Assembly: GCF_017347585.1 (NCBI RefSeq) | Contig: NZ_AP024480.1 | Location: 2,068,001 to 2,132,000, forward strand | DNA: 64,000 bases | Direction of reading: 5' to 3' | Source: Caldicellulosiruptor diazotrophicus | GTDB taxonomy: Bacteria; Bacillota; Thermoanaerobacteria; Caldicellulosiruptorales; Caldicellulosiruptoraceae | Shown here: piece after piece, positions 1 to 64,000 of the stretch | How the letters are laid out: the number at the start of each line of letters is the position of its first letter | Numbering within the stretch: position 1 is the stretch's first letter | Notes under the pieces: generated by a model | Databases searched by the model: none | The model's input: only the letters and a program-made list of their open reading frames with translations | What the model was told of the DNA's origin: nothing | Translations under genes and position numbers: made by a program

Positions 1-559
1 AACTTTCTATGTACTGGTCTGCCTTTGGCAATACCGTTACAACATAGTCTGCTTTTGTGTAAATAAATTTTTCAAGTCTTCTCAAAAGCTTTACAATTAT
101 ACTCTCTTCCTTCAAAGCACCAAGGTCAATACCACTTTGGGGCCAAAGGTCCCTAACCTCTGCAATGAATCTGCATTGAAATTTTTTTGATAGTAGATAC
201 CCCACAATCCATGCAAGAGGATGAAATGAAGATGCCAATATTACATCAGGTTTTTCAAATTTTCTTGCAATGAAATAAAGGTTTTTGGCATATGAAAATA
301 TGTTAAAAAGTCTTTTTATATCATTCTTTTTATAAGGAAACGTCTTTATCCACACAAACTTTACTTTTTCATATTCCTCTATTTTAAACTTCTTGCCTTT
401 TTCTAACATCTCAACCCTTTGTTTGTGGTCAAAACTTGAAGCAAAGATGGTAACGCTATAGCCTCTTTCTGCAAGCTGCTTAGCAAAATCAAAATGCCTT
501 GTAATTCCCCCAACTTTTGGCGGGATTGCATAGTGATTAAATATCCAAACTTTCTTCAA
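1..559 (-). CDS. Glycosyltransferase family 4, N-terminal part (runs off window)
   Basis: About 186 N-terminal residues of a GT-B glycosyltransferase are visible; the C-terminal donor-binding half lies outside the window. The protein begins KKVWIFNHYAIPP and has a glycine-rich acceptor loop (KVGGITRH), then SSFHPL and EVRDLWPQSG, features I associate with WbuB-like cell-surface glycan transferases. The start is taken as TTG at 559, preceded by a purine-rich AGAGGAAGAAG stretch; no in-frame ATG fits better. It diverges from the GH94 operon, so the 255-bp gap should hold both promoters. Role inferred: transfer of a sugar to a lipid-linked or cell-envelope glycan. The exact donor and acceptor cannot be read. 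Confidence 0.8.
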   Translation of the reverse strand, partial: MKKVWIFNHYAIPPKVGGITRHFDFAKQLAERGYSVTIFASSFDHKQRVEMLEKGKKFKIEEYEKVKFVWIKTFPYKKNDIKRLFNIFSYAKNLYFIARKFEKPDVILASSFHPLAWIVGYLLSKKFQCRFIAEVRDLWPQSGIDLGALKEESIIVKLLRRLEKFIYTKADYVVTVLPKADQYIES

Positions 560-735
560 TCTTCTTCTTCCTCTCTAAAGATTACTTTCTTGAAGCTTTG
601 TTTATGTAACATATGCAAAATTTTTTTCATATTGAGTATACCACAATTTGAGTTGATTATTAATATCTAAAATCAAAGCTTTGGGTGGATTGTTTTATGT
701 CAAAATAGTGCAAAATAAAAGCAAAATAATTAAAG

Positions 736-762
736 TTGGCAGTTTGGTAAAAAAGGTATAAT
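736..762 (+). promoter_or_regulatory. Candidate promoter of the GH94 operon
   Basis: TATAAT at 757-762 with TTGGCA at 736-741. The spacer is only 15 bp, so the -35 is uncertain. It lies 53 bp before the first GH94 start. I see no convincing operator between the promoter and the ribosome-binding site AAAGGAG at about 800. Confidence 0.45.
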
Positions 763-814
763 TAAAGGTAGGCATAGGACCTTAACAAATATCTTCGGAG
801 AAAGGAGTTCAAAA

Positions 815-3250
815 ATGAAGTTTGGATATTTTGACGATGCCAAAAGAGAGTATGTCATAACAACACCTCTTACCCCATATCCATGGATAAATTATTTGGG
901 AATGAAAGACTTTTTATCTTTAATTTCTAACCACGCTGGGGGTTACTGCTTTTATAAGGACGCAAGACTTAGAAGAATAACAAGGTTCCGTTATAATAAC
1001 GTTCCGCTTGATATGGGCGGAAGATACTTTTACATAAAAGACAATGAGGATGTCTGGTCACCCTCATGGATGCCAACAAGAAAAGATCTTGAGTTTTATG
1101 AATGTCGCCATGGTCTTGGATATACAATCATAACAGGAAGAAGAAATGGCGTTGAGGTAGAGCAAACATTTTTTGTGCCAGTTGGTGAAAACTGTGAGAT
1201 ACACTATCTTAAGATAACAAACAAATCTATCCAGGCAAAGGATTTGACACTCTTTTCATTGATTGAGTTTTGTCTTTGGAACGCGCTTGACGATATGACA
1301 AACTTCCAAAGAAATTTAAGTACAGGTGAGGTTGAAATAGAAGGTTCTGTAATTTACCATAAAACAGAGTATAGAGAGCGTAGAAATCATTATTCTTTTT
1401 ATTCTGTAAACGTTCCAATCGATGGATTTGATACAGACAGGGACACGTTTCTTGGTCTTTACAGGGGATTTGATGCACCTTTAGCAGTTGAAAATGGAAA
1501 GAGTTTTAATTCAGAAGCTCACGGCTGGGCACCTATTGCATCGCATATGATAAAAATCTATTTGCAGCCAGGGGAGACAAAAGAGCTTGTATTTGTGCTG
1601 GGTTATGTAGAAAATGATGAAGACAAAAAATGGATTAAAAAAGGTGTTATAAACAAAGAAAAGGCTTACAAAATGATAGAAAAATTCAAAAACCCAGCAG
1701 ACGTTCAAAGATCATTCGAAAATTTGAGACAATTTTGGAGCAATCTATTGAACAAGTTTAACGTTCTGACTGGCATAGACAAGGTAGATAGAATGGTAAA
1801 TATCTGGAATCAGTATCAGTGTATGGTAACATTTAACCTGTCAAGAAGTGCTTCATACTTTGAGTCTGGAATAGGAAGAGGAATGGGGTTTAGAGATTCT
1901 AACCAAGATATCCTTGGTTTTGTTCACCAGATACCAGAACGTGCAAGAGAAAGAATACTGGATTTAGCCGCAACTCAGCTTGAAGATGGCGGTGCTTACC
2001 ATCAGTATCAGCCTCTTACAAAAAGAGGTAACAATGAAATAGGCGGCAATTTCAACGACGACCCGTTGTGGCTCATACTCTCAACTGCACATTACATCAA
2101 GGAAACAGGAGACTGGTCCATTCTTGATGAAATTGTTCCTTTTGAAAACGACCCACAAAAGTCTGCTTCAATGTTTGAACACCTAAGAAGAGCATTTTAC
2201 CATGTGGTGAACAACTTAGGACCGCATGGACTTCCACTCATAGGCAGGGCTGACTGGAATGATTGTTTGAACTTAAACGCATTTTCAACAAACCCTGATG
2301 AGTCGTTCCAGACATGTGATAATAAAGACGGCAAAACTGCTGAATCTGTTATGATAGCAGGGATGTTTGTATATGTTGGAAAGGAATTTGTAAAGATTTG
2401 TGAAAGGTTGGGCAAAGAAGATATTGCAAAAGATGCACAATACCACATTGAAAAGATGAAAGAGGCAATTTTAAATTATGGTTACGACGGTGAGTGGTTT
2501 TTAAGAGCATATGACTATTTTGGAAACAAAGTGGGAAGCAAAGAAAATGATGAGGGTAAGATATTTATTGAGACACAAGGTTTTTGTGTAATGGCAGGAA
2601 TAGGACTTGATGATGGAAAGGCTATCTGTGCACTTGATTCTGTTAAAAAGTATCTTGATACTGAACATGGAATAGTTCTTGTTCAGCCAGCTTTTACAGA
2701 GTACAAAATTCATTTAGGTGAGATTACAAGCTATCCGCCAGGCTACAAAGAAAATGCAGCGGTGTTTTGTCATAACAACCCGTGGATTATGATTGCAGAG
2801 TGCATAGTTGGAAGAGGTGATAGAGCATTTGAGTACTGGTCAAAGATTGCTCCATCATATAGAGAAGAGATAAGCGATGTGCACAAGCTTGAACCATATG
2901 TATACTGCCAGATGATTGCTGGAAAAGATGCGTACAAGCCAGGTGAAGCAAAAAATTCGTGGCTCACAGGTTCTGCTGCATGGAACTTTGTTGCAATGAC
3001 ACAATGGATTTTGGGAATAAGACCTGATTATGACGGTCTTTTGATAGACCCTTGCATACCAAGAGAGTGGAAAGGATTTACTGTAAAAAGAGTGTTCAGA
3101 AATGCAATTTACAATATACAAGTAAAGAACCCTGATGGCGTTTCAAAAGGTGTCAAAAAAGTTGTTGTTGATGGCAAAGAAATGTCTTCCAATTTAATAC
3201 CAGCTTTTTCAGATGGCAAAGAACATTTTGTTGAAGTGATAATGGGATAG
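815..3250 (+). CDS. cbp: Cellobiose phosphorylase (GH94)
   Basis: Cytosolic enzyme that splits cellobiose with phosphate into glucose 1-phosphate and glucose. The 811-aa length equals the clostridial cellobiose phosphorylase as I remember it. The N-terminal block ([24 protein letters not shown]) and [12 protein letters not shown] are family features. The catalytic general acid is D480 in [12 protein letters not shown], followed by the PDESFQTC segment typical of true cellobiose phosphorylases. The C-terminal [11 protein letters not shown] and LLIDPCIP belong to the alpha/alpha-barrel and end domain. No signal peptide. SD GGAG lies 7 nt before the ATG. It is 26 nt ahead of a second GH94 gene and surely co-transcribed with it. 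Confidence 0.93.
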
Positions 3251-3276
3251 AAAAATTTTAAGGAGGGTATTTTTTA

Positions 3277-5649
3277 ATGAATTATGGATACTTTGATTCT
3301 CAAAACAGAGAGTATGTTATAACAAACCCCAAAACACCAACTTCATGGGTAAATTATTTAGGAACAAGTGATTATTGTCTTATAATCTCAAACAATGCCT
3401 CAGGTTATTCTTTTTACAAATCCCCTAAGCTTGGAAGGGTCACTCGTTTCAGGTTCAATAGCATTCCAATGGACAGACCTGGAAGATATGTATATATCAA
3501 AGATGAAAAGACAAAAGACTTTTGGTCAATAAGCTGGCAACCTGTTGGAAAGCCTCTTGAAAGTTTTAACAGCATCTGTCGACACGGTCTTGGATATTCA
3601 ATATTTGAGAGTAAATATAGCAACATAACCTCATCTTTAAAAATCTTTGTACCAGTAGACAAACCAATTGAAATCTGGGAAGTTAAAATCAAGAATGAGT
3701 CGGGTGAGAAAAAGGAACTATCGGTATTTACTTATACAGAGTTCTGTCTTTGGAATTCCATGCTTGACATGATGGATTTTCAGTATATTCTTTACACCTG
3801 CAGAATGGGTTACAACAAAGAAGATGAAATTGTAGATTATTCTATCAAGCTCTGGAGTCCTTATGAACCAAAAGCTTTTTTCACATGCACAAATAAAAAG
3901 ATTGAAAGTTTTGATACAGATAGAGATGTATTTATTGGTCCATATAACAGTGAGGCTAATCCAGAAGCAATTCAAAACGGCAGGTGTTTTGGGTCAATTG
4001 CAATAGGTGGAAATCCATGTGCTGCAACACAGGTAAAAATTGAACTTCAGCCCGGTCAAGAAGAATACTTAGTGTTTGTACTGGGAATAGGAGATGCATA
4101 TAAGGAAGGAAAAGAATATAAAAAACTATTTGCATCAAAAGAAAATATCCAAAGAGAATTTGAAAAGGTGCAAAAGTACTGGGATGACCGGCTTAGCAAG
4201 TTCAAATGCTCAACACCAAGCGAGAAGATGAATTTGATGTTGAACATATGGAACCAGTATCAGTGCCATACAACATTTAACTGGTCAAGGTCTGCTTCAT
4301 TTATTGAAGCTGGTGGAAGAGACGGACTTGGCTTTAGAGATTCTTCACAGGACATTCTGGGCGTTGCACATTCAATCCCTCAAGAAGTAAGAAAAAGACT
4401 CATTGATCTTTTGAAGGCTCAGCTGTCTGAAGGATATGCGATGCATCATTTCCAGCCTCTTACATGGGCTCAAGGAGAACATAATATACCTCCACGAGAT
4501 AGAATTTATTCAGATGACCATTTATGGCTTTTGATTGCTGTGCCACACTATATAAAAGAAACAGGTGACTTTTCTATCTTAGATGAAGTTGTTGAATATG
4601 CGGACAAGTCAAGCGCTTCTGTTTATGAGCATTTAAAACAAGCTTTGGAGTTTTCATGGAGGCATAGGGGAAAGCATGGACTTTTGCTTGGTCTTGCTGC
4701 TGACTGGAATGATTGTATCAACCTCAAAGACGGTGGCGAGAGTACATGGTCAACCCAGCTTTATTACAAAGCTTTATCTGAGTTTATAGAACTTGCTGAG
4801 TATATTGGAAAGACTGATGATGCTGAAAAGTATAAAGCTTATAGAAATGAAATCAAAAAGGCAATGGAAGAGTATACATGGGATGGCGAGTGGTTTGTAA
4901 GAGGGTATTTGGCAAGCGGTAAAAAACTTGGGTCAAAAGAAAGTGAACAGAGCAAGATTTTCCTAAATTCTCAGTCATGGTCAGTATTCTCAGGCGCTTT
5001 TGTTGATGAAAAAGGCAAAATGGCAATGGACAGTGTTAAAAAATACCTTGCAACAGAACATGGATGTGTCAAAAACTGGCCAGCTTATGTTGATTATATT
5101 ATAGAGGTTGGGGCTGTAACCTCTTTCCCACCGGGATTAAAAGAAAATGCTGCAATTTTCTGTCATGCTAATACATGGGTAATTATTGCAGAGGCTGTAC
5201 TTGGAAGAGGCGATTATGCTTTTGAATACTATATGTCGTTCCTTCCTGCAAACAAAAATGATATTGCTGAAATCTACACAGCAGAACCTTATGTTTATTC
5301 CCAGTTTATCACCGGAAAAGAACATCCATATTATTTTGGCCGTGCGCGAAATCCATGGCTTACAGGTACTGCAACATGGGCATTTGTTGCAGCAACACAG
5401 TATATCCTTGGAATAAGACCTCACTATAAAGGGCTTATTATTGACCCATGTATACCACAGCAGTGGGACGGTTTTGAAGTTGAGAGAGTTTTCAGAGGAA
5501 GAAAACTTTCCATTAAGGTTTCAAATCCAGACCGTATTTCAAAAGGTGTTAAAAAGATATTAGTAAATGGAAAAGAGATTGTGGGTAATTTGATTCCATT
5601 AGAGTTGCTTGATGAAGAAAATGTAGTTGAAGTTTTGATGGGAAAATAA
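3277..5649 (+). CDS. Second GH94 phosphorylase, acceptor specificity uncertain
   Basis: A 790-aa paralogue of the preceding gene with the same architecture (NREYVITNP, WVNYLG, RPGRYVYIKD, NPWLTGTATW, IIDPCIP). The catalytic acid is D476 in LAADWNDCINLK. The following loop reads DGGESTW, which differs from PDESFQTC of cellobiose phosphorylase and resembles the GGGES loop I recall in N,N'-diacetylchitobiose phosphorylase. It is far shorter than clostridial cellodextrin phosphorylase (about 980 aa), although Caldicellulosiruptor paralogues are often labelled that way. SD AAGGAGGG precedes the ATG. Tandem placement with cbp and BglA points to a beta-linked glucose or related disaccharide, but the substrate is not proven by sequence. 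Confidence 0.85.
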   Translation: MNYGYFDSQNREYVITNPKTPTSWVNYLGTSDYCLIISNNASGYSFYKSPKLGRVTRFRFNSIPMDRPGRYVYIKDEKTKDFWSISWQPVGKPLESFNSICRHGLGYSIFESKYSNITSSLKIFVPVDKPIEIWEVKIKNESGEKKELSVFTYTEFCLWNSMLDMMDFQYILYTCRMGYNKEDEIVDYSIKLWSPYEPKAFFTCTNKKIESFDTDRDVFIGPYNSEANPEAIQNGRCFGSIAIGGNPCAATQVKIELQPGQEEYLVFVLGIGDAYKEGKEYKKLFASKENIQREFEKVQKYWDDRLSKFKCSTPSEKMNLMLNIWNQYQCHTTFNWSRSASFIEAGGRDGLGFRDSSQDILGVAHSIPQEVRKRLIDLLKAQLSEGYAMHHFQPLTWAQGEHNIPPRDRIYSDDHLWLLIAVPHYIKETGDFSILDEVVEYADKSSASVYEHLKQALEFSWRHRGKHGLLLGLAADWNDCINLKDGGESTWSTQLYYKALSEFIELAEYIGKTDDAEKYKAYRNEIKKAMEEYTWDGEWFVRGYLASGKKLGSKESEQSKIFLNSQSWSVFSGAFVDEKGKMAMDSVKKYLATEHGCVKNWPAYVDYIIEVGAVTSFPPGLKENAAIFCHANTWVIIAEAVLGRGDYAFEYYMSFLPANKNDIAEIYTAEPYVYSQFITGKEHPYYFGRARNPWLTGTATWAFVAATQYILGIRPHYKGLIIDPCIPQQWDGFEVERVFRGRKLSIKVSNPDRISKGVKKILVNGKEIVGNLIPLELLDEENVVEVLMGK

Positions 5650-5680
5650 CCTTTTAAAGTATGAAAAATAAAACTGCACG

Positions 5681-5730
5681 AAAAGAGGCACACCTCTTGT
5701 ATTTTAAAAGTGGTGTGTCTCTTTTTTTTT
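5681..5730 (+). terminator. Rho-independent terminator after the GH94 pair
   Basis: Stem AAAAGAGGCACACC / GGTGTGTCTCTTTT with one G-T pair, followed by a run of nine or more T. It separates the GH94 operon from the GH1 gene. Confidence 0.85.
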
Positions 5731-5744
5731 GTTTCTTTTCTTAA

Positions 5745-7256
<1,512 letters not shown>

Positions 7257-7274
7257 ATACAAGCAATAATAAAG

Positions 7275-7320
7275 AAAGGCTTTTGGAGGAGTTTTTGTTC
7301 CAAAAGCCTTTTTATATTTT
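7275..7320 (+). terminator. Terminator after bglA
   Basis: Stem AAAGGCTTTTGGA / TCCAAAAGCCTTTT with a short loop, followed by TTTATATTTT. Confidence 0.85.
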
Positions 7321-7463
7321 AGAAATTTTTTATACCAATATTCTTGCATGTTTTTGAATATATTTTCAAATTTTTCTCTTACTTTTAATATCCTTTTGTT
7401 AACATTAAATAAATAGTATTCTATTTTTTTTAAGCCAAAACAACTAAAGTATTTAAGCCACTA

Positions 7464-7491
7464 TTGACTTTTTTCAGCTATTTTTTATAGA
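7464..7491 (+). promoter_or_regulatory. Candidate promoter of the alpha-amylase gene
   Basis: TTGACT (7464-7469), 16-bp spacer, TATAGA (7486-7491); an alternative -10 TATAAT sits at 7493-7498. A LacI-type half-site-like sequence ACAAACGATTGCAT follows directly. The 7321-7463 stretch is AT-rich with no feature I can name. Confidence 0.5.
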
Positions 7492-7566
7492 ATATAATTA
7501 CAAACGATTGCATTCATATAGGAAAGGAGGAATAAAACAATAAAAATTTTTAAGGTCAGATGTATT

Positions 7567-7578
7567 GAAAACGTTTGA
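7567..7578 (+). promoter_or_regulatory. LacI/CcpA-type operator-like palindrome in the amylase leader
   Basis: GAAAACGTTTGA is a near-perfect palindrome (one mismatch to TCAAACGTTTGA) with the central CG typical of LacI-family operators. It lies in the untranslated leader, about 40 nt before the start codon, so a bound regulator would act as a roadblock. Confidence 0.45.
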
Positions 7579-7617
7579 TATCGTTAATTCAAACTCAAAA
7601 TAAGGAGGTTGTTTGGT

Positions 7618-9066
7618 ATGAAAGGTTTATTTAAAAAATTATCCAAAAAACTTTCTATTATTTCTCTCATAGTAATAATTGTATTTTTACTTACTTCTTC
7701 ACTATCTATCTATGCCGGTGTGATGATGCAGGGATTTTACTGGGACGTGCCAGCAGGAGGCACGTGGTGGGACACTCTTGCTTCAAAAGCGTATGAGCTT
7801 AAATACATGGTAGGAGGAAGTTATGGTATAAATCGTATATGGTTCCCTCCAGCCTATAAAGGCCAAGGTGGAGCTTATTCAATGGGGTATGATCCTCATG
7901 ACTACTATGACCTTGGCCAGTATTATCAAGATGGAACAACTGAAACAAGGTTTGGGTCCCAAGCTGAATTAAAAAATGCTATTTCAAAATATAAAAGCTA
8001 TGGCATATCTGTAACAGAAGATATTGTTCTGAATCACCGTTCTGGCGGTAAGAGCGAATATAACCCTAAGACTGGTACAAACACTTGGACAGATTTCACA
8101 AATACAGCAAGCGGTATGTGTCAGTGGCACTGGGATGCTTTTCATCCTAATAATTATTGTAGTGGTGACGAAGGAACATTTGCTGGTTTTCCAGATGTTT
8201 GCTATGCTTCAGGTCCAGCTTACAATGACATGAAAGCATGGATGAACTGGCTGAAATCATCCACAAATGCTGGTTTCGATAGCTGGAGATATGACTATGT
8301 AAAAGGTTATGGCTATTGGGTTGTAAAAGATTTTAATGCAGCAACATCACCCACATTCAGCGTTGGTGAATACTGGGACGCAAACACATCGACCCTTGAC
8401 TGGTGGGCAAATTCAAGCGGCGCTCACGTATTTGACTTTGCACTTTACTATACTCTGAGAGACATTTGCAACAATACAAGTGGCGGCGGGTACTTACCAA
8501 ATGTGTTTGATTATAGCAAGAGTTACGCTGCAAAGAATCCTTTCAAAGCAGTTACTTTTGTGGCAAATCACGACACAGATGAAATAGCCAATGACAAGAT
8601 GATGGCATATGCTTTCATTTTGACCTATCAAGGTTATCCATGCATCTGGTGGAAAGATTATTATGACTACGGTCTTGCAACAGGCGGTGGAGCATCACCT
8701 GGTGGCTGGGGAAATGGTATAAAACAACTTGTATGGTGTAGAGAAAAGCTTGCTGCTGGTTCACCTAACATTGAGATTCTAAAAAGTGATGATGGAGATC
8801 TAATTATTTATGGAAGCAAAGGTTATTCAACCTCAAGCCCAGGATATATCGTTGTAATAAATGACCATCCAAGTCAATGGAAAGGTGCATGGGTTCAAAC
8901 AAGCAACAGTTACTTAAAAGGTAAAACTTTAAAGGCTTATGCATGGTCTTCAACAGTATCAGGTCAAAATGTTCAACCACAAAACAAGTACTGTGATGCA
9001 AACGGTTGGGTAGAAGTTTGGGCACCTCCAAGAGGTTATGCTGTATATTCTGTAGATGGCCTATAA
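7618..9066 (+). CDS. Secreted alpha-amylase, GH13 (archaeal-type, GH13_7-like)
   Basis: 482-aa extracellular endo-acting enzyme cleaving alpha-1,4 bonds in starch or glycogen. A signal peptide with basic n-region (MKGLFKKLSKK) and hydrophobic core ends near residue 33 (IYAG). The mature protein starts VMMQGFYWDVP. The catalytic triad is D226 (WRYDYVKG), E251 (VGEYWD) and D319 (VANHDTD); the region I motif is DIVLNH. The order and spacing match Pyrococcus/Thermococcus alpha-amylases rather than typical clostridial ones. A (Ca,Zn)-site equivalent is visible (H176, C181, C195). The ATG at 7618 follows SD TAAGGAGG by 7 nt; an upstream TTG at 7609 overlaps that SD. No carbohydrate-binding module is seen. 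Confidence 0.94.
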   Translation: MKGLFKKLSKKLSIISLIVIIVFLLTSSLSIYAGVMMQGFYWDVPAGGTWWDTLASKAYELKYMVGGSYGINRIWFPPAYKGQGGAYSMGYDPHDYYDLGQYYQDGTTETRFGSQAELKNAISKYKSYGISVTEDIVLNHRSGGKSEYNPKTGTNTWTDFTNTASGMCQWHWDAFHPNNYCSGDEGTFAGFPDVCYASGPAYNDMKAWMNWLKSSTNAGFDSWRYDYVKGYGYWVVKDFNAATSPTFSVGEYWDANTSTLDWWANSSGAHVFDFALYYTLRDICNNTSGGGYLPNVFDYSKSYAAKNPFKAVTFVANHDTDEIANDKMMAYAFILTYQGYPCIWWKDYYDYGLATGGGASPGGWGNGIKQLVWCREKLAAGSPNIEILKSDDGDLIIYGSKGYSTSSPGYIVVINDHPSQWKGAWVQTSNSYLKGKTLKAYAWSSTVSGQNVQPQNKYCDANGWVEVWAPPRGYAVYSVDGL

Positions 9067-9082
9067 TATAAAAACTTTTACA

Positions 9083-9122
9083 TGTTCCCTTAGGGGCAAA
9101 ACCCCTAAGGGAACAATATTTT
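9083..9122 (+). terminator. Strong hairpin terminator after the amylase gene
   Basis: A perfect 14-bp stem TGTTCCCTTAGGGG / CCCCTAAGGGAACA with loop CAAAA, followed by ATATTTT. The T tract is imperfect, so some read-through into the next gene is possible. Confidence 0.75.
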
Positions 9123-9144
9123 AGGTGGAGGTAACAATAATAAA

Positions 9145-10326
9145 ATGATCAAAAAGAAAAAAACAGTTATTCTTATCTCATTGTTTCTATTGATAGCCTT
9201 GATTATTGCAAACATTGTTGTTGTGTACAACAATCAGCCCGAAAATCTAATAAACCTTTTCAGAAAAGTAGAATCTGTAATTAGCGGCAAATACATTGTT
9301 GATTTTTACCCTACAAAGGTGGAATTTCTTCAAACAGTCAAAGACCTTGTATACGATTTTGATAAAAATTCCTTACTAATTGATTATAAAGGGCTCAAGA
9401 TAAAGGCTAATCTCTCATCTCTTTTCCCAGAAGGAAACAAAATAGGCATAAGGCTCAAAATATATATAGAAAACCTTACAGGTACTAAATTAACTTTAAA
9501 CACAACAAATGTACTGTTGGGTTACAAAGGTGATTTGAACCAGTACTCATTTTTACCTCAACTTATTCAAAATTCCAACTATCCGCTAAATGTTGGAAAG
9601 AAATTGGAATTAAATTTGGTATATTATCCAGAAAATAATATATACACCCTGAGAAAATACGGCTATTATGGAGACCTTCGAGAAACATATTTTTTGGATC
9701 TAGGCTCTGCTATACTAATGAATAATCTAAAAAGTGTATTACCTATTAGAATCTATTTTTCTGCAGACAAAAAAGATTATGCGCAATATAAAAAAGTATT
9801 TAATAAGGAAAATATTTATACTGACTATGTCTGTAGGCTAACTTCCGAACAACTTTCTCTTCTAAAGTCCAGAAAAATAATTTTTTACCAGGATCAGATA
9901 GGTACTACCTTCATAAATGAACAGGTACCGTTAAGTTTAAATGTTTTTGAGCATAAGGGAGTGCTGTTTGTACGTGTTAAAATACCCCAGGGAAATTTAA
10001 TAATTGACCAAAAAGATATCTCCATTTCATATGATGGTATAAGTTGGGAAAGAAGTATAAATAAATTTAAAGACTTGCCCGCTCAATTCAAAAAAATGCT
10101 CATTAGCCCTAATGTATTAAATCTTGATATTAACTACCCATTCGAATATACCTTTAAATTCAAAGCCAAAAATACAAAAAAAATTTATTTAGATTTAAGC
10201 GGAATTGTGTTAAAAAATGACCATCATGACAATGAAAGAGATAACGCAAAGCACAATGAAAAAAGCTCTATAAAATACTCAGCTCTTGTTCCCATAAAAC
10301 TTCAACTTGTTAAGGCTGGCAATTAG
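9145..10326 (+). CDS. Exported membrane-anchored protein of unknown function
   Basis: 393 aa. Residues 3-5 onward are basic (IKKKK), followed by one hydrophobic segment (about 8-28, VILISLFLLIALIIANIVVV) that could anchor the protein or act as an uncleaved signal. No lipobox cysteine is present. The rest is beta-rich and asparagine/lysine/tyrosine-rich, predicted to lie outside the cell, and ends in a charged His/Asp/Asn tract (HHDNERDNAKHNEK). I recognise no family. It starts 22 nt after the amylase terminator with SD GGTGGAGG, so it may be expressed by read-through from the amylase promoter. A role in starch binding or amylase secretion is only a guess from position. Confidence 0.6.
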   Translation: MIKKKKTVILISLFLLIALIIANIVVVYNNQPENLINLFRKVESVISGKYIVDFYPTKVEFLQTVKDLVYDFDKNSLLIDYKGLKIKANLSSLFPEGNKIGIRLKIYIENLTGTKLTLNTTNVLLGYKGDLNQYSFLPQLIQNSNYPLNVGKKLELNLVYYPENNIYTLRKYGYYGDLRETYFLDLGSAILMNNLKSVLPIRIYFSADKKDYAQYKKVFNKENIYTDYVCRLTSEQLSLLKSRKIIFYQDQIGTTFINEQVPLSLNVFEHKGVLFVRVKIPQGNLIIDQKDISISYDGISWERSINKFKDLPAQFKKMLISPNVLNLDINYPFEYTFKFKAKNTKKIYLDLSGIVLKNDHHDNERDNAKHNEKSSIKYSALVPIKLQLVKAGN

Positions 10327-10378
10327 CATAAGCCAGCCTATTCTTGTTACTACTAAATTAATTGGAACAGTCACAATT

Positions 10379-10867
10379 TTATTTTCTAAAACAAACACAG
10401 CTATTCCGAAATATCACCCTTTCGTGTTCTAAGAGCCATTTCTTTTTGTCAATCCCTGCACTAAATCCTCCTAATGTCCCATCACTTTTTATAACTCTGT
10501 GACACGGAACAATTATCACAGCTGGATTTTTGCCAACGGCATTTCCAACAGCTCTTGAACCCTGGGGCATTCCAACTTTTTTCGCAAGCTCTCTGTAAGA
10601 AATTACACTTCCAAAAGGAACATCAATAAGCTTGCTCCAAACTCTCTTTTGAAACTCTGTTCCTTGCAGCTGAAGTTTTAACTCAAAATTGGTTCTCTTC
10701 CCCTCAAAATACTCTTCAAGTTGCAAAATAGCTTCTTTTACAACAGGGCAAATTAGCTCTTCTTCATCTTTTTTTGTAACAAACTGCACTGATACTATGC
10801 TATCATCTTCTCCTACAATCTTTATTAGTCCAATTGGAGACAGCAAATAACCAACAGATTTTTTCAA
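10379..10867 (-). CDS. ogt: Methylated-DNA--protein-cysteine methyltransferase (Ogt/MGMT)
   Basis: Suicide DNA-repair protein that moves the methyl group from O6-methylguanine to its own cysteine. The active-site signature is IIVPCHRVI, with the upstream helix-turn-helix region FGSVISYRELAKKVG and asparagine hinge GNAVGKNP. I place the start at TTG 10867 (LKKSVGYLLSPIG), preceded by GCGGGGGAA with about 7-nt spacing; a longer frame to 10927 would overlap the upstream gene by 41 bp and add residues absent in the family. The product is then 162 aa, the usual size. It is 19 nt downstream of the DUF1232 gene. Confidence 0.9.
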   Translation of the reverse strand: MKKSVGYLLSPIGLIKIVGEDDSIVSVQFVTKKDEEELICPVVKEAILQLEEYFEGKRTNFELKLQLQGTEFQKRVWSKLIDVPFGSVISYRELAKKVGMPQGSRAVGNAVGKNPAVIIVPCHRVIKSDGTLGGFSAGIDKKKWLLEHERVIFRNSCVCFRK

Positions 10868-10886
10868 TTTAAATTCCCCCGCTCTT

Positions 10887-11267
10887 TTAACTAATACTTT
10901 TAACAACTTTGTATATAATCGCTCCAATAATTAAGCTCCAAAAAATAATAATAGGAATACCATAATACCATTTCTTTGGCTTTCCTTCTTGCCAAAGATT
11001 TTCTGCCTCTTTCTGGCATTCATTTAAAATAGAATCTGGTATAAGCTTTATTGTTATTGCAACTAAAAATGGAAGAATTATTATATCATCAAGATACCCC
11101 AAAATAGGTATGAAATCTGGCACAAAGTCAATTGGTGATAATGCATATGCAATGGTAACCAAAGCAAATATCTTAGCAATAAGCGGTGTCTCTTTTCTTT
11201 TTAGTGCTAAAAAAATTGCTGGAATCTGCTTTTTCAAAAGTTTTGCTTTTTTCTTTATATCGCCCAA
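10887..11267 (-). CDS. DUF1232 (YkvA-like) membrane protein
   Basis: About 126 aa. The core reads ALVTIAYALSPIDFVPDFIP then LGYLDDIIILP, the signature of the YkvA/DUF1232 family, plus a C-terminal transmembrane helix (YGIPIIIFWSLIIGAIIYKV). Function of the family is unknown. I favour TTG at 11267 because AAGGTGG lies 5 nt upstream; GTG at 11276 would abut the same Shine-Dalgarno. It sits between rlmD and ogt on the same strand with short gaps, suggesting one transcript. Confidence 0.82.
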   Translation of the reverse strand: MGDIKKKAKLLKKQIPAIFLALKRKETPLIAKIFALVTIAYALSPIDFVPDFIPILGYLDDIIILPFLVAITIKLIPDSILNECQKEAENLWQEGKPKKWYYGIPIIIFWSLIIGAIIYKVVKSIS

Positions 11268-11281
11268 ATAAACCACCTTCT

Positions 11282-12637
11282 TTAAGCATTGCGCTTTTTA
11301 AATAAAGCCACACACTCAACATGAAATGTCTGAGGAAACATATCAACAGGCTGAACTTCTACAACCTCATAGCCACCCGAACAAAGTATGTTAGCATCTC
11401 TTGCAAGCGTTGAAGGATTGCAGGACACATAAATTATGTTTGAAATTTTATGCTCTACCAAGCTTTCTAAAAGCTGTTTTTCACATCCACTTCGCGGTGG
11501 GTCAAGAATCACAGCCTGGGGTATAATTCCGCTTTTCAATAGTTTTGGGATTTCAATCTCTGCACGGCCACATATAAATTCAATGTTCAAAATACCGTTA
11601 CCATTGCTGCTTTTTTTAGCATCTTCAACTGCATCTCTAACTAACTCTATAGCGTAAACCTTTTTGCAAAAAGGAGCAATGAACATTGAAATGGTGCCTA
11701 TCCCAGAGTATATGTCAAATACAACTTCTGCTTCAATTTTACGCAGATATTTTACTACCTGACTGTAGAGCACCTCTGTTTGTACAGAATTTACCTGAAA
11801 AAATGATTTTGGAGAAATTTCAAATGTTAAATTCCCTATCTTATCTTTTATTGTGCTACTGCCCCAAATTAATATGTCTTCATCCCCCAGAATTACATTT
11901 GTCCTTTTAGGGTTCAAGTTTAAATAGAGTGATTTAATTTTGGGAAACTTGTCTAAAATGTCTTTTTTGATAGCCTCTAAATTCTCAGGTACTTTTGTGC
12001 AAACAAAAATGATCATCATCTCATTAAATGCAAACGAATTTCTAACAACAATGTGCCTCAAAACACCTTGATGCTTTTTTTCGTCGTAAATATCTATCTT
12101 GTGTTTTTTTATCAGCTCTTTCATACCTTTTATCACATCATCGCAAAACTCATGCTGAATAAGACAGTAATCTATATCAACAATATCATGTGTCATCTTT
12201 TTATAAAATCCTATTTGGGGTTTTTTATAATTTCCTCCAACTGGTAGTGCAGTTTTGTTTCTGTATCTAAATGGGTTTTCCATTCCAATAACATCATTTA
12301 TTTTAGTGCTGAGCTTCCCTATCCGCTTAAAAGCATCTTCAACAAGAAGCTTTTTTAGGCTTAGCTGATGCTGGTATTTTACATGCATCAAATGACAACC
12401 GCCACAAAAGTCATAATAAGGGCATTCAGGGTCTTTTCTATATGGGCTTTTTTCTAAAATTTCAACTAAGTTTGCTTTGGCATACTCTTTTTTTACCTTT
12501 TCTATTTTGATTTTTACAACCTCATCAATTAAAGCATTGTCAACAAACACTACAAACCCATCAATTCTTGCAATCCCCTGTGCCTGGTGATTAAGCGTAT
12601 CAATCTTAACAATATACTCTTGTGATTTTTTTACCAC
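11282..12637 (-). CDS. rlmD: 23S rRNA (uracil-C5)-methyltransferase, RlmD/RumA family
   Basis: 451-aa SAM-dependent enzyme that methylates a uracil C5 in 23S rRNA. The N-terminal TRAM domain (about 1-60) is followed by an Fe-S cysteine cluster (CPYYDFCGGC) and the Rossmann-like methyltransferase domain with YSGIGTISMF (SAM loop), DPPRSGCE, and the catalytic cysteine in YVSCNPSTLARD. GTG start preceded by AGGGGGAAAAG. In Gram-positives such enzymes may modify either or both of U747 and U1939; which one here cannot be told. It diverges from the ferritin-like gene. Confidence 0.92.
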   Translation of the reverse strand: MVKKSQEYIVKIDTLNHQAQGIARIDGFVVFVDNALIDEVVKIKIEKVKKEYAKANLVEILEKSPYRKDPECPYYDFCGGCHLMHVKYQHQLSLKKLLVEDAFKRIGKLSTKINDVIGMENPFRYRNKTALPVGGNYKKPQIGFYKKMTHDIVDIDYCLIQHEFCDDVIKGMKELIKKHKIDIYDEKKHQGVLRHIVVRNSFAFNEMMIIFVCTKVPENLEAIKKDILDKFPKIKSLYLNLNPKRTNVILGDEDILIWGSSTIKDKIGNLTFEISPKSFFQVNSVQTEVLYSQVVKYLRKIEAEVVFDIYSGIGTISMFIAPFCKKVYAIELVRDAVEDAKKSSNGNGILNIEFICGRAEIEIPKLLKSGIIPQAVILDPPRSGCEKQLLESLVEHKISNIIYVSCNPSTLARDANILCSGGYEVVEVQPVDMFPQTFHVECVALFKKRNA

Positions 12638-12799
12638 ATCTTTTCCCCCTGATACTTCTTTGTTTTTTTGCTTTAATATTTTACACCATTTTTTAATAGC
12701 AAGAAAATAATAATTTAATAAAGTCTTTGAGAAAATATATATTGAAAACTTAAAAACTACTGCTTATTCGACACTCAATCTAAAGGAGGCTTGAAAAAA

Positions 12800-14065
12800 T
12801 TGTTCAACCCGTTTGAAGAAAAACCAAAGCCGATTGAGAATTTTCTTATGGACTGGAAAACAATATATCCCAAGTCATATTATAAAAATAAAGTAGACCC
12901 TTACACAAAAACAAGGATAATTCTCATGAACGGGATTGAAGCTGAAGCTTTGATGTTTTCCCATCAGTTTCATCGTCACTGCACAGACAACAACGTAAGA
13001 CGCGATTTAGCAATGGTGAGAAGAACTGAGCAAATGCAACAAAAGCATATCAACTGGTTAAAGCCAATTGATGAAACACCTCTTGAAACTACAATAGGAT
13101 ATGAGCATGTAGCTGTAGACCTTACCGCTTGGCTTGCTCAAAACGAGCCTGACCCTTATGTTAAACAAACACTTGATTTTATTTTGCTTGAGGATTTTGA
13201 CCACCTTTATCGCTATGCAAATCTTCTGGACATGGATTCAAACATCCAAGCAAACAATCTGGTAAAAAACTATGTCGAAATCATTCCAGGCCGGCCGACA
13301 ATTGCGCATCACAGACATCCTTATGATACTGTCAGCAAATATGTTGATTTCAAAAAAGCAGATATTAGAACAAAGCTAAACATCTTTATCATAACAGCCG
13401 GTGAACAACAGACAATGAATTTTTATAACAATATTGGCAACACATATTATAACGACCTTGGAAGACAGCTCTACTTGGAAGTAGCCTTGGTGGAAGAAGA
13501 ACATGTAACCCAATATGGGTCGTTGATTGACCCGAGACTCACATGGTTCGAAAGTCTTCTTTTGCATGAATACACAGAGTGCTATCTGTATTACTCATTC
13601 TACGAATCTGAGGTTGACTCAAATGTAAAATCCATCTGGGAGATGCATCTTGATGCTGAAATTGCCCATCTTCACAAAGCTGCAGAACTTTTGCAAAAAC
13701 ATGAAAACAAATCTTGGCATGAAGTTATCCCTGGCGGACAGTTCCCAAATCTTTTAATGTTTCGCGATACACGTGAATATGTGCGTAAAGTTCTTTCCCA
13801 GATGGTTGAAATCACAGCCGACAAAGAAGACCTCAGAAATATAAATGATTTGCAAGACAACCACACATTTTTCTGGTTCCAGAACAAAGTAAATTATGAT
13901 ATAAATTTGGTTGCAAGCCATGTGGTAATTGATAAACACAAAACGGTAAAAGGTGAAGATTACAGGTGGGAAATGGCTCCACACCCAGTTGAAAGCTTGA
14001 GAAACAGAAAAGAAGACAATGTTTCAATTGGAAGAATAAAGCAGAAAAAACTTGTCAGCATATAA
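12800..14065 (+). CDS. Ferritin-like di-iron domain protein, uncharacterised
   Basis: About 421 aa with many helices rich in Glu and His in ferritin-like patterns: EAEALMFSHQFHRH, LEDFDHLYRY, VALVEEEHVTQ, HEYTECY, HLDAEIAHLH. These look like E/H ligands of one or two di-iron four-helix bundles. It is much longer than ferritin or rubrerythrin and lacks a rubredoxin domain. The start is TTG: TTG at 12791 is one base from SD AAAGGAGG, so the TTG at 12800 (10-nt spacing) is preferred. No membrane segment. Neighbouring bacteriohemerythrin suggests an oxygen, peroxide or iron role, but no reaction can be assigned. Confidence 0.72.
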   Translation: MFNPFEEKPKPIENFLMDWKTIYPKSYYKNKVDPYTKTRIILMNGIEAEALMFSHQFHRHCTDNNVRRDLAMVRRTEQMQQKHINWLKPIDETPLETTIGYEHVAVDLTAWLAQNEPDPYVKQTLDFILLEDFDHLYRYANLLDMDSNIQANNLVKNYVEIIPGRPTIAHHRHPYDTVSKYVDFKKADIRTKLNIFIITAGEQQTMNFYNNIGNTYYNDLGRQLYLEVALVEEEHVTQYGSLIDPRLTWFESLLLHEYTECYLYYSFYESEVDSNVKSIWEMHLDAEIAHLHKAAELLQKHENKSWHEVIPGGQFPNLLMFRDTREYVRKVLSQMVEITADKEDLRNINDLQDNHTFFWFQNKVNYDINLVASHVVIDKHKTVKGEDYRWEMAPHPVESLRNRKEDNVSIGRIKQKKLVSI

Positions 14066-14067
14066 AC

Positions 14068-14102
14068 AAAAAGCTGTCTACCCTTCTGGTGGACAGCTTT
14101 TT
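14068..14102. terminator. Bidirectional terminator between ferritin-like and hemerythrin genes
   Basis: Stem AAAAAGCTGTCTACC / GGTGGACAGCTTTTT (one T-G pair), loop CTTCT. A and T tracts on both sides serve both convergent genes. Confidence 0.85.
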
Positions 14103-14122
14103 GTAATTTTTGAATTTTTTAT

Positions 14123-14539
14123 CTATTTTGATTGCATCTTTTCTTTTAAAAAAGCTCCTAGTTTTCTATCTGTTCCAAGGATATGATTTTTGAGCCAGTC
14201 AACAACAAGCCTGTTTGTCTTTATAACTGCCGCAACTCCTGCTCCTTCTTTCTCTATCTCCTCTCGAAACTTTTTGTAAGTGTCAACAAAGTTATCATGC
14301 TCTCTTTTATGAGACAGATACTCTGGGTACAGATACTCTTTCATGTATTTTTCCTCAGTTGAAAAATGAAAAACAACATAATCACCTAAAAAGTCTAAAA
14401 CTTCTGGTAATACTTTCTTCCCCTCACCCTGAGCACAAGAATCTAACAGTTTATTAATTCTTTCAAAAAGTTCCTTGTGTTGATTGTCTATCGACTCAAC
14501 TCCTACCGAATATTGGTCAAGCCATTCTATTTGCGGCAT
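14123..14539 (-). CDS. Bacteriohemerythrin
   Basis: 138-aa cytosolic O2-binding di-iron protein. The canonical ligand set is complete: H21 and E25 (DNQHKELFE), H58 and E62 (FHFSTEE), H77 and H81 (SHKREH), H119 and D124 (NHILGTD). It is a single-domain protein without a signalling partner domain. SD GAAAGGAGTG precedes the ATG. It has its own promoter-like sequence upstream and lies next to the response regulator/HEAT/GT2 operon on the same strand. Likely roles are O2 binding, scavenging or delivery. Confidence 0.93.
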   Translation of the reverse strand: MPQIEWLDQYSVGVESIDNQHKELFERINKLLDSCAQGEGKKVLPEVLDFLGDYVVFHFSTEEKYMKEYLYPEYLSHKREHDNFVDTYKKFREEIEKEGAGVAAVIKTNRLVVDWLKNHILGTDRKLGAFLKEKMQSK

Positions 14540-14577
14540 TATTTCACTCCTTTCAAATTGAAGTTATTTTCATATAT

Positions 14578-14607
14578 TATATACCCTTATCAATTAAAAA
14601 GTAACAA
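14578..14607 (-). promoter_or_regulatory. Candidate promoter of the bacteriohemerythrin gene
   Basis: Read on the minus strand: TTGTTA, 18-bp spacer, TATATAAT. It lies in the 69-bp gap after the GT2 stop codon, so hemerythrin can be transcribed independently. Confidence 0.5.
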
Positions 14608-14608
14608 G

Positions 14609-16003
14609 TTACAATCTTTTTCTCTCAGGTTTTGACCAACCTTTCTTTCTAAGTATAGCTTCAAATGTACCAATAATTCTGAATAACACTGTCATCTGTC
14701 TGTAGCCGAAATTTTCTAATACTGCGAATAATATAAGTATTCCAAACTCTCTCCATTCTTCATACTTTCTTTCAGAAAATTCTCCAAGAAGAACTGCTAA
14801 AATAGAAATAATTATTCCGTACATTATCTCAACTGCAAAGAAAAATAAAGCCACTTCTAAATTGATTATGCGAGCAAAATACGAAATAGGTATAAAAATA
14901 TAACCCAACATCTCTACAAACGGCCCTAATAGTTCAAACATAAGCTGATATGGCATAGCAAAAAATCCTAATATGCCGTACTTAGGATTAAATAGAACAT
15001 CTTTATGCATGAAAATAACTTGGCAAAGACCTCTCTGCCATCTTCTTCTTTGTTTTGAAAGGTCATTTAAAGTCTCAGGACATTGTGTCCACACAATTGG
15101 ATCTGGCACAAACTCAACTCTGCCCATGATACCTTCTTTATATGAGTTTTTACGCAGTTTTACAACAATCTCCATATCCTCGCCAACAGTTTTATCAGAA
15201 AATCCTCCAACCTTTATAACAGCATTTTTATTGAATGCTGCAAACGCTCCAGACGCAATAACAAGACTTCCTAACATAGAAAGACCTTTCCTTGCGCCCA
15301 AAAACGCTCTCAAGTATTCTATTATCTGAAATCTTGCAAGACTTGAATTTGGTAGGTTTAATTTTTTTATATTCCCGAAAGAATCTAATTTGCATCCATT
15401 TACAATCCTTACAATACCTGTTGTGACTACAACTTCATCAGGGTTATCAAAAAATGGTTGCATAACCTTGGCTATTGAATCTCTTTCTAAAATCGAGTCA
15501 GCATCAAGTGAACAAATATACGGATACGTACATACGTTTATCCCAGCATTGAGAGCATCAGCTTTTCCTCCATTTTCTTTATCTACTACAATTAAATTTG
15601 AATATTTTTTGGAATAGTATATTGCTTTTACCTCTTTTGTTGATAGAATTTTTCTAAATTTCCTATCTACAATGTAAAGGTCAAATTCGCTTTTTAATAC
15701 ATCCAATGTCCTATCCTTTGACCCATCATTAATTACTACCACCTCATATTCTGGATATTCTATCTGTAAAAATGATTTTACAGATTTTGTTATTGTTTTT
15801 TCTTCATTGTATGCCGGTACTAACAGTGATACAGGCGGCGCAAAGTCTGATGAGACAATCTCTACAATTCTTCCTTTTATCTTATTTCTCGAGTAATTAA
15901 TGATACCAAAAAGAGAAATTAAGATTAAAATAGCATAAATAGTATTCAAAACCAAAACATAATAAGATACAAATAATGAAAACCAGCCTATTATCCGATG
16001 CAT
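14609..16003 (-). CDS. Processive glycosyltransferase family 2, membrane-bound
   Basis: 464 aa. N-terminal transmembrane segment (about 10-35), a cytosolic GT-A domain, then several C-terminal membrane helices (about 335-455). Conserved motifs: PAYNEE, NDGSKDRT (D93), DADS (167-169), GEDME (catalytic Asp 276) and QRRRW (318-322), the D,D,D,QxxRW set of processive synthases such as PgaC, BcsA and HasA. It should polymerise a UDP-sugar and extrude the chain; the best guess is a beta-linked hexose or N-acetylhexosamine polymer. No PilZ domain or deacetylase partner is seen. It is the last gene of the operon, 3 nt after the HEAT-repeat gene. Confidence 0.85.
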   Translation of the reverse strand: MHRIIGWFSLFVSYYVLVLNTIYAILILISLFGIINYSRNKIKGRIVEIVSSDFAPPVSLLVPAYNEEKTITKSVKSFLQIEYPEYEVVVINDGSKDRTLDVLKSEFDLYIVDRKFRKILSTKEVKAIYYSKKYSNLIVVDKENGGKADALNAGINVCTYPYICSLDADSILERDSIAKVMQPFFDNPDEVVVTTGIVRIVNGCKLDSFGNIKKLNLPNSSLARFQIIEYLRAFLGARKGLSMLGSLVIASGAFAAFNKNAVIKVGGFSDKTVGEDMEIVVKLRKNSYKEGIMGRVEFVPDPIVWTQCPETLNDLSKQRRRWQRGLCQVIFMHKDVLFNPKYGILGFFAMPYQLMFELLGPFVEMLGYIFIPISYFARIINLEVALFFFAVEIMYGIIISILAVLLGEFSERKYEEWREFGILILFAVLENFGYRQMTVLFRIIGTFEAILRKKGWSKPERKRL

Positions 16004-16006
16004 TTG

Positions 16007-17227
16007 TTATTCACTACCTCTTTCTTCAGTTATAAGATATTCAAATCCTTCATCGTTCAGTCTTTGATAAAAGCAGTATGGGTTAGACAATTTGAGTATT
16101 TTAATTATTTCTAAAGCTATATCTTTTTCTTGTTCAGTTCTGTAATTCAAAGCACTCTTAATAATATAATCAAAATTTTCTGGACTATAAAACACTTCTC
16201 TTAATTTGTCCTTTGCAAATTTATCGTTTGTTGAATAGTAAAATTTTAGAAGTTCATTTAATATAACTGGTCCAAATTCAGAAAGCATTTTTCTTGCAAA
16301 ATCTCTCATATAAAACCAGTCGTCTTCAAGAGAGGCAAGTAAATACTTTAATGAACTCTTAGGCGAAATATTGCTCAGCGCTCTTAATGCACGTAACTTC
16401 ACAAAATTTATTTTTTCGTTTTGTATAAGGGTTTCAAGTTTTTCTTTGCAGTTTCTACATCCTATTTTTTCAATCACTCTGCAAAAAGCTGATCTGACTT
16501 CTGCTGATGGATGGTTTATAAGAAAATCAATCTTTTCTAAATCATCTAATGCTGCAATCTCTGAAAATATATTCAAACATGATATTAGAACCTTGTCCGA
16601 TGGGTTTTCTTTTATGACGTATAAAATAATATCTTTTATTTTTTCACCACCAAAAACTGTAAAAAATTCCATTCTTCTTCTAACTGCATCTGGATATTTA
16701 TCAATGTTTAGAAAAATTGTCTTTAAATAAGGTTTAAAAATATTTAAATTTTGTATTTCATCTATGTTTTTGAAAATGGCTTCTACAGTTGTATCTATTA
16801 GATATGGCTCTTTAATACTAATTTTTAAAAGCTTTTTAAGATCATCTTCTTCGCCCACTATACTTATAACTTTTGCAAACCTAAGTTTTTGAACTTTATT
16901 ACCTTTTTGAACCATCTCAATAGCAATATTGAAAAAGTTCAAATTCTTTAAAGCTGTATATAGCCGATTTTTTTCTTCTCCATTTACCCATGAATAATAT
17001 ATGTTTATAATATCACTCAGAATGTAAATGTTCGAAGAATCAATATTATTTTTCTTTCCTGTTATTACATCATAGACATTTTCGCTATAATTCCTAAAAA
17101 TTTGCTTTATTTTTTTTTGATTTATACTATTTACAACTTTGTATAAAAAAACAACTCCCGAAGTTATAACTAAAAGAATAACAATAATAATAATACACAA
17201 GATAACAAAATTAATATTATTTGTCAT
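16007..17227 (-). CDS. Membrane-anchored HEAT-repeat protein
   Basis: 406 aa. One N-terminal transmembrane helix (about 6-31, INFVILCIIIIVILLVITSG), then a long alpha-helical region with HEAT-like repeats. The clearest are around residues 235-325: HPSAEVRSAFCRVIEKIG, KLRALRALSNIS, DDWFYMRDFARKMLSEFG. Such repeats form protein-binding scaffolds; no enzyme motif is seen. The start overlaps the response-regulator gene by 11 bp and the stop is 3 nt from the GT2 gene, so translation is probably coupled. The natural inference is an adaptor linking a phosphorylation signal to the membrane synthase. Confidence 0.75.
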   Translation of the reverse strand: MTNNINFVILCIIIIVILLVITSGVVFLYKVVNSINQKKIKQIFRNYSENVYDVITGKKNNIDSSNIYILSDIINIYYSWVNGEEKNRLYTALKNLNFFNIAIEMVQKGNKVQKLRFAKVISIVGEEDDLKKLLKISIKEPYLIDTTVEAIFKNIDEIQNLNIFKPYLKTIFLNIDKYPDAVRRRMEFFTVFGGEKIKDIILYVIKENPSDKVLISCLNIFSEIAALDDLEKIDFLINHPSAEVRSAFCRVIEKIGCRNCKEKLETLIQNEKINFVKLRALRALSNISPKSSLKYLLASLEDDWFYMRDFARKMLSEFGPVILNELLKFYYSTNDKFAKDKLREVFYSPENFDYIIKSALNYRTEQEKDIALEIIKILKLSNPYCFYQRLNDEGFEYLITEERGSE

Positions 17228-17984
17228 TTAATTCACTCCAAAGTTCTAAAACTTTCTTTAGAAGAATTAATCTTTTATTATCGCTCAAAATTTTGAATAT
17301 AAAGTAATAAGTCTCTCCCTTGGTATTAAGTCTTATAATCGAATAACTATTCAAATTTATTTTAATTTTATTCTCATCGTTTAAATAGCCAATAACCTTT
17401 TTAATTTCAAATTCACCAAAACCTCTGTTATAAATCACCTCTTTTGAGGTACTATTTAAAGCTAAGAAGCGATATGAAGCAAAATATTCCGATAAAAATT
17501 CATCTACAATTTTGGGAACTATAAAGATATGCTTGTTCGTCATTTCATTCAAAATAGAAATAAGATGTACAATCTCATTAACATGCAAATATTCATCCTG
17601 AGTATACAATAATGACCGTACCATATTATAAACTTCTAAAGTTGAAAAAGGCTTAGGGATAACTCCAATAGCCCCAAGCTCGTACGCTTTTGATCTTGTT
17701 GCACGGTGAATATTACTACTGAGCAAAATTACTGGAACGTGAGCTTTAACAGAACTTTTTTTAATAGTTCTCAAAACTTCAAATCCACTGATTTTAGGCA
17801 AGTTTGTATCTATTATTGCAACATGAATATTATTTTCACCAATTTTGTTCAAAGCTTCTTCACCATCAGCAGCCTCAAAAAATACAAAGTGATGTACTGA
17901 ATCAAAACAATTTTCAAACCTTTCAATTATTGCTTTTCTTATGTATTCATTTTCATCTGCAATCAATACATTTTTAACTATCAT
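17217..17984 (-). CDS. Response regulator with unclassified C-terminal domain
   Basis: 255 aa. Residues 1-120 form a CheY-like receiver: acidic D10/E11, phosphoacceptor D59 in IIDTNLP, S89/S90, and K111 in PKPF. The C-terminal 135 residues are not a recognisable DNA-binding, GGDEF, PilZ or enzymatic domain; they look mixed alpha/beta. The ATG at 17984 (MIVKNVL) has AGGAGA 7 nt upstream, better than the longer frame from 18011. It is the first gene of the operon, and no histidine kinase lies nearby, so the kinase must be encoded elsewhere. A protein-protein output acting on the HEAT/GT2 products is inferred. Confidence 0.82.
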   Translation of the reverse strand: MIVKNVLIADENEYIRKAIIERFENCFDSVHHFVFFEAADGEEALNKIGENNIHVAIIDTNLPKISGFEVLRTIKKSSVKAHVPVILLSSNIHRATRSKAYELGAIGVIPKPFSTLEVYNMVRSLLYTQDEYLHVNEIVHLISILNEMTNKHIFIVPKIVDEFLSEYFASYRFLALNSTSKEVIYNRGFGEFEIKKVIGYLNDENKIKINLNSYSIIRLNTKGETYYFIFKILSDNKRLILLKKVLELWSELNDK

Positions 17985-18055
17985 AGATTGTTCTCCTATG
18001 TTTAGTACCATCTTAATTTCTTATTACCCCTTGTTTTTAATTTAAAAACAACAAA

Positions 18056-18109
18056 AATAAAAACCCCTTTTTTTAAAACCATTAAAAGGTCCAAAAAGGG
18101 GTTTTTTTA
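18056..18109 (-). terminator. Terminator after tRNA-Leu
   Basis: On the minus strand, AAAAAAACCCCTTTTT pairs with AAAAAAAGGGGTTTTT and is followed by ATTTTTG. It ends the tRNA transcript before the response-regulator operon. Confidence 0.8.
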
Positions 18110-18121
18110 TTTTACATCTTC

Positions 18122-18209
18122 TGGTGCCGAAGGCGGGAGTCGAACCCGCACGGCCTCTGCGGCCACTGGATTTTGAGTCCAGCGCGTCTGCCAGTTCCAC
18201 CACTTCGGC
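18122..18209 (-). tRNA. tRNA-Leu (anticodon CAA)
   Basis: A full cloverleaf can be drawn: acceptor GCCGAAG / CTTCGGC, D arm with TGGCAGA, anticodon stem CTGGA / TCCAG with loop CTCAAAA (anticodon CAA), a long variable arm typical of class II tRNA-Leu, and T arm GCGGG-TTCGACT-CCCGC. Discriminator A and CCA are encoded (18125-18122). It reads UUG codons. Confidence 0.96.
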
Positions 18210-18437
18210 ACATTTTCCTTTTGAATTTTCAAGCAAGATTGATTATATCATAAATTTTTGAGGTTGTCAAAGCGGTAGATTTTGATAAAATCCTGCCGGT
18301 AGATTGAATTACCAACTTCATTTTACCGTCTTTCAAGGTAAAAAGTCAAGGGTCTAAAAGTGGAAATTTCTAATTTTAATATTCAGACTGTTAGGTTATA
18401 ATAGAAATAAATTCAAAAAAAGCGTGAGGTTATTTGT

Positions 18438-19583
18438 ATGGAAACCTTTTGGCTGTTTATAATATGCTCTCTGTTATTTGCTCTGAACTTTTTTGTAACT
18501 AAAAAGTTCGGACTCAAAAGTGTAGAGTATGAAATCTACTTTGAAGAAAACAAAAAATCTGAAGGCGATGAGATTCATATTGTTGAAAGAATTTACAACG
18601 GTAAGGCTCTACCACTTCCATGGGTAAAATCTGAATTTGAAGTTTCAGCATCATTTTTTATGGAAAACGCAAAAAATTACGTAATAGGTGATAAACTAAG
18701 GTACATCAGTATCTTCTTTCTTCTACCTTACCAGCAAATAGTAAGGCGGCATAAGTTTGTTGCAACAAAAAGAGGATTTTATAAGCTTGACAAAATATAT
18801 CTTGTCACTGGTGACCTTTTCGGTCTTTCAATGGATGACAGGTGCTACTATGTGAATTCCAATATTACCATTTACCCTGCATTTTTGGACTTGAAAAGAA
18901 ATCTTTTGCCTCGTTCCAGCCTTTCTGGCGAAGTTGTGGTAAAAAGACATTATTATGAAGATATATTTCACTTTGCAGGAATAAGGGAGTATCAGTCTTT
19001 TGACTCTTTCAACAAAATAAACTGGAACGCGACTGCAAAGTATAATACTTTGATGGTAAACAAGTACGAATATACCTCATCAGGTGATGCTTTAATACTT
19101 TTAAATGTCCAAAGTTCAGAGTACGAAAGAAAAGAGGTTTTTAACAAAAACGCTATTGAACTTGGAATAAAAATTGCAGCAAGCTTGGCAAAAGAATGTT
19201 TGGATGCTCATACTCCAGTTGGTTTTGTTTGCAATGGTATAGATGAAGAAACTCTTGAGCCGCTTGAGATTTTGTTGCCATCCCAAGATTCAAATCAGCT
19301 TTTAAAAATTCTCGAAACCCTTGCACACATTAAAATTCAGGTAAACGAATATTTTGAGGCTTTGCTTTATCAAGTTTTAAGAAATTACAACTTTCGTGAG
19401 CTTTTTATAATAACTTCTTTTGTTAACAAGGAAATGGAGGACTCTATTCTTCTTTATTCCTCGCTCGGAGTTAAGTTTACTATTATTCTTCTTGAATATG
19501 ATGAGAAAGCTTTAAACTTAGAATCAGAAAATGTAAGAATTTACCTTGCAAAACATCATCTTTTAGAAAGCGCCAGAGTATAA
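18438..19583 (+). CDS. DUF58 domain protein
   Basis: 381 aa. An N-terminal hydrophobic segment (about 4-21), a beta-rich region, then the DUF58 signature with GIREYQSFDSFNKINWNATAK and a von Willebrand-like half starting GDALILLNVQ. Family members usually sit beside a MoxR-type AAA ATPase and membrane transglutaminase-like protein; neither is present here. It starts GTGAGG-N-ATG and ends at a bidirectional terminator facing pulA. The molecular function of the family is unknown; roles in envelope assembly or protease/chelatase complexes have been suggested. Confidence 0.85.
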   Translation: METFWLFIICSLLFALNFFVTKKFGLKSVEYEIYFEENKKSEGDEIHIVERIYNGKALPLPWVKSEFEVSASFFMENAKNYVIGDKLRYISIFFLLPYQQIVRRHKFVATKRGFYKLDKIYLVTGDLFGLSMDDRCYYVNSNITIYPAFLDLKRNLLPRSSLSGEVVVKRHYYEDIFHFAGIREYQSFDSFNKINWNATAKYNTLMVNKYEYTSSGDALILLNVQSSEYERKEVFNKNAIELGIKIAASLAKECLDAHTPVGFVCNGIDEETLEPLEILLPSQDSNQLLKILETLAHIKIQVNEYFEALLYQVLRNYNFRELFIITSFVNKEMEDSILLYSSLGVKFTIILLEYDEKALNLESENVRIYLAKHHLLESARV

Positions 19584-19592
19584 GTAAAAATC

Positions 19593-19637
19593 GCCGCAGG
19601 CAAATTCTATTTTTGTTTTCGCACCTGCGGCTTAATA
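19593..19637. terminator. Terminator between the DUF58 gene and pulA
   Basis: Stem GCCGCAGG / CCTGCGGC with a 23-nt loop, followed by TTAATATTTTTT on the plus strand and GATTTTTA on the minus strand; the genes are convergent. Confidence 0.7.
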
Positions 19638-19660
19638 TTTTTTGGGATACCAAAAAGATA

Positions 19661-22138
19661 TCATTTCTGATACGCTATAAAAAGACTAATAGGTGCAATT
19701 TCAAAACTGCCTATCGCTTCCAGCTCATTTTCTTCTGAAAATATAACACCATCATTTGCTTTTATCTTCCATATTCCTTCAGGAAGTGTAACTGACTTCT
19801 TTTCTTTAAAAGGATTGTAGGCAACAATTATTCTTTTCCATGCATCATAAGGATATGAAATCAAAAAAGCCACAACACCATCAGGTGCTGGCAAGAATTT
19901 TAGATATTTTCTTATTTCACCTGATGAACGCATTCTAAACGCCATATGTTCCCTTCGCAGTTTTATAAGGTCACAATAAAATTTAAAGGTGTCATAGAAT
20001 TTTTCTTTTAAACTCCAATCAATCTTGTTTATACTATCCCCTGCGTTATATGTGTTTGGGTGTCCACCTTTACTTCTGTTAAGTTCAACTCCTCCATGCA
20101 AAAACGCAATGCCCTGAGACGTCAAAATGATTGCATTTGCCAACCGACACGCACGGTCAATCCAGAATATATCTTCACCAACCATTGTCTTTTGTGCCTT
20201 GTCAAAAAGTGTTAAATTGTCGTGACATGAAACATAATTTACACATTCATCTGGTTCCTTTGCAAAATCATCAATGGCTGCATTTATACCTTGTTTTAGT
20301 CTCTCAACATCAGAAAGATTTCCATGCATATACCCTGTCTTAAAACCATCTAAATCTCCTCTTATGCTATCCCTTATTCTATCATTAAAAAGACCTATAG
20401 AGTAACCTTGATGTGCTGTAGATTCAATAGTTGTTCTTTCTTCCAAAAGGCAAAGACTATCTCCCATAACCCACCCTTCACCATAAATAAGAGCATTAGG
20501 ATTTCGCTTCCGCACTTCTTTTGCAATCATTCTCATAGTAAGTGCATCAATAAGTCCCATCAAGTCAAATCTAAAACCATCTATATGAAACTCTTCTGTC
20601 CAGTATATTATAGTATCAAGTATAAATTTTCTTACCATTGGTTTTTCTGTCGCGATTTCATTGCCACATCCTGTCGCATTCGAATAGTCACCATAGTCAT
20701 CTATCCTGTAAAAATATCCAGGAACAATCTTGTCAAAAATTGAGAATTTCTCACCCTTTATATGGTACGTGTGGTTGAAAACAACATCCATCACAACGCC
20801 TATGTCATTTTGGTGCAAGGTCTTAATCATGGTTCTAAGCTCTTTTAATGCCTCAATTCCACCACTTTTTGTTGAATACCAGTACTCTGGACACTGGTAC
20901 AAAACAGGGTCATATCCCCAGTTGTACTTTTTGTCAGGATTTTTATCATCAACACTTCCAAAATCAGAAATGGGAAGAAGATGAATATGGGTAATTCCAA
21001 GCTCTTTTAGATGTAACAGACCGGTTGAAAACTTTTCTTTGTAAAGGCTCTTCTGGCAAAGACCTAAAAACTTTCCTCTAAATTTTTCATCTACACCTGA
21101 GGTTTTATCAATTGTAAAGTCTCGCACGTGCATCTCGTAAATGATAGCATCTTGTTGTTTTTCTATCGTTTTCACAAACTCATCCTGTTGCCAGCCTTCA
21201 ATAAGCGTATCTGCCGGGTCAAATATAAAAGATTTTTGAGAGTTTGAGGAAGAAGCTTTTGAGTAAGGATCAGGAACCTCATACACTATAAACCCTTCGT
21301 CCTCATCATAATTGTAATGCCAAACCTCATAAAGATAGTAGTGGTGTTTTAAGTCACCTGTAAGATAGATGTTCCATGTACCATTCTCAGAACGTACCAT
21401 CTCTTTTTCGAATCTGAAATTTTCGCTTTCATCAAATATTTTAACCTTAACTTTATATGCAGTAGGGGCCCATAGTTTAAAGTATGTGCCATATGGTTCA
21501 TATTTCATTCCAAGCTCATCTGGATAAAAAAACTCAGACCTTGTTAAAATTTCTCTTGGTCTTGCCCAGATATGTTCTAATTTATAGACAACCTTGTATT
21601 TTAAATTTGGCAGTAGCTTCTTTGAGGTAATAATTTTTATCATATTTGCAAAAGCAGTTTCTCTATCAAAGTACTCAGTTATAACAATATCATTACCAAA
21701 TCCCGGTGGATACCAAAGTCTTTGACTCGCACCTTCTGCAAATTTGAATTTCTGACCTATCTTTATTTCTTTTAAATCCTTTATAAGTTCATATCTATTT
21801 CTCAATTTAGAATATGTCATCTCCCACTCAGGTGAAATTTGCCAGTCGTTCATTTCACCAATTACAAAAACTGGTTTTCTGTATGGTTTTCTATGATAAT
21901 TAAAATGTCCTTCTTTTAAAACAAACCTTATCTTTCCCTTTTGTTCGCATATCTCATAACCTCTTGTTTCCGCTTCAGCTGGATTGTCAGAGTGAGGAAT
22001 TATTTTGTCTATTCCTTGTATGTCTATTTCTTCATCATTTAAAAACACTTTAAAATCTTCTTTCTTAACAGAGTGAACCATTTGAGAAAGTACAACAACT
22101 ATCTCATCAAAATCATCTATATATGCTCTCACTATCAT
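19661..22138 (-). CDS. pulA: Type I pullulanase, GH13_14
   Basis: 825-aa debranching enzyme that hydrolyses alpha-1,6 bonds in pullulan, starch and glycogen. The diagnostic motif YNWGYDP is present. Catalytic nucleophile D525 (DGFRFDLMG), acid/base E554 (YGEGWVMG), stabilising Asp in SCHDNLTL. The N-terminal half holds beta-sandwich domains including a CBM48-like module before the barrel (YGTYFKLWAPTAYKVKV). No signal peptide, so it is probably intracellular. The ATG at 22138 (MIVRAYIDD) follows AGGTGG; the longer frame from 22198 is unlikely. It complements the secreted amylase by debranching imported dextrins or stored glycogen. Confidence 0.95.
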   Translation of the reverse strand: MIVRAYIDDFDEIVVVLSQMVHSVKKEDFKVFLNDEEIDIQGIDKIIPHSDNPAEAETRGYEICEQKGKIRFVLKEGHFNYHRKPYRKPVFVIGEMNDWQISPEWEMTYSKLRNRYELIKDLKEIKIGQKFKFAEGASQRLWYPPGFGNDIVITEYFDRETAFANMIKIITSKKLLPNLKYKVVYKLEHIWARPREILTRSEFFYPDELGMKYEPYGTYFKLWAPTAYKVKVKIFDESENFRFEKEMVRSENGTWNIYLTGDLKHHYYLYEVWHYNYDEDEGFIVYEVPDPYSKASSSNSQKSFIFDPADTLIEGWQQDEFVKTIEKQQDAIIYEMHVRDFTIDKTSGVDEKFRGKFLGLCQKSLYKEKFSTGLLHLKELGITHIHLLPISDFGSVDDKNPDKKYNWGYDPVLYQCPEYWYSTKSGGIEALKELRTMIKTLHQNDIGVVMDVVFNHTYHIKGEKFSIFDKIVPGYFYRIDDYGDYSNATGCGNEIATEKPMVRKFILDTIIYWTEEFHIDGFRFDLMGLIDALTMRMIAKEVRKRNPNALIYGEGWVMGDSLCLLEERTTIESTAHQGYSIGLFNDRIRDSIRGDLDGFKTGYMHGNLSDVERLKQGINAAIDDFAKEPDECVNYVSCHDNLTLFDKAQKTMVGEDIFWIDRACRLANAIILTSQGIAFLHGGVELNRSKGGHPNTYNAGDSINKIDWSLKEKFYDTFKFYCDLIKLRREHMAFRMRSSGEIRKYLKFLPAPDGVVAFLISYPYDAWKRIIVAYNPFKEKKSVTLPEGIWKIKANDGVIFSEENELEAIGSFEIAPISLFIAYQK

Positions 22139-22319
22139 TACAACCACCTGTCTTTTTCTAAAAGTTATATTATGCAACAAGTAAAAATTATATATCATTA
22201 TATACCCTTTTGTAGAGTCTAATAATTAACAAAATTTTTAAATTGGTTTTTAAAATTATTTTTAGTGGGTATAAATATTTGAAGAAAATGTATTTTTAAA
22301 ATAAAAGTGGTGATAAATA

Positions 22320-23969
22320 ATGTCAGAAAAAAATAAAGATTTAAATTGCAAAGCAAACAACTATGCAGCAAAAATTTCTATATTGTATGCATTAATTAGC
22401 GCTTTGTGGATATTGATTTCAGATACACTCACAGCTAAAATTTTCCCAACCAAAAATTTTCTTGCTATTCTTTCTATTATAAAAGGATTACTTTTTGTAA
22501 CAGTCACAGCAAGTCTTTTGTATTTTCTCATACGGAAAAAAATTTACTCATTATACCTTTCTGAAAATAAACTTCACACTGCGTTAGAAGAACTCCAAAA
22601 AACCAATAAAGAACTTGCAAAAACTCAAGAAAAACTTGTTATACAATACAAAAAACTTGTGAAAAATCAGGAAAAAATAAAAGAGCTTGCTTACTTTGAT
22701 CAGTTAACTAACCTGCCAAACAGAAACCACTTTTTATTGGCACTTGACAAAGCAATAAAAGATGCAAGTTTTAAAGGACAACAAATAGCCCTTATATGTA
22801 TTGATATTGATGACTTTGGAAAGATTAACAATACACTTGGTCATGCCACAGGCGATGTAGTGTTAAAAGAAATAGCAAAGCGATTAAAAAATATAGTAAG
22901 TGATAATGGATTTGTTGCACGACTAACAGGCGATGAGTTTGGAATTATTATTTACAACTTTCTCGATTTAAATGTTCTCAACTATTTTATTTATAAAATC
23001 TTTAACTCATTCTCAGCTTCATGGGAAATAATGGAATATGATTTTTACATCACACCAAGCATGGGTATTGCGATATACCCCTCAGATGGACAGGATAGCA
23101 TATCACTTTTAAAGAATGCTGATAAGGCTTTAAAACTTGCCAAAGAAAAGGGTAAAAACACATTCTGCTTTTATAATCTGGAAATGGACAATATACTTCA
23201 GCAACGACTGGAATTTGAGTCAGATTTGAGAAAAGCAATCGAAAAAGGTCAGTTTATTCTTTACTATCAACCAATCATAGACTTCAGAAAAATGAGGATA
23301 TGCGGTGCAGAAGCTCTTATTCGTTGGCTTCATCCTCAAAAAGGTCTTGTTCCGCCTACTTCTTTCATACCAATAGCAGAGCAAACAGGACTTATTTCGC
23401 AAATCGGCAAATGGGTGGTTGTAAAAGTTATTTCTGATATGAAGAATATAAAAAAGTCAATAGATTATAATTTTTATGTATCATTTAATGCATCGTTGAG
23501 AGAATTTTCAAGCGCAAATTTTGTGGATGATATTATATACACAGTTGACTCGCTTAATGGCGACTTTTCTTCCTTAGGCATTGAAATTACTGAATCTGTT
23601 GCAATGGCAGATATTCAAAGCACTATACAAACTCTAAATACTCTCAGAACAAGAGGTATGAAAGTATTTCTCGATGATTTTGGAACAGGTTATTCCTCTC
23701 TTAATTATCTAAAGCAGCTTCCCATTGACGTGGTGAAAATCGACAGAAGTTTTATAGCCAATATGATTATTGACATAAAAGAACAAAAAATAGCTGAAAG
23801 TCTGATTAACCTTTCTCATATCTTAGGTCTAAAGGTTGTGGCTGAAGGTATTGAAGATAGTCAACAAGCTGAAATACTAAAATCTTTTGAGTGTGATTTT
23901 GGACAGGGGTATTTGTTCGGAAAACCTCTTCCAAAAGACCAATTTATAGAATTTGCTAAGAGATTTTGA
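22320..23969 (+). CDS. Membrane GGDEF/EAL protein, probable c-di-GMP phosphodiesterase
   Basis: 549 aa. Two N-terminal transmembrane helices (about 18-36 and 43-67) with a very short external loop, a coiled coil (about 78-125, rich in K/E/L), a GGDEF domain (about 126-290) and an EAL domain (about 300-545). The GGDEF signature reads TGDEF (T203), and no RxxD inhibitory site is seen. The EAL domain is complete: EALIRW (E331), EITES, DDFGTGYSS, KIDRSF, AEGIE and GQGYLFGKP. It most likely hydrolyses c-di-GMP, with the GGDEF as regulatory or weak domain. It diverges from pulA and converges with rimI. Confidence 0.9.
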   Translation: MSEKNKDLNCKANNYAAKISILYALISALWILISDTLTAKIFPTKNFLAILSIIKGLLFVTVTASLLYFLIRKKIYSLYLSENKLHTALEELQKTNKELAKTQEKLVIQYKKLVKNQEKIKELAYFDQLTNLPNRNHFLLALDKAIKDASFKGQQIALICIDIDDFGKINNTLGHATGDVVLKEIAKRLKNIVSDNGFVARLTGDEFGIIIYNFLDLNVLNYFIYKIFNSFSASWEIMEYDFYITPSMGIAIYPSDGQDSISLLKNADKALKLAKEKGKNTFCFYNLEMDNILQQRLEFESDLRKAIEKGQFILYYQPIIDFRKMRICGAEALIRWLHPQKGLVPPTSFIPIAEQTGLISQIGKWVVVKVISDMKNIKKSIDYNFYVSFNASLREFSSANFVDDIIYTVDSLNGDFSSLGIEITESVAMADIQSTIQTLNTLRTRGMKVFLDDFGTGYSSLNYLKQLPIDVVKIDRSFIANMIIDIKEQKIAESLINLSHILGLKVVAEGIEDSQQAEILKSFECDFGQGYLFGKPLPKDQFIEFAKRF

Positions 23970-23982
23970 ATTATATTAAATT

Positions 23983-24426
23983 CTAAAGCCACAGCCACAT
24001 AATTATGGCATCATCTGGTGGATTTGAATAATAATTTTTTCTTATACCTTCCTCCACAAATCCAAAACTTTTATAAAGCGAAATGGCAACATGGTTTTTG
24101 CTTCTCACCTCAAGCGTAAGGCCAACCAAACCATTTTTTTTTGCATATGAAATGAGGGCAGAAAGAAGAAGTTTCCCTATCCCCTGCCCTCGTTTTTGAG
24201 GATGTACAGCAATATTTGTAATGTGCCCTTCGTCTACAATATGATGCATTCCTGCAAACCCCCAAACTTTGCCATCTTCTTCATATACATAATATATAGC
24301 CGACTCATTTTGAACCTCATACTCAAAGCTTTCTTTGCTCCATGGCACAGGAAACGATAAAACTTCTATCTCGTGCACCATATCAATGTCTTTTCTTGTC
24401 ATTCTTCTTACTCTGCCTTTTATCAT
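23983..24426 (-). CDS. rimI: Ribosomal protein alanine N-acetyltransferase RimI
   Basis: 147-aa GNAT acetyltransferase. The acetyl-CoA-binding motif A reads PQKRGQGIGKLLL (Q/RxxGxG/A), with FPVPWSKESFEYE near the N-terminus and ISLYKSFGFVEEGIRKNYY at the end, as in RimI. It overlaps tsaB by 4 bp (ATGA), the common tsaE-tsaB-rimI order in Firmicutes. Besides acetylating S18 or EF-Tu in other bacteria, its exact target here is not known. Confidence 0.92.
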   Translation of the reverse strand: MIKGRVRRMTRKDIDMVHEIEVLSFPVPWSKESFEYEVQNESAIYYVYEEDGKVWGFAGMHHIVDEGHITNIAVHPQKRGQGIGKLLLSALISYAKKNGLVGLTLEVRSKNHVAISLYKSFGFVEEGIRKNYYSNPPDDAIIMWLWL

Positions 24427-25088
24427 GTATTGTGATCCCTCTCTGCATATGATTTTTTTAAATAAACAGGAACAAGATTAAAGTGCGAACAAACCTTACC
24501 TTCTTGGGCAAATTCATAAGCCAGAATTCCAACATTTGATGCTTTTTGATACTGCAAAAACTTAGGCGAAATTTTAAACTCAGAAAAATCATAAATGTCC
24601 AAACCTTCGCCAAGCAAAATAGGTTCATACTTTTTTGCAAGCTCTTTTGCTTCTTCAATATCGAGTATTGAAGTCGGATGATATGTTTTAAGCTTACCAT
24701 TTTCAAATTTAAAAATTCCAGTAAATACCTTTTGCGACTTCGCATCCAAAATGGGCATCAGAAAATCTGAACAAGCCCAAAAGTTATAGCAAAGAGCCAT
24801 CAAAGTATCAATGCCTACACATGGCTTTGAAGTTGCATAGCAAAAACCTTTTATTGTTGAAACACCAATTCTAAGTCCGGTAAAAGAACCAGGTCCTATT
24901 GATACCGCAAATAGGTCAATATCATCTATTTCACTTGAGGCATTTTTTAATACCTTGTCAATTAAGTCGATTAACATCACAGAGTGGACAAGTTTTGTGT
25001 TAAGAACTATCTCAGAAATTATCTTGTAATCTTCCAGCAAAGCAGCGCTTGCAACCTTGCCAGATGTCTCAATCGCCAATATCTTCAT
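24423..25088 (-). CDS. tsaB: tRNA threonylcarbamoyladenosine biosynthesis protein TsaB
   Basis: 221-aa ASKHA-fold partner of TsaD in synthesis of N6-threonylcarbamoyladenosine at A37 of ANN-decoding tRNAs. Begins with the family start MKILAIETSG and contains FAVSIGPGSFTGLRIG. It lacks the catalytic metal histidines of TsaD, as expected for TsaB. It overlaps tsaE upstream by 20 bp and rimI downstream by 4 bp, so the three are translationally coupled. Confidence 0.94.
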   Translation of the reverse strand: MKILAIETSGKVASAALLEDYKIISEIVLNTKLVHSVMLIDLIDKVLKNASSEIDDIDLFAVSIGPGSFTGLRIGVSTIKGFCYATSKPCVGIDTLMALCYNFWACSDFLMPILDAKSQKVFTGIFKFENGKLKTYHPTSILDIEEAKELAKKYEPILLGEGLDIYDFSEFKISPKFLQYQKASNVGILAYEFAQEGKVCSHFNLVPVYLKKSYAERDHNT

Positions 25089-25542
25089 CTTTTTCTATCA
25101 CATCCTCAACATTTTTGTATTTTTCTCCAACACCTGTTATTAATATTTTTCGAACATTTTCATCTATCTTCAGAATCTCAACCTTTAAATATTCCTTTGG
25201 ATGAAGCCTTTTCAACTTATCAGCCCACTCAATTATCACAATACCATCACCATAAAAATATTCCTCATACCCTATATCTTCAAGCTCTGTCTCTTCAATC
25301 CTGTAAATGTCAAAATGATAAACTAAAATGTCATCTTCCCCTTCATAAACATGAAATATAGTAAATGTTGGACTTGAAATATCTTCAATTCCAAAAGCCT
25401 TGGCTATCCCCCTTGTCAGTGCAGTTTTTCCGCTGCCAAGTTCTCCTTCTAAAGTAATAATAGCACCTTTGAAAAGATTTCTTCCAATGTTATAGCCAAT
25501 CGACACTGTCTCATCATACGAATAAGACATTATCTCCTTCAT
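25069..25542 (-). CDS. tsaE: tRNA threonylcarbamoyladenosine biosynthesis ATPase TsaE
   Basis: 157-aa P-loop ATPase of the TsaB-TsaD-TsaE complex. Walker A is GELGSGKTAL, with SSPTFTIFHVYEG and YHFDIYRIEE as family motifs and IIEWADKL in Walker B surroundings. The C-terminal tail is acidic (VEDVIEKDEDIGD). The start at 25542 is kept; a second ATG four codons later lies too close to its AGGAG. It follows the amidohydrolase gene by 19 nt. Confidence 0.93.
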   Translation of the reverse strand: MKEIMSYSYDETVSIGYNIGRNLFKGAIITLEGELGSGKTALTRGIAKAFGIEDISSPTFTIFHVYEGEDDILVYHFDIYRIEETELEDIGYEEYFYGDGIVIIEWADKLKRLHPKEYLKVEILKIDENVRKILITGVGEKYKNVEDVIEKDEDIGD

Positions 25543-25561
25543 TTTTCATAATTTCCCCTTT

Positions 25562-26728
25562 TTATTTGCGATGATATACAACTTTACCATCAATCAAGAC
25601 ATATTCAACCTCAGAAAATATGTCAAAAGGATGACCCTTGTATATTACAATATCAGCATCTTTGCCTTCCTTTATACTCCCAACTCTGTTATCAATTCCT
25701 AAAATCTTTGCAGGGTTTATGGTAATTGCTTTTAGAGCCTCTATTTCATCCATTCCGCTTTTGCATGCAAGCGCGCAACATAAAATAAGATATTTTTGCG
25801 GAATTACAGGATGGTCTGTCATAATAGCAACAAGAATGCCTTCTTTAGAAAGTATACCTGGATTTTTAAAATCAAGGTTTTTAAGCTCAACCTTTGACCT
25901 ATCAGTAAGGTTTGGTCCAACAATACACGGAATATTTTCTTGTTTTAGTTCATCCACAATCAAATATCCGTCTGTGACATGGTCAAGGGTGAGATTTACA
26001 TCAAATTCTTTGGCAATTCTTATTGCCGTGAATATGTCATCTGCCCTGTGAGCATGTGCTTTCAGCGGAATTTCTTTTGTCAAAACCTTTATAAGACTTT
26101 CACTTTTCATATCAAACTCTGGCATATCTTTTTCCTCATCCTGCTGAGCCTCAAGTTTTTTATTTAGGTACTCTCTTGCTTTAAAAAGTGCCTCTCTTAA
26201 GATTGCAGCAGTTGCCATGCGTGTTTGAGGCATCTGATGTTTTTCGTGGTATACGCTCTTTGGATTTTCACCAAATGCAACCTTCATTGCAGCAGGTTCT
26301 TTCACAACCATTTTGTCAACTCTCTTGCCAAACGTCTTGATGACACAAAACTGCCCGCCTATCACGTTAGCGCTTCCCGGTCCTGTTGCAACACATGTAA
26401 CACCACCTTCAATTGCCTCTTGAAAACTTCTGTCAAACGGATTTATAGCATCAATTGCTCTTAAGTGTGGCGTGACAGGGTCTGAGTCTTCGTTACCATC
26501 AGCACCTTCAAACCCGACAGAGTCTTCCCACATTCCTATGTGTGAGTGCGCATCTATAAACCCTGGAAAGACAAGCCTGCCTGTTGCGTCTATTACTATG
26601 CTACTATCTTCATTTATGTTTTGGTCAACCATTGCTATCTTGCCATCTTTAATAAGTATATCGCCTTTTTCAATAATTCCTTTTTCATCCATTGTGTAAA
26701 TTTTTGCATTTTTTATTAAAATGTCCAT
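25562..26728 (-). CDS. Amidohydrolase (imidazolonepropionase-like)
   Basis: 388 aa metal-dependent hydrolase with an N-terminal beta-sandwich (MDILIKNAKIYTMDE), the FIDAHSHIGM metal motif, a later HAHRADD and TLDHVTDG, the catalytic Asp in MTDHPV, and a C-terminal KDADIVIYKGHPFD that closes the sandwich. This matches the amidohydrolase subgroup often annotated as imidazolonepropionase-related; no other histidine-degradation gene is nearby, so the substrate is open. The ATG at 26728 has AGGAGG 12 nt upstream; the frame extends to 26761 without a better start. Confidence 0.85.
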   Translation of the reverse strand: MDILIKNAKIYTMDEKGIIEKGDILIKDGKIAMVDQNINEDSSIVIDATGRLVFPGFIDAHSHIGMWEDSVGFEGADGNEDSDPVTPHLRAIDAINPFDRSFQEAIEGGVTCVATGPGSANVIGGQFCVIKTFGKRVDKMVVKEPAAMKVAFGENPKSVYHEKHQMPQTRMATAAILREALFKAREYLNKKLEAQQDEEKDMPEFDMKSESLIKVLTKEIPLKAHAHRADDIFTAIRIAKEFDVNLTLDHVTDGYLIVDELKQENIPCIVGPNLTDRSKVELKNLDFKNPGILSKEGILVAIMTDHPVIPQKYLILCCALACKSGMDEIEALKAITINPAKILGIDNRVGSIKEGKDADIVIYKGHPFDIFSEVEYVLIDGKVVYHRK

Positions 26729-26763
26729 CGTTGCAGCTTTCCTCCTTTGAACATATTGCAAGT

Positions 26764-28203
26764 TTATTTTGTTGCATGCATAAGATAGGTCATATCAAAT
26801 TTAGGTTTTAGCGCTAAATGTGCCTCAACAGGTTTCTGGTATAGGTACACATTCCCATATTCTTTTGTCAAAACATAAACCTCTTCAAATCCACTTGATT
26901 TTATGAGATTTATATACTCAGATGGACTTTTTAGAGTTTTTATCTTCTCCATAAACTCTGGTCTTATGCCCAAATCAAAATCAAGTTTTAATACTTCTCC
27001 AGAAAGTTTATCAAATGTAATTTCAAGCTTCCCATTTATTATGTAGGCATTTCCTATATAGAGCTTGTAACTCACAGTGTGCTGATTGTCATTTTCGAAT
27101 ATATAAGATTTTGCAACAACATATTTTCCAGTAAGCACTTGCATAATCTGTTCAGCTCTATCGTTTAAGACCTTTGAGTCAACCTTTTTTATTTCACCAG
27201 ATGATTTTAAATCTGCTATAGCTTTTAATATGTTCCCGTACTTGTCGGTAGCTATCTTTACAGTGCCAAAAAAACTTTTTTTATTGTATGAGTATTCACC
27301 GCCTGAAGAAATACTGAATTCGGTAGAAGAAAAAGAAATACGTCTTGCCTGTGAAGAAAGTAGATTTAAAATCTTTCCAAATTTCAACTTTACATATTCA
27401 ATTTGTGCTTTTTTTTGAGCATACTCAACATAGTTATTGTAATCCCGAATATTTAAAGCGCTTGGAGTTAGATTTATCTGTGGATACACTTTACCATCAA
27501 CAAAGTCATAGTAGACATCCTTTAATCCAAGTATATTATTCATTGTTGTATACTTCAAAAAAGAATCACTGCTCAAAACAGGAACTACCTTTATACTGTT
27601 CAAGACTTTGTTTTCCTCATTGCCTTTTTTGCCTGCATTTTTAAAGTTAATATCTTGATGCCAGTTTATACTAAACTCTAAAAGTTCACCATTATCTTTG
27701 TTAAGTACAACCGTTGCCCAGTTCCCTAAAACCCTTTTGTCGCCTTCATATCGATTAAAAACACAAATGTAGGCGTTTTGCATTGATGCTACCTCAATCT
27801 CAACATTTCCTTTTGTGTACGGCGCAAATTTGTATAAAAGCTTGAAAGCTTTTGGTTTTACATCGGTAATCGAAAACCTGGTAACTGTATCTGAAGGAGT
27901 AAATTTTTTAAAATATACTATCGACTGGTCTTCTTTCATGTATATTTCATATTTTGATTTCGAGTCTTCAAAAAGGTATTTGAACATAAAGGTATCGTCA
28001 GGTAACTTCTCAACAACAATGTTGTCTTCAACAAGATTTGCATTTTTCAGTTCAAACATATTTTTTATATAGGTTATGTTGTCATTTTGGGTTGGTATAT
28101 CTTTGATTATAAAATTTCTAATTAGAAGGATTATAAACAAAATTCCAAATACAAACGCTGCAATACTTATCCCAAGTCTTTTTGTATAAATCTTTATCTT
28201 CAT
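26764..28203 (-). CDS. Membrane-anchored exported protein, YcdB/PepSY-like
   Basis: 479 aa. A single N-terminal transmembrane helix (about 10-31) and a large extracytoplasmic part with repeated PepSY/YcdB-like modules: WATVVLNKDNGELLEFSINW in the first half and GKLEITFDKLSGEVLKLDFD in the second share a pattern in which a beta strand is followed by a D-x-x-x-G-E turn. A YVEYAQKKAQ helix begins the second module. No catalytic motif is visible. It lies 35 nt upstream of the amidohydrolase gene on the same strand. The family assignment is by pattern only. Confidence 0.6.
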   Translation of the reverse strand: MKIKIYTKRLGISIAAFVFGILFIILLIRNFIIKDIPTQNDNITYIKNMFELKNANLVEDNIVVEKLPDDTFMFKYLFEDSKSKYEIYMKEDQSIVYFKKFTPSDTVTRFSITDVKPKAFKLLYKFAPYTKGNVEIEVASMQNAYICVFNRYEGDKRVLGNWATVVLNKDNGELLEFSINWHQDINFKNAGKKGNEENKVLNSIKVVPVLSSDSFLKYTTMNNILGLKDVYYDFVDGKVYPQINLTPSALNIRDYNNYVEYAQKKAQIEYVKLKFGKILNLLSSQARRISFSSTEFSISSGGEYSYNKKSFFGTVKIATDKYGNILKAIADLKSSGEIKKVDSKVLNDRAEQIMQVLTGKYVVAKSYIFENDNQHTVSYKLYIGNAYIINGKLEITFDKLSGEVLKLDFDLGIRPEFMEKIKTLKSPSEYINLIKSSGFEEVYVLTKEYGNVYLYQKPVEAHLALKPKFDMTYLMHATK

Positions 28204-28263
28204 AACAATCGGTTTTTAAAAACCTTCCCTCGCTTTTCAAAACAGATTGTTACTTTAATTGTA

Positions 28264-29034
28264 TCATTTTGTTATTTCACCTTCAATATACGCAAAGGCA
28301 TTGTGGTTGTGAATACTTTCAATTGACTCCACAAAAACCCTATACCATTTTATTCTATTATCTTCCTTTACTTTTAAAACAACTTCTCTTAAAAGGTCTT
28401 CAACAAAGCGAGGGTTCTGGTAAGCTCTCTCTGTTACCCATTTCTCGTCAGGTCTTTTTAAAATAGAATAAAGAGGACATGATGCAGAAGCTTCTGCAAT
28501 CTCAACAAGTTCCTCAATCCACATAAACTTCTTCATCCTCACCTCTATCGTCACATAAGCTCTCTGGTTGTGAGCCCCATACTCCGAAATTTCTTTTGAG
28601 CATGGACACAGAGTGTGAACAGGAACAATCACACCCACTTTAAGGTCAAATTTCTGGTCTTTTTCAGCTTCAAAATAACAGTCAACTTTAAGTGGTGAGA
28701 GGGTCCCTGTCACAGGTGTTCTTTTGTTGATAAAGTAAGGAAAATCAAATTTTATATAGGCTTTTTCTGAATTAAGCTTTTCTTTTATTCTATCCAAAAG
28801 TTTTTCTATCTCTTTAGGTCCCACAACTTTTAGCTCATCTATAGCTTCAATGAACCTGGACATGTGCGTGCCTCTGATATCACCTTTTAGCTCTGCAGCA
28901 GCAGTGATTTTTGCAATTGTTGTCTGAGTTTTGTTTTCTCTATCCATTACAACAATCGGCCAGTTTAAATCTTTTATCCCAACTTTTTGAATACTGATAC
29001 CACGAAGGTCTTTCTGGCTCTGAACATCAATCAT
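28264..29034 (-). CDS. folE2: GTP cyclohydrolase FolE2 (type IB)
   Basis: 256-aa cytosolic enzyme converting GTP to 7,8-dihydroneopterin triphosphate, the first step of folate and queuosine synthesis. Family motifs are VGIKDLNWPI, RGTHMSRF (metal-binding His/Cys region), and the active-site HTLCPCSKEISEYGAHNQR with the catalytic cysteine and zinc ligands. It overlaps queD by 4 bp. The type IB enzyme can use metals other than zinc. Confidence 0.95.
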   Translation of the reverse strand: MIDVQSQKDLRGISIQKVGIKDLNWPIVVMDRENKTQTTIAKITAAAELKGDIRGTHMSRFIEAIDELKVVGPKEIEKLLDRIKEKLNSEKAYIKFDFPYFINKRTPVTGTLSPLKVDCYFEAEKDQKFDLKVGVIVPVHTLCPCSKEISEYGAHNQRAYVTIEVRMKKFMWIEELVEIAEASASCPLYSILKRPDEKWVTERAYQNPRFVEDLLREVVLKVKEDNRIKWYRVFVESIESIHNHNAFAYIEGEITK

Positions 29035-29393
29035 TCATCTTCACCCCTGTATATGACGCTACTGTCCTCTGTCTCCCACACTTCAATTTCATAAAGCTTG
29101 ACGCCTTGTTCCTCTATCTTTTTGCTCAGTTTTCCCCATATCCACTTTGCAATGTTTTCAGCAGTAGGATTTTCTATAATATCGTTTATATATGCATGGT
29201 CTAAGATGTCAATCACTTCATCCTGTACAATCTTCTTTAAAAGCACAAAGTCTATCACCATGTCCTGGTTATCGGGTTTTCCTTCCACTGTCACAACAAG
29301 CTTGTATGTGTGCCCGTGAAGGTTTTCACATTTTCCATTGTACTTTGTGAGATTATGCGCTGCATCAAATTTGAAGATTTTTTTGAGAAGCAT
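29031..29393 (-). CDS. queD: 6-carboxy-5,6,7,8-tetrahydropterin synthase QueD
   Basis: 120-aa T-fold enzyme. Zinc-binding histidines in FDAAHN and NLHGHTY, catalytic cysteine in GKCENLHGH (the CxxxHGH motif of QueD rather than the ExxHGH of the folate-type PTPS-III). It converts dihydroneopterin triphosphate from FolE2 to 6-carboxytetrahydropterin on the preQ0/queuosine path. Its neighbours QueE and QueC are not in the window. SD AGGGAGGAG precedes the ATG, 28 nt after the SLH gene. Confidence 0.93.
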   Translation of the reverse strand: MLLKKIFKFDAAHNLTKYNGKCENLHGHTYKLVVTVEGKPDNQDMVIDFVLLKKIVQDEVIDILDHAYINDIIENPTAENIAKWIWGKLSKKIEEQGVKLYEIEVWETEDSSVIYRGEDE

Positions 29394-29421
29394 AACACAA
29401 TCTCCTCCCTTATTCTTTCCC

Positions 29422-32400
29422 CTATTTTCTCACCGCCTGGACTGACACTGAATTTCCCGCCAAGTCCTTCACATTTGGTGATATATTTACAATGCTTCCT
29501 GCCGGAAGCGGGTTTGTGAATGTAATTTCAACAACTCTGTTATCAGAAGACTTTACAAAGCTTACAATGCTGCCGCCTGCAATGCATGAGAAGTTTTGAG
29601 CAATTAGCGTTGAAGCATCCATAGGTTCAGAAAATGTGAGTTTGACTTTTCTTGTATCAGTCGAAGAAAACTCTGCTGTGACATCAGGTGAAGTCCTTTC
29701 TGTCACATGTTCAATAGTCTGAGTTTTTAACACAACAGAAGGATTTCCATTGTTATCTACTATTAAGTCTGGTCTCTTTATCTCCAAGCTTACCTTGCTG
29801 TCTACAATTCCCGGTTTTTTGACCTTCACATAAACTGTACCGTTTTGGATATAAGCTGTGTAATCAACGTCAGGAATTAAAGTAATACCTCCAACTTTTA
29901 GCTCAATTCCTGCAGCCAGCACTGTATTATTTATACCTGACAGAGCAAAAACTGGTTCATCAAATGTAATAGCTATTGTGTCTGATTGATTTCCACTTCC
30001 AACAGAAACACCTGTCTGCTGTGGACAGATTCTGTCTTTGAGTAATATCGAAGGATAAAAGTTAATATCAAGTGTTGGTGGAATTACAAGGCTCTGTTCA
30101 AACTGGTCTTTTATATTTGAATTCACTGTAAATATTTTCAGCTGTTCAGCATCTTGACCTGAATCATTTGTATCAGCCATAGCACTTGAAGTCAAAGAAA
30201 TTGATGTTTTTAAAGTAATGGTCTTTTTGTCCTGAGAAATTGTATAACTTACAATTCCAAGACTGACAACTTTATCGTTGTCAGGATTTCCATTTAAACT
30301 TGAAGTCGAATATGCGTTTCTAAACATTATTGCTGCAGGGTCAAACGATGCAAAGATGTATCCATTCAAGCTTCTTATTTCAATTGTATTTTTGTCTACT
30401 GCAACAACTTCTATGTCTTGGGCAGATATCCCTCTAAAGTTTGCCGATACAGACACTGGCATTGCTATTGTAGCATTTGCTAAAAAGTTGCCTGCCTTGT
30501 CAGTGAGGGTAGGAGCTGCCAACTTGTCAACTACAGCTCCAGATTGACTCCACTTGCCAGGCAATGTATCGTCTGCCCCTGGAATTAAAAGAGTGATTCT
30601 GTCGCCGGTTGGTGAAATATAATCAATTTTTGCACCTTTGATACTCGAAAGTGGAATTGTTGCACTTGATGCCCCTACAAAATAACTACTCAAATTCTTT
30701 AGTTTTTCAACATCCATAGGTTCTGAGAAAAATATGTCTATTTTGTCCATATCCGAAGAAGAATCATACTTGGCAATTGCAGCAGTTATGGTTGGTGCAA
30801 GTGTGTCTTTTACATCTATCGCATATGTGCTATCGTCCATAACATTTTCCTTCACAGAGGTATCACAAATGCCTGAAATCTTCAAAAGATATCTTCCACC
30901 ATTTATTGCTGCAAGTGTTGAAAACTCAACAGCAAACATTGAGTTATCTTCTTCTTTAAGCGGTTTTACGCTTTTTGCCAGAGCTTCTACTATCTGTGTA
31001 CCATCTGCTGAAAGCAAAGAAAAACTTTGAACCTTGCCATCAGCATTCACGTTTTCAGTAAATGTTACCTTAATTATATTCCCATCCAAAACCTCGACAC
31101 TCTTGACTGCCGGTTTTGTAGGATCATCCTGAGCTTTGGATGTAACTGAGACCCAATCTGATACCTTGTTGCCAAGAAGGTCTTCAACATATCGGAATCT
31201 CACTTCAAATGAAACAAGTGCCCTGCTATCTAGCTTTAATTGTGGATTTAACTGAATGTCAATCATTTTTTCATTTGAAAGAAGTGCTATTTTTGCGCCA
31301 ATTGCATGGTTGGTACTGTCCTGTGCTTGGTAAACCTCATACTCACCTGTTGGAACCAAACCATTTAAGCTTCTTATCTCTTCATCAAATACAAGTCTTA
31401 TTCGATTGTTTGAAACAAGGTCCAAGGACACAAGCTTTGGCGGATTTTTTTCAAGCATTGTTGTAAATGTAGTTTTAAAGTCAGGAGCTTTGTATCCTGC
31501 AAAGTCTTTCGCTTCTGTTATTTCAACTGTGTGATTCCCATCAGCAAGAGGATATAAAAGTTCAATGTCAATAGCATTTTCTTGAAGTTTAGGTATAAGT
31601 TTTGCATATGCATAACTTGAATCAATTCTTATATTTGCTCCAACCGAAGATAAATCACATACCTTGTAAGTATTTGCAGAATCAATATTCATAGGCTCAG
31701 AAAAAATAATCTTAAACCTTTTGCTATTTACCACCTTAAAATCCACAACCTTTGGCTGGATTGCATCAATAACTGTTAGCTCTTTTGTTATGCTTAAGAT
31801 CTGTCCTGTTTCTGAAAGAAGGTTTGAAATCTCTACCATCAGCTTGTCAGTTTGATTTAATCTGCTTGGGAAGATTATACTCACAGTCTTAAAATCGCTC
31901 GAAATAATCTTTCCTATATCTGTAACTTCTTTGCCATTGACATAGATTTTTATCGGCAAGTTATCTTGCTGGCTCTTTGAAATGGCCTTTGTAAACTTCA
32001 AATCAATTTTCTTTAAACTCTCTATTTTGATATCCTCTGCAAAGGAAAAAGGCATTGTCTTTGCCACAAACTTTAAAGTTGTAGTTTGCCCTTTATAAAA
32101 AAGGGTGTACTCTTTTCCCTCTTGCTGGGCAGATGTTTTTATCTCAATAACCTTTTTGCTTGAGTCTGCAAACTTTGCATCCAAAACAGAAAGTCCTCCA
32201 TCAAACGAAAAGTCAGATTTAACAATTGAAGAAAGCTCCTTATCAAATGTTACCTTTAAAGTTTGTAGGTCAATTATTTCAAGCCCGACAGGTTTTGCAG
32301 CTTTTAAGCTTTCGTTTAAAAATGCATTGTAAAGTATAACTGCCGTCTGGCCTCTTGTGACAAGCTTTCCTATCTCAATTTCGGATTCTATCCCATAAAA

Positions 32401-32895
32401 AATGTTCATCGAATATGCTTTCTGGATATAGTTTAGTGGCCACTTGCCTTTGAGCTCCGACTCCTTCACACCAAGTGCTCTTACAACTATAGCAGTTAAC
32501 TCTTCAATTTTTAAGTACTGTTCTGGCTTGAAAGTACCATCTGTATACCCTGAAATCAATCCTATTGCCTTTGCTGCTTCTATGTAGCCAAGTCCCCAGT
32601 AATCTGTCTTAACATCTTTAAAAGAAGATTTTTTTTGATTTGCATAAAAATCAGCTAAAGGCTTTTTGCCAAGCAGAATGATAATCATTTTGGAAATCTC
32701 TGAACGTTTGAGAGGTTTGTCAAGATTCAAATTTCCTTTTGTGTCACCTGTCATTATTCCTTTTTGTTTTAAAACATGGGCTGCCTGCTGATAGTAAGAA
32801 AGGTTTTGAGAAAATGAAGTACTTACCAAAAAGCTTAACAGAAAACTCAGCAAGGTTAGAAAAGCAAAAAGTCTCTTACCCCATCTTTTTAACAT
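29422..32895 (-). CDS. S-layer homology (SLH) protein with SbsA-type Ig-like repeats
   Basis: 1157 aa cell-surface protein. Signal peptide (about 1-30, hydrophobic core FAFLTLLSFLLSFLVSTSF). Three SLH domains at about 33-200 (KGIMTGDTKGNLNLDKPLKRSE; FKDVKTDYWGLGYIEAAKAIGLISGY; LNYIQKAYSMNIFYG) bind pyruvylated cell-wall polymer. The remainder is a chain of beta-sandwich repeats with the SbsA-like consensus K-V-x-F-x-E-P-M (for example FKIIFSEPMN, KIDIFFSEPMD, VKLTFSEPMD). No catalytic or carbohydrate-binding module is recognisable, so it is a structural or adhesive S-layer-type protein. ATG follows AAAGGAGAG; a -10-like TATAAT lies about 70 nt upstream. Confidence 0.9.
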   Translation of the reverse strand: MLKRWGKRLFAFLTLLSFLLSFLVSTSFSQNLSYYQQAAHVLKQKGIMTGDTKGNLNLDKPLKRSEISKMIIILLGKKPLADFYANQKKSSFKDVKTDYWGLGYIEAAKAIGLISGYTDGTFKPEQYLKIEELTAIVVRALGVKESELKGKWPLNYIQKAYSMNIFYGIESEIEIGKLVTRGQTAVILYNAFLNESLKAAKPVGLEIIDLQTLKVTFDKELSSIVKSDFSFDGGLSVLDAKFADSSKKVIEIKTSAQQEGKEYTLFYKGQTTTLKFVAKTMPFSFAEDIKIESLKKIDLKFTKAISKSQQDNLPIKIYVNGKEVTDIGKIISSDFKTVSIIFPSRLNQTDKLMVEISNLLSETGQILSITKELTVIDAIQPKVVDFKVVNSKRFKIIFSEPMNIDSANTYKVCDLSSVGANIRIDSSYAYAKLIPKLQENAIDIELLYPLADGNHTVEITEAKDFAGYKAPDFKTTFTTMLEKNPPKLVSLDLVSNNRIRLVFDEEIRSLNGLVPTGEYEVYQAQDSTNHAIGAKIALLSNEKMIDIQLNPQLKLDSRALVSFEVRFRYVEDLLGNKVSDWVSVTSKAQDDPTKPAVKSVEVLDGNIIKVTFTENVNADGKVQSFSLLSADGTQIVEALAKSVKPLKEEDNSMFAVEFSTLAAINGGRYLLKISGICDTSVKENVMDDSTYAIDVKDTLAPTITAAIAKYDSSSDMDKIDIFFSEPMDVEKLKNLSSYFVGASSATIPLSSIKGAKIDYISPTGDRITLLIPGADDTLPGKWSQSGAVVDKLAAPTLTDKAGNFLANATIAMPVSVSANFRGISAQDIEVVAVDKNTIEIRSLNGYIFASFDPAAIMFRNAYSTSSLNGNPDNDKVVSLGIVSYTISQDKKTITLKTSISLTSSAMADTNDSGQDAEQLKIFTVNSNIKDQFEQSLVIPPTLDINFYPSILLKDRICPQQTGVSVGSGNQSDTIAITFDEPVFALSGINNTVLAAGIELKVGGITLIPDVDYTAYIQNGTVYVKVKKPGIVDSKVSLEIKRPDLIVDNNGNPSVVLKTQTIEHVTERTSPDVTAEFSSTDTRKVKLTFSEPMDASTLIAQNFSCIAGGSIVSFVKSSDNRVVEITFTNPLPAGSIVNISPNVKDLAGNSVSVQAVRK

Positions 32896-32993
32896 TGCTG
32901 TTCTCTCCTTTGTTCAATATTTGTATTCCTTCACAGCATTTATATAAGGTATTATATCATGTTTTTTGGAAAATGTTTAGAAAAAGGAAGATA

Positions 32994-33045
32994 AAAAAGA
33001 CTGCCGCGCAGGAAAAAATTGGGTTTTGTCCTCCACGGCAGTCTT
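32994..33045 (-). terminator. Terminator after the sigma-factor operon
   Basis: On the minus strand AAGACTGCCG pairs with CGGCAGTCTT across a long loop, followed by TTTTTTAT. It closes the ECF/RsbVW/Sig operon. Confidence 0.8.
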
Positions 33046-33055
33046 GTATGTTTTT

Positions 33056-33826
33056 TTATTCCTCTTTTTTCTCTTCAATGAAATCCTTCAATTTCTTCAG
33101 CACCTTTTTTTCAAGCCGTGAAATGTACATCTGTGAAACGTTCATCTCCTCAGCAATTTCTTTTTGAGTCTTCTCTTCAAAAAATCGCTTTTGAACAAAC
33201 TCTCTCTCAAAAGGTGAAAGCCTTTCAATTGCCTTCTTTACAGCTTCGACATTTTCTACCTGCAAGATGTTCTCATCGCTCTTGCCAAGAACATCCCCAA
33301 GCGTCATCTCTTCATCTTCATACATGGTCTGCTCTAAAGACTGAGGAAGATAGTTGTTAGAAGCTTCCATTATCTCTAAAACTTCTTCTGTGCTCATGTT
33401 AAGATGCTGAGCAATCTCTTCAACCTTCGGTGGTCTTTTTAATTTTGTAGAAAGCACTTCTGTTGCAAGTTTTATCTTCGCAGAGGTTTCATAGATTCTT
33501 CTTGGTAGTCTGATGATTGAAGCTCTATCCCTAAAATATCTTTTTATCTCACCCATTATGGTTGGGGTGGCAAAACTTGTGAATTTATAACCCTTGTTGG
33601 GTTCAAACCTCTCAACAGCATTTATAAGTGCAATACATGCCACCTGATAAAGGTCTTCATAGTCCAGTCCTCTTCCCACAAATTTTTTTGCTATAATCTC
33701 TGCTATATAAAGGTGCTTATTTACAAGTTCATTTCTAAGTTCAATGGCCTTAGTCTTTTGATATTCTTCGAAGAGTCTATCTATTTTTTCATCATCAATC
33801 TCTAATGTCCTTTTTTCATCAACCAT
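33056..33826 (-). CDS. Alternative sigma factor of the SigB/SigF/SigG group
   Basis: 256-aa sigma-70 family member. Region 2 carries NELVNKHLYIAEIIAKKF and GLDYEDLYQVACIALINAVERFEP, with FTSFATPTIMGEIKRYFRD; region 3 IRLPRRIYE; region 4 LSPFEREFVQKRFFEEKTQKEIAEEMNVSQMYISRLEKK as helix-turn-helix. ATG at 33826 has GAGGGG 9 nt upstream. It follows RsbV- and RsbW-like genes in the same order as spoIIA or rsbVW-sigB. Because Caldicellulosiruptor is not known to sporulate, a stress role similar to SigB is more likely than true SigF. Confidence 0.9.
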   Translation of the reverse strand: MVDEKRTLEIDDEKIDRLFEEYQKTKAIELRNELVNKHLYIAEIIAKKFVGRGLDYEDLYQVACIALINAVERFEPNKGYKFTSFATPTIMGEIKRYFRDRASIIRLPRRIYETSAKIKLATEVLSTKLKRPPKVEEIAQHLNMSTEEVLEIMEASNNYLPQSLEQTMYEDEEMTLGDVLGKSDENILQVENVEAVKKAIERLSPFEREFVQKRFFEEKTQKEIAEEMNVSQMYISRLEKKVLKKLKDFIEEKKEE

Positions 33827-33830
33827 CAAA

Positions 33831-34208
33831 TCAGACCCCTCGATGATATTTTTTTAGCTTTACTCTATGACCATCCTCAGTCTTTTCAAACTCTGCTTCA
33901 TCTATCAAAGTTTGAAGAATCATCTTCGCAAGCTCGTTATCTGTCAACACACCACCAGGCAAATCAATTTTTATGTCCAAAAACTCACTTGCAATGTTAA
34001 ACTCAATAGATATTTTTCCTTTTAGCTTTTCTATCTCAAAAAGGTTAAAAACCTCTGATATGACCATTTTCAAATCTTCTATTGTTTCAAAATCAAAGCC
34101 TGCTCGCGCTGCTATCCCAGACAATGTTAGTCTTACTACAATAATATATTCAGCCTTAGGCGGAATTGTTAACATAATTTGGTCCATATTTGACTTTTTC
34201 CCCCTCAT
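33831..34208 (-). CDS. RsbW/SpoIIAB-like anti-sigma factor (degenerate ATPase)
   Basis: About 118-125 aa GHKL-fold protein, identified by position and by IEDLKMVISEVFN, the equivalent of the N-box helix, plus LIDEAEFEKTEDGHRVKLKK at the end. The conserved Asn appears shifted (ExxN instead of ExxxN) and the G1 box (DxGxG) is absent; the corresponding stretch reads IKIDLPGGVLTDN. It should bind the sigma factor, but kinase activity on the RsbV-like protein is doubtful. Start ATG 34208 overlaps rsbV (ATGA); the in-frame ATG at 34187 is an alternative. Confidence 0.78.
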   Translation of the reverse strand: MRGKKSNMDQIMLTIPPKAEYIIVVRLTLSGIAARAGFDFETIEDLKMVISEVFNLFEIEKLKGKISIEFNIASEFLDIKIDLPGGVLTDNELAKMILQTLIDEAEFEKTEDGHRVKLKKYHRGV

Positions 34209-34516
34209 TCAATTCTGAACACCTTGTCAAGCCCAGTGATAGTGAAAACCTTTTTCACGTTGGGTTTTAAGTTCTTAAGAACAATGTTTGTACCTTTTTG
34301 CTTTGATTTTTTTAATGCACCAACAAATACCCCAAGGCCTGTTGAGTCTATATAACTTACATCATTCATATCAACAATGACGTCACTTGATGATGTATCA
34401 ATCAATGAATATAGCTTGTCTTTCAATGTCGGTGAAGAAAATATATCAAGCTCACCTTTAAGCTCTATAACAACACCATTTTCAGAAATCTTTTCTTTTA
34501 AATCAAGGTTCATCAT
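34205..34516 (-). CDS. Anti-sigma factor antagonist (RsbV/SpoIIAA-like, STAS)
   Basis: 103-aa STAS-domain protein. The phosphorylatable serine is in YIDSTGLGVFVG, and VIELKGELDIFSSPTLKDKL is the typical first strand and helix. When unphosphorylated such proteins bind the anti-sigma factor and free the sigma. The start is ATG 34516 (CGGAGG 5 nt upstream) or the next ATG at 34513. It sits 48 nt after the ECF partner gene, with no terminator between. Confidence 0.92.
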   Translation of the reverse strand: MMNLDLKEKISENGVVIELKGELDIFSSPTLKDKLYSLIDTSSSDVIVDMNDVSYIDSTGLGVFVGALKKSKQKGTNIVLKNLKPNVKKVFTITGLDKVFRIE

Positions 34517-34564
34517 AAAAACCTCCGTAAACAATTTTGTAATCTTATTATATCATTTTAAACT

Positions 34565-35956
34565 CTACTTTTCCAACCAGTATATTTTGTTTTCATAAAT
34601 GTAAATATATACTGGTATATAAAATTCTCCTGTTTTCTTATATACAATATCAATATCAGATGGGTCTATATCATTAAGATTATATGTTTTTTCAAATTCT
34701 TTTGCTGCCGTCTTTGTATCTATCATTTTTACACTCTTTAATATCGAAAAGCTTTTAAGATAAATCCTACCCCCAATAACATCTGCATTGTTTGAATAAT
34801 CTATAAAACTGTCTACATCAAATATCCTGTATCCATCAAAATAAATGGCAATCTCCGCCCTGTAGCCCTCCTCTTTAGGAAAGATAGATATTTTGTAATT
34901 ATTTATACCAAGTTTTTGTAAAATAAGGTCGGTCTTATTATAAACACTCTTGAAAACATCTTCTTGTGCTTGGTTTTCTGAGAACCGGGAAATTGAAACC
35001 TGCATATCGCTTTTGCCTACCACAAAATTAAAATAACCATCATATACATCAGCTTGAACAATATTTTTGGGAGTAAAATATACTTTTTCATACACACCAG
35101 ATAAAACAATGCTTGATAAAACATCTAAAACATGTTCTTCATCTATTTTAAGTTCATCCTCTTTTAAAACATAAACACTTTGTAACACATTCTCATCTTG
35201 CTCTTTTACTATCATATCTTGCTTGTCTTTTTTAACCTCTTTACTCTGTTTTGTAACAATCGCAGATGTATCTGAAACTTCGTTTTTAGAATTTGAATAA
35301 AAATCTTTCTCTATGCTCTGCTTTGTTTTACTTTCAAAATCACCTTTAGTAATTTTAGGGTTTACAGTATTCCGAAAAGATACACTTGCATCTGAAACTT
35401 TTTTGTCTAAATTATTTTTTTCCTCATTTATAGAAGAACTTGGTTTTTTTTCGCTGTGAGATTTTTCAGCATCTGGTTTTCCTGAAAAAGATGTTGCAAA
35501 TGCTTCTTTACTACTATTACTTGCCCTTTTAATATCATTTGAAGGTTGCTTTTTATCTGTACTTTGTGTCTGACTTTTCTCAACTCCATCACTTTTTTTC
35601 AAAGTTTCTTGTTTGTTGAAAAGACTGCTATTTTTATCATTGTTATCATTTTGTTTTGTCTCTTTTCTTGTACTTGCAACTTGTTGCTGAAAAACTTTTT
35701 CCATCTCTGTCTTTACTAACGAAGTGTCCTTAACATTTAATCTCATCAAATCAAGTTTTATTGATCCAAATGCAACAATGGCTAAAACTATACATGCTAC
35801 AACCACTGTTGATATTCTCAAAAAAAACCTTCCTTTTTTTCTCTTATCATATTCTTTTAACAGCAAATCTTTTAATTCCTGTTTAAACTCTTTCCGATAC
35901 TCCACTTTAAAAACCTCTTCAAAAATTCTGTCAAGTTTTTCATCATTCACTTTCAT
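34565..35956 (-). CDS. Membrane protein paired with ECF sigma, probable anti-sigma factor
   Basis: 463 aa. A cytosolic N-terminal segment of about 42 residues (EKLDRIFEEVFKVEYRKEFKQ), one transmembrane helix (about 44-65), an extracytoplasmic low-complexity linker rich in Lys, Ser, Asn, Asp and Gln (about 75-250), and a structured C-terminal domain. The N-terminus has no zinc anti-sigma HxxxCxxC motif. Overlap by 14 bp with the ECF gene argues that it is its membrane regulator. The layout resembles other sensor-type anti-sigma factors with an exposed domain, but the ligand is unknown. Confidence 0.7.
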   Translation of the reverse strand: MKVNDEKLDRIFEEVFKVEYRKEFKQELKDLLLKEYDKRKKGRFFLRISTVVVACIVLAIVAFGSIKLDLMRLNVKDTSLVKTEMEKVFQQQVASTRKETKQNDNNDKNSSLFNKQETLKKSDGVEKSQTQSTDKKQPSNDIKRASNSSKEAFATSFSGKPDAEKSHSEKKPSSSINEEKNNLDKKVSDASVSFRNTVNPKITKGDFESKTKQSIEKDFYSNSKNEVSDTSAIVTKQSKEVKKDKQDMIVKEQDENVLQSVYVLKEDELKIDEEHVLDVLSSIVLSGVYEKVYFTPKNIVQADVYDGYFNFVVGKSDMQVSISRFSENQAQEDVFKSVYNKTDLILQKLGINNYKISIFPKEEGYRAEIAIYFDGYRIFDVDSFIDYSNNADVIGGRIYLKSFSILKSVKMIDTKTAAKEFEKTYNLNDIDPSDIDIVYKKTGEFYIPVYIYIYENKIYWLEK

Positions 35957-36485
35957 GCACCTCTTTTAAAAGCATTTCTTTGAGCGAATGCATTGCTCTG
36001 AAAAATAGGGCTCTTACAGCTACATCAGATTTATTTTTTATCTTCGCAATCTCATTAAATTTCATATTAGCACCATATCGTAAAATCACAACTTCTTGCT
36101 GGTCTTTTGTAAGCCTTTTAAGTGCATTTTTAATCTCATCTTTTTCAATTTTATCTAAAAGTTCGTCCTCAGGATTTTTCAACCATGAACTGTCCGAAAT
36201 TTTCTCAATATCAACAAACTCTTTTTTGCTCCTGTAATAGTCATTTACAACATTCTGGGCAATACGGAATATCCATGCTGAAAATGAGCCATTTGCTTTC
36301 CATTCAAACCTGTCAAGCGACCTTAGCACTTTCATAAAGGTTTCGCTGGTCAGGTCCTCTGTAATAAGATGGTTGAATGTTCTGTAGTATATGTAAGAAT
36401 AAATCTTGTCAAAATATATCTCATATAACTTTTCAAAGTACTTTTTATCCTTCTTTGCTCTTTCCACCAATTCTCTCTCATCCAT
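35943..36485 (-). CDS. ECF-type RNA polymerase sigma factor
   Basis: 180 aa. Region 2 reads FDKIYSYIYYRTFNHLITEDLTSETFMKVLRSLDRFEW and WIFRIAQNVVNDYYR; region 4 is LTKDQQEVVILRYGANMKFNEIAKIKNKSDVAVRALFFRAMHSLKEML. No region 3, as for ECF sigmas. It is translationally coupled to the downstream membrane protein (14-bp overlap). A candidate autoregulatory ECF promoter lies upstream. The ATG at 36485 has AGAGGGGA at a rather long spacing of about 13 nt. Confidence 0.9.
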   Translation of the reverse strand: MDERELVERAKKDKKYFEKLYEIYFDKIYSYIYYRTFNHLITEDLTSETFMKVLRSLDRFEWKANGSFSAWIFRIAQNVVNDYYRSKKEFVDIEKISDSSWLKNPEDELLDKIEKDEIKNALKRLTKDQQEVVILRYGANMKFNEIAKIKNKSDVAVRALFFRAMHSLKEMLLKEVHESE

Positions 36486-36550
36486 TGTCTACTTTTAATC
36501 CCCTCTTGTTTATTTTTTATCACACACCTAAATTTTACTATATTTATTAT

Positions 36551-36576
36551 AACGCGAAAAGCAAAAATTTCGTTTC
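36551..36576 (-). promoter_or_regulatory. Candidate ECF-type (autoregulated) promoter
   Basis: On the minus strand GAAAC (36576-36572), 17-bp spacer, CGTT (36554-36551), the GAAAC/CGT arrangement of SigW-like ECF promoters. A vegetative -10 TATAAT overlaps (36551-36546). It lies 65 nt upstream of the ECF start codon. Confidence 0.45.
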
Positions 36577-36577
36577 G

Positions 36578-36607
36578 TTACCAAAATAACTTGTTTGCTC
36601 GTATAAT
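36578..36607 (+). promoter_or_regulatory. Candidate promoter of ytaF
   Basis: TTACCA (36578-36583), 18-bp spacer, TATAAT (36602-36607), 39 nt before the ATG. It shares the 160-bp divergent region with the ECF operon. Confidence 0.4.
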
Positions 36608-36645
36608 AATAAAGACCAAAAGATGGTGGGTGCACAGATTTTAGA

Positions 36646-37275
36646 ATGAATATATACCAGTTCTTTGTGGCAATCTTGTCACTTAATATTGACGCACTTT
36701 TCTTTGGAGTTGCATTTGGTACAAAAGGAATTAAAATCCTGACAAAATCAAAATTGATAATCTTTTTTACATCTACGATCATCACCACAGTTTCGTTCTT
36801 CATGGGAAAATGGTTCGGTAATTTTCTTGAACCACAACTTTCTTCACACTTAGGTGCTGTTTTTATGATAATAATCGGTATAGCATTTGTAATTAGAACA
36901 CTGATTGAGAAGAAGAACAACACCCCTCTACCTAAGACACTTGTTAGTTTTTCATTGAAATCGCTCGGACTAACGGTAAAAGTAATAAAAGAACCGCTGC
37001 TGTCTGACTTTGACAGCTCAGGCACAATAGAACCGGTAGAAGCATTCCTGGTTGCTCTTGCGCTTTCGTTTGACAGTCTCTCAGCTTCATTCTCGTTTGG
37101 TCTTTCAAACCTTGCAAACATAGGACAAATACTTCTCATACCAGTCTTCCAATTTGTGGCTATTTCTTTAGGAAATGTTTTTACCTGCTTTTTCAAAATT
37201 TTTAGAAAATTCCTTATTACCAATTACATCCCAGGAATTGTTCTGATTCTTCTTGGAATTTACAATCTATTTTAA
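36646..37275 (+). CDS. ytaF: Sporulation membrane protein YtaF / MntP-like
   Basis: 209 aa with about six transmembrane helices in two related halves: LSLNIDALFFGVAFGTKGI in the first and ALALSFDSLSASFSFGL in the second, each with the buried Asp and Gly/Ser pattern of MntP-type manganese exporters. A central cytosolic loop holds DFDSSGTIEPVEA, a YtaF feature. In Bacillus YtaF is under sporulation control. Its ribosome-binding site is weak (GGTGGG). Metal export is possible from the family relationship but not shown. Confidence 0.85.
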   Translation: MNIYQFFVAILSLNIDALFFGVAFGTKGIKILTKSKLIIFFTSTIITTVSFFMGKWFGNFLEPQLSSHLGAVFMIIIGIAFVIRTLIEKKNNTPLPKTLVSFSLKSLGLTVKVIKEPLLSDFDSSGTIEPVEAFLVALALSFDSLSASFSFGLSNLANIGQILLIPVFQFVAISLGNVFTCFFKIFRKFLITNYIPGIVLILLGIYNLF

Positions 37276-37280
37276 AAAGA

Positions 37281-37327
37281 CAAAGAGGCTGAAAAGTCCT
37301 GTGCATACCAAGACTACAGCCTCTTTG
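37281..37327. terminator. Bidirectional terminator between ytaF and pepV
   Basis: Stem CAAAGAGGCTG / CAGCCTCTTTG, 25-nt loop, then CTTTTTAC on the plus strand and TCTTTTTAAAAT on the minus strand. The genes are convergent. Confidence 0.8.
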
Positions 37328-37334
37328 CTTTTTA

Positions 37335-38726
37335 CTATTCTTTTGCAAGCCTGTAAATAGCATTCGCATAGATTTTGCTACAAAGGATTAGCCTATCTAT
37401 AAAGATATATTCATCTTTTTGGTGGGCAACCTCTTCATCACCTGGCATATTTGGTCCAAAAGCAACCACATTTTTTGCCCACCTTGCGTATGTTCCACCG
37501 CCAATCACAAGCGGCTGTGTATCGTCATTTGTAAATTCTCTGTAAACCTCAATCAAAGTCCTGATTAAAAAGTGGTCAGATTCAAAATAAAGTGGAGGAA
37601 CGTTTGTCACCAAACGATATTCAATATTATGATCCTGCAGCACTTTCTTTACTTTATTTTCTATCTCCTCATATGAGGTGTCAACTGGATAGCGAACATT
37701 TATTGTAAGGATAACTCTTCCTTTTTCTTTGCGTATTACCCCTGCGTTTAATACGAGCTTTCCTGATTTTTCATCCTCAAATCCAATTGAGAGTTTCTCG
37801 CCAAATACGTCAAATCCAATGTGATTATTGTAAAAGTCAATAAATCTTCTAAACTCATCTTCTTTCGCCCAAAGCTCATCTAAGATATTAAACATATACG
37901 ATATAGCATTTTCACCTTTAAAAGGCAGGCTTCCGTGAGCAGATACTCCCCTTGTAATTATAAATGTCTTACCAGCTTCTTCAAAAACCTCAGCCTTATC
38001 ACTTAGCCCTTTTTTAACAATAATTTCTTTAGCTTTCTTAACATCAAAACTACCTTCGAACCTGCACCTGTCAGGCACCATGTTAGGCCGCTGTCCACCT
38101 TCAATCTCAAATGTATCTTTCACATCTTTTGCCAGCTCAAACACCAGAAAACCTTTTTCACCTTGAATGACAGGAAAATCCGCATCCGGAGTAAAACCAA
38201 CAGTTGGATATTTTGCTCTTTCAAAATAATACTGAAGACACTTAGAGCCACCCTCTTCGTTTGTACCAAAAACAAACCTTAGCTTTCTTTTAAGAGAAAT
38301 CTTCTTTTCTTCGGCAAGTTTTTTAACCACATACATGCCATAAAGAGCTGCCACAGTTGGACCTTTGTCATCAACCGCACCGCGTCCAAAAATTTTACCG
38401 TCCTTTATAACTCCTTCATAAGGTGGTACACTCCATCCTTCCCCTTCGGGTACAACATCTAAATGACCTATAACACTCACATCCTCATTCTGATTCCCAT
38501 AGAAAGCTTCAAGCGCATATCCATCATAATTTTTTGTTTCAAATCCTAATCTTTTGCAAAGATTTTCACACGTAAGTAGCGCATCGTTTATTCCCTTACC
38601 AAACGGCATATTAGGTGCAGGTGTATCCTCAACACTTCTGATTTTTATAAGCTGTAAAGTAGCATTTACTATTTCATCTTTTAAATTTTCAATCTCTTTG
38701 TCTATCAATGCTTTTACTTCATCCAC
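37335..38726 (-). CDS. pepV: Dipeptidase PepV (M20 family)
   Basis: 463-aa cytosolic di-zinc peptidase that cleaves dipeptides and related carnosine-like substrates. Metal and catalytic motifs: VIGHLDVVPEG, GRGAVDDKGP, FGTNEEGGSKC, PDADFPV, and the late GGGTYARWAKN with AHQKDEY. Length is typical of PepV/Sapep. It overlaps the upstream amidase gene by 8 bp, so the two are co-expressed. Confidence 0.93.
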   Translation of the reverse strand: MDEVKALIDKEIENLKDEIVNATLQLIKIRSVEDTPAPNMPFGKGINDALLTCENLCKRLGFETKNYDGYALEAFYGNQNEDVSVIGHLDVVPEGEGWSVPPYEGVIKDGKIFGRGAVDDKGPTVAALYGMYVVKKLAEEKKISLKRKLRFVFGTNEEGGSKCLQYYFERAKYPTVGFTPDADFPVIQGEKGFLVFELAKDVKDTFEIEGGQRPNMVPDRCRFEGSFDVKKAKEIIVKKGLSDKAEVFEEAGKTFIITRGVSAHGSLPFKGENAISYMFNILDELWAKEDEFRRFIDFYNNHIGFDVFGEKLSIGFEDEKSGKLVLNAGVIRKEKGRVILTINVRYPVDTSYEEIENKVKKVLQDHNIEYRLVTNVPPLYFESDHFLIRTLIEVYREFTNDDTQPLVIGGGTYARWAKNVVAFGPNMPGDEEVAHQKDEYIFIDRLILCSKIYANAIYRLAKE

Positions 38727-39480
38727 TTTTTTCCATCTCCTTTTTTTGGTCTAAATAGTTTAAAACTCCTTTCAATATTGAGTATGAAAGCCAATCCTGA
38801 TACTGCTGGCTTTGAAGCAAAGATAGCTCCATCTTGTTTGACATAAAACCACATTCCACCAATATAGCAGGAATTTTGAGGTTTTTTAGGATATACACAT
38901 CTATTGGTTTTGGCTGTCGTCTATTTACAAGTCCATTTGGCATATATCTTAGCTCATTTTGAACAAACAAAGCAAGTTTTTTCGCCTCTTCATTTGACTT
39001 GTCATAAAACACTTGAGCACCAAAGTACTTGCTCACTGGAAAGCTGTTTAAATGAATAGAAATAAAAATCTGAGGATTATTTTCTAAAACAATCTCTTTT
39101 CTCTTTTTCAGGTCATGCGCCTTTTTATCATATTCGCTCAAATCGTCTTCTGTTGAACGTGTAAGAAGAACCTTAAAGCCAAACATCTCAAAATATCCCT
39201 TCAATTTTCTCGCAATCTGAAGGTTTATCACAGATTCTTTTATATCACCGCTCACTGCACCCGGGTCAAAACCACCGTGTCCAGGGTCAATAATAATTAG
39301 ATTTCGTGTTTGATAATTATTTTCGCTAAATATCTCAGCAATTTTTGAAATATTGGTATTCAAAAATAAAAAAACTTTAAAAACTATAAAAGTTAAAATT
39401 GCCACGTAAACTGAAAATAGCTTTACTTTTTTATTTTTCAACTCCTTATGCCTTCCTTTATCTTTATCTCCTATTTTCAT
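38719..39480 (-). CDS. cwlD: N-acetylmuramoyl-L-alanine amidase (CwlD-like)
   Basis: 253 aa. An N-terminal transmembrane anchor or signal (about 22-44) precedes an Amidase_3 zinc domain: IIDPGHGGFDPGA, QIARKLKGYFE, FISIHLNSF, ILVECGFMSN. Zinc ligands are the His in DPGHGG, Glu in KESVINLQ, and His in SIHLN; the catalytic Glu is in VECGF. It cleaves the amide between MurNAc and the peptide stem. CwlD makes muramic-delta-lactam in spore cortex in Bacillus; here a general wall role is as likely. Confidence 0.85.
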   Translation of the reverse strand: MKIGDKDKGRHKELKNKKVKLFSVYVAILTFIVFKVFLFLNTNISKIAEIFSENNYQTRNLIIIDPGHGGFDPGAVSGDIKESVINLQIARKLKGYFEMFGFKVLLTRSTEDDLSEYDKKAHDLKKRKEIVLENNPQIFISIHLNSFPVSKYFGAQVFYDKSNEEAKKLALFVQNELRYMPNGLVNRRQPKPIDVYILKNLKIPAILVECGFMSNKMELSLLQSQQYQDWLSYSILKGVLNYLDQKKEMEKSG

Positions 39481-39482
39481 AA

Positions 39483-40184
39483 TTAAATTTTATGCTCATC
39501 CTCTTCTTCTTTATCATTCTGCAAAAATTCTTTTATTGTCTTTGCAAAAAGAACTGGCGTGAGGGATATAACAATCACCAAACACAAGCTCAAATAAAAT
39601 CCTTTAGAAAACGGTCTTAAGATATTTTCACCAAGATAAGCATACAAAAAACATGCAGGTACTGTTCCAATAAAGGTGGCAAGTATAAAGTCTCTGTACC
39701 TTATCTTTGAAAGACCACATATATAGTTTATAGCGTCATAAGGGAGGATAGGCACAAGCCTCAAAAGTAGTATGATTAAAAAACCTTTCTGGGCTATCTT
39801 CTTGCTAACATTAGAAAACTTTGTGTTTTTTAACTTTTTTTGTACATAGTCTTTACCAAAATACCTTGCAAACACAAAGCCAATGGTAGATGAAAGAAGA
39901 GTACCTACAATTAAAATAAGTGAACCTAGTAATGTGCCAAATGAAAGTCCTGCCGCCAGCATAAATACTCCGGCAGGAATAAATATCACAAAAGATTTTA
40001 CTGAGTATAGAATTAAAAATGCAATCGGTGACCAAACACCAAAATGGGTAATATACTGTTTTATAAACTTGGGATTTAGCTGATGTTGTTTTTCAGCATA
40101 TATAAGAGCAAATATGGAAAGTACCATGATAAAGATAAATATCCACAATTTTATTTTATCTTTCACTCTTATTTCTTCAACCAT
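39483..40184 (-). CDS. TVP38/TMEM64 (DedA-like) membrane protein
   Basis: 233 aa, about six transmembrane segments, with the VTT/SNARE-associated signature: FIPAGVFMLAAGLSFG, SSTIGFVFARYFGKD, LRLVPILPYDAINYICGLS. Proteins of this family are now thought to move phospholipids or undecaprenyl phosphate across the membrane. The ATG at 40184 (MVEEIRVKDK) has GAGGGTGAT upstream; the longer frame to 40220 would overlap the previous gene. It is 2 nt upstream of cwlD. Confidence 0.87.
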   Translation of the reverse strand: MVEEIRVKDKIKLWIFIFIMVLSIFALIYAEKQHQLNPKFIKQYITHFGVWSPIAFLILYSVKSFVIFIPAGVFMLAAGLSFGTLLGSLILIVGTLLSSTIGFVFARYFGKDYVQKKLKNTKFSNVSKKIAQKGFLIILLLRLVPILPYDAINYICGLSKIRYRDFILATFIGTVPACFLYAYLGENILRPFSKGFYLSLCLVIVISLTPVLFAKTIKEFLQNDKEEEDEHKI

Positions 40185-40203
40185 TTTGATTTTAATCACC
40201 CTC

Positions 40204-42003
40204 TTAGCTGAGGTTCTCAAATATCATACTTTCCATAAAAAATTTGTTAAATTCTGCAGAATTTGAAAGTTCTATATAATTTACTTTCTTTACTATCTCC
40301 TGTGCTTCAAACTCCATTTTTTTACTTAAAAGTACAAGTAAAGCTCCCGCACCAGCACTGTTTCCAACAAGAATTATCTTGTTTTGCAATTTTTTGGGGA
40401 TGATACCAATTTCAACGGCTGACCATGGATTTATGTAATTTCCAAAACCACCAGCTAAATACACATTTTCTATATCATCTTCAGTAATTTTTGCATATTC
40501 AATCATTGTCTTTATCCCAGCTGAGATTGCTGCTTTTGCAAGCTGAATTTCTCTTATATCTCTTTGAGTTATATAAACTGAGTCGGTGATAAAAAAAGCT
40601 TGCTGATTGTTTACTTGTTTTATGTATGATTTATAAACATTATTTTTATCGCAAAACCTGCCAGTTTCATCTATTATAGCTTCTTTCAGCATATAAGCAA
40701 TGACATCCACTACTCCAGAACCACAAATTCCAACTGGCTGTTTTGATCCTATTGTGGTAAAATGTACTTTGCCATTCTCTATTTTAACACTGTCAATTGC
40801 ACCTTCCACTGCGCCCATCCCGCACGAGATGTTAACACCTTCAAATGCAGGCCCTGCGGCAGTTGAACATGCAAGCATAAAGCTACTACTACCAAGCACC
40901 ATCTCACCGTTTGTCCCAAGGTCCAAAAGAAGAGAAACCTTGGGACTCTTATGCAATTTTGTTGAGAGTATTCCCGCAACAATATCTGATCCAACATATG
41001 CTGAGATGCTGCTTAAAATCTCAATAGCACCTGCAGGATTTATTTCAAGCCCCAAGTCATTCGGTTTTGCATAAACACTTTCAGTAAAAACTGGAACAAA
41101 AGGGGAAACAGCAATTGTCTGAGGGTCAACTCCTAAAAGAAGGTGTAGCATTGTTGGGTTACCAACAAAAACTATGCGAAGAATATCATCTTGAGAGATA
41201 TAGTTTCTACTAGTAAGAATTTGAATTGATTCATTTAATGCTTTTATAATCTCGTTTTGAAGAATAAAAAGCCCTTCTTCTTTTTCCTTTGCAAAATCTA
41301 TCCGGGAGATGACATCTGCACCAAATTTTTTTTGTGGATTTATAAAAGAGTAAAAATCTACTACTTCTTTTTTAACCATATCAACAAGATAACAAACAAC
41401 AGTAGTTGTTCCAACATCCACAGCAAGACCAAATGCCAAGGAAGAATTTTTCACATCCACAACCTCATCTGAATATATAATTGCATAAAACTCCTGTTCT
41501 TTTAGTCTTGCAAGCTTTTGTAAGGTTCTTGGCAAGATTTTTAGATTGCAATCACCTATAGCCTCTTTCAGTCTCAATTCATAGCTCTTTTGATCATCTA
41601 AGGAAGGTGGCTGCAAAACTACCTTTTTTACAATTATATTATCTTCACGCTCAAAATCATTCAAGGTAAAATGTGAAAGTATATTTGTCTTTTCAGAAGA
41701 TTTTTTCAAAAAGACATCTAAATCTTCACTAATCTCTACTCTGCATGCAAGTCGAACACCACTTGATATCTCATCTTCTCTCAGGTGTCTTTTCTCTTCT
41801 TGCGTAAGATTTTCTAAATAAGGTTTTTGACCCTTTTTAACTCTCACTTTGCACTTTCCACATACACCTTTTCCACCACAGCTTGCTTCAATGTCAAATG
41901 AATTTTTTTGTAGTACATCCAACAGATTTGAGCACTTTTGTACTTCTATCTCTACAACAATCTCATTTTTTGCGTAAACTCTTACAACTGGCATTTTATA
42001 CAC
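40204..42003 (-). CDS. 2Fe-2S/ASKHA-domain activator (RACE, DUF4445 family)
   Basis: About 599 aa. N-terminal plant-type 2Fe-2S domain with SCGGKGVCGKC and a last Cys in VRLACRV, a linker, then an ASKHA ATPase domain (about 190-600) with GLAVDVGTTTVVCY, LLLDLGTNGEMVLG, GICGSGVVDVIAY and YLAGGFGNYI. Such proteins reductively reactivate cob(II)alamin in corrinoid proteins at ATP cost. No corrinoid protein or methyltransferase is in the window, so the client may be a B12-dependent methionine synthase elsewhere. Start GTG 42003 has AAAAGGAG 5 nt upstream; ATG 41994 is possible. It overlaps ytvI by 8 bp. Confidence 0.87.
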   Translation of the reverse strand: MYKMPVVRVYAKNEIVVEIEVQKCSNLLDVLQKNSFDIEASCGGKGVCGKCKVRVKKGQKPYLENLTQEEKRHLREDEISSGVRLACRVEISEDLDVFLKKSSEKTNILSHFTLNDFEREDNIIVKKVVLQPPSLDDQKSYELRLKEAIGDCNLKILPRTLQKLARLKEQEFYAIIYSDEVVDVKNSSLAFGLAVDVGTTTVVCYLVDMVKKEVVDFYSFINPQKKFGADVISRIDFAKEKEEGLFILQNEIIKALNESIQILTSRNYISQDDILRIVFVGNPTMLHLLLGVDPQTIAVSPFVPVFTESVYAKPNDLGLEINPAGAIEILSSISAYVGSDIVAGILSTKLHKSPKVSLLLDLGTNGEMVLGSSSFMLACSTAAGPAFEGVNISCGMGAVEGAIDSVKIENGKVHFTTIGSKQPVGICGSGVVDVIAYMLKEAIIDETGRFCDKNNVYKSYIKQVNNQQAFFITDSVYITQRDIREIQLAKAAISAGIKTMIEYAKITEDDIENVYLAGGFGNYINPWSAVEIGIIPKKLQNKIILVGNSAGAGALLVLLSKKMEFEAQEIVKKVNYIELSNSAEFNKFFMESMIFENLS

Positions 42004-43120
42004 TTTCACTCCTTTTTGACAAAAAAAGATTTTCTCTTACCTTTTTAATTGCACCTGTCTCATACACTGCTTTCAAAAACACAACCAAAAGCGGACCTAT
42101 CACAAATCCCCACGCGCCAAACACTTCAACACCTGCATAGATAGAGACAAGTGTTGTAAATGTTGAAATCCCTACTTGACTTGCAACAATCTTGATAGAC
42201 GCAAATTCTCGAATACCTAAAATTATCAGATAAACAACCAAAAGTTTGATTCCAAAATTAGTGTCTCCAGCTATAAAACTGCCTGCGATCCACGGAAGTA
42301 ATATTATGCCTGATCCTATGATTGGAATTATACTCAACAGCCCCAGAAGAAGGCTTACCACCAAAAAGTAAGGCGCCTTTATTATAGAAAGTCCTACAAG
42401 TCCTGAGAGAAACATTAAAATTGCCAAAATTATCTGAGATTTTGCATAGTCTACAACAGAGTCTATAACTTTAAAAGCAATTGAAGAAAGTTCTCTGTAA
42501 AGCTGGACTGAAAAATTTTGAATTAGCCATGCTCTCATTTTGTGTCTGTCGCGCATAAAGAAAAAGGCTGATAAGATAGAAAAAAACCATACAGTGATAC
42601 CTTTTAAGGTTGCAGGTATAACTTTTATTACCTTTAAACTCATTGTGGCAATCTGGTTGAGTACATTTGTGAGCTCATCAACACCAGATTGAATGAAATT
42701 CACAATAGGTCCTGGCAATCCTGAATATATATTTTTTACACTTGCAAAGAGCTTATCCAAAGTATGGTAGATTTTGTCATAATCAATGTTTTGAAGGCTT
42801 GTAACTAAACTCATACACTCATTTACAAGAATATATATGCCCTCGGCAAGCATAAAACCAAGTATTATGTTCAAAACAATCAGTATAAGAATTGCAGAGA
42901 TTGTCCTGCTTACCTTTCTTTTTTCCAAGTATTTTAAAAGCGGTTCAGACACCTCTGCAATAAAAAGTCCAATAATAACCGGAATGAAAGCTTTTATCAC
43001 AAACCTCACAAAAAGGTCAAATGTCTTTATTAAATATGCACACGAAAAGATAAATGCGCTAATCAGGATGACATAAATCATAGCAACCACAAACCGGTTT
43101 TTTGTAAACTCTTTCATCAT
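41996..43120 (-). CDS. ytvI: AI-2E family membrane protein YtvI
   Basis: 374 aa with about eight transmembrane helices; the family pattern includes an N-terminal pair, ISAFFFMRDRHKMRAWL, then AKSQIILAILMFLSGLVGLSI and GLLSIIPIIGSGIILLPW and a C-terminal GVEVFGAWGFVIGPLLVVF. The family is called AI-2E transporter, but YtvI is linked to sporulation in Bacillus and its substrate is not established. The start overlaps the U32 gene by 4 bp. Confidence 0.87.
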   Translation of the reverse strand: MMKEFTKNRFVVAMIYVILISAFIFSCAYLIKTFDLFVRFVIKAFIPVIIGLFIAEVSEPLLKYLEKRKVSRTISAILILIVLNIILGFMLAEGIYILVNECMSLVTSLQNIDYDKIYHTLDKLFASVKNIYSGLPGPIVNFIQSGVDELTNVLNQIATMSLKVIKVIPATLKGITVWFFSILSAFFFMRDRHKMRAWLIQNFSVQLYRELSSIAFKVIDSVVDYAKSQIILAILMFLSGLVGLSIIKAPYFLVVSLLLGLLSIIPIIGSGIILLPWIAGSFIAGDTNFGIKLLVVYLIILGIREFASIKIVASQVGISTFTTLVSIYAGVEVFGAWGFVIGPLLVVFLKAVYETGAIKKVRENLFLSKRSESV

Positions 43121-45420
43121 GGCAAATAATACCCCTTTGTAATTTTTAGACCAATCTCTTTGTTATCAAAATATCCTTTCAAAGCTTTCTCCATTTCTTT
43201 TTTATTCATGCCTGTAAAGTCAATCCTTAACACATCAGCCGGTACATCCTTGTCGTTTATATACAAAAATGCAGGGTTTAAAATTTCGTTTTTCCCATGC
43301 TGAGTTTTTATGAGTTTTAAAAGCTCACCGTTTCTGTCTTGCAAATATTCTCCCCTTTCAAAAAATTTAAGCCTGTTTATCATCAGAGGAATTCTACCAA
43401 AGACAATTACTTCTATCTCACTTTCTTGTGCGTTTTTGTAAATTTCTATAATTCTTGTTTTAGATAGCTCAACCGAAAGACAGATTCTTTTGCCACCAAG
43501 AAGTTCTAAAAATTTAAATGATGCAGAGTTGGTAATGTTTAAACTAAAATCAAAATAAATCTCAAAATGATTTTTAAATATCTCATACTGTCCAAGGTTT
43601 CTTACCAAAACTTTCTTTATACCTTTTTCTTTTATCTTCTCAACTTCAACCTTTTTCAAATCTTCATCGTGTGTTATTCTGTCAAAATAAGCAACCATGT
43701 TGTCATCTGTTTCCATATCAAAGATTACATTGTAAGGCACATAGATTTCATAGCTTGAAAGACTTAGCGTCTCACACCACTTTTTAAGCTTTTCAAGTTG
43801 CCAAAGTGAATCTACCATGAAAGAAAACCTGTAACTCTTATTAAATGACCTTACACCACCATCACCAAGATACCTTGAAATTTCAATATCTTGTTTTATA
43901 CTTCTTTTGCAAGAGTTAATTATCTTTTGAGAAAGTTTTTCAATCAACACCTTTCTTAGCCTGTTTAGCTCTGAAACCTTCACAAAACAGCCATCTTCAA
44001 TATGCACATCAAAATTTCCCATCTCAAAAATTGTTCCACCCAGTTTTGAAAAGCTGTTAATTACAGCAGCAGATGTAAGCTTTTTCTCTTTTGCCTGCTG
44101 AACAACTCCCCCCTCCTCTTCTACCTCAAATCCATCACTTTTTGCTAAAGCTTTTATCCTTTTCCCTTTTTCTATCCATACCTTGAAATCGACCTTCCTA
44201 AATTTTTTCTCCATCTTCAGATCTTTTTCTATCTCTTTTTCATATTCTTTACTTCTTACAATAAACACTTGACCCTGTGAAAATTCTTTCAATCTCTTTT
44301 TTCTCTCAAAATCAACTTTCACCTCAAATCTTTCGTCATCTTTCTTAACAATATTGTTATTTATTTCAAGAAGAATCTCTTCAAAATTTTTGTTTCTAAA
44401 AGAAATTACATCGCCGTTTGAAAGGTTATATGAAGTCTGCAAAAAAAGTTTTTCATTCTCAAAATAAAATTTTCCAATAAAAAGCCCTGTATTGTTAGGC
44501 GCTTTTTTGAAGATTATGCTGTCTATATCAGTATTTTCTAAATATCCAGTACTAAAGTTCCCCCTGTTGAAAACAAGCAAGAGTTTTCGACTATCAGTGC
44601 TGTCGATTGTTATTGTACCTTTTTCGTAATACATATCAATATATTTTCTATAGATTGAGCTCACAGTGTACACATAATATTGGTCCTTTAATCTTCCCTC
44701 TATCTTGAAAGAGTCAACTCCTGCTTCAATTAGCTTATCTACGTTTTCCAAAAGACAAATGTCCTTTGGTGAAAGAAGATATCCTTCATCAATTTCTTTT
44801 TTCTCCTTACCTAAAAGCTTATAATAAAGCCTGCAAGGCTGGGCACACTGCCCTCTGTTGCCACTTCTTTTGAAAATTATGCTTGAAAAAAGGCACTGAC
44901 CAGAATATGAAATACACAAAGCTCCATGCACAAAAACCTCAAGTTCAATATTACTTTGCTGTCTTATGTTTTTTATCTCATCTATTGAGAGCTCTCTTGA
45001 GAGTATAACTCTCTTTACTCCTAAGCCTTCCAAAAACTTTACCTGAGCCAAGTTATGAACCGTCATCTGTGTACTTGCATGAACAGGCATACCCGGAAAC
45101 TCTTTTAAAATAATAAAGAGTAGACCCAAATCCTGCACAATTACAGCATCAATTCCTTCCTTGTATGCAAATTCTACAAGATTTATAGCTTTGTGCATCT
45201 CATCATTGTAAATTAAGGTATTTATTGTAAGATATATCTTTTTTCTTCTCTCATGACAAAAATCTATGGCTTTTTTGAGCTCATCTTCTGAAAAATTCTT
45301 TGCATACGCCCTTGCTGAAAACTCTTTTGCACCAACATACACGCTGTCAGCCCCAGCTTTTATGGCTGCAACTAATTCTTCAAATCCGCCTGCTGGTGAT
45401 AATAGCTCTACCTTTTTCAT
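43117..45420 (-). CDS. U32 family protein (RlhA/YrrO-like)
   Basis: 767 aa. The U32 domain holds ELLSPAGGFEELVAAIKAGADSVY at the start, HASTQMTVHN, and the cysteine cluster CISYSGQCLFS plus RGQCAQPCR, which form an iron-sulfur site in rRNA hydroxylases of this family (RlhA, 23S C2501). A long C-terminal region (about 390-767) corresponds to the DUF3656-containing long form. The old peptidase label is probably wrong for this subgroup. It overlaps ytvI (downstream) and the phosphoglycerate-mutase-like gene (upstream) by 4 bp each. Confidence 0.87.
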   Translation of the reverse strand: MKKVELLSPAGGFEELVAAIKAGADSVYVGAKEFSARAYAKNFSEDELKKAIDFCHERRKKIYLTINTLIYNDEMHKAINLVEFAYKEGIDAVIVQDLGLLFIILKEFPGMPVHASTQMTVHNLAQVKFLEGLGVKRVILSRELSIDEIKNIRQQSNIELEVFVHGALCISYSGQCLFSSIIFKRSGNRGQCAQPCRLYYKLLGKEKKEIDEGYLLSPKDICLLENVDKLIEAGVDSFKIEGRLKDQYYVYTVSSIYRKYIDMYYEKGTITIDSTDSRKLLLVFNRGNFSTGYLENTDIDSIIFKKAPNNTGLFIGKFYFENEKLFLQTSYNLSNGDVISFRNKNFEEILLEINNNIVKKDDERFEVKVDFERKKRLKEFSQGQVFIVRSKEYEKEIEKDLKMEKKFRKVDFKVWIEKGKRIKALAKSDGFEVEEEGGVVQQAKEKKLTSAAVINSFSKLGGTIFEMGNFDVHIEDGCFVKVSELNRLRKVLIEKLSQKIINSCKRSIKQDIEISRYLGDGGVRSFNKSYRFSFMVDSLWQLEKLKKWCETLSLSSYEIYVPYNVIFDMETDDNMVAYFDRITHDEDLKKVEVEKIKEKGIKKVLVRNLGQYEIFKNHFEIYFDFSLNITNSASFKFLELLGGKRICLSVELSKTRIIEIYKNAQESEIEVIVFGRIPLMINRLKFFERGEYLQDRNGELLKLIKTQHGKNEILNPAFLYINDKDVPADVLRIDFTGMNKKEMEKALKGYFDNKEIGLKITKGYYLP

Positions 45421-46298
45421 TCTTCTTTGTCATCCCTCTGCGTTCTTATTTCGAAGTATTTTAAAATACTGCTATAAATCTGTTCAATTGACTCAATAGC
45501 GAAGATTTCTTTTTTATTTCCATATGCTAAAAAAGGTACTTTATTTTTTGTATGTGTCTTTGTTGACAAATCTTCTATGTTACCGTGGTCAGATGTCACA
45601 ACAAGACAAGCATCCTTAGGAAGATTCTCAATTAAGCTGATTATAAACTCATCTAAAAGTTTTAAAAGTTCTAAAGCTTTTTCCATGTCACATGAGTGTC
45701 CTATGATGTCCGTTTTAAAATGTTCAAACAGAACAAAATTATTTTTCTGTAGTATATTCAAAAGATTTTCAGCTGCTTTTTCAGGGGAAAAAACTGGTAC
45801 TTTATATCCACTTTCAATTAAGACTTGATTTGTGATGTCAAAATATACCCCTTCAGACTTCAAAAGGTCTCCCACTGTTTTGAACCTTATGCCTGCCGTT
45901 AAAGCCATATAACTTGTCACAGACATCTTAAAATTCTTGTCATTTAATATCTTTTGCAAATACTCGTTTCTGTAAACATTTGCAAAGTCTACTTTCAAAC
46001 CGTGCCGGGAAAGAGTAGTAAAGATATTTTGTTTGTCAATTATTTTCTTGAGGCTTAGCGTAATCTGCCCATTGATATGAAACCCTACCTCCTTTGCTGC
46101 GTTTATGCCTGAATAGATTGTAACCTGGCCTGTGGCACTTTGCGGCAGACCTTCAACACCGAGCGTTGCGTCCAAAAACAAGACATTGCCTTCTTTCAAA
46201 AATATTTCATATGCTTTTGGATGATAATAAAAAAAGGGGTTAACTTCACTTTTCTCCCCTTTTCCAACACCGTCCAAAAATACAAAAAGCATTTTCAT
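45417..46298 (-). CDS. Alkaline phosphatase superfamily enzyme, phosphoglycerate-mutase-like
   Basis: 293 aa. The N-terminal LFVFLDGVGKG supplies the first metal Asp; the nucleophilic serine is in LPQSATGQ; the C-terminal metal site is TSDHGNIED, and FEHFKTDIIGHS and KTHTKNKVPF add further ligands. It is about half the size of the cofactor-independent phosphoglycerate mutase and lacks its inserted domain, so the substrate is uncertain. ATG 46298 follows the zapA stop by one base and has GGTGAT upstream; the longer frame to 46322 overlaps zapA. Confidence 0.78.
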   Translation of the reverse strand: MKMLFVFLDGVGKGEKSEVNPFFYYHPKAYEIFLKEGNVLFLDATLGVEGLPQSATGQVTIYSGINAAKEVGFHINGQITLSLKKIIDKQNIFTTLSRHGLKVDFANVYRNEYLQKILNDKNFKMSVTSYMALTAGIRFKTVGDLLKSEGVYFDITNQVLIESGYKVPVFSPEKAAENLLNILQKNNFVLFEHFKTDIIGHSCDMEKALELLKLLDEFIISLIENLPKDACLVVTSDHGNIEDLSTKTHTKNKVPFLAYGNKKEIFAIESIEQIYSSILKYFEIRTQRDDKEE

Positions 46299-46299
46299 T

Positions 46300-46773
46300 T
46301 TATCTATCACCGTCAAATGCATTTATAAAATCATCAAGTTCTTTTTTGGTCTTTTCAAGTTCCTGCTTTGTCTTTTCAAGTTCTTGGTTAAGATTTTGAA
46401 TAATTTCATTTAATTTTTCAATCTCTTGACTTTGCAGCAAAATTTTTTCCTCTGCCACTTTTAATTTCTCTTTATATTCCTCTACCTCTTTTTGATATTT
46501 CTCGCTTTCAACACCTATCTTTGAAAGCTTCTCATCACATTCTAAAAGGTGTTTAAAATACTCATCTGCCACCAAAAAAGCTGTGAGCATTGCAGAAAGA
46601 GATGTTGAAAGCTGAGGCTCGTTAGCTACAACCTCAGACATCTTCTTGTTTATATAATTTGCAATCTTCATTATGTATTCTTCATCTTCGTCAGTCTTTA
46701 ATACATAATTCATACCCGCAATTTTCACTTCAATTCTCTTCAAATTATCTTCTCTCCTGATATTTTCATCCAT
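46300..46773 (-). CDS. zapA: Cell division protein ZapA with coiled-coil extension
   Basis: 157 aa. Residues 10-75 are the ZapA fold (RIEVKIAGMNYVLKTDEDEEYI, ANYINKKMSEV); residues 80-150 form a long coiled coil rich in K, E, L (EVEEYKEKLKVAEEKIL, NLNQELEKTKQELEKTKK). ZapA bundles FtsZ filaments at the division septum. It heads a run of overlapping genes (PGM-like, U32, ytvI, RACE, TVP38, cwlD, pepV), so a single long transcript is likely. Confidence 0.9.
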   Translation of the reverse strand: MDENIRREDNLKRIEVKIAGMNYVLKTDEDEEYIMKIANYINKKMSEVVANEPQLSTSLSAMLTAFLVADEYFKHLLECDEKLSKIGVESEKYQKEVEEYKEKLKVAEEKILLQSQEIEKLNEIIQNLNQELEKTKQELEKTKKELDDFINAFDGDR

Positions 46774-46817
46774 CGGTTCACAATCCTTTAAAAAGCTTTG
46801 AAAGTGTTGTTATCTAT

Positions 46818-46846
46818 ATTATAGTTTTTTTTAGTATTCTTTGCAA
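46818..46846 (-). promoter_or_regulatory. Promoter of the zapA-U32-ytvI operon
   Basis: On the minus strand TTGCAA (46846-46841), 17-bp spacer, TATAAT (46823-46818), 44 nt before the zapA start. Confidence 0.6.
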
Positions 46847-46874
46847 TTGAGATTTGGAAAAGTACTTGTATTAT
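46847..46874 (+). promoter_or_regulatory. Candidate promoter of the aldo/keto reductase gene
   Basis: TTGAGA (46847-46852), 16-bp spacer, TATTAT (46869-46874), directly abutting the divergent zapA -35 box. Confidence 0.45.
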
Positions 46875-46932
46875 TTAATTCAAAAGGATAAAATCAAATT
46901 ATTAAAAATACTTTAAAAGGAGATAACTTAGC

Positions 46933-47922
46933 ATGTATGTAGCAAATTCGAACAGATACAATAACATGATATACCTTCGCTGTGGAAAAAGTGGCTTAAA
47001 ACTTCCTGCTATCTCTCTTGGTTTTTGGCACAATTTTGGAGATGGTGACCCATTTGACAACATGCGAAAAATTGTTCAAAGAGCTTTTGATCTCGGAATA
47101 ACATACTTTGACCTTGCAAACAACTACGGACCACCACCGGGTGCTGCTGAGGAAAATTTTGGTAGATTATTTAAACTTAATTTAAGACCTTACAGAGATG
47201 AAATAATTGTTGCAACAAAGGCAGGATACAAGATGTGGGAAGGTCCATACGGTGATTGGGGCTCAAAAAAGTATCTTCTTGCAAGCTTAGACCAAAGCCT
47301 TAAACGAATGAACCTTGACTATGTCGATATTTTTTATTCGCACAGACCAGACCCAGAAACACCAATTGAAGAGACAATGGAGGCTTTGTATCAGGCAGTG
47401 CACAGCGGAAAAGCTTTGTATGCTGGTATATCAAATTACAATCCTGAACAAACTAAAATAGCGTATTCAGTTGCAAAACAAATGGGACTAAAGCTTATAG
47501 TAAATCAAGTTCGATACAATATGTTTGCAAGAGATGTTGAAAATGGTCTTTTTGATACATTAAATGAGCTTGGCATGGGAGCTGTGATATATTCTCCTCT
47601 TGCCCAGGGGCTTCTGACAGAGCGTTATTTGGACGGAATTCCTGAAGACTCAAGAGTAAGAAAATCAGGAGTGTTCTTGAAAGAAAGTGATATAACACCT
47701 GAGAGAATTGAAAAAGTTAAAAAGTTATCTGAGATTGCAAAAAGGCGTGGTCAGACAGTTTCACAGCTTGCACTTTCGTGGATTTTGCGAAACAAAGTTG
47801 TAGCCTCAGTAATTGTTGGTGCAAGCAAGGTATCTCAGATTGAAGATAATGTGGGATGTATTAATAATCTTGAGTTTTCAGAAGAAGAGCTGAGAGAGAT
47901 TGATGAGATTTTAAACTCATAA
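46933..47922 (+). CDS. Aldo/keto reductase (YghZ/L-glyceraldehyde 3-phosphate reductase type)
   Basis: 329-aa NADPH-dependent (beta/alpha)8 oxidoreductase. The catalytic tetrad appears as D and Y in YFDLANNYG, K in VATKAGYKM, and H in FYSHRPD. The nucleotide-binding end shows VIVGASKVSQIEDNVG. The GDPFDNMRKIVQRAFD start and PPPGAAEENFG are typical of the YghZ branch, which reduces methylglyoxal and L-glyceraldehyde 3-phosphate in other bacteria. SD AAAAGGAG lies 10 nt before ATG 46933; an alternative ATG at 46966 has no better SD. Single-gene transcript. Confidence 0.93.
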   Translation: MYVANSNRYNNMIYLRCGKSGLKLPAISLGFWHNFGDGDPFDNMRKIVQRAFDLGITYFDLANNYGPPPGAAEENFGRLFKLNLRPYRDEIIVATKAGYKMWEGPYGDWGSKKYLLASLDQSLKRMNLDYVDIFYSHRPDPETPIEETMEALYQAVHSGKALYAGISNYNPEQTKIAYSVAKQMGLKLIVNQVRYNMFARDVENGLFDTLNELGMGAVIYSPLAQGLLTERYLDGIPEDSRVRKSGVFLKESDITPERIEKVKKLSEIAKRRGQTVSQLALSWILRNKVVASVIVGASKVSQIEDNVGCINNLEFSEEELREIDEILNS

Positions 47923-47932
47923 TTAAAAAGTG

Positions 47933-47985
47933 AAAGGGGCTTTTCCCGAAAAGAAACAAGTCTGGGAGTTGCCCCTTTTTGTTTA
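47933..47985 (+). terminator. Terminator after the aldo/keto reductase gene
   Basis: Stem AAAGGGGC / GCCCCTTT reinforced by an inner TCCC / GGGA pair, followed by TTTGTTTATTTTT. Confidence 0.8.
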
Positions 47986-48010
47986 TTTTTTCATATATTT
48001 TTGAGGTTTA

Positions 48011-48565
48011 TTAAAACTTTTTGTACATCTCTCTCTTTGTCCCACAGATTGGACAATATTCAGGTGCTTCATCTAAAACTGTATGCCCACAAACAGGGCA
48101 GATATACACATTTTTAATCTCTATATCCTTTCCTTCTTTTGCGCTATCTTGAGCCATTTTAAAAAGCTGAGCATGAATCTTTTCTGCCTCAATTGCAAAA
48201 TAAAAGCTTCTTTCAGCATCTTTTTCGTTTTGATATTTTGCAGCATTTAAGTAAACATCATACATCTGGTTTACCTCAAAAAGTTCGCCGTCAATTGCTC
48301 CCTGAAGATTTTCCACTGTTGTGCCAACTCCAAATACTGCATCAGATGCAACCATATGCCCACCTTTGATGTTGCCAAGTACTTTAAAATGGTTGTTCGC
48401 ATGGACCTGCTCAGCATATGAGATTGCTCTAAAAAGTCTTGCAATGTTTGGAAAACCTTCTTTTTCAGCAATGTCACCCCATAGCAAATACCTCATGTGA
48501 GCCATGCTCTCCCCACCATATGCAGACCTCAAAAATCCTATTGTCATATCATTCTTTACGCTCAT
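48011..48565 (-). CDS. rbr: Rubrerythrin
   Basis: 184-aa NADH-peroxidase-type protein of anaerobes. The di-iron four-helix bundle shows AYGGESMAHMRY, EISY-like AISYAEQVHANNH, EVNQMYDVY and FAIEAEKIHAQ (E and H ligands). The C-terminal rubredoxin domain has CPVCGHTVLDEAPEYCPICG (two CxxC). It removes hydrogen peroxide using electrons from rubredoxin. Upstream lies the IS element, so any distant regulatory sequence may have been cut off. Confidence 0.95.
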   Translation of the reverse strand: MSVKNDMTIGFLRSAYGGESMAHMRYLLWGDIAEKEGFPNIARLFRAISYAEQVHANNHFKVLGNIKGGHMVASDAVFGVGTTVENLQGAIDGELFEVNQMYDVYLNAAKYQNEKDAERSFYFAIEAEKIHAQLFKMAQDSAKEGKDIEIKNVYICPVCGHTVLDEAPEYCPICGTKREMYKKF

Positions 48566-48676
48566 AAATCGGGTCCTCCTTTAAAATAAATTTCATTTCT
48601 TTTTTACCCATCAAAATCTTTTTTAAACATAAATGTTGCCGAAAATATTCCGTAAAATTATAATAAGGTATGATTA

Positions 48677-48850
48677 CGTGAACTACCGTCCACCTAAAGA
48701 AGTGGAGGCTTCGCGAGAAGTTTGGTAGGTTTAAACTACCCTTATTCTCACAGGGTGGTTCACACACCCGCTACTGGTTATCTGCACCGCAGCAGACTCA
48801 CCAGCTACTTTCTCAAGTATATTCAGCGCCCCGTTTATATCCGCATTAAC
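48677..48850 (-). ncRNA. Probable omega/reRNA at the 3' end of tnpB
   Basis: TnpB proteins use a guide RNA made from the 3' end of their own gene and the right end of the element. Here the segment includes two hairpins beyond the stop codon: GGTAG / CTACC (48724-48740) and CCACTT / AGGTGG (48690-48706). The guide would be the host sequence just outside the element, below 48677. The 5' boundary is a guess. Confidence 0.4.
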
Positions 48851-49948
48851 TACATACCCGCAATCTTTACATACGTACAATCCTCTGTATTTCCTGTTAC
48901 TTTTGCTTACTGTCCCACATCTACTGCATGTCTGTGATGTATAACTTTCATCCACTTCCATATACCCTATACCATAATACTTGCACTTCGATTCTAACTT
49001 TCTCTTAAATTTCTCATACGGTACTCCCATAAAATTTTGATTGTTCACCCTGCCAAGATTTATCTCTTGTTTTATACCTTCTAACTGACCTATTACTATG
49101 CTCCCTATCCTGTTTTCTAAACAGTGCTTGATTACAAAATTCACAGCCTGATTTAAAAAATTGTCAATTATATGCTGCCTTTTAAGAGAAATCTTTGCAA
49201 GTTTTAAACCTGATTTGATTCCCTGTTTTGAGTATACACTTTGAAGTCTTGCTCTTTGTTTGTTGTACCATCGGTTGACTGATTTTAAAAACCTACCCTC
49301 TATCAAAAAGGCAGTCCCAATGGTATCAACTATTGCTGCAAAATTGTTAAGCCCTAAGTCTATCGATAAGTACTTGCTTCTGTCAAGATTACAAAACTTT
49401 TCTTCCTCTTCATACACATACTCAATCTCAAACCACCTGCCACAAAACTTCGGTATTATCCTGACTTCCTTGAGCTTTTTGCCTGTAATGTTTTGTGGCA
49501 ACTCAAAATACAAGTACCTTACCCCAAATTCCCTATAAAAATTTCTACCAAGACTGAGTCTCAGTTTATTCCCTTCTACCTTGAACTGGTCTTTAGGAAA
49601 AACAATCTGGTACATCCCTTCCTTTGGCAGGTATGTCGGTATTGAAATTTTTTTATCTATTCTCCCTTCTTTTTTAGCTTTCAAAATACTTAAAAAAGAT
49701 TTAAAAGCTTCGTCCACAGAAATAAGAGTTTGCTGGGCAACCTGAGAAGGCAAAAGTCTGTAATTTTCGTTTTCCCTCACAAGATGATATACACTTTCAT
49801 ATGGCAGATATTCCTGAGTTTTAAAATAATGTTGCCTTATATGATACAAAGCATAGTTGTACAAGTTTTTGGAAAAGTAACACAGCAGACGCAGAAGTTT
49901 GTATGTTTGTTTATCACACCTTATATGATTCTTCTGTGTTTTGTACAT
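48731..49948 (-). CDS. tnpB: RNA-guided endonuclease TnpB (IS605 OrfB)
   Basis: 405 aa, apparently intact. The N-terminal helical/WED part is followed by a RuvC-like nuclease with all three acidic residues: SIDLGLNNF, IGQLEGI and NADINGALN. A zinc finger lies between the last two (CSRCGTVSKSNRKYRGLYVCKDC). Ancestor-type of Cas12 nucleases; it cuts DNA at sequences matching its guide and next to a target-adjacent motif, which helps keep the element in place. The opposite strand carries a spurious long frame that joins the GH65 gene. Confidence 0.92.
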   Translation of the reverse strand: MYKTQKNHIRCDKQTYKLLRLLCYFSKNLYNYALYHIRQHYFKTQEYLPYESVYHLVRENENYRLLPSQVAQQTLISVDEAFKSFLSILKAKKEGRIDKKISIPTYLPKEGMYQIVFPKDQFKVEGNKLRLSLGRNFYREFGVRYLYFELPQNITGKKLKEVRIIPKFCGRWFEIEYVYEEEEKFCNLDRSKYLSIDLGLNNFAAIVDTIGTAFLIEGRFLKSVNRWYNKQRARLQSVYSKQGIKSGLKLAKISLKRQHIIDNFLNQAVNFVIKHCLENRIGSIVIGQLEGIKQEINLGRVNNQNFMGVPYEKFKRKLESKCKYYGIGYMEVDESYTSQTCSRCGTVSKSNRKYRGLYVCKDCGYVVNADINGALNILEKVAGESAAVQITSSGCVNHPVRIRVV

Positions 49949-50068
49949 TTGAAATCACCTGAAAAATATTGTATCATATTTTTAGCAATTCATCTCCATC
50001 TTATAGAAGATGGAGTCTTCTTGCTAGATTTTGATAAAAAAGATTTTGCTGCGAAAGGAGAGTTCAGC

Positions 50069-52414
50069 TTGAGAAGGCTTCCCAAAAAGGAACCTATATT
50101 TTTGCCAGATGAGTGGAACATAATAGAGGAGGGCTTTCATCCTGAAAAGAATTTTTTGCTTGAGACCATTTTTACAGTTGCAAATGGATATTTAGGGCTG
50201 AGGGGAAACTTGGATGAAGATTTTCCTGACAAAAGCCAGAGCTTTAAAGCAACATATATTAACGGCTTTTATGAAGAGTATGATATAACCTATCCAGAGG
50301 GTGGATATGGATTTGCAAAGCGTGGCGAGGCAATGGTAAATGTTGCTGATGTGAAGACATTTGAAATAAGCATTGAGGATGAAAAATTTAATCTGTTCAG
50401 TGGGAAAATTTATAAACATATCAGAAAACTAAACATGAAGAGCGGAACGGTAGTACGCGAAATACTCTGGGAATCCGAACGTGGCAGAAAAATTTTTATA
50501 TCTTTTGAGCGGCTTGCATGTTTTAAAAGGCAGCATTTAGGAGCAATTAATATTAGAATAAAACCTCTCAATTTTTCTGGTAGAATAAAGATTGTAAGTA
50601 AAATAGATGGAAACTCTTCAAATCTGCTTGAGACAGAAGATGTGAGGGTTAGTTCTGGAATAGAAAAATTTCCTTTTGAGACAATTAAAGCTTCCTGTAA
50701 TAAACTTAATGGTTTTTTGATGCAGAAAACTAAAAAGAGTAGACTCTCGTATGGCTGCATGGTAGATCATGTTTTGAGCATCAAAGAATTTTTCTGCAAA
50801 TCTTTTGCCGACAAAGAGAAAAATCTTGTTATATTTGAAATTGAGTTTGATGCTAAACAAGATATGGAATATAGCTTGACAAAATATTTTTCATATTTTA
50901 CACAAAGAGATGTTGAAGAAGATTTGATTGAAGAGCTCTGTGCTGCTGAAATACTTGAAGCAAAAAAGATTGGATTTGAAAACCTTTTGAAAGAACAAAG
51001 AAAATTTTTGGAAACCTTTTGGAAAAACGCTAATGTTGTGGTAAAAGGAGATTTTAAAATTCAGCAAGCTATAAGATTTAGTCTATTTTCTCTGCTTCAA
51101 TCAACAGGTAGAAACGGTATTTCAAACATTGCTGCAAAAGGCTTGACCGGTGAAGGCTATGGCGGACATTATTTCTGGGACTCTGAAATTTATATAATGC
51201 CGTTTTTCATATATACCCAGCCAGAAATTGCAAAAATGCTTCTTTTATATAGATACAGCATTTTAGATACAGCAAGAAAGCGGGCAAGAGAGCTTCACCA
51301 CAGAGGAGCACTATATCCCTGGCGAACCATTGCAGGAAAAGAGTGTTCAGCATACTTCCCCGCTGGGACTGCCCAATACCACATAAACGCTGATATTGTG
51401 TATGCCATAAAAAAGTATTTTGAAGCAACAGATGATTTGGAATTTATAAAAAACTATGGTGCAGAGATTGTATTTGAAGTTGCAAGATTCTATTCAGAAC
51501 TTGGCCATTTCAGTGAAGCAAAGGGCGGAAAGTTCTGCATATTCTGTGTCACCGGCCCTGATGAGTATACTGCACTTGTTGACAACAACGCTTATACAAA
51601 CTATATGGTAAAGATGACCCTTGAGTTTGCTACAGAGCTTTATAATATATTAAAAGAAAAAGATAGTAATGCTCTTGAGAAACTTTGTAGAAAAATTGAG
51701 CTCTTAAAAGATGAGGTTTTACTGTGGAAAAACATTGCTGATAACATGTATTTGCCGTACAATTCAGAGCTGAAAATTATTCCTCAGGACGATTCATTCA
51801 TCTATAAAAAGAGGCTTGATTTGTCAAAAATCCCAGAGAATCAGTTTCCTCTTCTTTTAAACTGGCATTATTTAGACATTTATAGATATCAAGTTTGCAA
51901 ACAACCAGATGTCCTTTTGCTCATTTATCTTTTGAGAGAAAACTTTACATTTGAGGATTTAAAAAATAACTATGAATATTATGAACCAATTACAACACAT
52001 GACTCATCACTCTCACCTGCAATCTTTAGCATCCTTGCAGCAGAACTTGGATATTTAGACAAAGCATACGAATACTTTGTATATACAGCAAGAATGGACC
52101 TTGACGATTTAAATGACAACACAAAAGATGGAATTCACGCCGCTTGTATGGGCGGAGCTTGGCAAGCTTTGGTATTTGGTTTTGGTGGAATGAGAACAAA
52201 CAAAGACAGGCTTTCTTTTTCACCAAAGCTTCCTCAAAGGCTTGAATGTTTATCGTTTAAAGTAAGATACAAGGGAAAAGTTTTGAAAGTGGAAATCACA
52301 AAAGACAAAGCTTCCTATACACTTTTGGAAGGTGAAAGTGTTCAGCTTTCACATTATGGTAGCAGTTTTGAATTGAAAAGAGGACAGACTAAAGAATTTA
52401 TCCTTGCCAATTAA
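50069..52414 (+). CDS. GH65 disaccharide phosphorylase (kojibiose/maltose type)
   Basis: 781 aa. N-terminal beta-sandwich (DEWNIIEEGFHPEKNFLLET, ANGYLGLRGN), then an alpha/alpha barrel with YGGHYFWDSEIYIMPFF, the general acid E499 in VTGPDEYTALVDNNAYTN, and the C-terminal GIHAACMGGAWQALVFGFGG. GH65 enzymes phosphorolyse alpha-glucosides to beta-glucose 1-phosphate. The start is TTG 50069 (GAAAGGAGAG upstream); the frame running back to 49730 is antisense to tnpB and spurious. No signal peptide. Kojibiose, nigerose, trehalose or maltose are all possible substrates. Its own promoter region has been replaced or cut by the IS. Confidence 0.88.
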   Translation: MRRLPKKEPIFLPDEWNIIEEGFHPEKNFLLETIFTVANGYLGLRGNLDEDFPDKSQSFKATYINGFYEEYDITYPEGGYGFAKRGEAMVNVADVKTFEISIEDEKFNLFSGKIYKHIRKLNMKSGTVVREILWESERGRKIFISFERLACFKRQHLGAINIRIKPLNFSGRIKIVSKIDGNSSNLLETEDVRVSSGIEKFPFETIKASCNKLNGFLMQKTKKSRLSYGCMVDHVLSIKEFFCKSFADKEKNLVIFEIEFDAKQDMEYSLTKYFSYFTQRDVEEDLIEELCAAEILEAKKIGFENLLKEQRKFLETFWKNANVVVKGDFKIQQAIRFSLFSLLQSTGRNGISNIAAKGLTGEGYGGHYFWDSEIYIMPFFIYTQPEIAKMLLLYRYSILDTARKRARELHHRGALYPWRTIAGKECSAYFPAGTAQYHINADIVYAIKKYFEATDDLEFIKNYGAEIVFEVARFYSELGHFSEAKGGKFCIFCVTGPDEYTALVDNNAYTNYMVKMTLEFATELYNILKEKDSNALEKLCRKIELLKDEVLLWKNIADNMYLPYNSELKIIPQDDSFIYKKRLDLSKIPENQFPLLLNWHYLDIYRYQVCKQPDVLLLIYLLRENFTFEDLKNNYEYYEPITTHDSSLSPAIFSILAAELGYLDKAYEYFVYTARMDLDDLNDNTKDGIHAACMGGAWQALVFGFGGMRTNKDRLSFSPKLPQRLECLSFKVRYKGKVLKVEITKDKASYTLLEGESVQLSHYGSSFELKRGQTKEFILAN

Positions 52415-52423
52415 AATTTTAAA

Positions 52424-52467
52424 GGCTGTGAGAAGATTTGTGTTTTCTCCTCACAGCCGTTTTTTTG
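52424..52467. terminator. Bidirectional terminator between GH65 and lacI genes
   Basis: Stem GGCTGTGAGAAG / CTTC-like CCTCACAGCC with TTTTTTT on the plus side and TTTAAAATTTT on the minus side; the genes are convergent. Confidence 0.85.
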
Positions 52468-52485
52468 TAAAGCTTAAAAAGATAT

Positions 52486-53505
52486 TTAGCGCAGCCTTGC
52501 TGTTGATTCTCTTTTTATAAGCTCTGGCTCTAAGATAATGTGGTTTATGGGCTGCTTTGAAATCAGGTTTAAAAGCAGGTAAAAAGCTGATTTGCCCATT
52601 TCACTCTTGTTCTGTCTTATTGTTGTAAGAGTAGGGGTGATGTAACGTGCCAAGGATATATCGTCAAATCCAACAACCGAAACTTTTTTAGGCACATCCA
52701 CACCAAGTTCCTTTAATCTTTTTATAAGACCGATTGCCATCATGTCTGATGCAGCAAAAACTGCTGTGACACCTTTTTTAATAAAATAGTCTGCTGCTTC
52801 AAACCCGCTTGCCTCTGTAAAATCACCTTCATAAATAAGTTCACTGTCAACCTGAAGTCCGTTTTTGCTCAGTGCCAATATATAACCGTTTAATCTTTCT
52901 TGGCTGACATATGCTTTTTTGTGACCATTCAAAAATCCTATTTTTTTGTGTCCAAGGTTAATCAAGTGTTCTGTTGCAAGCTGCGCACCTTTTAGATTGT
53001 TTGTTGTCACATAACCTATATTTGAGTTTTTTATTGGAATGTCAAGCAAAACAACAGGATAGGTACTTTTTTGTATTTCATTCAGATACTCATCATCCAT
53101 CTTAAGTCCCATGATAAATGCGCCTTCAAGCCCTTTTTCCTGCATAACCGCATCAAAAGAGATTCTTTTTTGCTCCTCTGAAGATGTTGAGAGCAAAACA
53201 ACCTCATAACCATTGTCCATTGCAGCTTTCCTGAAACTTATAAGTATCTCATAATAAAAAACACCGTATATGCCTTCCCTCTCCATGTCTTCAATGAACA
53301 GTCCAACTCTTTTTGTCTTGTTTGTGACAAGGCTTTTTGCAAAGATGTTTGGTGTGTAGTTTAGTTTTTTGGCCATCTCTATTACCTTGTCTCTTGTTTC
53401 AGGGTTTATATCTGAGTAATTATTGAGCGCCCTTGAAACAGTGCTTGGTGACAGTCCCAAAGCTTTTGCAATATCTTTTATGGTCACATTCTTGTTCTTC
53501 CTCAT
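52486..53505 (-). CDS. LacI-family transcriptional regulator of the disaccharide cluster
   Basis: 339 aa. Helix-turn-helix and hinge at 7-60 (VTIKDIAKALGLSPSTVSRALNNYSDINPETRDKV), then a periplasmic-binding-protein-like sensor domain (VGLFIEDMEREGIYG, SVVGFDDISLARYITPTLTTI). It should repress the ABC/GH65 genes until a disaccharide or sugar phosphate binds. It has its own promoter with an operator-like sequence, so it probably autoregulates, and lies just downstream of the permease genes. Confidence 0.92.
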   Translation of the reverse strand: MRKNKNVTIKDIAKALGLSPSTVSRALNNYSDINPETRDKVIEMAKKLNYTPNIFAKSLVTNKTKRVGLFIEDMEREGIYGVFYYEILISFRKAAMDNGYEVVLLSTSSEEQKRISFDAVMQEKGLEGAFIMGLKMDDEYLNEIQKSTYPVVLLDIPIKNSNIGYVTTNNLKGAQLATEHLINLGHKKIGFLNGHKKAYVSQERLNGYILALSKNGLQVDSELIYEGDFTEASGFEAADYFIKKGVTAVFAASDMMAIGLIKRLKELGVDVPKKVSVVGFDDISLARYITPTLTTIRQNKSEMGKSAFYLLLNLISKQPINHIILEPELIKRESTARLR

Positions 53506-53529
53506 TTTTTCGTGTCTCCCTCTTATTTT

Positions 53530-53541
53530 TGAAATGTTTCA
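53530..53541 (-). promoter_or_regulatory. Operator-like site in front of the lacI gene
   Basis: TGAAACATTTCA on the minus strand: inverted TGAAA / TTTCA arms around a 2-bp centre. It lies just downstream of the lacI -10 box and resembles the sites at 56719 and 59927. Confidence 0.5.
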
Positions 53542-53558
53542 CTAAAACCTTGAAAATA

Positions 53559-53588
53559 ATTATACACTTTCTTTGTCTTCTATTTCAA
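53559..53588 (-). promoter_or_regulatory. Promoter of the lacI gene
   Basis: On the minus strand TTGAAA (53588-53583), 18-bp spacer, TATAAT (53564-53559). Confidence 0.6.
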
Positions 53589-53596
53589 CATTTTTA

Positions 53597-54460
53597 TTAC
53601 TCTTTAAGCCCTGTTGTTACTATCCCCCTGACGAAATATTTCTGAAATGCTACGAAAACTATTATGGTTGGCAAAGAAAGAAGGATTGCTCCTGCTAAAA
53701 CCTGGTTCCAAAACTGATAGTACTGACCGTAAAACGAGTTGAGGCCTACTGGCAGGGTATACAGCTCTTCAGACGAAGCTATGATGCTTGGCCACATGAA
53801 ACTGTTCCAGTTGCCCACAAATATGAATATAGCTTGAGTGGCCAAAGCTGGCAATGATAGCGGTAAGAATATTTTAAAGAATATTCCAAACCGTGACAGT
53901 CCGTCAATCAATGCAGCTTCTTCTAAATCCTTAGGGATTGTCAAAAAGTACTGGCGCATAAAAAATATATAGAATGCACTCACAAGCCATGGAATAATTA
54001 GTCCCTTGTACGAATCAATCCAGCCAAGTTTGTTTAGAATAAGGTAAATAGGAATTAAGAGTACCTGCCCAGGAATCATCATAGTACCTATGATAATGTA
54101 AAAAATAACCTTCTTAAATGGAAAGCTTAACCTTGCAAGAGCATAGGCTGCCATGGAATTAAAAAGTAGATTACCAGCTGTCACAGCCACTGCAACTACA
54201 AAGCTGTTAAAAAGCCACCTCATAAACGGAAACTCTGTTGTGATGTATTTATAGCTACTAAAGCTCAGCTTTCCAAAGTCAACTGAGAATTTTGTCACAT
54301 CTTCTACAGGTTTTAAAGAAGTTATAACGGCAATAAGGTACGGTACCAAGGTTATCAGTGCCCATAAAATGCAGATTGTATATAGCACTATTTTGACTCC
54401 AATCCCATAGGTATTTTCCTTCCTCCACACCTTTTTATCATCTCCTTTTTCGATAATCAA
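53597..54460 (-). CDS. Sugar ABC transporter permease, MalG type
   Basis: 287 aa with six transmembrane helices. The EAA loop reads EEAALIDGLSRFGIFFKIFLPLSLP, which contacts the ATPase. The C-terminus (FQKYFVRGIVTTGLKE) is typical of MalG-like CUT1 permeases. It forms the channel with the MalF-like protein encoded 13 nt upstream. No ATPase gene lies in the cluster, so a shared MsmK-type ATPase elsewhere is expected. Confidence 0.93.
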   Translation of the reverse strand: MIIEKGDDKKVWRKENTYGIGVKIVLYTICILWALITLVPYLIAVITSLKPVEDVTKFSVDFGKLSFSSYKYITTEFPFMRWLFNSFVVAVAVTAGNLLFNSMAAYALARLSFPFKKVIFYIIIGTMMIPGQVLLIPIYLILNKLGWIDSYKGLIIPWLVSAFYIFFMRQYFLTIPKDLEEAALIDGLSRFGIFFKIFLPLSLPALATQAIFIFVGNWNSFMWPSIIASSEELYTLPVGLNSFYGQYYQFWNQVLAGAILLSLPTIIVFVAFQKYFVRGIVTTGLKE

Positions 54461-54473
54461 GAAAAATCACTAC

Positions 54474-55361
54474 TTAATACGACATTTCCTCACCAAAAAA
54501 CTTTCGCTGAATTAACGTAAACACAAATATAATCCCAAACACAACAAACGCCATAGCTGAGGCAACTCCCATGTTGAATTCTTTAAAAGCTGTTCTATAT
54601 ATCATCACAACCATTGTCATTGCTTTTCCCATGGGGCCACCATCAGAACCACCTATAATGTATGACAAATCAAACATCTGGAGAGTGCTAATAAAAGATA
54701 CAACTGTATTGAAAAATATCATCGGTTTTAAAAGAGGTACTGTGATTTTAACAAGCTTAATAAATTCTCCTGCACCTTCAACCTCTGCAGCTTCATAAAG
54801 CTGGTCTGGAATAGTTGAAAGCCCAGACAAAAATGTAACCATATAAAACCCTACAGACCCCCAAACAGCAACACTGACAATTGCCGGCATCACAAAAGAA
54901 GGTTCATTGAACCAGTTTCGGGGAGTAATCCCAATATGGCTTAAAATCTGATTCACAAGCCCATCTGTTTTGTACAAAAACAGAAATATAATTGATACTG
55001 CTACAGGTGATGTAACTGTGGGAAGATAATATGTTGTTCTGAAAAACTCCTTGAATTTTACCTTGTCATTTACTATCACAGCTAAAATGAGAGCAATAAT
55101 AAGCTGAGTAGGAACAACTAAAACCGAATAATAAATTGTGTTAAAAATAGAATCTAAAAACATCTTGTTTGTCAGCGCTTCTTTATAGTTAGCAAGGCCT
55201 ACAAATTTAGGTGGAACATCTCCTAAGAATGAAAAGTTCTGAAAACTTATCATAAAAGCTTTTACAAGTGGGTAAGCAAAAAATACACAAAAAGACAGTA
55301 TATAAGGAAGCAGCATGACAAAAGCTGTCAAGTATTCTTGGGCTTTTGTTCTATTTCTCAT
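54474..55361 (-). CDS. Sugar ABC transporter permease, MalF type
   Basis: 295 aa with six transmembrane helices; EAA loop YEAAEVEGAGEFIKLVKITVPLLKP. The N-terminus (YLTAFVMLLPYILSFCVFFAYPLVKAF) and FVGLANYKEALT are typical of CUT1 permeases for di- and oligosaccharides. It is separated from the binding-protein gene by 100 bp with a hairpin, which probably lowers its expression compared with that gene. Confidence 0.93.
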   Translation of the reverse strand: MRNRTKAQEYLTAFVMLLPYILSFCVFFAYPLVKAFMISFQNFSFLGDVPPKFVGLANYKEALTNKMFLDSIFNTIYYSVLVVPTQLIIALILAVIVNDKVKFKEFFRTTYYLPTVTSPVAVSIIFLFLYKTDGLVNQILSHIGITPRNWFNEPSFVMPAIVSVAVWGSVGFYMVTFLSGLSTIPDQLYEAAEVEGAGEFIKLVKITVPLLKPMIFFNTVVSFISTLQMFDLSYIIGGSDGGPMGKAMTMVVMIYRTAFKEFNMGVASAMAFVVFGIIFVFTLIQRKFFGEEMSY

Positions 55362-55405
55362 TTTTTATTCACATCCCCCTATAACTTACAGTTATATTCT
55401 TATAA

Positions 55406-55435
55406 ATCAAGGCAGGCTTTTTTACCTGCCTTGAT
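55406..55435 (-). terminator. Intra-operon attenuator hairpin after the binding-protein gene
   Basis: Stem ATCAAGGCAGG / CCTGCCTTGAT with loop CTTTTTTA. On the minus strand it is followed only by TTATAAG, a weak U tract, so partial termination is expected, giving more binding protein than permease. Confidence 0.6.
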
Positions 55436-55460
55436 TATTTTCCCGGTAGTATTTTCTATT

Positions 55461-56687
55461 TTACTTCATGATTTGCTTTACTCTTTCTTCAATGTTCTTC
55501 TTAAGGTCATACTTTTTGCCAATTACATAATCTTCAAATGCTTTGTTGAAGACATCCACAACTTTCGTGCCATCCAGACCATAGAAGTAGACCTGTGCAT
55601 ATTTTGCACCATCAACAAGCGCTTTTCTCTCTGGATAAGTTTTAGCAAAGTTTACACCTGCACTCTTTAATGAAGGAAGTGCCAAGCCTGCTTCAACAAC
55701 AAACTTCTGTCCGCCCTCACCAGTCAAAAATCTTATAAGCTTGAACGCTTCCGGCTTGTGCTTTGAATTTTTACTCATTACATATGCAACGGTGAATGCC
55801 ATTGTTGACTTGCCAGCTGGTCCTGCAGGAAGTTCTGCAATTCCATATTGATCTTTTGGTATCTTTCTGTCGTTTAAAAATGGAATCATCCAGCCACCTT
55901 CAATTGTCATAGCAGCTTTCTTGTCAGCAAATGCATCCCCAACCCAGCCAGCACCTAAATCCTTTGGAGTCTTGCATATTCCTTCTTTGAAAAGGTCAAG
56001 TGCAAATTTTAAGCCTTCCAAGGCTTTCGGGTCGGTAAAGACTGGTTTTGTGCCATCAAATACTTTACCACCATTTTGATATGCAAAAGGTTGAATTCTT
56101 GCAAGTTCAAGGTTCATGGTAAGACCTACAACCTTGTCTGTTGTAAGTTTTTTAGCATACTCTTTCAGCTCCTGCCATGTCTTTGGTGGAAGAGTTAGAC
56201 CTGCTTGTTTGAACATCTCTTTGTTGTAGAACAAAACTAATGTATTGTAGTCTTTTGGAAGTCCATACACTTTTCCTTTGTAGATGAATGGCTGGAGAAG
56301 TGATGACTCATAACCAATTGTTTTGACATTGTACTTTTTCATCCAGCTGTCAAGCGGCTCTAAAACACCTTTTGCAATATACTGCCATGCTGGCATTGAA
56401 TCCATGTAAAAGATATCAGGTTCTGTTTTAGATGCCATGAGAAGCTGCATCTTTTGGTTGTAGTCACCGACAATTTCAGTAATTTTCACATCAACATTTG
56501 GATACAGCTTTTTGAATGCTGCGATTTGGTTTTGAACAATCTTCTTCTCAGCAGGAGAAGATGCCCACGCACCCAGCTTTAAAGTTATCTTGGAAGTGGC
56601 AAAAACATCTTTTTGCGCAGCACCCATTCCCGCAACTAAGGAAAGTAGAAAAATTAGCGTTAATAAAATTGTTAGAAATTTTTTCAT
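55461..56687 (-). CDS. ABC transporter sugar-binding protein (CUT1), lacking a lipobox cysteine
   Basis: 408 aa. Signal sequence MKKFLTILLTLIFLLSLVAG, then MGAAQ where a lipobox Cys would be expected: the codon is ATG, not a Cys codon. The mature protein shows class B binding-protein motifs (FKKLYPNVDVKITEIVGDYNQKM, PDIFYMDSMPAWQY, YGLPKDYNTLVLFYNKEMF, AMTIEGGWMIP). Without the lipid anchor it may be released, held by the signal helix, or bound to the wall. It begins the transporter operon under a promoter with an operator-like site. Confidence 0.9.
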   Translation of the reverse strand: MKKFLTILLTLIFLLSLVAGMGAAQKDVFATSKITLKLGAWASSPAEKKIVQNQIAAFKKLYPNVDVKITEIVGDYNQKMQLLMASKTEPDIFYMDSMPAWQYIAKGVLEPLDSWMKKYNVKTIGYESSLLQPFIYKGKVYGLPKDYNTLVLFYNKEMFKQAGLTLPPKTWQELKEYAKKLTTDKVVGLTMNLELARIQPFAYQNGGKVFDGTKPVFTDPKALEGLKFALDLFKEGICKTPKDLGAGWVGDAFADKKAAMTIEGGWMIPFLNDRKIPKDQYGIAELPAGPAGKSTMAFTVAYVMSKNSKHKPEAFKLIRFLTGEGGQKFVVEAGLALPSLKSAGVNFAKTYPERKALVDGAKYAQVYFYGLDGTKVVDVFNKAFEDYVIGKKYDLKKNIEERVKQIMK

Positions 56688-56718
56688 AAAACAAACCTCC
56701 TTTTTGAATTAAATATTT

Positions 56719-56769
56719 CGGAAATGTTTTCGATGATTTTATTATACAACAAGTTAGTAATTTTGTCTA
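56719..56769 (-). promoter_or_regulatory. Promoter and operator-like site of the ABC transporter operon
   Basis: On the minus strand TAGACA (56769-56764), 17-bp spacer, TATAAT (56746-56741). Operator-like CGAAAACATTTCCG (56732-56719) follows at about +1 to +15. It shares the core GAAACATTTC with the lacI and pgmB sites. Confidence 0.6.
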
Positions 56770-56872
56770 TAGGTTTTTAATTTAATTTTTGAATTTTGTT
56801 TATTAAGCATAATCAATGCTGCTTCATATTCTCCAGCTTTCAAACTTTTTTCGAAATCTTTTCGTGAAATTA

Positions 56873-56905
56873 AACTCCCTGTGAGAATTTTTTCCACAGG
56901 GAGTT
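56873..56905 (-). terminator. Terminator after the pgmB-GH65 operon
   Basis: Stem AACTCCCTGTG / CACAGGGAGTT, loop of 11 nt, followed on the minus strand by TAATTTC. It separates the GH65 gene from the transporter promoter. Confidence 0.75.
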
Positions 56906-56918
56906 GCGACTCAAAAGG

Positions 56919-59186
56919 CTATAAGACTACTTCTTTACCTCTTACCTTGATTTTCACCTTGCTTTTGTCCACTCTTTTTTTGACCTCAACATTTTCCTGG
57001 GTTATGACAAAATCCAGCAAGTTTCCTTTCCACCAGATGCTAAATTTCAAAGCTTCCCACTTTTCAGGCAGCCATGGGTTGACAGATAGAACATCATCTT
57101 TTTCCACTTTTAAACCTCCAAAACCAAATATCAAAGCTTGCCATGTACCGCCCAAAGATGCAGCATGTATCCCCAAAGCTGTGTTGCCCTGATTGTCTTC
57201 AAGGTCTGTCAAAGCGGTACGCATAAAGTTTATATATGCTCTTTTTGTCTCACCCGCTCTTACTCCCATCAGGGCATAGATGCTCGGGCTCAATGACGAT
57301 TTGTGCATTGTCCTTTTTTCATAGTAGTCATAGTTTATTTTTATAACCTCTTCATCAAACTGGTCGCCGAGCAAATACAAAAGCATCACAACGTCTGCCT
57401 GTTTTATGAGCTGATAATCATTTAGCCTGTCAAGCTCAACACCTTTCGGCCAGACTGGCATATTATTGCTGTCGTATTCTTCAATAACAAAATCTTTAAG
57501 ATTAAAATATCCTTCAAACTGTTCAATCAACTTTGTTTCAGGATGGTATGGAATATAAATCTTTGATGCAACTTTTAGCCAGTTCAAAGGTTCATCTTCT
57601 GATAAGTTTATTTTTTTTACTAACCTTTCAAAATGGCTGGGATAATTTTTCTCTAAGCGTGTCAAAAGTTCAAAGGCCTTCTCCAAGTTCCACTTTGCAA
57701 GATAATTGGTGTAGGCATTGTTGTTGCAATGTTCATGGAACTCATCCGGACCTATCACATCATTTATTTCATACCTATCCTTTTCTTCATTGTATTTACA
57801 AATAGAAGCCCAAAACCTTGCTGTTTCAATCACAATTTCCACACCATAGTTTAAAAGAAACTCTATATCATCTGTTGCACGCACATACTCTAAAACTGCA
57901 AAGGCTATGTCTGCTGAAATATGATATTCTATATCCCCTGTCCATATTCGAACAGGTTTGCCAAGATAATCGTACCCCCACTTTGGCGTCTCCTCTTGTC
58001 CAGTGTCTGCAGACTCCCAAGGGAACTGCGCACCTTTGTACCCATTTTTCCTTGCGTTCTCTCTTGCAGCGTCCAAAAGATTGTACCTGTACATCAGCAT
58101 TGACCTTGCAGCTTTCGGATTTGTGTAAATGTAAAACGGGAGCATAAATATCTCTGTGTCCCAAAAAATATGTCCCTTGTAACCTTCTCCGTGAAGGCCT
58201 TTTGCACCAAGGCTTACATGTTCATCTTCTGGATTTGCCATACTAAGTAGATGGAAAACGTTAAATTTAAGACTTCTATCTGCAACCTCATCACCAATTA
58301 CTTCAAGTTTACTAACATCCCAGAGCTTGTCATACTCTTCTATATGCTCAGAAAGCAACCTCTCAACACCTAATTCTTTTGTTCTTTCAAGCTTACTTGT
58401 AGAACTTTTAAAAATATCATCAACCTTTTCTCTCGAGGACACCAATACACTCAGCTTTACAATCTCATAACTTTTTCCCTCTTTTGCCTCAACCTCAAGG
58501 TTTTCGGTAATAACGCTTCCCAAATCTTTTACAAATCTATTAAAATAACATTTCTGGCTATCTAATAAAACCTCTGTAGAACTCGCTATTCCTGCTTTGT
58601 ACCTTTTATCCTTTGTTGTAATGCCAAGGAATATACAGCTTTTGCAATCCTTTTTATCTTCTACTTCATAATGTTTTACTCTATCGTTTGGAGTATCCTT
58701 GGAGTTCATGGTGTTCGCATCAATAAAACTTTCTACATTTAAGACTGCTGAGTAGTTCTCACAAACTACATTATATTTTTGAACAATAAGATTTTTATTT
58801 TTCATGCTGACAAATCGGAATCCTTCTATTGATGTAATTCTGCCTTTTTCATCTTTTAGTCTCAACTTTCTGAAAAGTAGCCCCTGTTTTAAGTCTAAAA
58901 CTCTTTTAAACTCAAGAATTTCACATTTTAAAGGATTTAAGTATTCTCTATTTACATATATCCTAAGACCTATTGGATTTGGCAAATTCACAAGCTCTGT
59001 AACCTGAGCTGTATCTTTGTCAAATATACCTGCTATGAAAGTTCCTGGTATCTCATCACAAAAAACCTCTTCATTGATTCCCCTTATTCCTATATACCCA
59101 TTTGTAAGAGCAAAACATGTTTCATATCTATGTGAAACTCCAAAACTTTCCTGCTCAATCAGCCAGTTTTTTTCCGAAAGTTTCAT
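56919..59186 (-). CDS. GH65 disaccharide phosphorylase (kojibiose/trehalose/maltose type)
   Basis: 755 aa intracellular enzyme. It shows SHRYETCFALTNGYIGIRG at the N-terminus, GEGYKGHIFWDTEIFMLPFYIY, the general acid E482 in VIGPDEFHEHCNNNAYTN, and GIHAASLGGTWQALIFGFGG. The product beta-glucose 1-phosphate fits the adjacent beta-phosphoglucomutase. ATG 59186 (MKLSEKNW) has AGGAGG 7 nt upstream; the longer frame overlaps pgmB. A kojibiose phosphorylase has been described in C. saccharolyticus, and this is a good candidate for its counterpart, but kojibiose versus nigerose, trehalose or maltose cannot be decided by eye. Confidence 0.9.
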   Translation of the reverse strand: MKLSEKNWLIEQESFGVSHRYETCFALTNGYIGIRGINEEVFCDEIPGTFIAGIFDKDTAQVTELVNLPNPIGLRIYVNREYLNPLKCEILEFKRVLDLKQGLLFRKLRLKDEKGRITSIEGFRFVSMKNKNLIVQKYNVVCENYSAVLNVESFIDANTMNSKDTPNDRVKHYEVEDKKDCKSCIFLGITTKDKRYKAGIASSTEVLLDSQKCYFNRFVKDLGSVITENLEVEAKEGKSYEIVKLSVLVSSREKVDDIFKSSTSKLERTKELGVERLLSEHIEEYDKLWDVSKLEVIGDEVADRSLKFNVFHLLSMANPEDEHVSLGAKGLHGEGYKGHIFWDTEIFMLPFYIYTNPKAARSMLMYRYNLLDAARENARKNGYKGAQFPWESADTGQEETPKWGYDYLGKPVRIWTGDIEYHISADIAFAVLEYVRATDDIEFLLNYGVEIVIETARFWASICKYNEEKDRYEINDVIGPDEFHEHCNNNAYTNYLAKWNLEKAFELLTRLEKNYPSHFERLVKKINLSEDEPLNWLKVASKIYIPYHPETKLIEQFEGYFNLKDFVIEEYDSNNMPVWPKGVELDRLNDYQLIKQADVVMLLYLLGDQFDEEVIKINYDYYEKRTMHKSSLSPSIYALMGVRAGETKRAYINFMRTALTDLEDNQGNTALGIHAASLGGTWQALIFGFGGLKVEKDDVLSVNPWLPEKWEALKFSIWWKGNLLDFVITQENVEVKKRVDKSKVKIKVRGKEVVL

Positions 59187-59199
59187 TATCAAAAACCTC

Positions 59200-59871
59200 C
59201 TAAACCTTTTTGAAAAGTTTTTCATGAAGATTTTCAAGAAGTTCTAAACTAATCTTATCTAATCTATCAACCACGTAATGAGCCTCTTTTAGCCTATCAA
59301 ATTGACCATCTCTACAGATACCAATTGTAAGCATCCCCGCACAAATGCCTGCCTTAACACCATCTATGGCATCTTCAAACACTGCACATTCTTTTGGATT
59401 AACGTTTAGCCTTTCTGCAGCAGTCAAGAATATCTCTGGGTCAGGCTTGCCTTTTTTGAAATCATACCCTGTTACAACTGTATCAAACATATTGTAAATT
59501 CCTATTTTGGTTAAAATTTTGGTGGTATTTTTACTTGAAGAAGCAACAGCAAGTTTTATACCGTTTTGCTTCAAATGATTTAAAAGCCATATGCTATCTT
59601 CAAAAGCTTTTAAATTTTCTTGTTCAACAAATTCCAAAAAAATCTTTTGTTTTTCCTCTGCCATTTCTATGAGCTTGTCTTCAGGTACATCATATGCAAT
59701 GCTTCTTATCCCATCCAGCCTTGGCTTCCCATCAACCTTCCATTTGTAATCTTCATATTCAAACTTATAACCATGATCTTCAAACATCTTCTTCCATGCT
59801 TTGAAATGTAACTTTACAGTATCTGTTAAAACACCATCCATGTCAAAAATAGCTGCCTTGATTTTTCCCAT
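59200..59871 (-). CDS. pgmB: Beta-phosphoglucomutase
   Basis: 223-aa HAD-superfamily enzyme converting beta-glucose 1-phosphate to glucose 6-phosphate. Catalytic nucleophile D10 and D12 in IFDMDGVLTD, VASSSKNTTKI motif 2, GKPDPEIF with the motif 3 lysine, and VFEDAIDGVKAG for magnesium. ATG 59871 (MGKIKAAIFDMDG) follows AAAGGGG; the frame extending to 59964 runs through the promoter. It is 13 nt upstream of the GH65 gene and links phosphorolysis to glycolysis. Confidence 0.95.
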   Translation of the reverse strand: MGKIKAAIFDMDGVLTDTVKLHFKAWKKMFEDHGYKFEYEDYKWKVDGKPRLDGIRSIAYDVPEDKLIEMAEEKQKIFLEFVEQENLKAFEDSIWLLNHLKQNGIKLAVASSSKNTTKILTKIGIYNMFDTVVTGYDFKKGKPDPEIFLTAAERLNVNPKECAVFEDAIDGVKAGICAGMLTIGICRDGQFDRLKEAHYVVDRLDKISLELLENLHEKLFKKV

Positions 59872-59910
59872 GAAAAGTAAACCCCTTTGCTGTGATTGTT
59901 GTATAAGATT

Positions 59911-59951
59911 ATTATAAAAGTTTTTCGAATTGTTTTCAATATCGTTTGCGA
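59911..59951 (-). promoter_or_regulatory. Promoter and operator-like sites of the pgmB-GH65 operon
   Basis: On the minus strand TTGAAA (59939-59934), 17-bp spacer, TATAAT (59916-59911). Between them lies GAAAACAATTCG, similar to the other sites. A second LacI-like sequence ATCGCAAACGAT (arms ATCG/CGAT) lies upstream of the -35 at 59941-59951. Confidence 0.6.
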
Positions 59952-59977
59952 TTATTTTCGGCAAAAATTAAAATTGG

Positions 59978-60017
59978 ATAATATAAGCTTTCAATACTTG
60001 GAAGATGCTTATATTAT
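59978..60017. repeat. Inverted repeat (possible hairpin) upstream of pgmB
   Basis: Perfect 11-bp arms ATAATATAAGC / GCTTATATTAT separated by 18 nt. Low GC makes it a weak terminator; it could instead insulate the pgmB promoter from the adjacent IS. Confidence 0.4.
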
Positions 60018-60061
60018 AAAAATGCCAATTTGGACAAAATTATTCTTAGAGTCTTATAAAT

Positions 60062-60187
60062 GAGTTTGTTAAATGAATATTTTTACCATAAAAGTATGTA
60101 TGAGGTTAGCAAGATTGATTCCATACATATGCAAGAATAAATTTATGTTCTTCTAATTTCCTAACAAATTCTTCAAATAAGTAAGTT
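60062..60187 (+). repeat. Left 126-bp inverted repeat
   Basis: Matches the reverse complement of 61185-61310 with 15 mismatches by hand alignment (about 88% identity), 14 of them transitions, and no gaps. Confidence 0.85.
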
Positions 60188-60245
60188 ATCAATATCCACT
60201 CCACGTACCTTTTACAAGTCCTAAAGCTTCTTAATCTCATATTTT

Positions 60246-61058
60246 TTAATTTATATCCCCTTTAAGTTTATTGAAAAGCCCCTCTATTATCCTTCTTTTT
60301 CTGTATAGCTTTTTCCCTTCCCCAGCCTCTAAATATTCCATATTCTCTGCCCTCACTTCACTTTTTACATTATTCTTGTTGTTCATATTCCTTTTGTTTA
60401 TCTCTGCAACAAATTTTATCTTAAACTCTTGAGCTGTCTTGAACCATTTCTCTACTGCTATATCCTGCATCTGCTAAAACTATCTTGGCTCCATATACAC
60501 ATGCCCTGGACAAAAACTCTATCTTTTGACTATCATGCTCGTTCGCACAAGAAAATTCCCAAGCTAAAGGTATTATCTCGTCTTTCCCTGTGGCAAGCAA
60601 ATGTAATTTGTATCCCTTGTAAAAACCCAAAACTGCACATACACCTGTTACTGCCTACTTATCATTTTTGCTGCTTCTCAAAGGTGTTGAACGTATTACA
60701 CAAATACTTGTGTCTGGATTTATTGCACTTACCAGTATTCCTTTTATATCAGCTAAATATTCTTCTTCTATCATTGCTGCATATTTCGCAAGATAAGAAT
60801 AATCCGGGCTTTTTTCTATCCCTATCACTCCTTCTAAATTCTACATCTTCATTTATTCTGTACTCAAGTTCTCTAAAACTTGTAATACTGTTTTTTTACT
60901 TTGCAAACCAAACACGCTATTATTTGAAATACTTCAAATTTTCTTGGTCTTCCTCTTTTATTTGATTTTCTGGAAACTCTTAAGATTTGGGCTACTTTCT
61001 TTATAGCAAAAAGGATCTTTAAAAATTTTCTCTTTTGTGGTTTAATATCATTAGTCAT
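60246..61058 (-). pseudogene. Transposase remnant (IS4-like DDE family)
   Basis: The N-terminus is intact from ATG 61058 (MTNDIKPQKRKFLKIL, SD AAGGGGGA), then fragments continue in shifted frames: SPDYSYLAKYAAMIEEEYLADIKGI, RSTPLRSSKNDK, an in-frame TAG, then GFYKGYKLHLLATG, VLADAGYSSREM and KRRIIEGLFNKLKGD. Several frameshifts and at least one stop disrupt it. The first catalytic Asp (expected in a DSTPLRSS context) reads Arg. Clearly non-functional. Confidence 0.85.
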
Positions 61059-61184
61059 GTTGTGTATCCCCCTTGTGTTTGTTGTCTTCTTGCACTTTAA
61101 AATTTTATCACAAGGGGGATATTTTTTAATTTCTTCTATGGATATTTTTACTTACAATGGTTGTATCTTTTATTCAACAACCCC

Positions 61185-61310
61185 AACTTACTTATTTGAA
61201 GAATTTGTTAGAAAAATGGAAAAACGTAAATTTACTCTTGCATATGTGTGGAATCAATTTTGTTAACCTTATACATGCTTTTATGGTAAAAATATTTATT
61301 CAACAGGCTC
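61185..61310 (-). repeat. Right 126-bp inverted repeat, itself flanked by 11-bp direct repeats
   Basis: Reverse complement of the left repeat. TTTATTCAACA occurs at 61169-61179 and again at 61295-61305, exactly 126 bp apart. Confidence 0.8.
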
Positions 61311-61396
61311 AAAGAAAGTGTAAAAATTTTTTGTTTTCCGTAAGTTTTTATTGACTTAATTAGGTATTTTTCTACTTATTACAAACCATTATTTTA

Positions 61397-62782
61397 TTAG
61401 CTATAATTCGTTATACTACAAACCCATCTTTTTTTGATCCATCTTATTGCAAGAGCAATCCCTCTTGTCCATTCATCTAAAGCAAATGCAATCCACATTC
61501 CTATTAACCCCATTTTAAGTGAAAGTCCCAAGATATAAGAAAGAAAAACGCTTATCCCCCACATGCCTAAAAGGGAGAACATCATCATGAATTTTACATC
61601 ACCCACTCCCCTTAAAGCAAAGCTAAACGCATGATTAAGTCCTCTTCCAATTTCTACGAATAAGTCTACAATAAAGAGAGAATAGGCTATATAAATTATC
61701 TCCTTGTCGTGTGTATAAAGGGTAATTATTCTCTTGCCTAATATAATAAAAAGCAACGAAAGGCTAATGTTAGATAGTATTATTAATTTTGAAATCATTA
61801 TGCAAAATTTATGGGCAATACCAATTTTGTTGCTCCCAACTAAATGAGCAACAATTATTTGAGAACATTGTCCCATTGAAAAACCAAGAATATACACAAA
61901 AAAAACTATGTTAGAAACGTACGTACGAGCAGCAAGACTCACAGAACCTAATCTTGCAATAAACGATGTTATTACCACTTGAGACAAGGGGTAAGATATT
62001 CCCTCTGCAGTTAGTGGTAAGCTTAAACTAAAAAGCTGTTTTATGATAGCAACATAAGAGCTAAGGCCTCTCTTTCTTAAAAAGAGAATATTTAAAGAAT
62101 AAGAGCTTTTTAGAATGAATAGAAAGAAGATGCATGTTATAAATTCACTCAAAACTACAGAAAGGGAAATTCCCATTATTTTAGAAACAGGTAACTTGAT
62201 AGGTTCAAACACTACCAACCAATTTCCTACTATGTTCAAAATATTCATAACAAAAGAAAAAAACATCGGCAAAAAAGTATTTTTATAAGACCTTGATATT
62301 GCCGAAAGAACACCCAAAATACTCTGCAAAAATGAGCCACCACCTACTATAGTCAAATACACAAAACACATAGACATAAGCTCAGAAGGAGTTTTCATTC
62401 CAATTAGAATTGGTCGAGCAAAAGCCGAAATAAAAATACTTAAAAATAATCCTATTAAAAAATTCACTCTAAACGATAAAGCAGCAATTTCTTCAGCCAT
62501 ATCTTTCTTATTCGCTCCTAAATATTGGCTTAATAAAGTGGCTGTTCCAGCCGAAAACATACTATATACGGTAATAACTAACATAATAATTTGACTGGCT
62601 ATACTTACAGCTGCTACAGCTTCATTGGAATATCTACTTAGCATCAATATATTGATATTACTAAGGAAACTTCGTAGCACATTTTCAATTACTAACGGCA
62701 AAGAAAATTTAAAAAATAAAGCTAAATTATTAGCATATTTATCCACTGGAACTGTCTCTTTGTTACTTAAATTAATCGACAT
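61397..62782 (-). CDS. MATE family efflux transporter
   Basis: 461 aa with twelve predicted transmembrane helices in two related halves (FKFSLPLVIENVLRSFLSNINILMLSRYSNEAVAAVS; SLPLTAEGISYPLSQVVITSFIARLGSVSLAARTYVSN). This is the NorM/DinF-type MatE domain; it uses an ion gradient to export cations or drugs. The substrate is unknown. ATG 62782 is preceded by AAAGGAGG. It is downstream of the GH2 gene but separated from it by a terminator. Confidence 0.93.
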   Translation of the reverse strand: MSINLSNKETVPVDKYANNLALFFKFSLPLVIENVLRSFLSNINILMLSRYSNEAVAAVSIASQIIMLVITVYSMFSAGTATLLSQYLGANKKDMAEEIAALSFRVNFLIGLFLSIFISAFARPILIGMKTPSELMSMCFVYLTIVGGGSFLQSILGVLSAISRSYKNTFLPMFFSFVMNILNIVGNWLVVFEPIKLPVSKIMGISLSVVLSEFITCIFFLFILKSSYSLNILFLRKRGLSSYVAIIKQLFSLSLPLTAEGISYPLSQVVITSFIARLGSVSLAARTYVSNIVFFVYILGFSMGQCSQIIVAHLVGSNKIGIAHKFCIMISKLIILSNISLSLLFIILGKRIITLYTHDKEIIYIAYSLFIVDLFVEIGRGLNHAFSFALRGVGDVKFMMMFSLLGMWGISVFLSYILGLSLKMGLIGMWIAFALDEWTRGIALAIRWIKKRWVCSITNYS

Positions 62783-62872
62783 TATTTATTATTTTCCTCC
62801 TTTGTGAACAAATTTTACGTGTCTATAGAAAATATTTAAGCGCAACTAAAAACAAGAATTTTTTGAAAATAC

Positions 62873-62909
62873 GACCACCTTCCCATCATAGAAATGAGGA
62901 AAGGTGGTC
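62873..62909 (-). terminator. Terminator after the GH2 gene
   Basis: Stem GACCACCTT / AAGGTGGTC, followed on the minus strand by GTATTTTC and AAAAAATTC. Confidence 0.7.
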
Positions 62910-62917
62910 ACCTCAAC

Positions 62918-64000
62918 TTAATCAACTTCAATCTCTACTGAGTCACCTACTAATCCTTCAGATGTCGCAACAATTTCTATCATCCCTTTTTGTTTTCTTG
63001 ATTTTACTATTGCCAAACACATACCATTAAATGCTTTTCTTTTCGCATCTTTATAAGATTCATGACTATCCGGTTTCCCATTATCAACTCCTATTAAGTC
63101 CCCACAACCTTTAACTTCAAAAACAACCAAGTTGTTTGCATCGGGTACGATTTGTCCTTCCTTGTCTACAATAAGAACAGTAATATGGCAAACATCTTTA
63201 CCGTCCGCTTTCATTTTCTGCTTATCACATATAAGCTTTACTCTTTGGGGTTCTCCAGTGGTCTTTACTTCTTTTACAATTTCTTTACCATCCTTCACTC
63301 CCACAGCTTTTAAGATACCTGGTTCATATGGAACATCCCAAGAAAGATGCAAGTCGCCAGTTGTAGCATACACAAACGGTTTTTCGTAATGACCAAACCT
63401 TTTTGTCATCCCTTGAGCAGGAAACTCGTAACATTTTCTCCCTAGTGATTTGCCATTTAAGAATAATTCTACATAGTCACAATTTGTATAACATATAACT
63501 GGTATTACTTTTCCTTCCATACCCTTCCAATTCCAATGAGGAAAAATATGAAGCACTGGTTCTTCAGACCATTGACTTTTGTAAAAATAGAAAGAATCTT
63601 TCTTAAAACCACAGGTATCTAATATCCCACAACTTGTATTTTTTGCTGGCCAACGAGATTCTCCTAAATAGTCAAATCCTGTCCAAATAAAATCACCTGC
63701 GACATAGTCGTGAACTTTTGTAAATTTCCACAGTTTTTCTGGCCTTATCATTGAAGTGTAATAAGGACCTCGCCACCATCCAAATTGGCTTGCTTCAAAA
63801 GAATATTCTCCTCTGACTTGATTAATAGAAGCATGCTCTGTGCCTATTATTTTCCAATTCGGGTGTTTAAAATGATCTTCTGCATAAAAGATTTCTGTTC
63901 TATTTCTCCATCTATCTACATAATTATAACCAACAACATCCAATAAATTTAAAAATTCTTCTGTTGCTTTTTTCGGTTCTGCCTCTATCTGGTCACATGC
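62918..64000 (-). CDS. Beta-galactosidase, GH2, C-terminal part (5' end outside window)
   Basis: 360 C-terminal residues are visible and the frame is still open at 64000. The barrel end shows VVGYNYVD, the nucleophile glutamate in IIGTEHAS, and FIWTGFDYLGE; then a DUF4982-like beta-sandwich (VELFLNGKSLGRK, YEPGILKAVGVKDGKE) and a final Ig-like domain (DVCHITVLIVDKEGQIVPDANN). This is the architecture of shorter GH2 beta-galactosidases. The visible part has no transmembrane anchor; any signal peptide would lie off the window. Confidence 0.92.
   Translation of the reverse strand, partial: ACDQIEAEPKKATEEFLNLLDVVGYNYVDRWRNRTEIFYAEDHFKHPNWKIIGTEHASINQVRGEYSFEASQFGWWRGPYYTSMIRPEKLWKFTKVHDYVAGDFIWTGFDYLGESRWPAKNTSCGILDTCGFKKDSFYFYKSQWSEEPVLHIFPHWNWKGMEGKVIPVICYTNCDYVELFLNGKSLGRKCYEFPAQGMTKRFGHYEKPFVYATTGDLHLSWDVPYEPGILKAVGVKDGKEIVKEVKTTGEPQRVKLICDKQKMKADGKDVCHITVLIVDKEGQIVPDANNLVVFEVKGCGDLIGVDNGKPDSHESYKDAKRKAFNGMCLAIVKSRKQKGMIEIVATSEGLVGDSVEIEVD

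Follow-up and report, generated by a model that had tools for sequence, protein, structure and literature searches.

Do the three minus-strand genes that overlap or abut at 14609 to 17984 of the window, the whole 64,000-nucleotide stretch of Caldicellulosiruptor diazotrophicus DNA analysed here, work together to make a cell-surface polysaccharide, and if so, what would switch them? The well-studied processive bacterial synthases are mostly switched by c-di-GMP. An earlier note, made from the sequence, had instead suggested control by phosphorylation, with a response regulator (RR), a membrane HEAT-repeat protein and a family 2 glycosyltransferase (GT2) in one operon, and we found the three reading frames where it placed them (Table 1). 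The HEAT and RR frames share 11 nt, and 3 nt separate the HEAT stop codon from the GT2 start. The RR begins at an ATG at 17984 with AGGAG immediately 5′, and a second in-frame ATG is present at 18011. The tRNA-Leu (CAA) gene is the boundary of the unit and has no functional part in the trio; further upstream is a perfect promoter-like site (18270-18242). Pfam searches of the neighbouring reading frames agreed with the earlier note that no PilZ protein, deacetylase or histidine kinase adjoins the trio, and the single PilZ match in the whole genome is ~1.6 Mb away.

Table 1. Features of the locus in window coordinates.
Feature	Position	Strand	Basis or content
GT2, processive-type membrane glycosyltransferase, 464 aa	14609..16003	-	PF00535/PF13641/PF13632; motifs; tree
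GT2 catalytic domain, residues 56-325	15029..15838	-	Pfam PF13641 stretch
HEAT-repeat protein, 406 aa	16007..17227	-	PF13646; hydropathy; AlphaFold; Foldseek
Pfam HEAT_2 match, residues 234-309	16301..16528	-	best conserved part family-wide (VR..A repeats)
RR, 255 aa	17217..17984	-	Pfam PF00072 only; N-terminal receiver and C-terminal domain without known family
RR C-terminal domain	17217..17609	-	no Pfam match at E<=1; low-confidence AlphaFold model
RR receiver domain	17610..17984	-	acidic pair D11/E12, phospho-acceptor D59, Ser at the Thr/Ser site, K111
tRNA-Leu (CAA)	18122..18209	-	ARAGORN; upstream of trio
Hemerythrin	14123-14539

The GT2 matches Glycos_transf_2 (94.2 bits) and Glyco_tranf_2_3 (86.3 bits) and carries D93 in a DGS motif, D167xD169 (DAD, 167-169), D276 in GED (274-276) and QRRRW (Q318-W322), with membrane segments at its N- and C-terminal ends. 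This combination of D, DxD, (T/G)ED and QxxRW motifs with membrane helices is what is expected of a processive polysaccharide synthase, and by sequence the protein is predicted to be one, as had been proposed. No further domain, including a fused MshEN, was found in its 464 residues with Pfam, and in a tree it falls in a separate clade beside PgaC. The nearest named family by score is indeed PgaC/IcaA (TIGR03937), which is likewise a membrane GT2 with D,D,D,QxxRW; however, the window GT2 scores 161 bits against an equivalog cut-off of 422.3, is 26% identical to E. coli PgaC, and has a HEAT protein and a receiver where a PgaB/IcaB deacetylase and PgaD/IcaD would be expected, neither of which was detected in the neighbouring reading frames with Pfam. 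Cellulose synthase BcsA is also a processive GT2 and provides PDB matches (5ej1, 4hg6), but the window protein lacks a PilZ domain and reaches 76.5 bits against the TIGR03030 cut-off of 699.1.

The HEAT protein exceeds the HEAT_2 cut-off (38.0 against 27.7 bits). In the AlphaFold model (mean pLDDT 90.4) a single membrane helix at the N-terminus leads into an alpha-solenoid; hydropathy puts the helix at about residues 2-35, and the top Foldseek matches are alpha-solenoid, HEAT and ARM proteins. Profile match and model together indicate a HEAT-repeat protein, and its previous description as a one-helix membrane protein appears correct.

The RR's only Pfam match is Response_reg (72.5 bits); no family of output domains was recognized. 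The receiver signature is intact, with D59 as the phospho-acceptor that the earlier note had named, and residues 1-129 are modelled mostly at pLDDT >90; judged on these residues, the protein is probably a phosphorylatable response regulator. The C-terminal domain is modelled at low confidence as a long helix (115-149), beta-strand pairs and a last helix, with pLDDT <50 across residues 156-216. NCBIfam matches to the RR are far under their cut-offs and are based mainly on the receiver, and a profile of the C-terminal domain run against all fetched loci matched only copies from Caldicellulosiruptoraceae. With no Pfam match and profile matches confined to one bacterial family, assignment to a known family was rejected, in keeping with the earlier view that this output domain is unclassifiable. 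A DNA-binding match there would have counted against the proposal; no helix-turn-helix family was found with Pfam, and none is visible in the low-confidence model. The domain may serve some other output.

Two sets were compared: 80 relatives of the GT2, drawn from many phyla, and 299 evenly sampled genomes of the phylum. In 78 of the 80 loci the GT2 gene is immediately preceded by a HEAT gene, most commonly with a 4-nt overlap, or is fused to it, and HEAT is adjacent or fused in all 23 intact strong GT2 matches from the 299 genomes. HEAT and GT2 occur as natural one-frame fusions in two genomes (G187 and G085), and another (G059) fuses a secreted partner, a membrane helix and HEAT. The window locus shows the arrangement by which we define this cassette, a HEAT gene followed directly by a GT2 gene of this clade. 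Of the 80 loci, 60 encode a receiver upstream, alone or within a REC-GGDEF-REC protein, compared with 24 of 434 distant reading frames (5.5% background), and about 15 have none nearby. The phospho-acceptor Asp is kept in 61/65 of the relatives' receivers and the Lys in 63/65. Most outer-membrane bacteria have a stand-alone receiver, Bacillaceae and Thermoanaerobacterium-like genomes have it as part of REC-GGDEF-REC, and among 18 sampled clusters three have GGDEF without a receiver and one lacks both. Haloarchaeal plasmids carry the bare trio REC-HEAT-GT2. Gram-negative relatives include a TPR/YaiO outer-membrane barrel in the cassette, and in several relatives hybrid histidine kinases and Hpt proteins adjoin it. 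The trio, previously proposed as an operon, is supported as one unit; it is not confined to one genome, and the same order recurs in many phyla and in haloarchaea.

Within Caldicellulosiruptoraceae, 7 of 13 genomes have the GT2, and precisely these 7 have HEAT. Congeners and the sister genus also have the RR at the head of the trio, and the order RR-HEAT-GT2 is intact in six of the seven carriers, including the sister genus, whose flanking genes all differ; in the seventh the trio is broken by an IS200/605-type element. GT2 and HEAT are lost or wrecked jointly in this family. Two congeners (G005 and G004) have clean empty sites, at which alignment to the window runs until ~14639 and resumes at ~18001, and G005 retains a degenerate stretch resembling the GT2 3′ end. 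The empty-site alignment and this remnant make deletion likelier than recent insertion, and we rejected a recent mobile insertion as the origin of the trio. The hemerythrin gene is present in all 13 genomes with or without the trio and is not adjacent to it in the sister genus; because of this independence it is ruled out as part of the module, and its suggested role in environmental control is not supported.

We propose, with a probability of roughly 0.58, that these genes encode a synthase-dependent polysaccharide module in which the HEAT protein acts as an adaptor coupling receiver phosphorylation to GT2 activity. The GT2 would polymerise sugar from a nucleotide-sugar at the cytoplasmic face and extrude the chain through a membrane channel of its own. 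Anchored by its N-terminal helix and with its solenoid in the cytoplasm, the HEAT protein would bind the GT2 and be an adaptor that the enzyme cannot do without. The RR would dock onto the HEAT-GT2 complex, and a histidine kinase from another locus would switch synthesis by phosphorylating D59. Support for the module comes from the gene order, the obligate HEAT-GT2 pairing including fusions, the intact receiver and GT2 signatures, the joint retention and loss, and the outer-membrane and secreted partners of relatives; the hybrid kinases, Hpt proteins and sugar-nucleotide genes next to some relatives' cassettes also favour it. Polymer production, physical contact among the proteins, which way the switch works and any role of the C-terminal domain are inferred; an exopolysaccharide would be the putative product and scaffolding the putative HEAT function. 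As counterpoints to the module reading, no kinase is adjacent within the window and some of the relatives' loci lack a nearby receiver.

How the synthase would be controlled is the point at which c-di-GMP must be weighed. The HEAT protein or GT2 could sense c-di-GMP from a local REC-GGDEF protein, with the local cyclase lost here and c-di-GMP arriving from elsewhere. REC-GGDEF-REC is directly upstream in many Bacillota, the genome has six GGDEF matches, a GGDEF-EAL protein lies at 22.3 kb of the window (Pfam), and E. coli NfrB is a GT2 controlled by the local DgcJ (PMC8669469). We nevertheless consider this reading unlikely: Pfam detects no GGDEF, PilZ or MshEN domain in the three window proteins, most outer-membrane bacteria have the stand-alone receiver, and haloarchaeal trios have a receiver although no GGDEF was found in 4/4 archaeal control genomes. 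Nearly all relatives' receivers are phosphorylatable by sequence and haloarchaea have bare trios, which favours a receiver switch that does not need c-di-GMP. The phosphodiesterase for c-di-GMP at 22.3 kb, formerly offered as a link, is just a neighbour. The earlier contrast between c-di-GMP elsewhere and phosphorylation here was drawn too sharply, because many Bacillota relatives have REC-GGDEF-REC at the RR position. In Bacillaceae and Thermoanaerobacterium-like genomes, where the receiver forms part of REC-GGDEF-REC, the real output may be c-di-GMP; some relatives probably receive c-di-GMP input, and the window genome may do so too.

Two further readings question the parts of the module. 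An improbable one makes the GT2 a maker of a membrane glycolipid or a glycosylator of a surface protein; its length of 464 aa and the lack of an adjacent BcsB-, PgaD- or Alg44-type co-polymerase would fit, but QxxRW with a match of the PgaC/cellulose-synthase type, and the YaiO/TPR export barrels of Gram-negative cassettes, point to a polymerase. Improbable as well is an RR that regulates transcription or some other protein in the conventional way, beside a constitutive HEAT-GT2 pair that happens to share its operon. A lineage-specific C-terminal domain without an assigned fold and the loci with HEAT-GT2 and no nearby receiver would suit this, yet the RR has no helix-turn-helix or other DNA-binding match, and in many relatives the protein at its position is just a receiver and lacks any output domain.

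Returning to receiver control through the HEAT adaptor, we tentatively extend it to a synthase class spanning bacteria and haloarchaea. There the GT2 could have a HEAT solenoid, tethered to the membrane, as its obligate regulatory subunit, signalled directly by a phosphorylated receiver and independent of c-di-GMP; control by REC-GGDEF-REC could then be a later elaboration in some Bacillota. We found no published description of a receiver-HEAT-GT2 system among the open-access papers searched, and the earlier note knew of none. A matching order appears in the gene list of C. perfringens NELoc-2, where the consecutive genes CP4_0466 to CP4_0468 encode a 685-aa hypothetical protein, a 377-aa HEAT protein and a 466-aa GT2 (Lepp et al. 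2010, PMC2879425). This order, compared by published annotation only, is that of the Bacillota cassettes seen here; the paper annotates the genes separately, with no functional link and no receiver. The E. coli NfrB-NfrA exopolysaccharide system, a signal-controlled synthase of GT2 and TPR outer-membrane barrel (mBio 2021, PMC8669469), resembles the Gram-negative versions of the cassette, but NfrB has a fused MshEN c-di-GMP domain, which the window GT2 lacks, has neither HEAT nor receiver, and aligns only marginally to the window GT2 (E 0.11). E. coli yaiO-yaiP similarly has a YaiO barrel near a GT2; YaiP is 26% identical to the window GT2 over 301 aa, and its locus has no annotated HEAT gene.

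The trio looks like a widespread, undescribed route to signal-controlled cell-surface polysaccharide. If so, a large branch of surface-polysaccharide biology has gone undescribed, with an obligate partner and a receiver as the likely switch, and a function would be gained for many genes annotated simply as 'HEAT repeat domain-containing protein' or 'glycosyltransferase family 2', including a locus linked to poultry disease. Direct phospho-control of a polysaccharide synthase would also become testable in tractable, harmless hosts.

The large secreted partner of Bacillota cassettes, absent from the window genome, looks by eye like a TIM-barrel glycosidase (WxxGxEW, EFG). Its identification as a known glycosidase was rejected, with no significant match in Pfam, NCBIfam or the PDB and one member lacking the candidate acidic residues. 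The sugar-nucleotide genes next to cassettes are a UDP-glucose dehydrogenase gene in Brevibacillus, and glmS and a nucleotidyltransferase gene in Halosolutus.

The earlier note had described, at this place in the window, genes for a response regulator, a HEAT-repeat membrane protein and a processive-type glycosyltransferase (GT2), and their open reading frames, domains and motifs were all confirmed. The response regulator gene overlaps the HEAT gene by 11 nt, and GT2 follows downstream after a gap of 3 nt. The receiver is intact (acidic pair, D59, Ser and Lys), and GT2 carries D93, D167xD169, GED and QRRRW. The top NCBIfam match of GT2 is PgaC/IcaA, at 161 bits well under the cut-off of 422, with the CelA profile lower still (76 bits of 699), and the enzyme differs from PgaC/IcaA, BcsA and NfrB in the defining features of each. 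The predicted structure of the HEAT protein (mean pLDDT 90.4) consists of one N-terminal helix of about 54 residues, hydrophobic in its first part, followed by an alpha-solenoid, and its Foldseek neighbors are generic HEAT/ARM solenoids. Between tRNA-Leu and the response regulator, at about 18050-18110, lies a stem-loop with a T-run (CCCCTTTTT...AAAAAGGGG) that looks like a terminator from its sequence, suggesting that the trio is probably transcribed from a promoter of its own; it is absent from the terminator scan list, probably owing to its long loop.

Features of the trio in the window and of the secreted partner protein at loci (L) fetched around matches
Feature	Locus	Position	Strand	Remarks
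Response regulator	window	17217-17984	-	Pfam receiver, no other domain
HEAT-repeat protein	window	16007-17227	-	Pfam HEAT_2
GT2	window	14609-16003	-	several overlapping GT2 families in Pfam
Secreted partner protein	L149	8725-10875
Secreted partner protein	L042	8645-11872
Secreted partner protein	L147	6845-10090		fused to HEAT

Among 13 genomes of the bacterial family (G-numbers denote compared genomes), GT2 and HEAT are present in the same seven and absent from the same six. The intact order of response regulator, HEAT and GT2 occurs in five genomes of the genus, including the 2.6 Mb genome carrying the window, and in one of a sister genus (G012), where all flanking genes differ, indicating that the conserved unit is the three genes. 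The trio of G007 contains a pair of IS200/605-like transposase ORFs (locus L026, 5024-7776); its HEAT gene is shortened to 117 aa, its GT2 is reduced to the C-terminal half and its receiver has lost one acidic residue. The segment equivalent to window 14639 to about 18000 is absent in G004 and G005, where no more than about 0.6 kb separates the flanking hemerythrin gene from the DUF58 gene; G005 retains a stretch similar to the GT2 3′ end. Co-occurrence, the wrecked copy and the empty sites together indicate that the trio is retained or lost as a whole. Beside the trio site, G001 carries at tRNA-Leu an element whose genes include an integrase-like and a replicative-helicase-like one (L193, 4763-11532); sequence around tRNA-Leu is duplicated on both sides of it, so this tRNA gene is probably the attachment site. 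On the plus strand at window 12791-14065 is a conserved 424-aa protein without a Pfam match, which is missing from the corresponding position in G010 and broken into pieces in G009.

Together with a receiver, the HEAT-GT2 pair makes up a module that is widespread, which exceeds what could be seen from the window; the window copy is a minimal form, and its regulator tail is lineage-specific. We scanned genome contigs with a GT2 alignment and kept the best 80 matches as loci, which span Bacillota, Pseudomonadota, Bacteroidota-type lineages (Balneolaceae, Ignavibacteria), Elusimicrobia, Margulisbacteria, Nitrospira, Aquificaceae, Solirubrobacter and others. A HEAT gene lies directly upstream of GT2 in 78 of these best 80 loci, most often with a 4-nt overlap, and one of the remaining two (L047) starts at a contig edge; 75 of the 78 HEAT proteins have an N-terminal membrane segment. 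A receiver gene is upstream in 60 of the 80, immediately so in 27, and directly downstream in five more, compared with a receiver in 24 of 434 distant ORFs of the same contigs. These receivers keep the phospho-acceptor Asp in 61/65 cases and the Lys in 63/65.

Because that scan kept only the best 80 matches, the test was repeated on 299 genomes sampled evenly across the phylum. Intact strong GT2 matches (E below 1e-140) were found in 23 genomes, and in all 23 a HEAT match either lies next to GT2 on its strand or shares its reading frame; in a 24th strong-match genome, G176, both genes are broken. Three weak GT2 matches in this sample (E 1e-31 to 1e-47) had no neighboring HEAT in the HEAT match table. 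A tree of 117 GT2 sequences places the HEAT-linked enzymes in a group separate from PgaC, YaiP, NfrB and three unlinked GT2s, which is only suggestive given the long outgroup branches.

HEAT and GT2 form a single protein in G187 and G085, each preceded by a GGDEF-REC gene (GGDEF, c-di-GMP synthesis domain; REC, receiver). The pairing and the fusions would make HEAT an obligate partner of GT2. Common beside HEAT-GT2 in Bacillota is a secreted protein of 715-1075 aa without a known family, which looks like a glycosidase but matched nothing known. A partner of this type, which other Bacillota encode beside HEAT-GT2, is fused in G059 to HEAT via a membrane helix (733-769); its signal-like N-terminus suggests that it is secreted. 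If so, HEAT would be cytoplasmic, and the fusion ties it physically to machinery on both membrane sides. Unlinked homologs of 1050-1060 aa occur in the congeners G005, G006, G009 and G010 (split in G009) and pieces occur in G012 (L185-L189 for this set of loci), and none was found in the window genome; within the family, their distribution matches that of the trio imperfectly.

Outer-membrane bacteria often have a TPR/YaiO barrel (PF19413, TIGR04390) encoded between receiver and HEAT or beside GT2, as would be expected for a polysaccharide exporter. Sugar-nucleotide genes near the cassettes of relatives include UDP-glucose dehydrogenase, glmS with a nucleotidyltransferase, and a nucleotide-sugar dehydrogenase with epimerases. 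Together with the GT2 signatures and the barrels, these neighbors point to a secreted polymer as the putative product.

The earlier note had proposed an exopolysaccharide synthase controlled by phosphorylation. The receiver adjoins HEAT and often lacks an output domain, which suggests that it may act by protein contact instead of on DNA. Three haloarchaeal plasmids carry receiver, HEAT and GT2 in the same order (L164 Salinirubellus, L168 Haloarcula, L174 Halosolutus), with a small ORF separating receiver from HEAT in one and a GAF histidine kinase directly downstream of GT2 in one; the receivers retain their catalytic residues and the HEAT proteins match the family profile. Taken with the lack of GGDEF in all four archaeal control genomes, these haloarchaeal trios suggest that phosphorylation alone could be the input. 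In many Bacillota, however, the receiver is fused to GGDEF, and c-di-GMP probably takes part there. Of 18 intact clusters from the 299-genome sample inspected in detail, 14 have a receiver-containing neighbor, three a GGDEF-only neighbor and one neither. In L157 (4778-5677) and L158 (5076-6011) a GGDEF-only protein occupies the receiver's position, suggesting that the input domain was swapped in evolution. The window genome itself has six matches to GGDEF and a single, unlinked PilZ protein, so c-di-GMP may also be an input to the trio. The proposal holds in part: the genes are a conserved unit, but the putative control through the receiver is probably joined by c-di-GMP in many Bacillota relatives.

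Other arrangements include a stressosome-like set of STAS, HATPase, SpoIIE-type phosphatase, GGDEF and HD genes just upstream of REC-GGDEF-REC/HEAT/GT2 in the Thermoanaerobacterium-like G016 (L037, 12269-16972), and the Mesorhizobium order of ATP-binding protein, REC, REC, YaiO, HEAT and GT2 with a convergent Hpt gene. Judged from its genes, the cassette appears closest in working mode to NfrB-NfrA, a signal-controlled GT2 with a TPR barrel (PMC8669469). No paper found in the open-access library searched treats the cassette as a system, and descriptions may exist in subscription journals. The C. perfringens poultry necrotic-enteritis locus NELoc-2 lists a 685-aa hypothetical protein, HEAT and GT2 consecutively (CP4_0466-CP4_0468), the order of the Bacillota cassette as read from the paper's gene list (PMC2879425). 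Membrane proteins lie downstream of some HEAT-GT2 pairs (L041:11543-13324, L159:3771-5474, L160:9741-11450); those of L041 and L160 contain HCYLGKHR, resembling the HCx5R signature of dual-specificity phosphatases, and that of L159 is a homolog.
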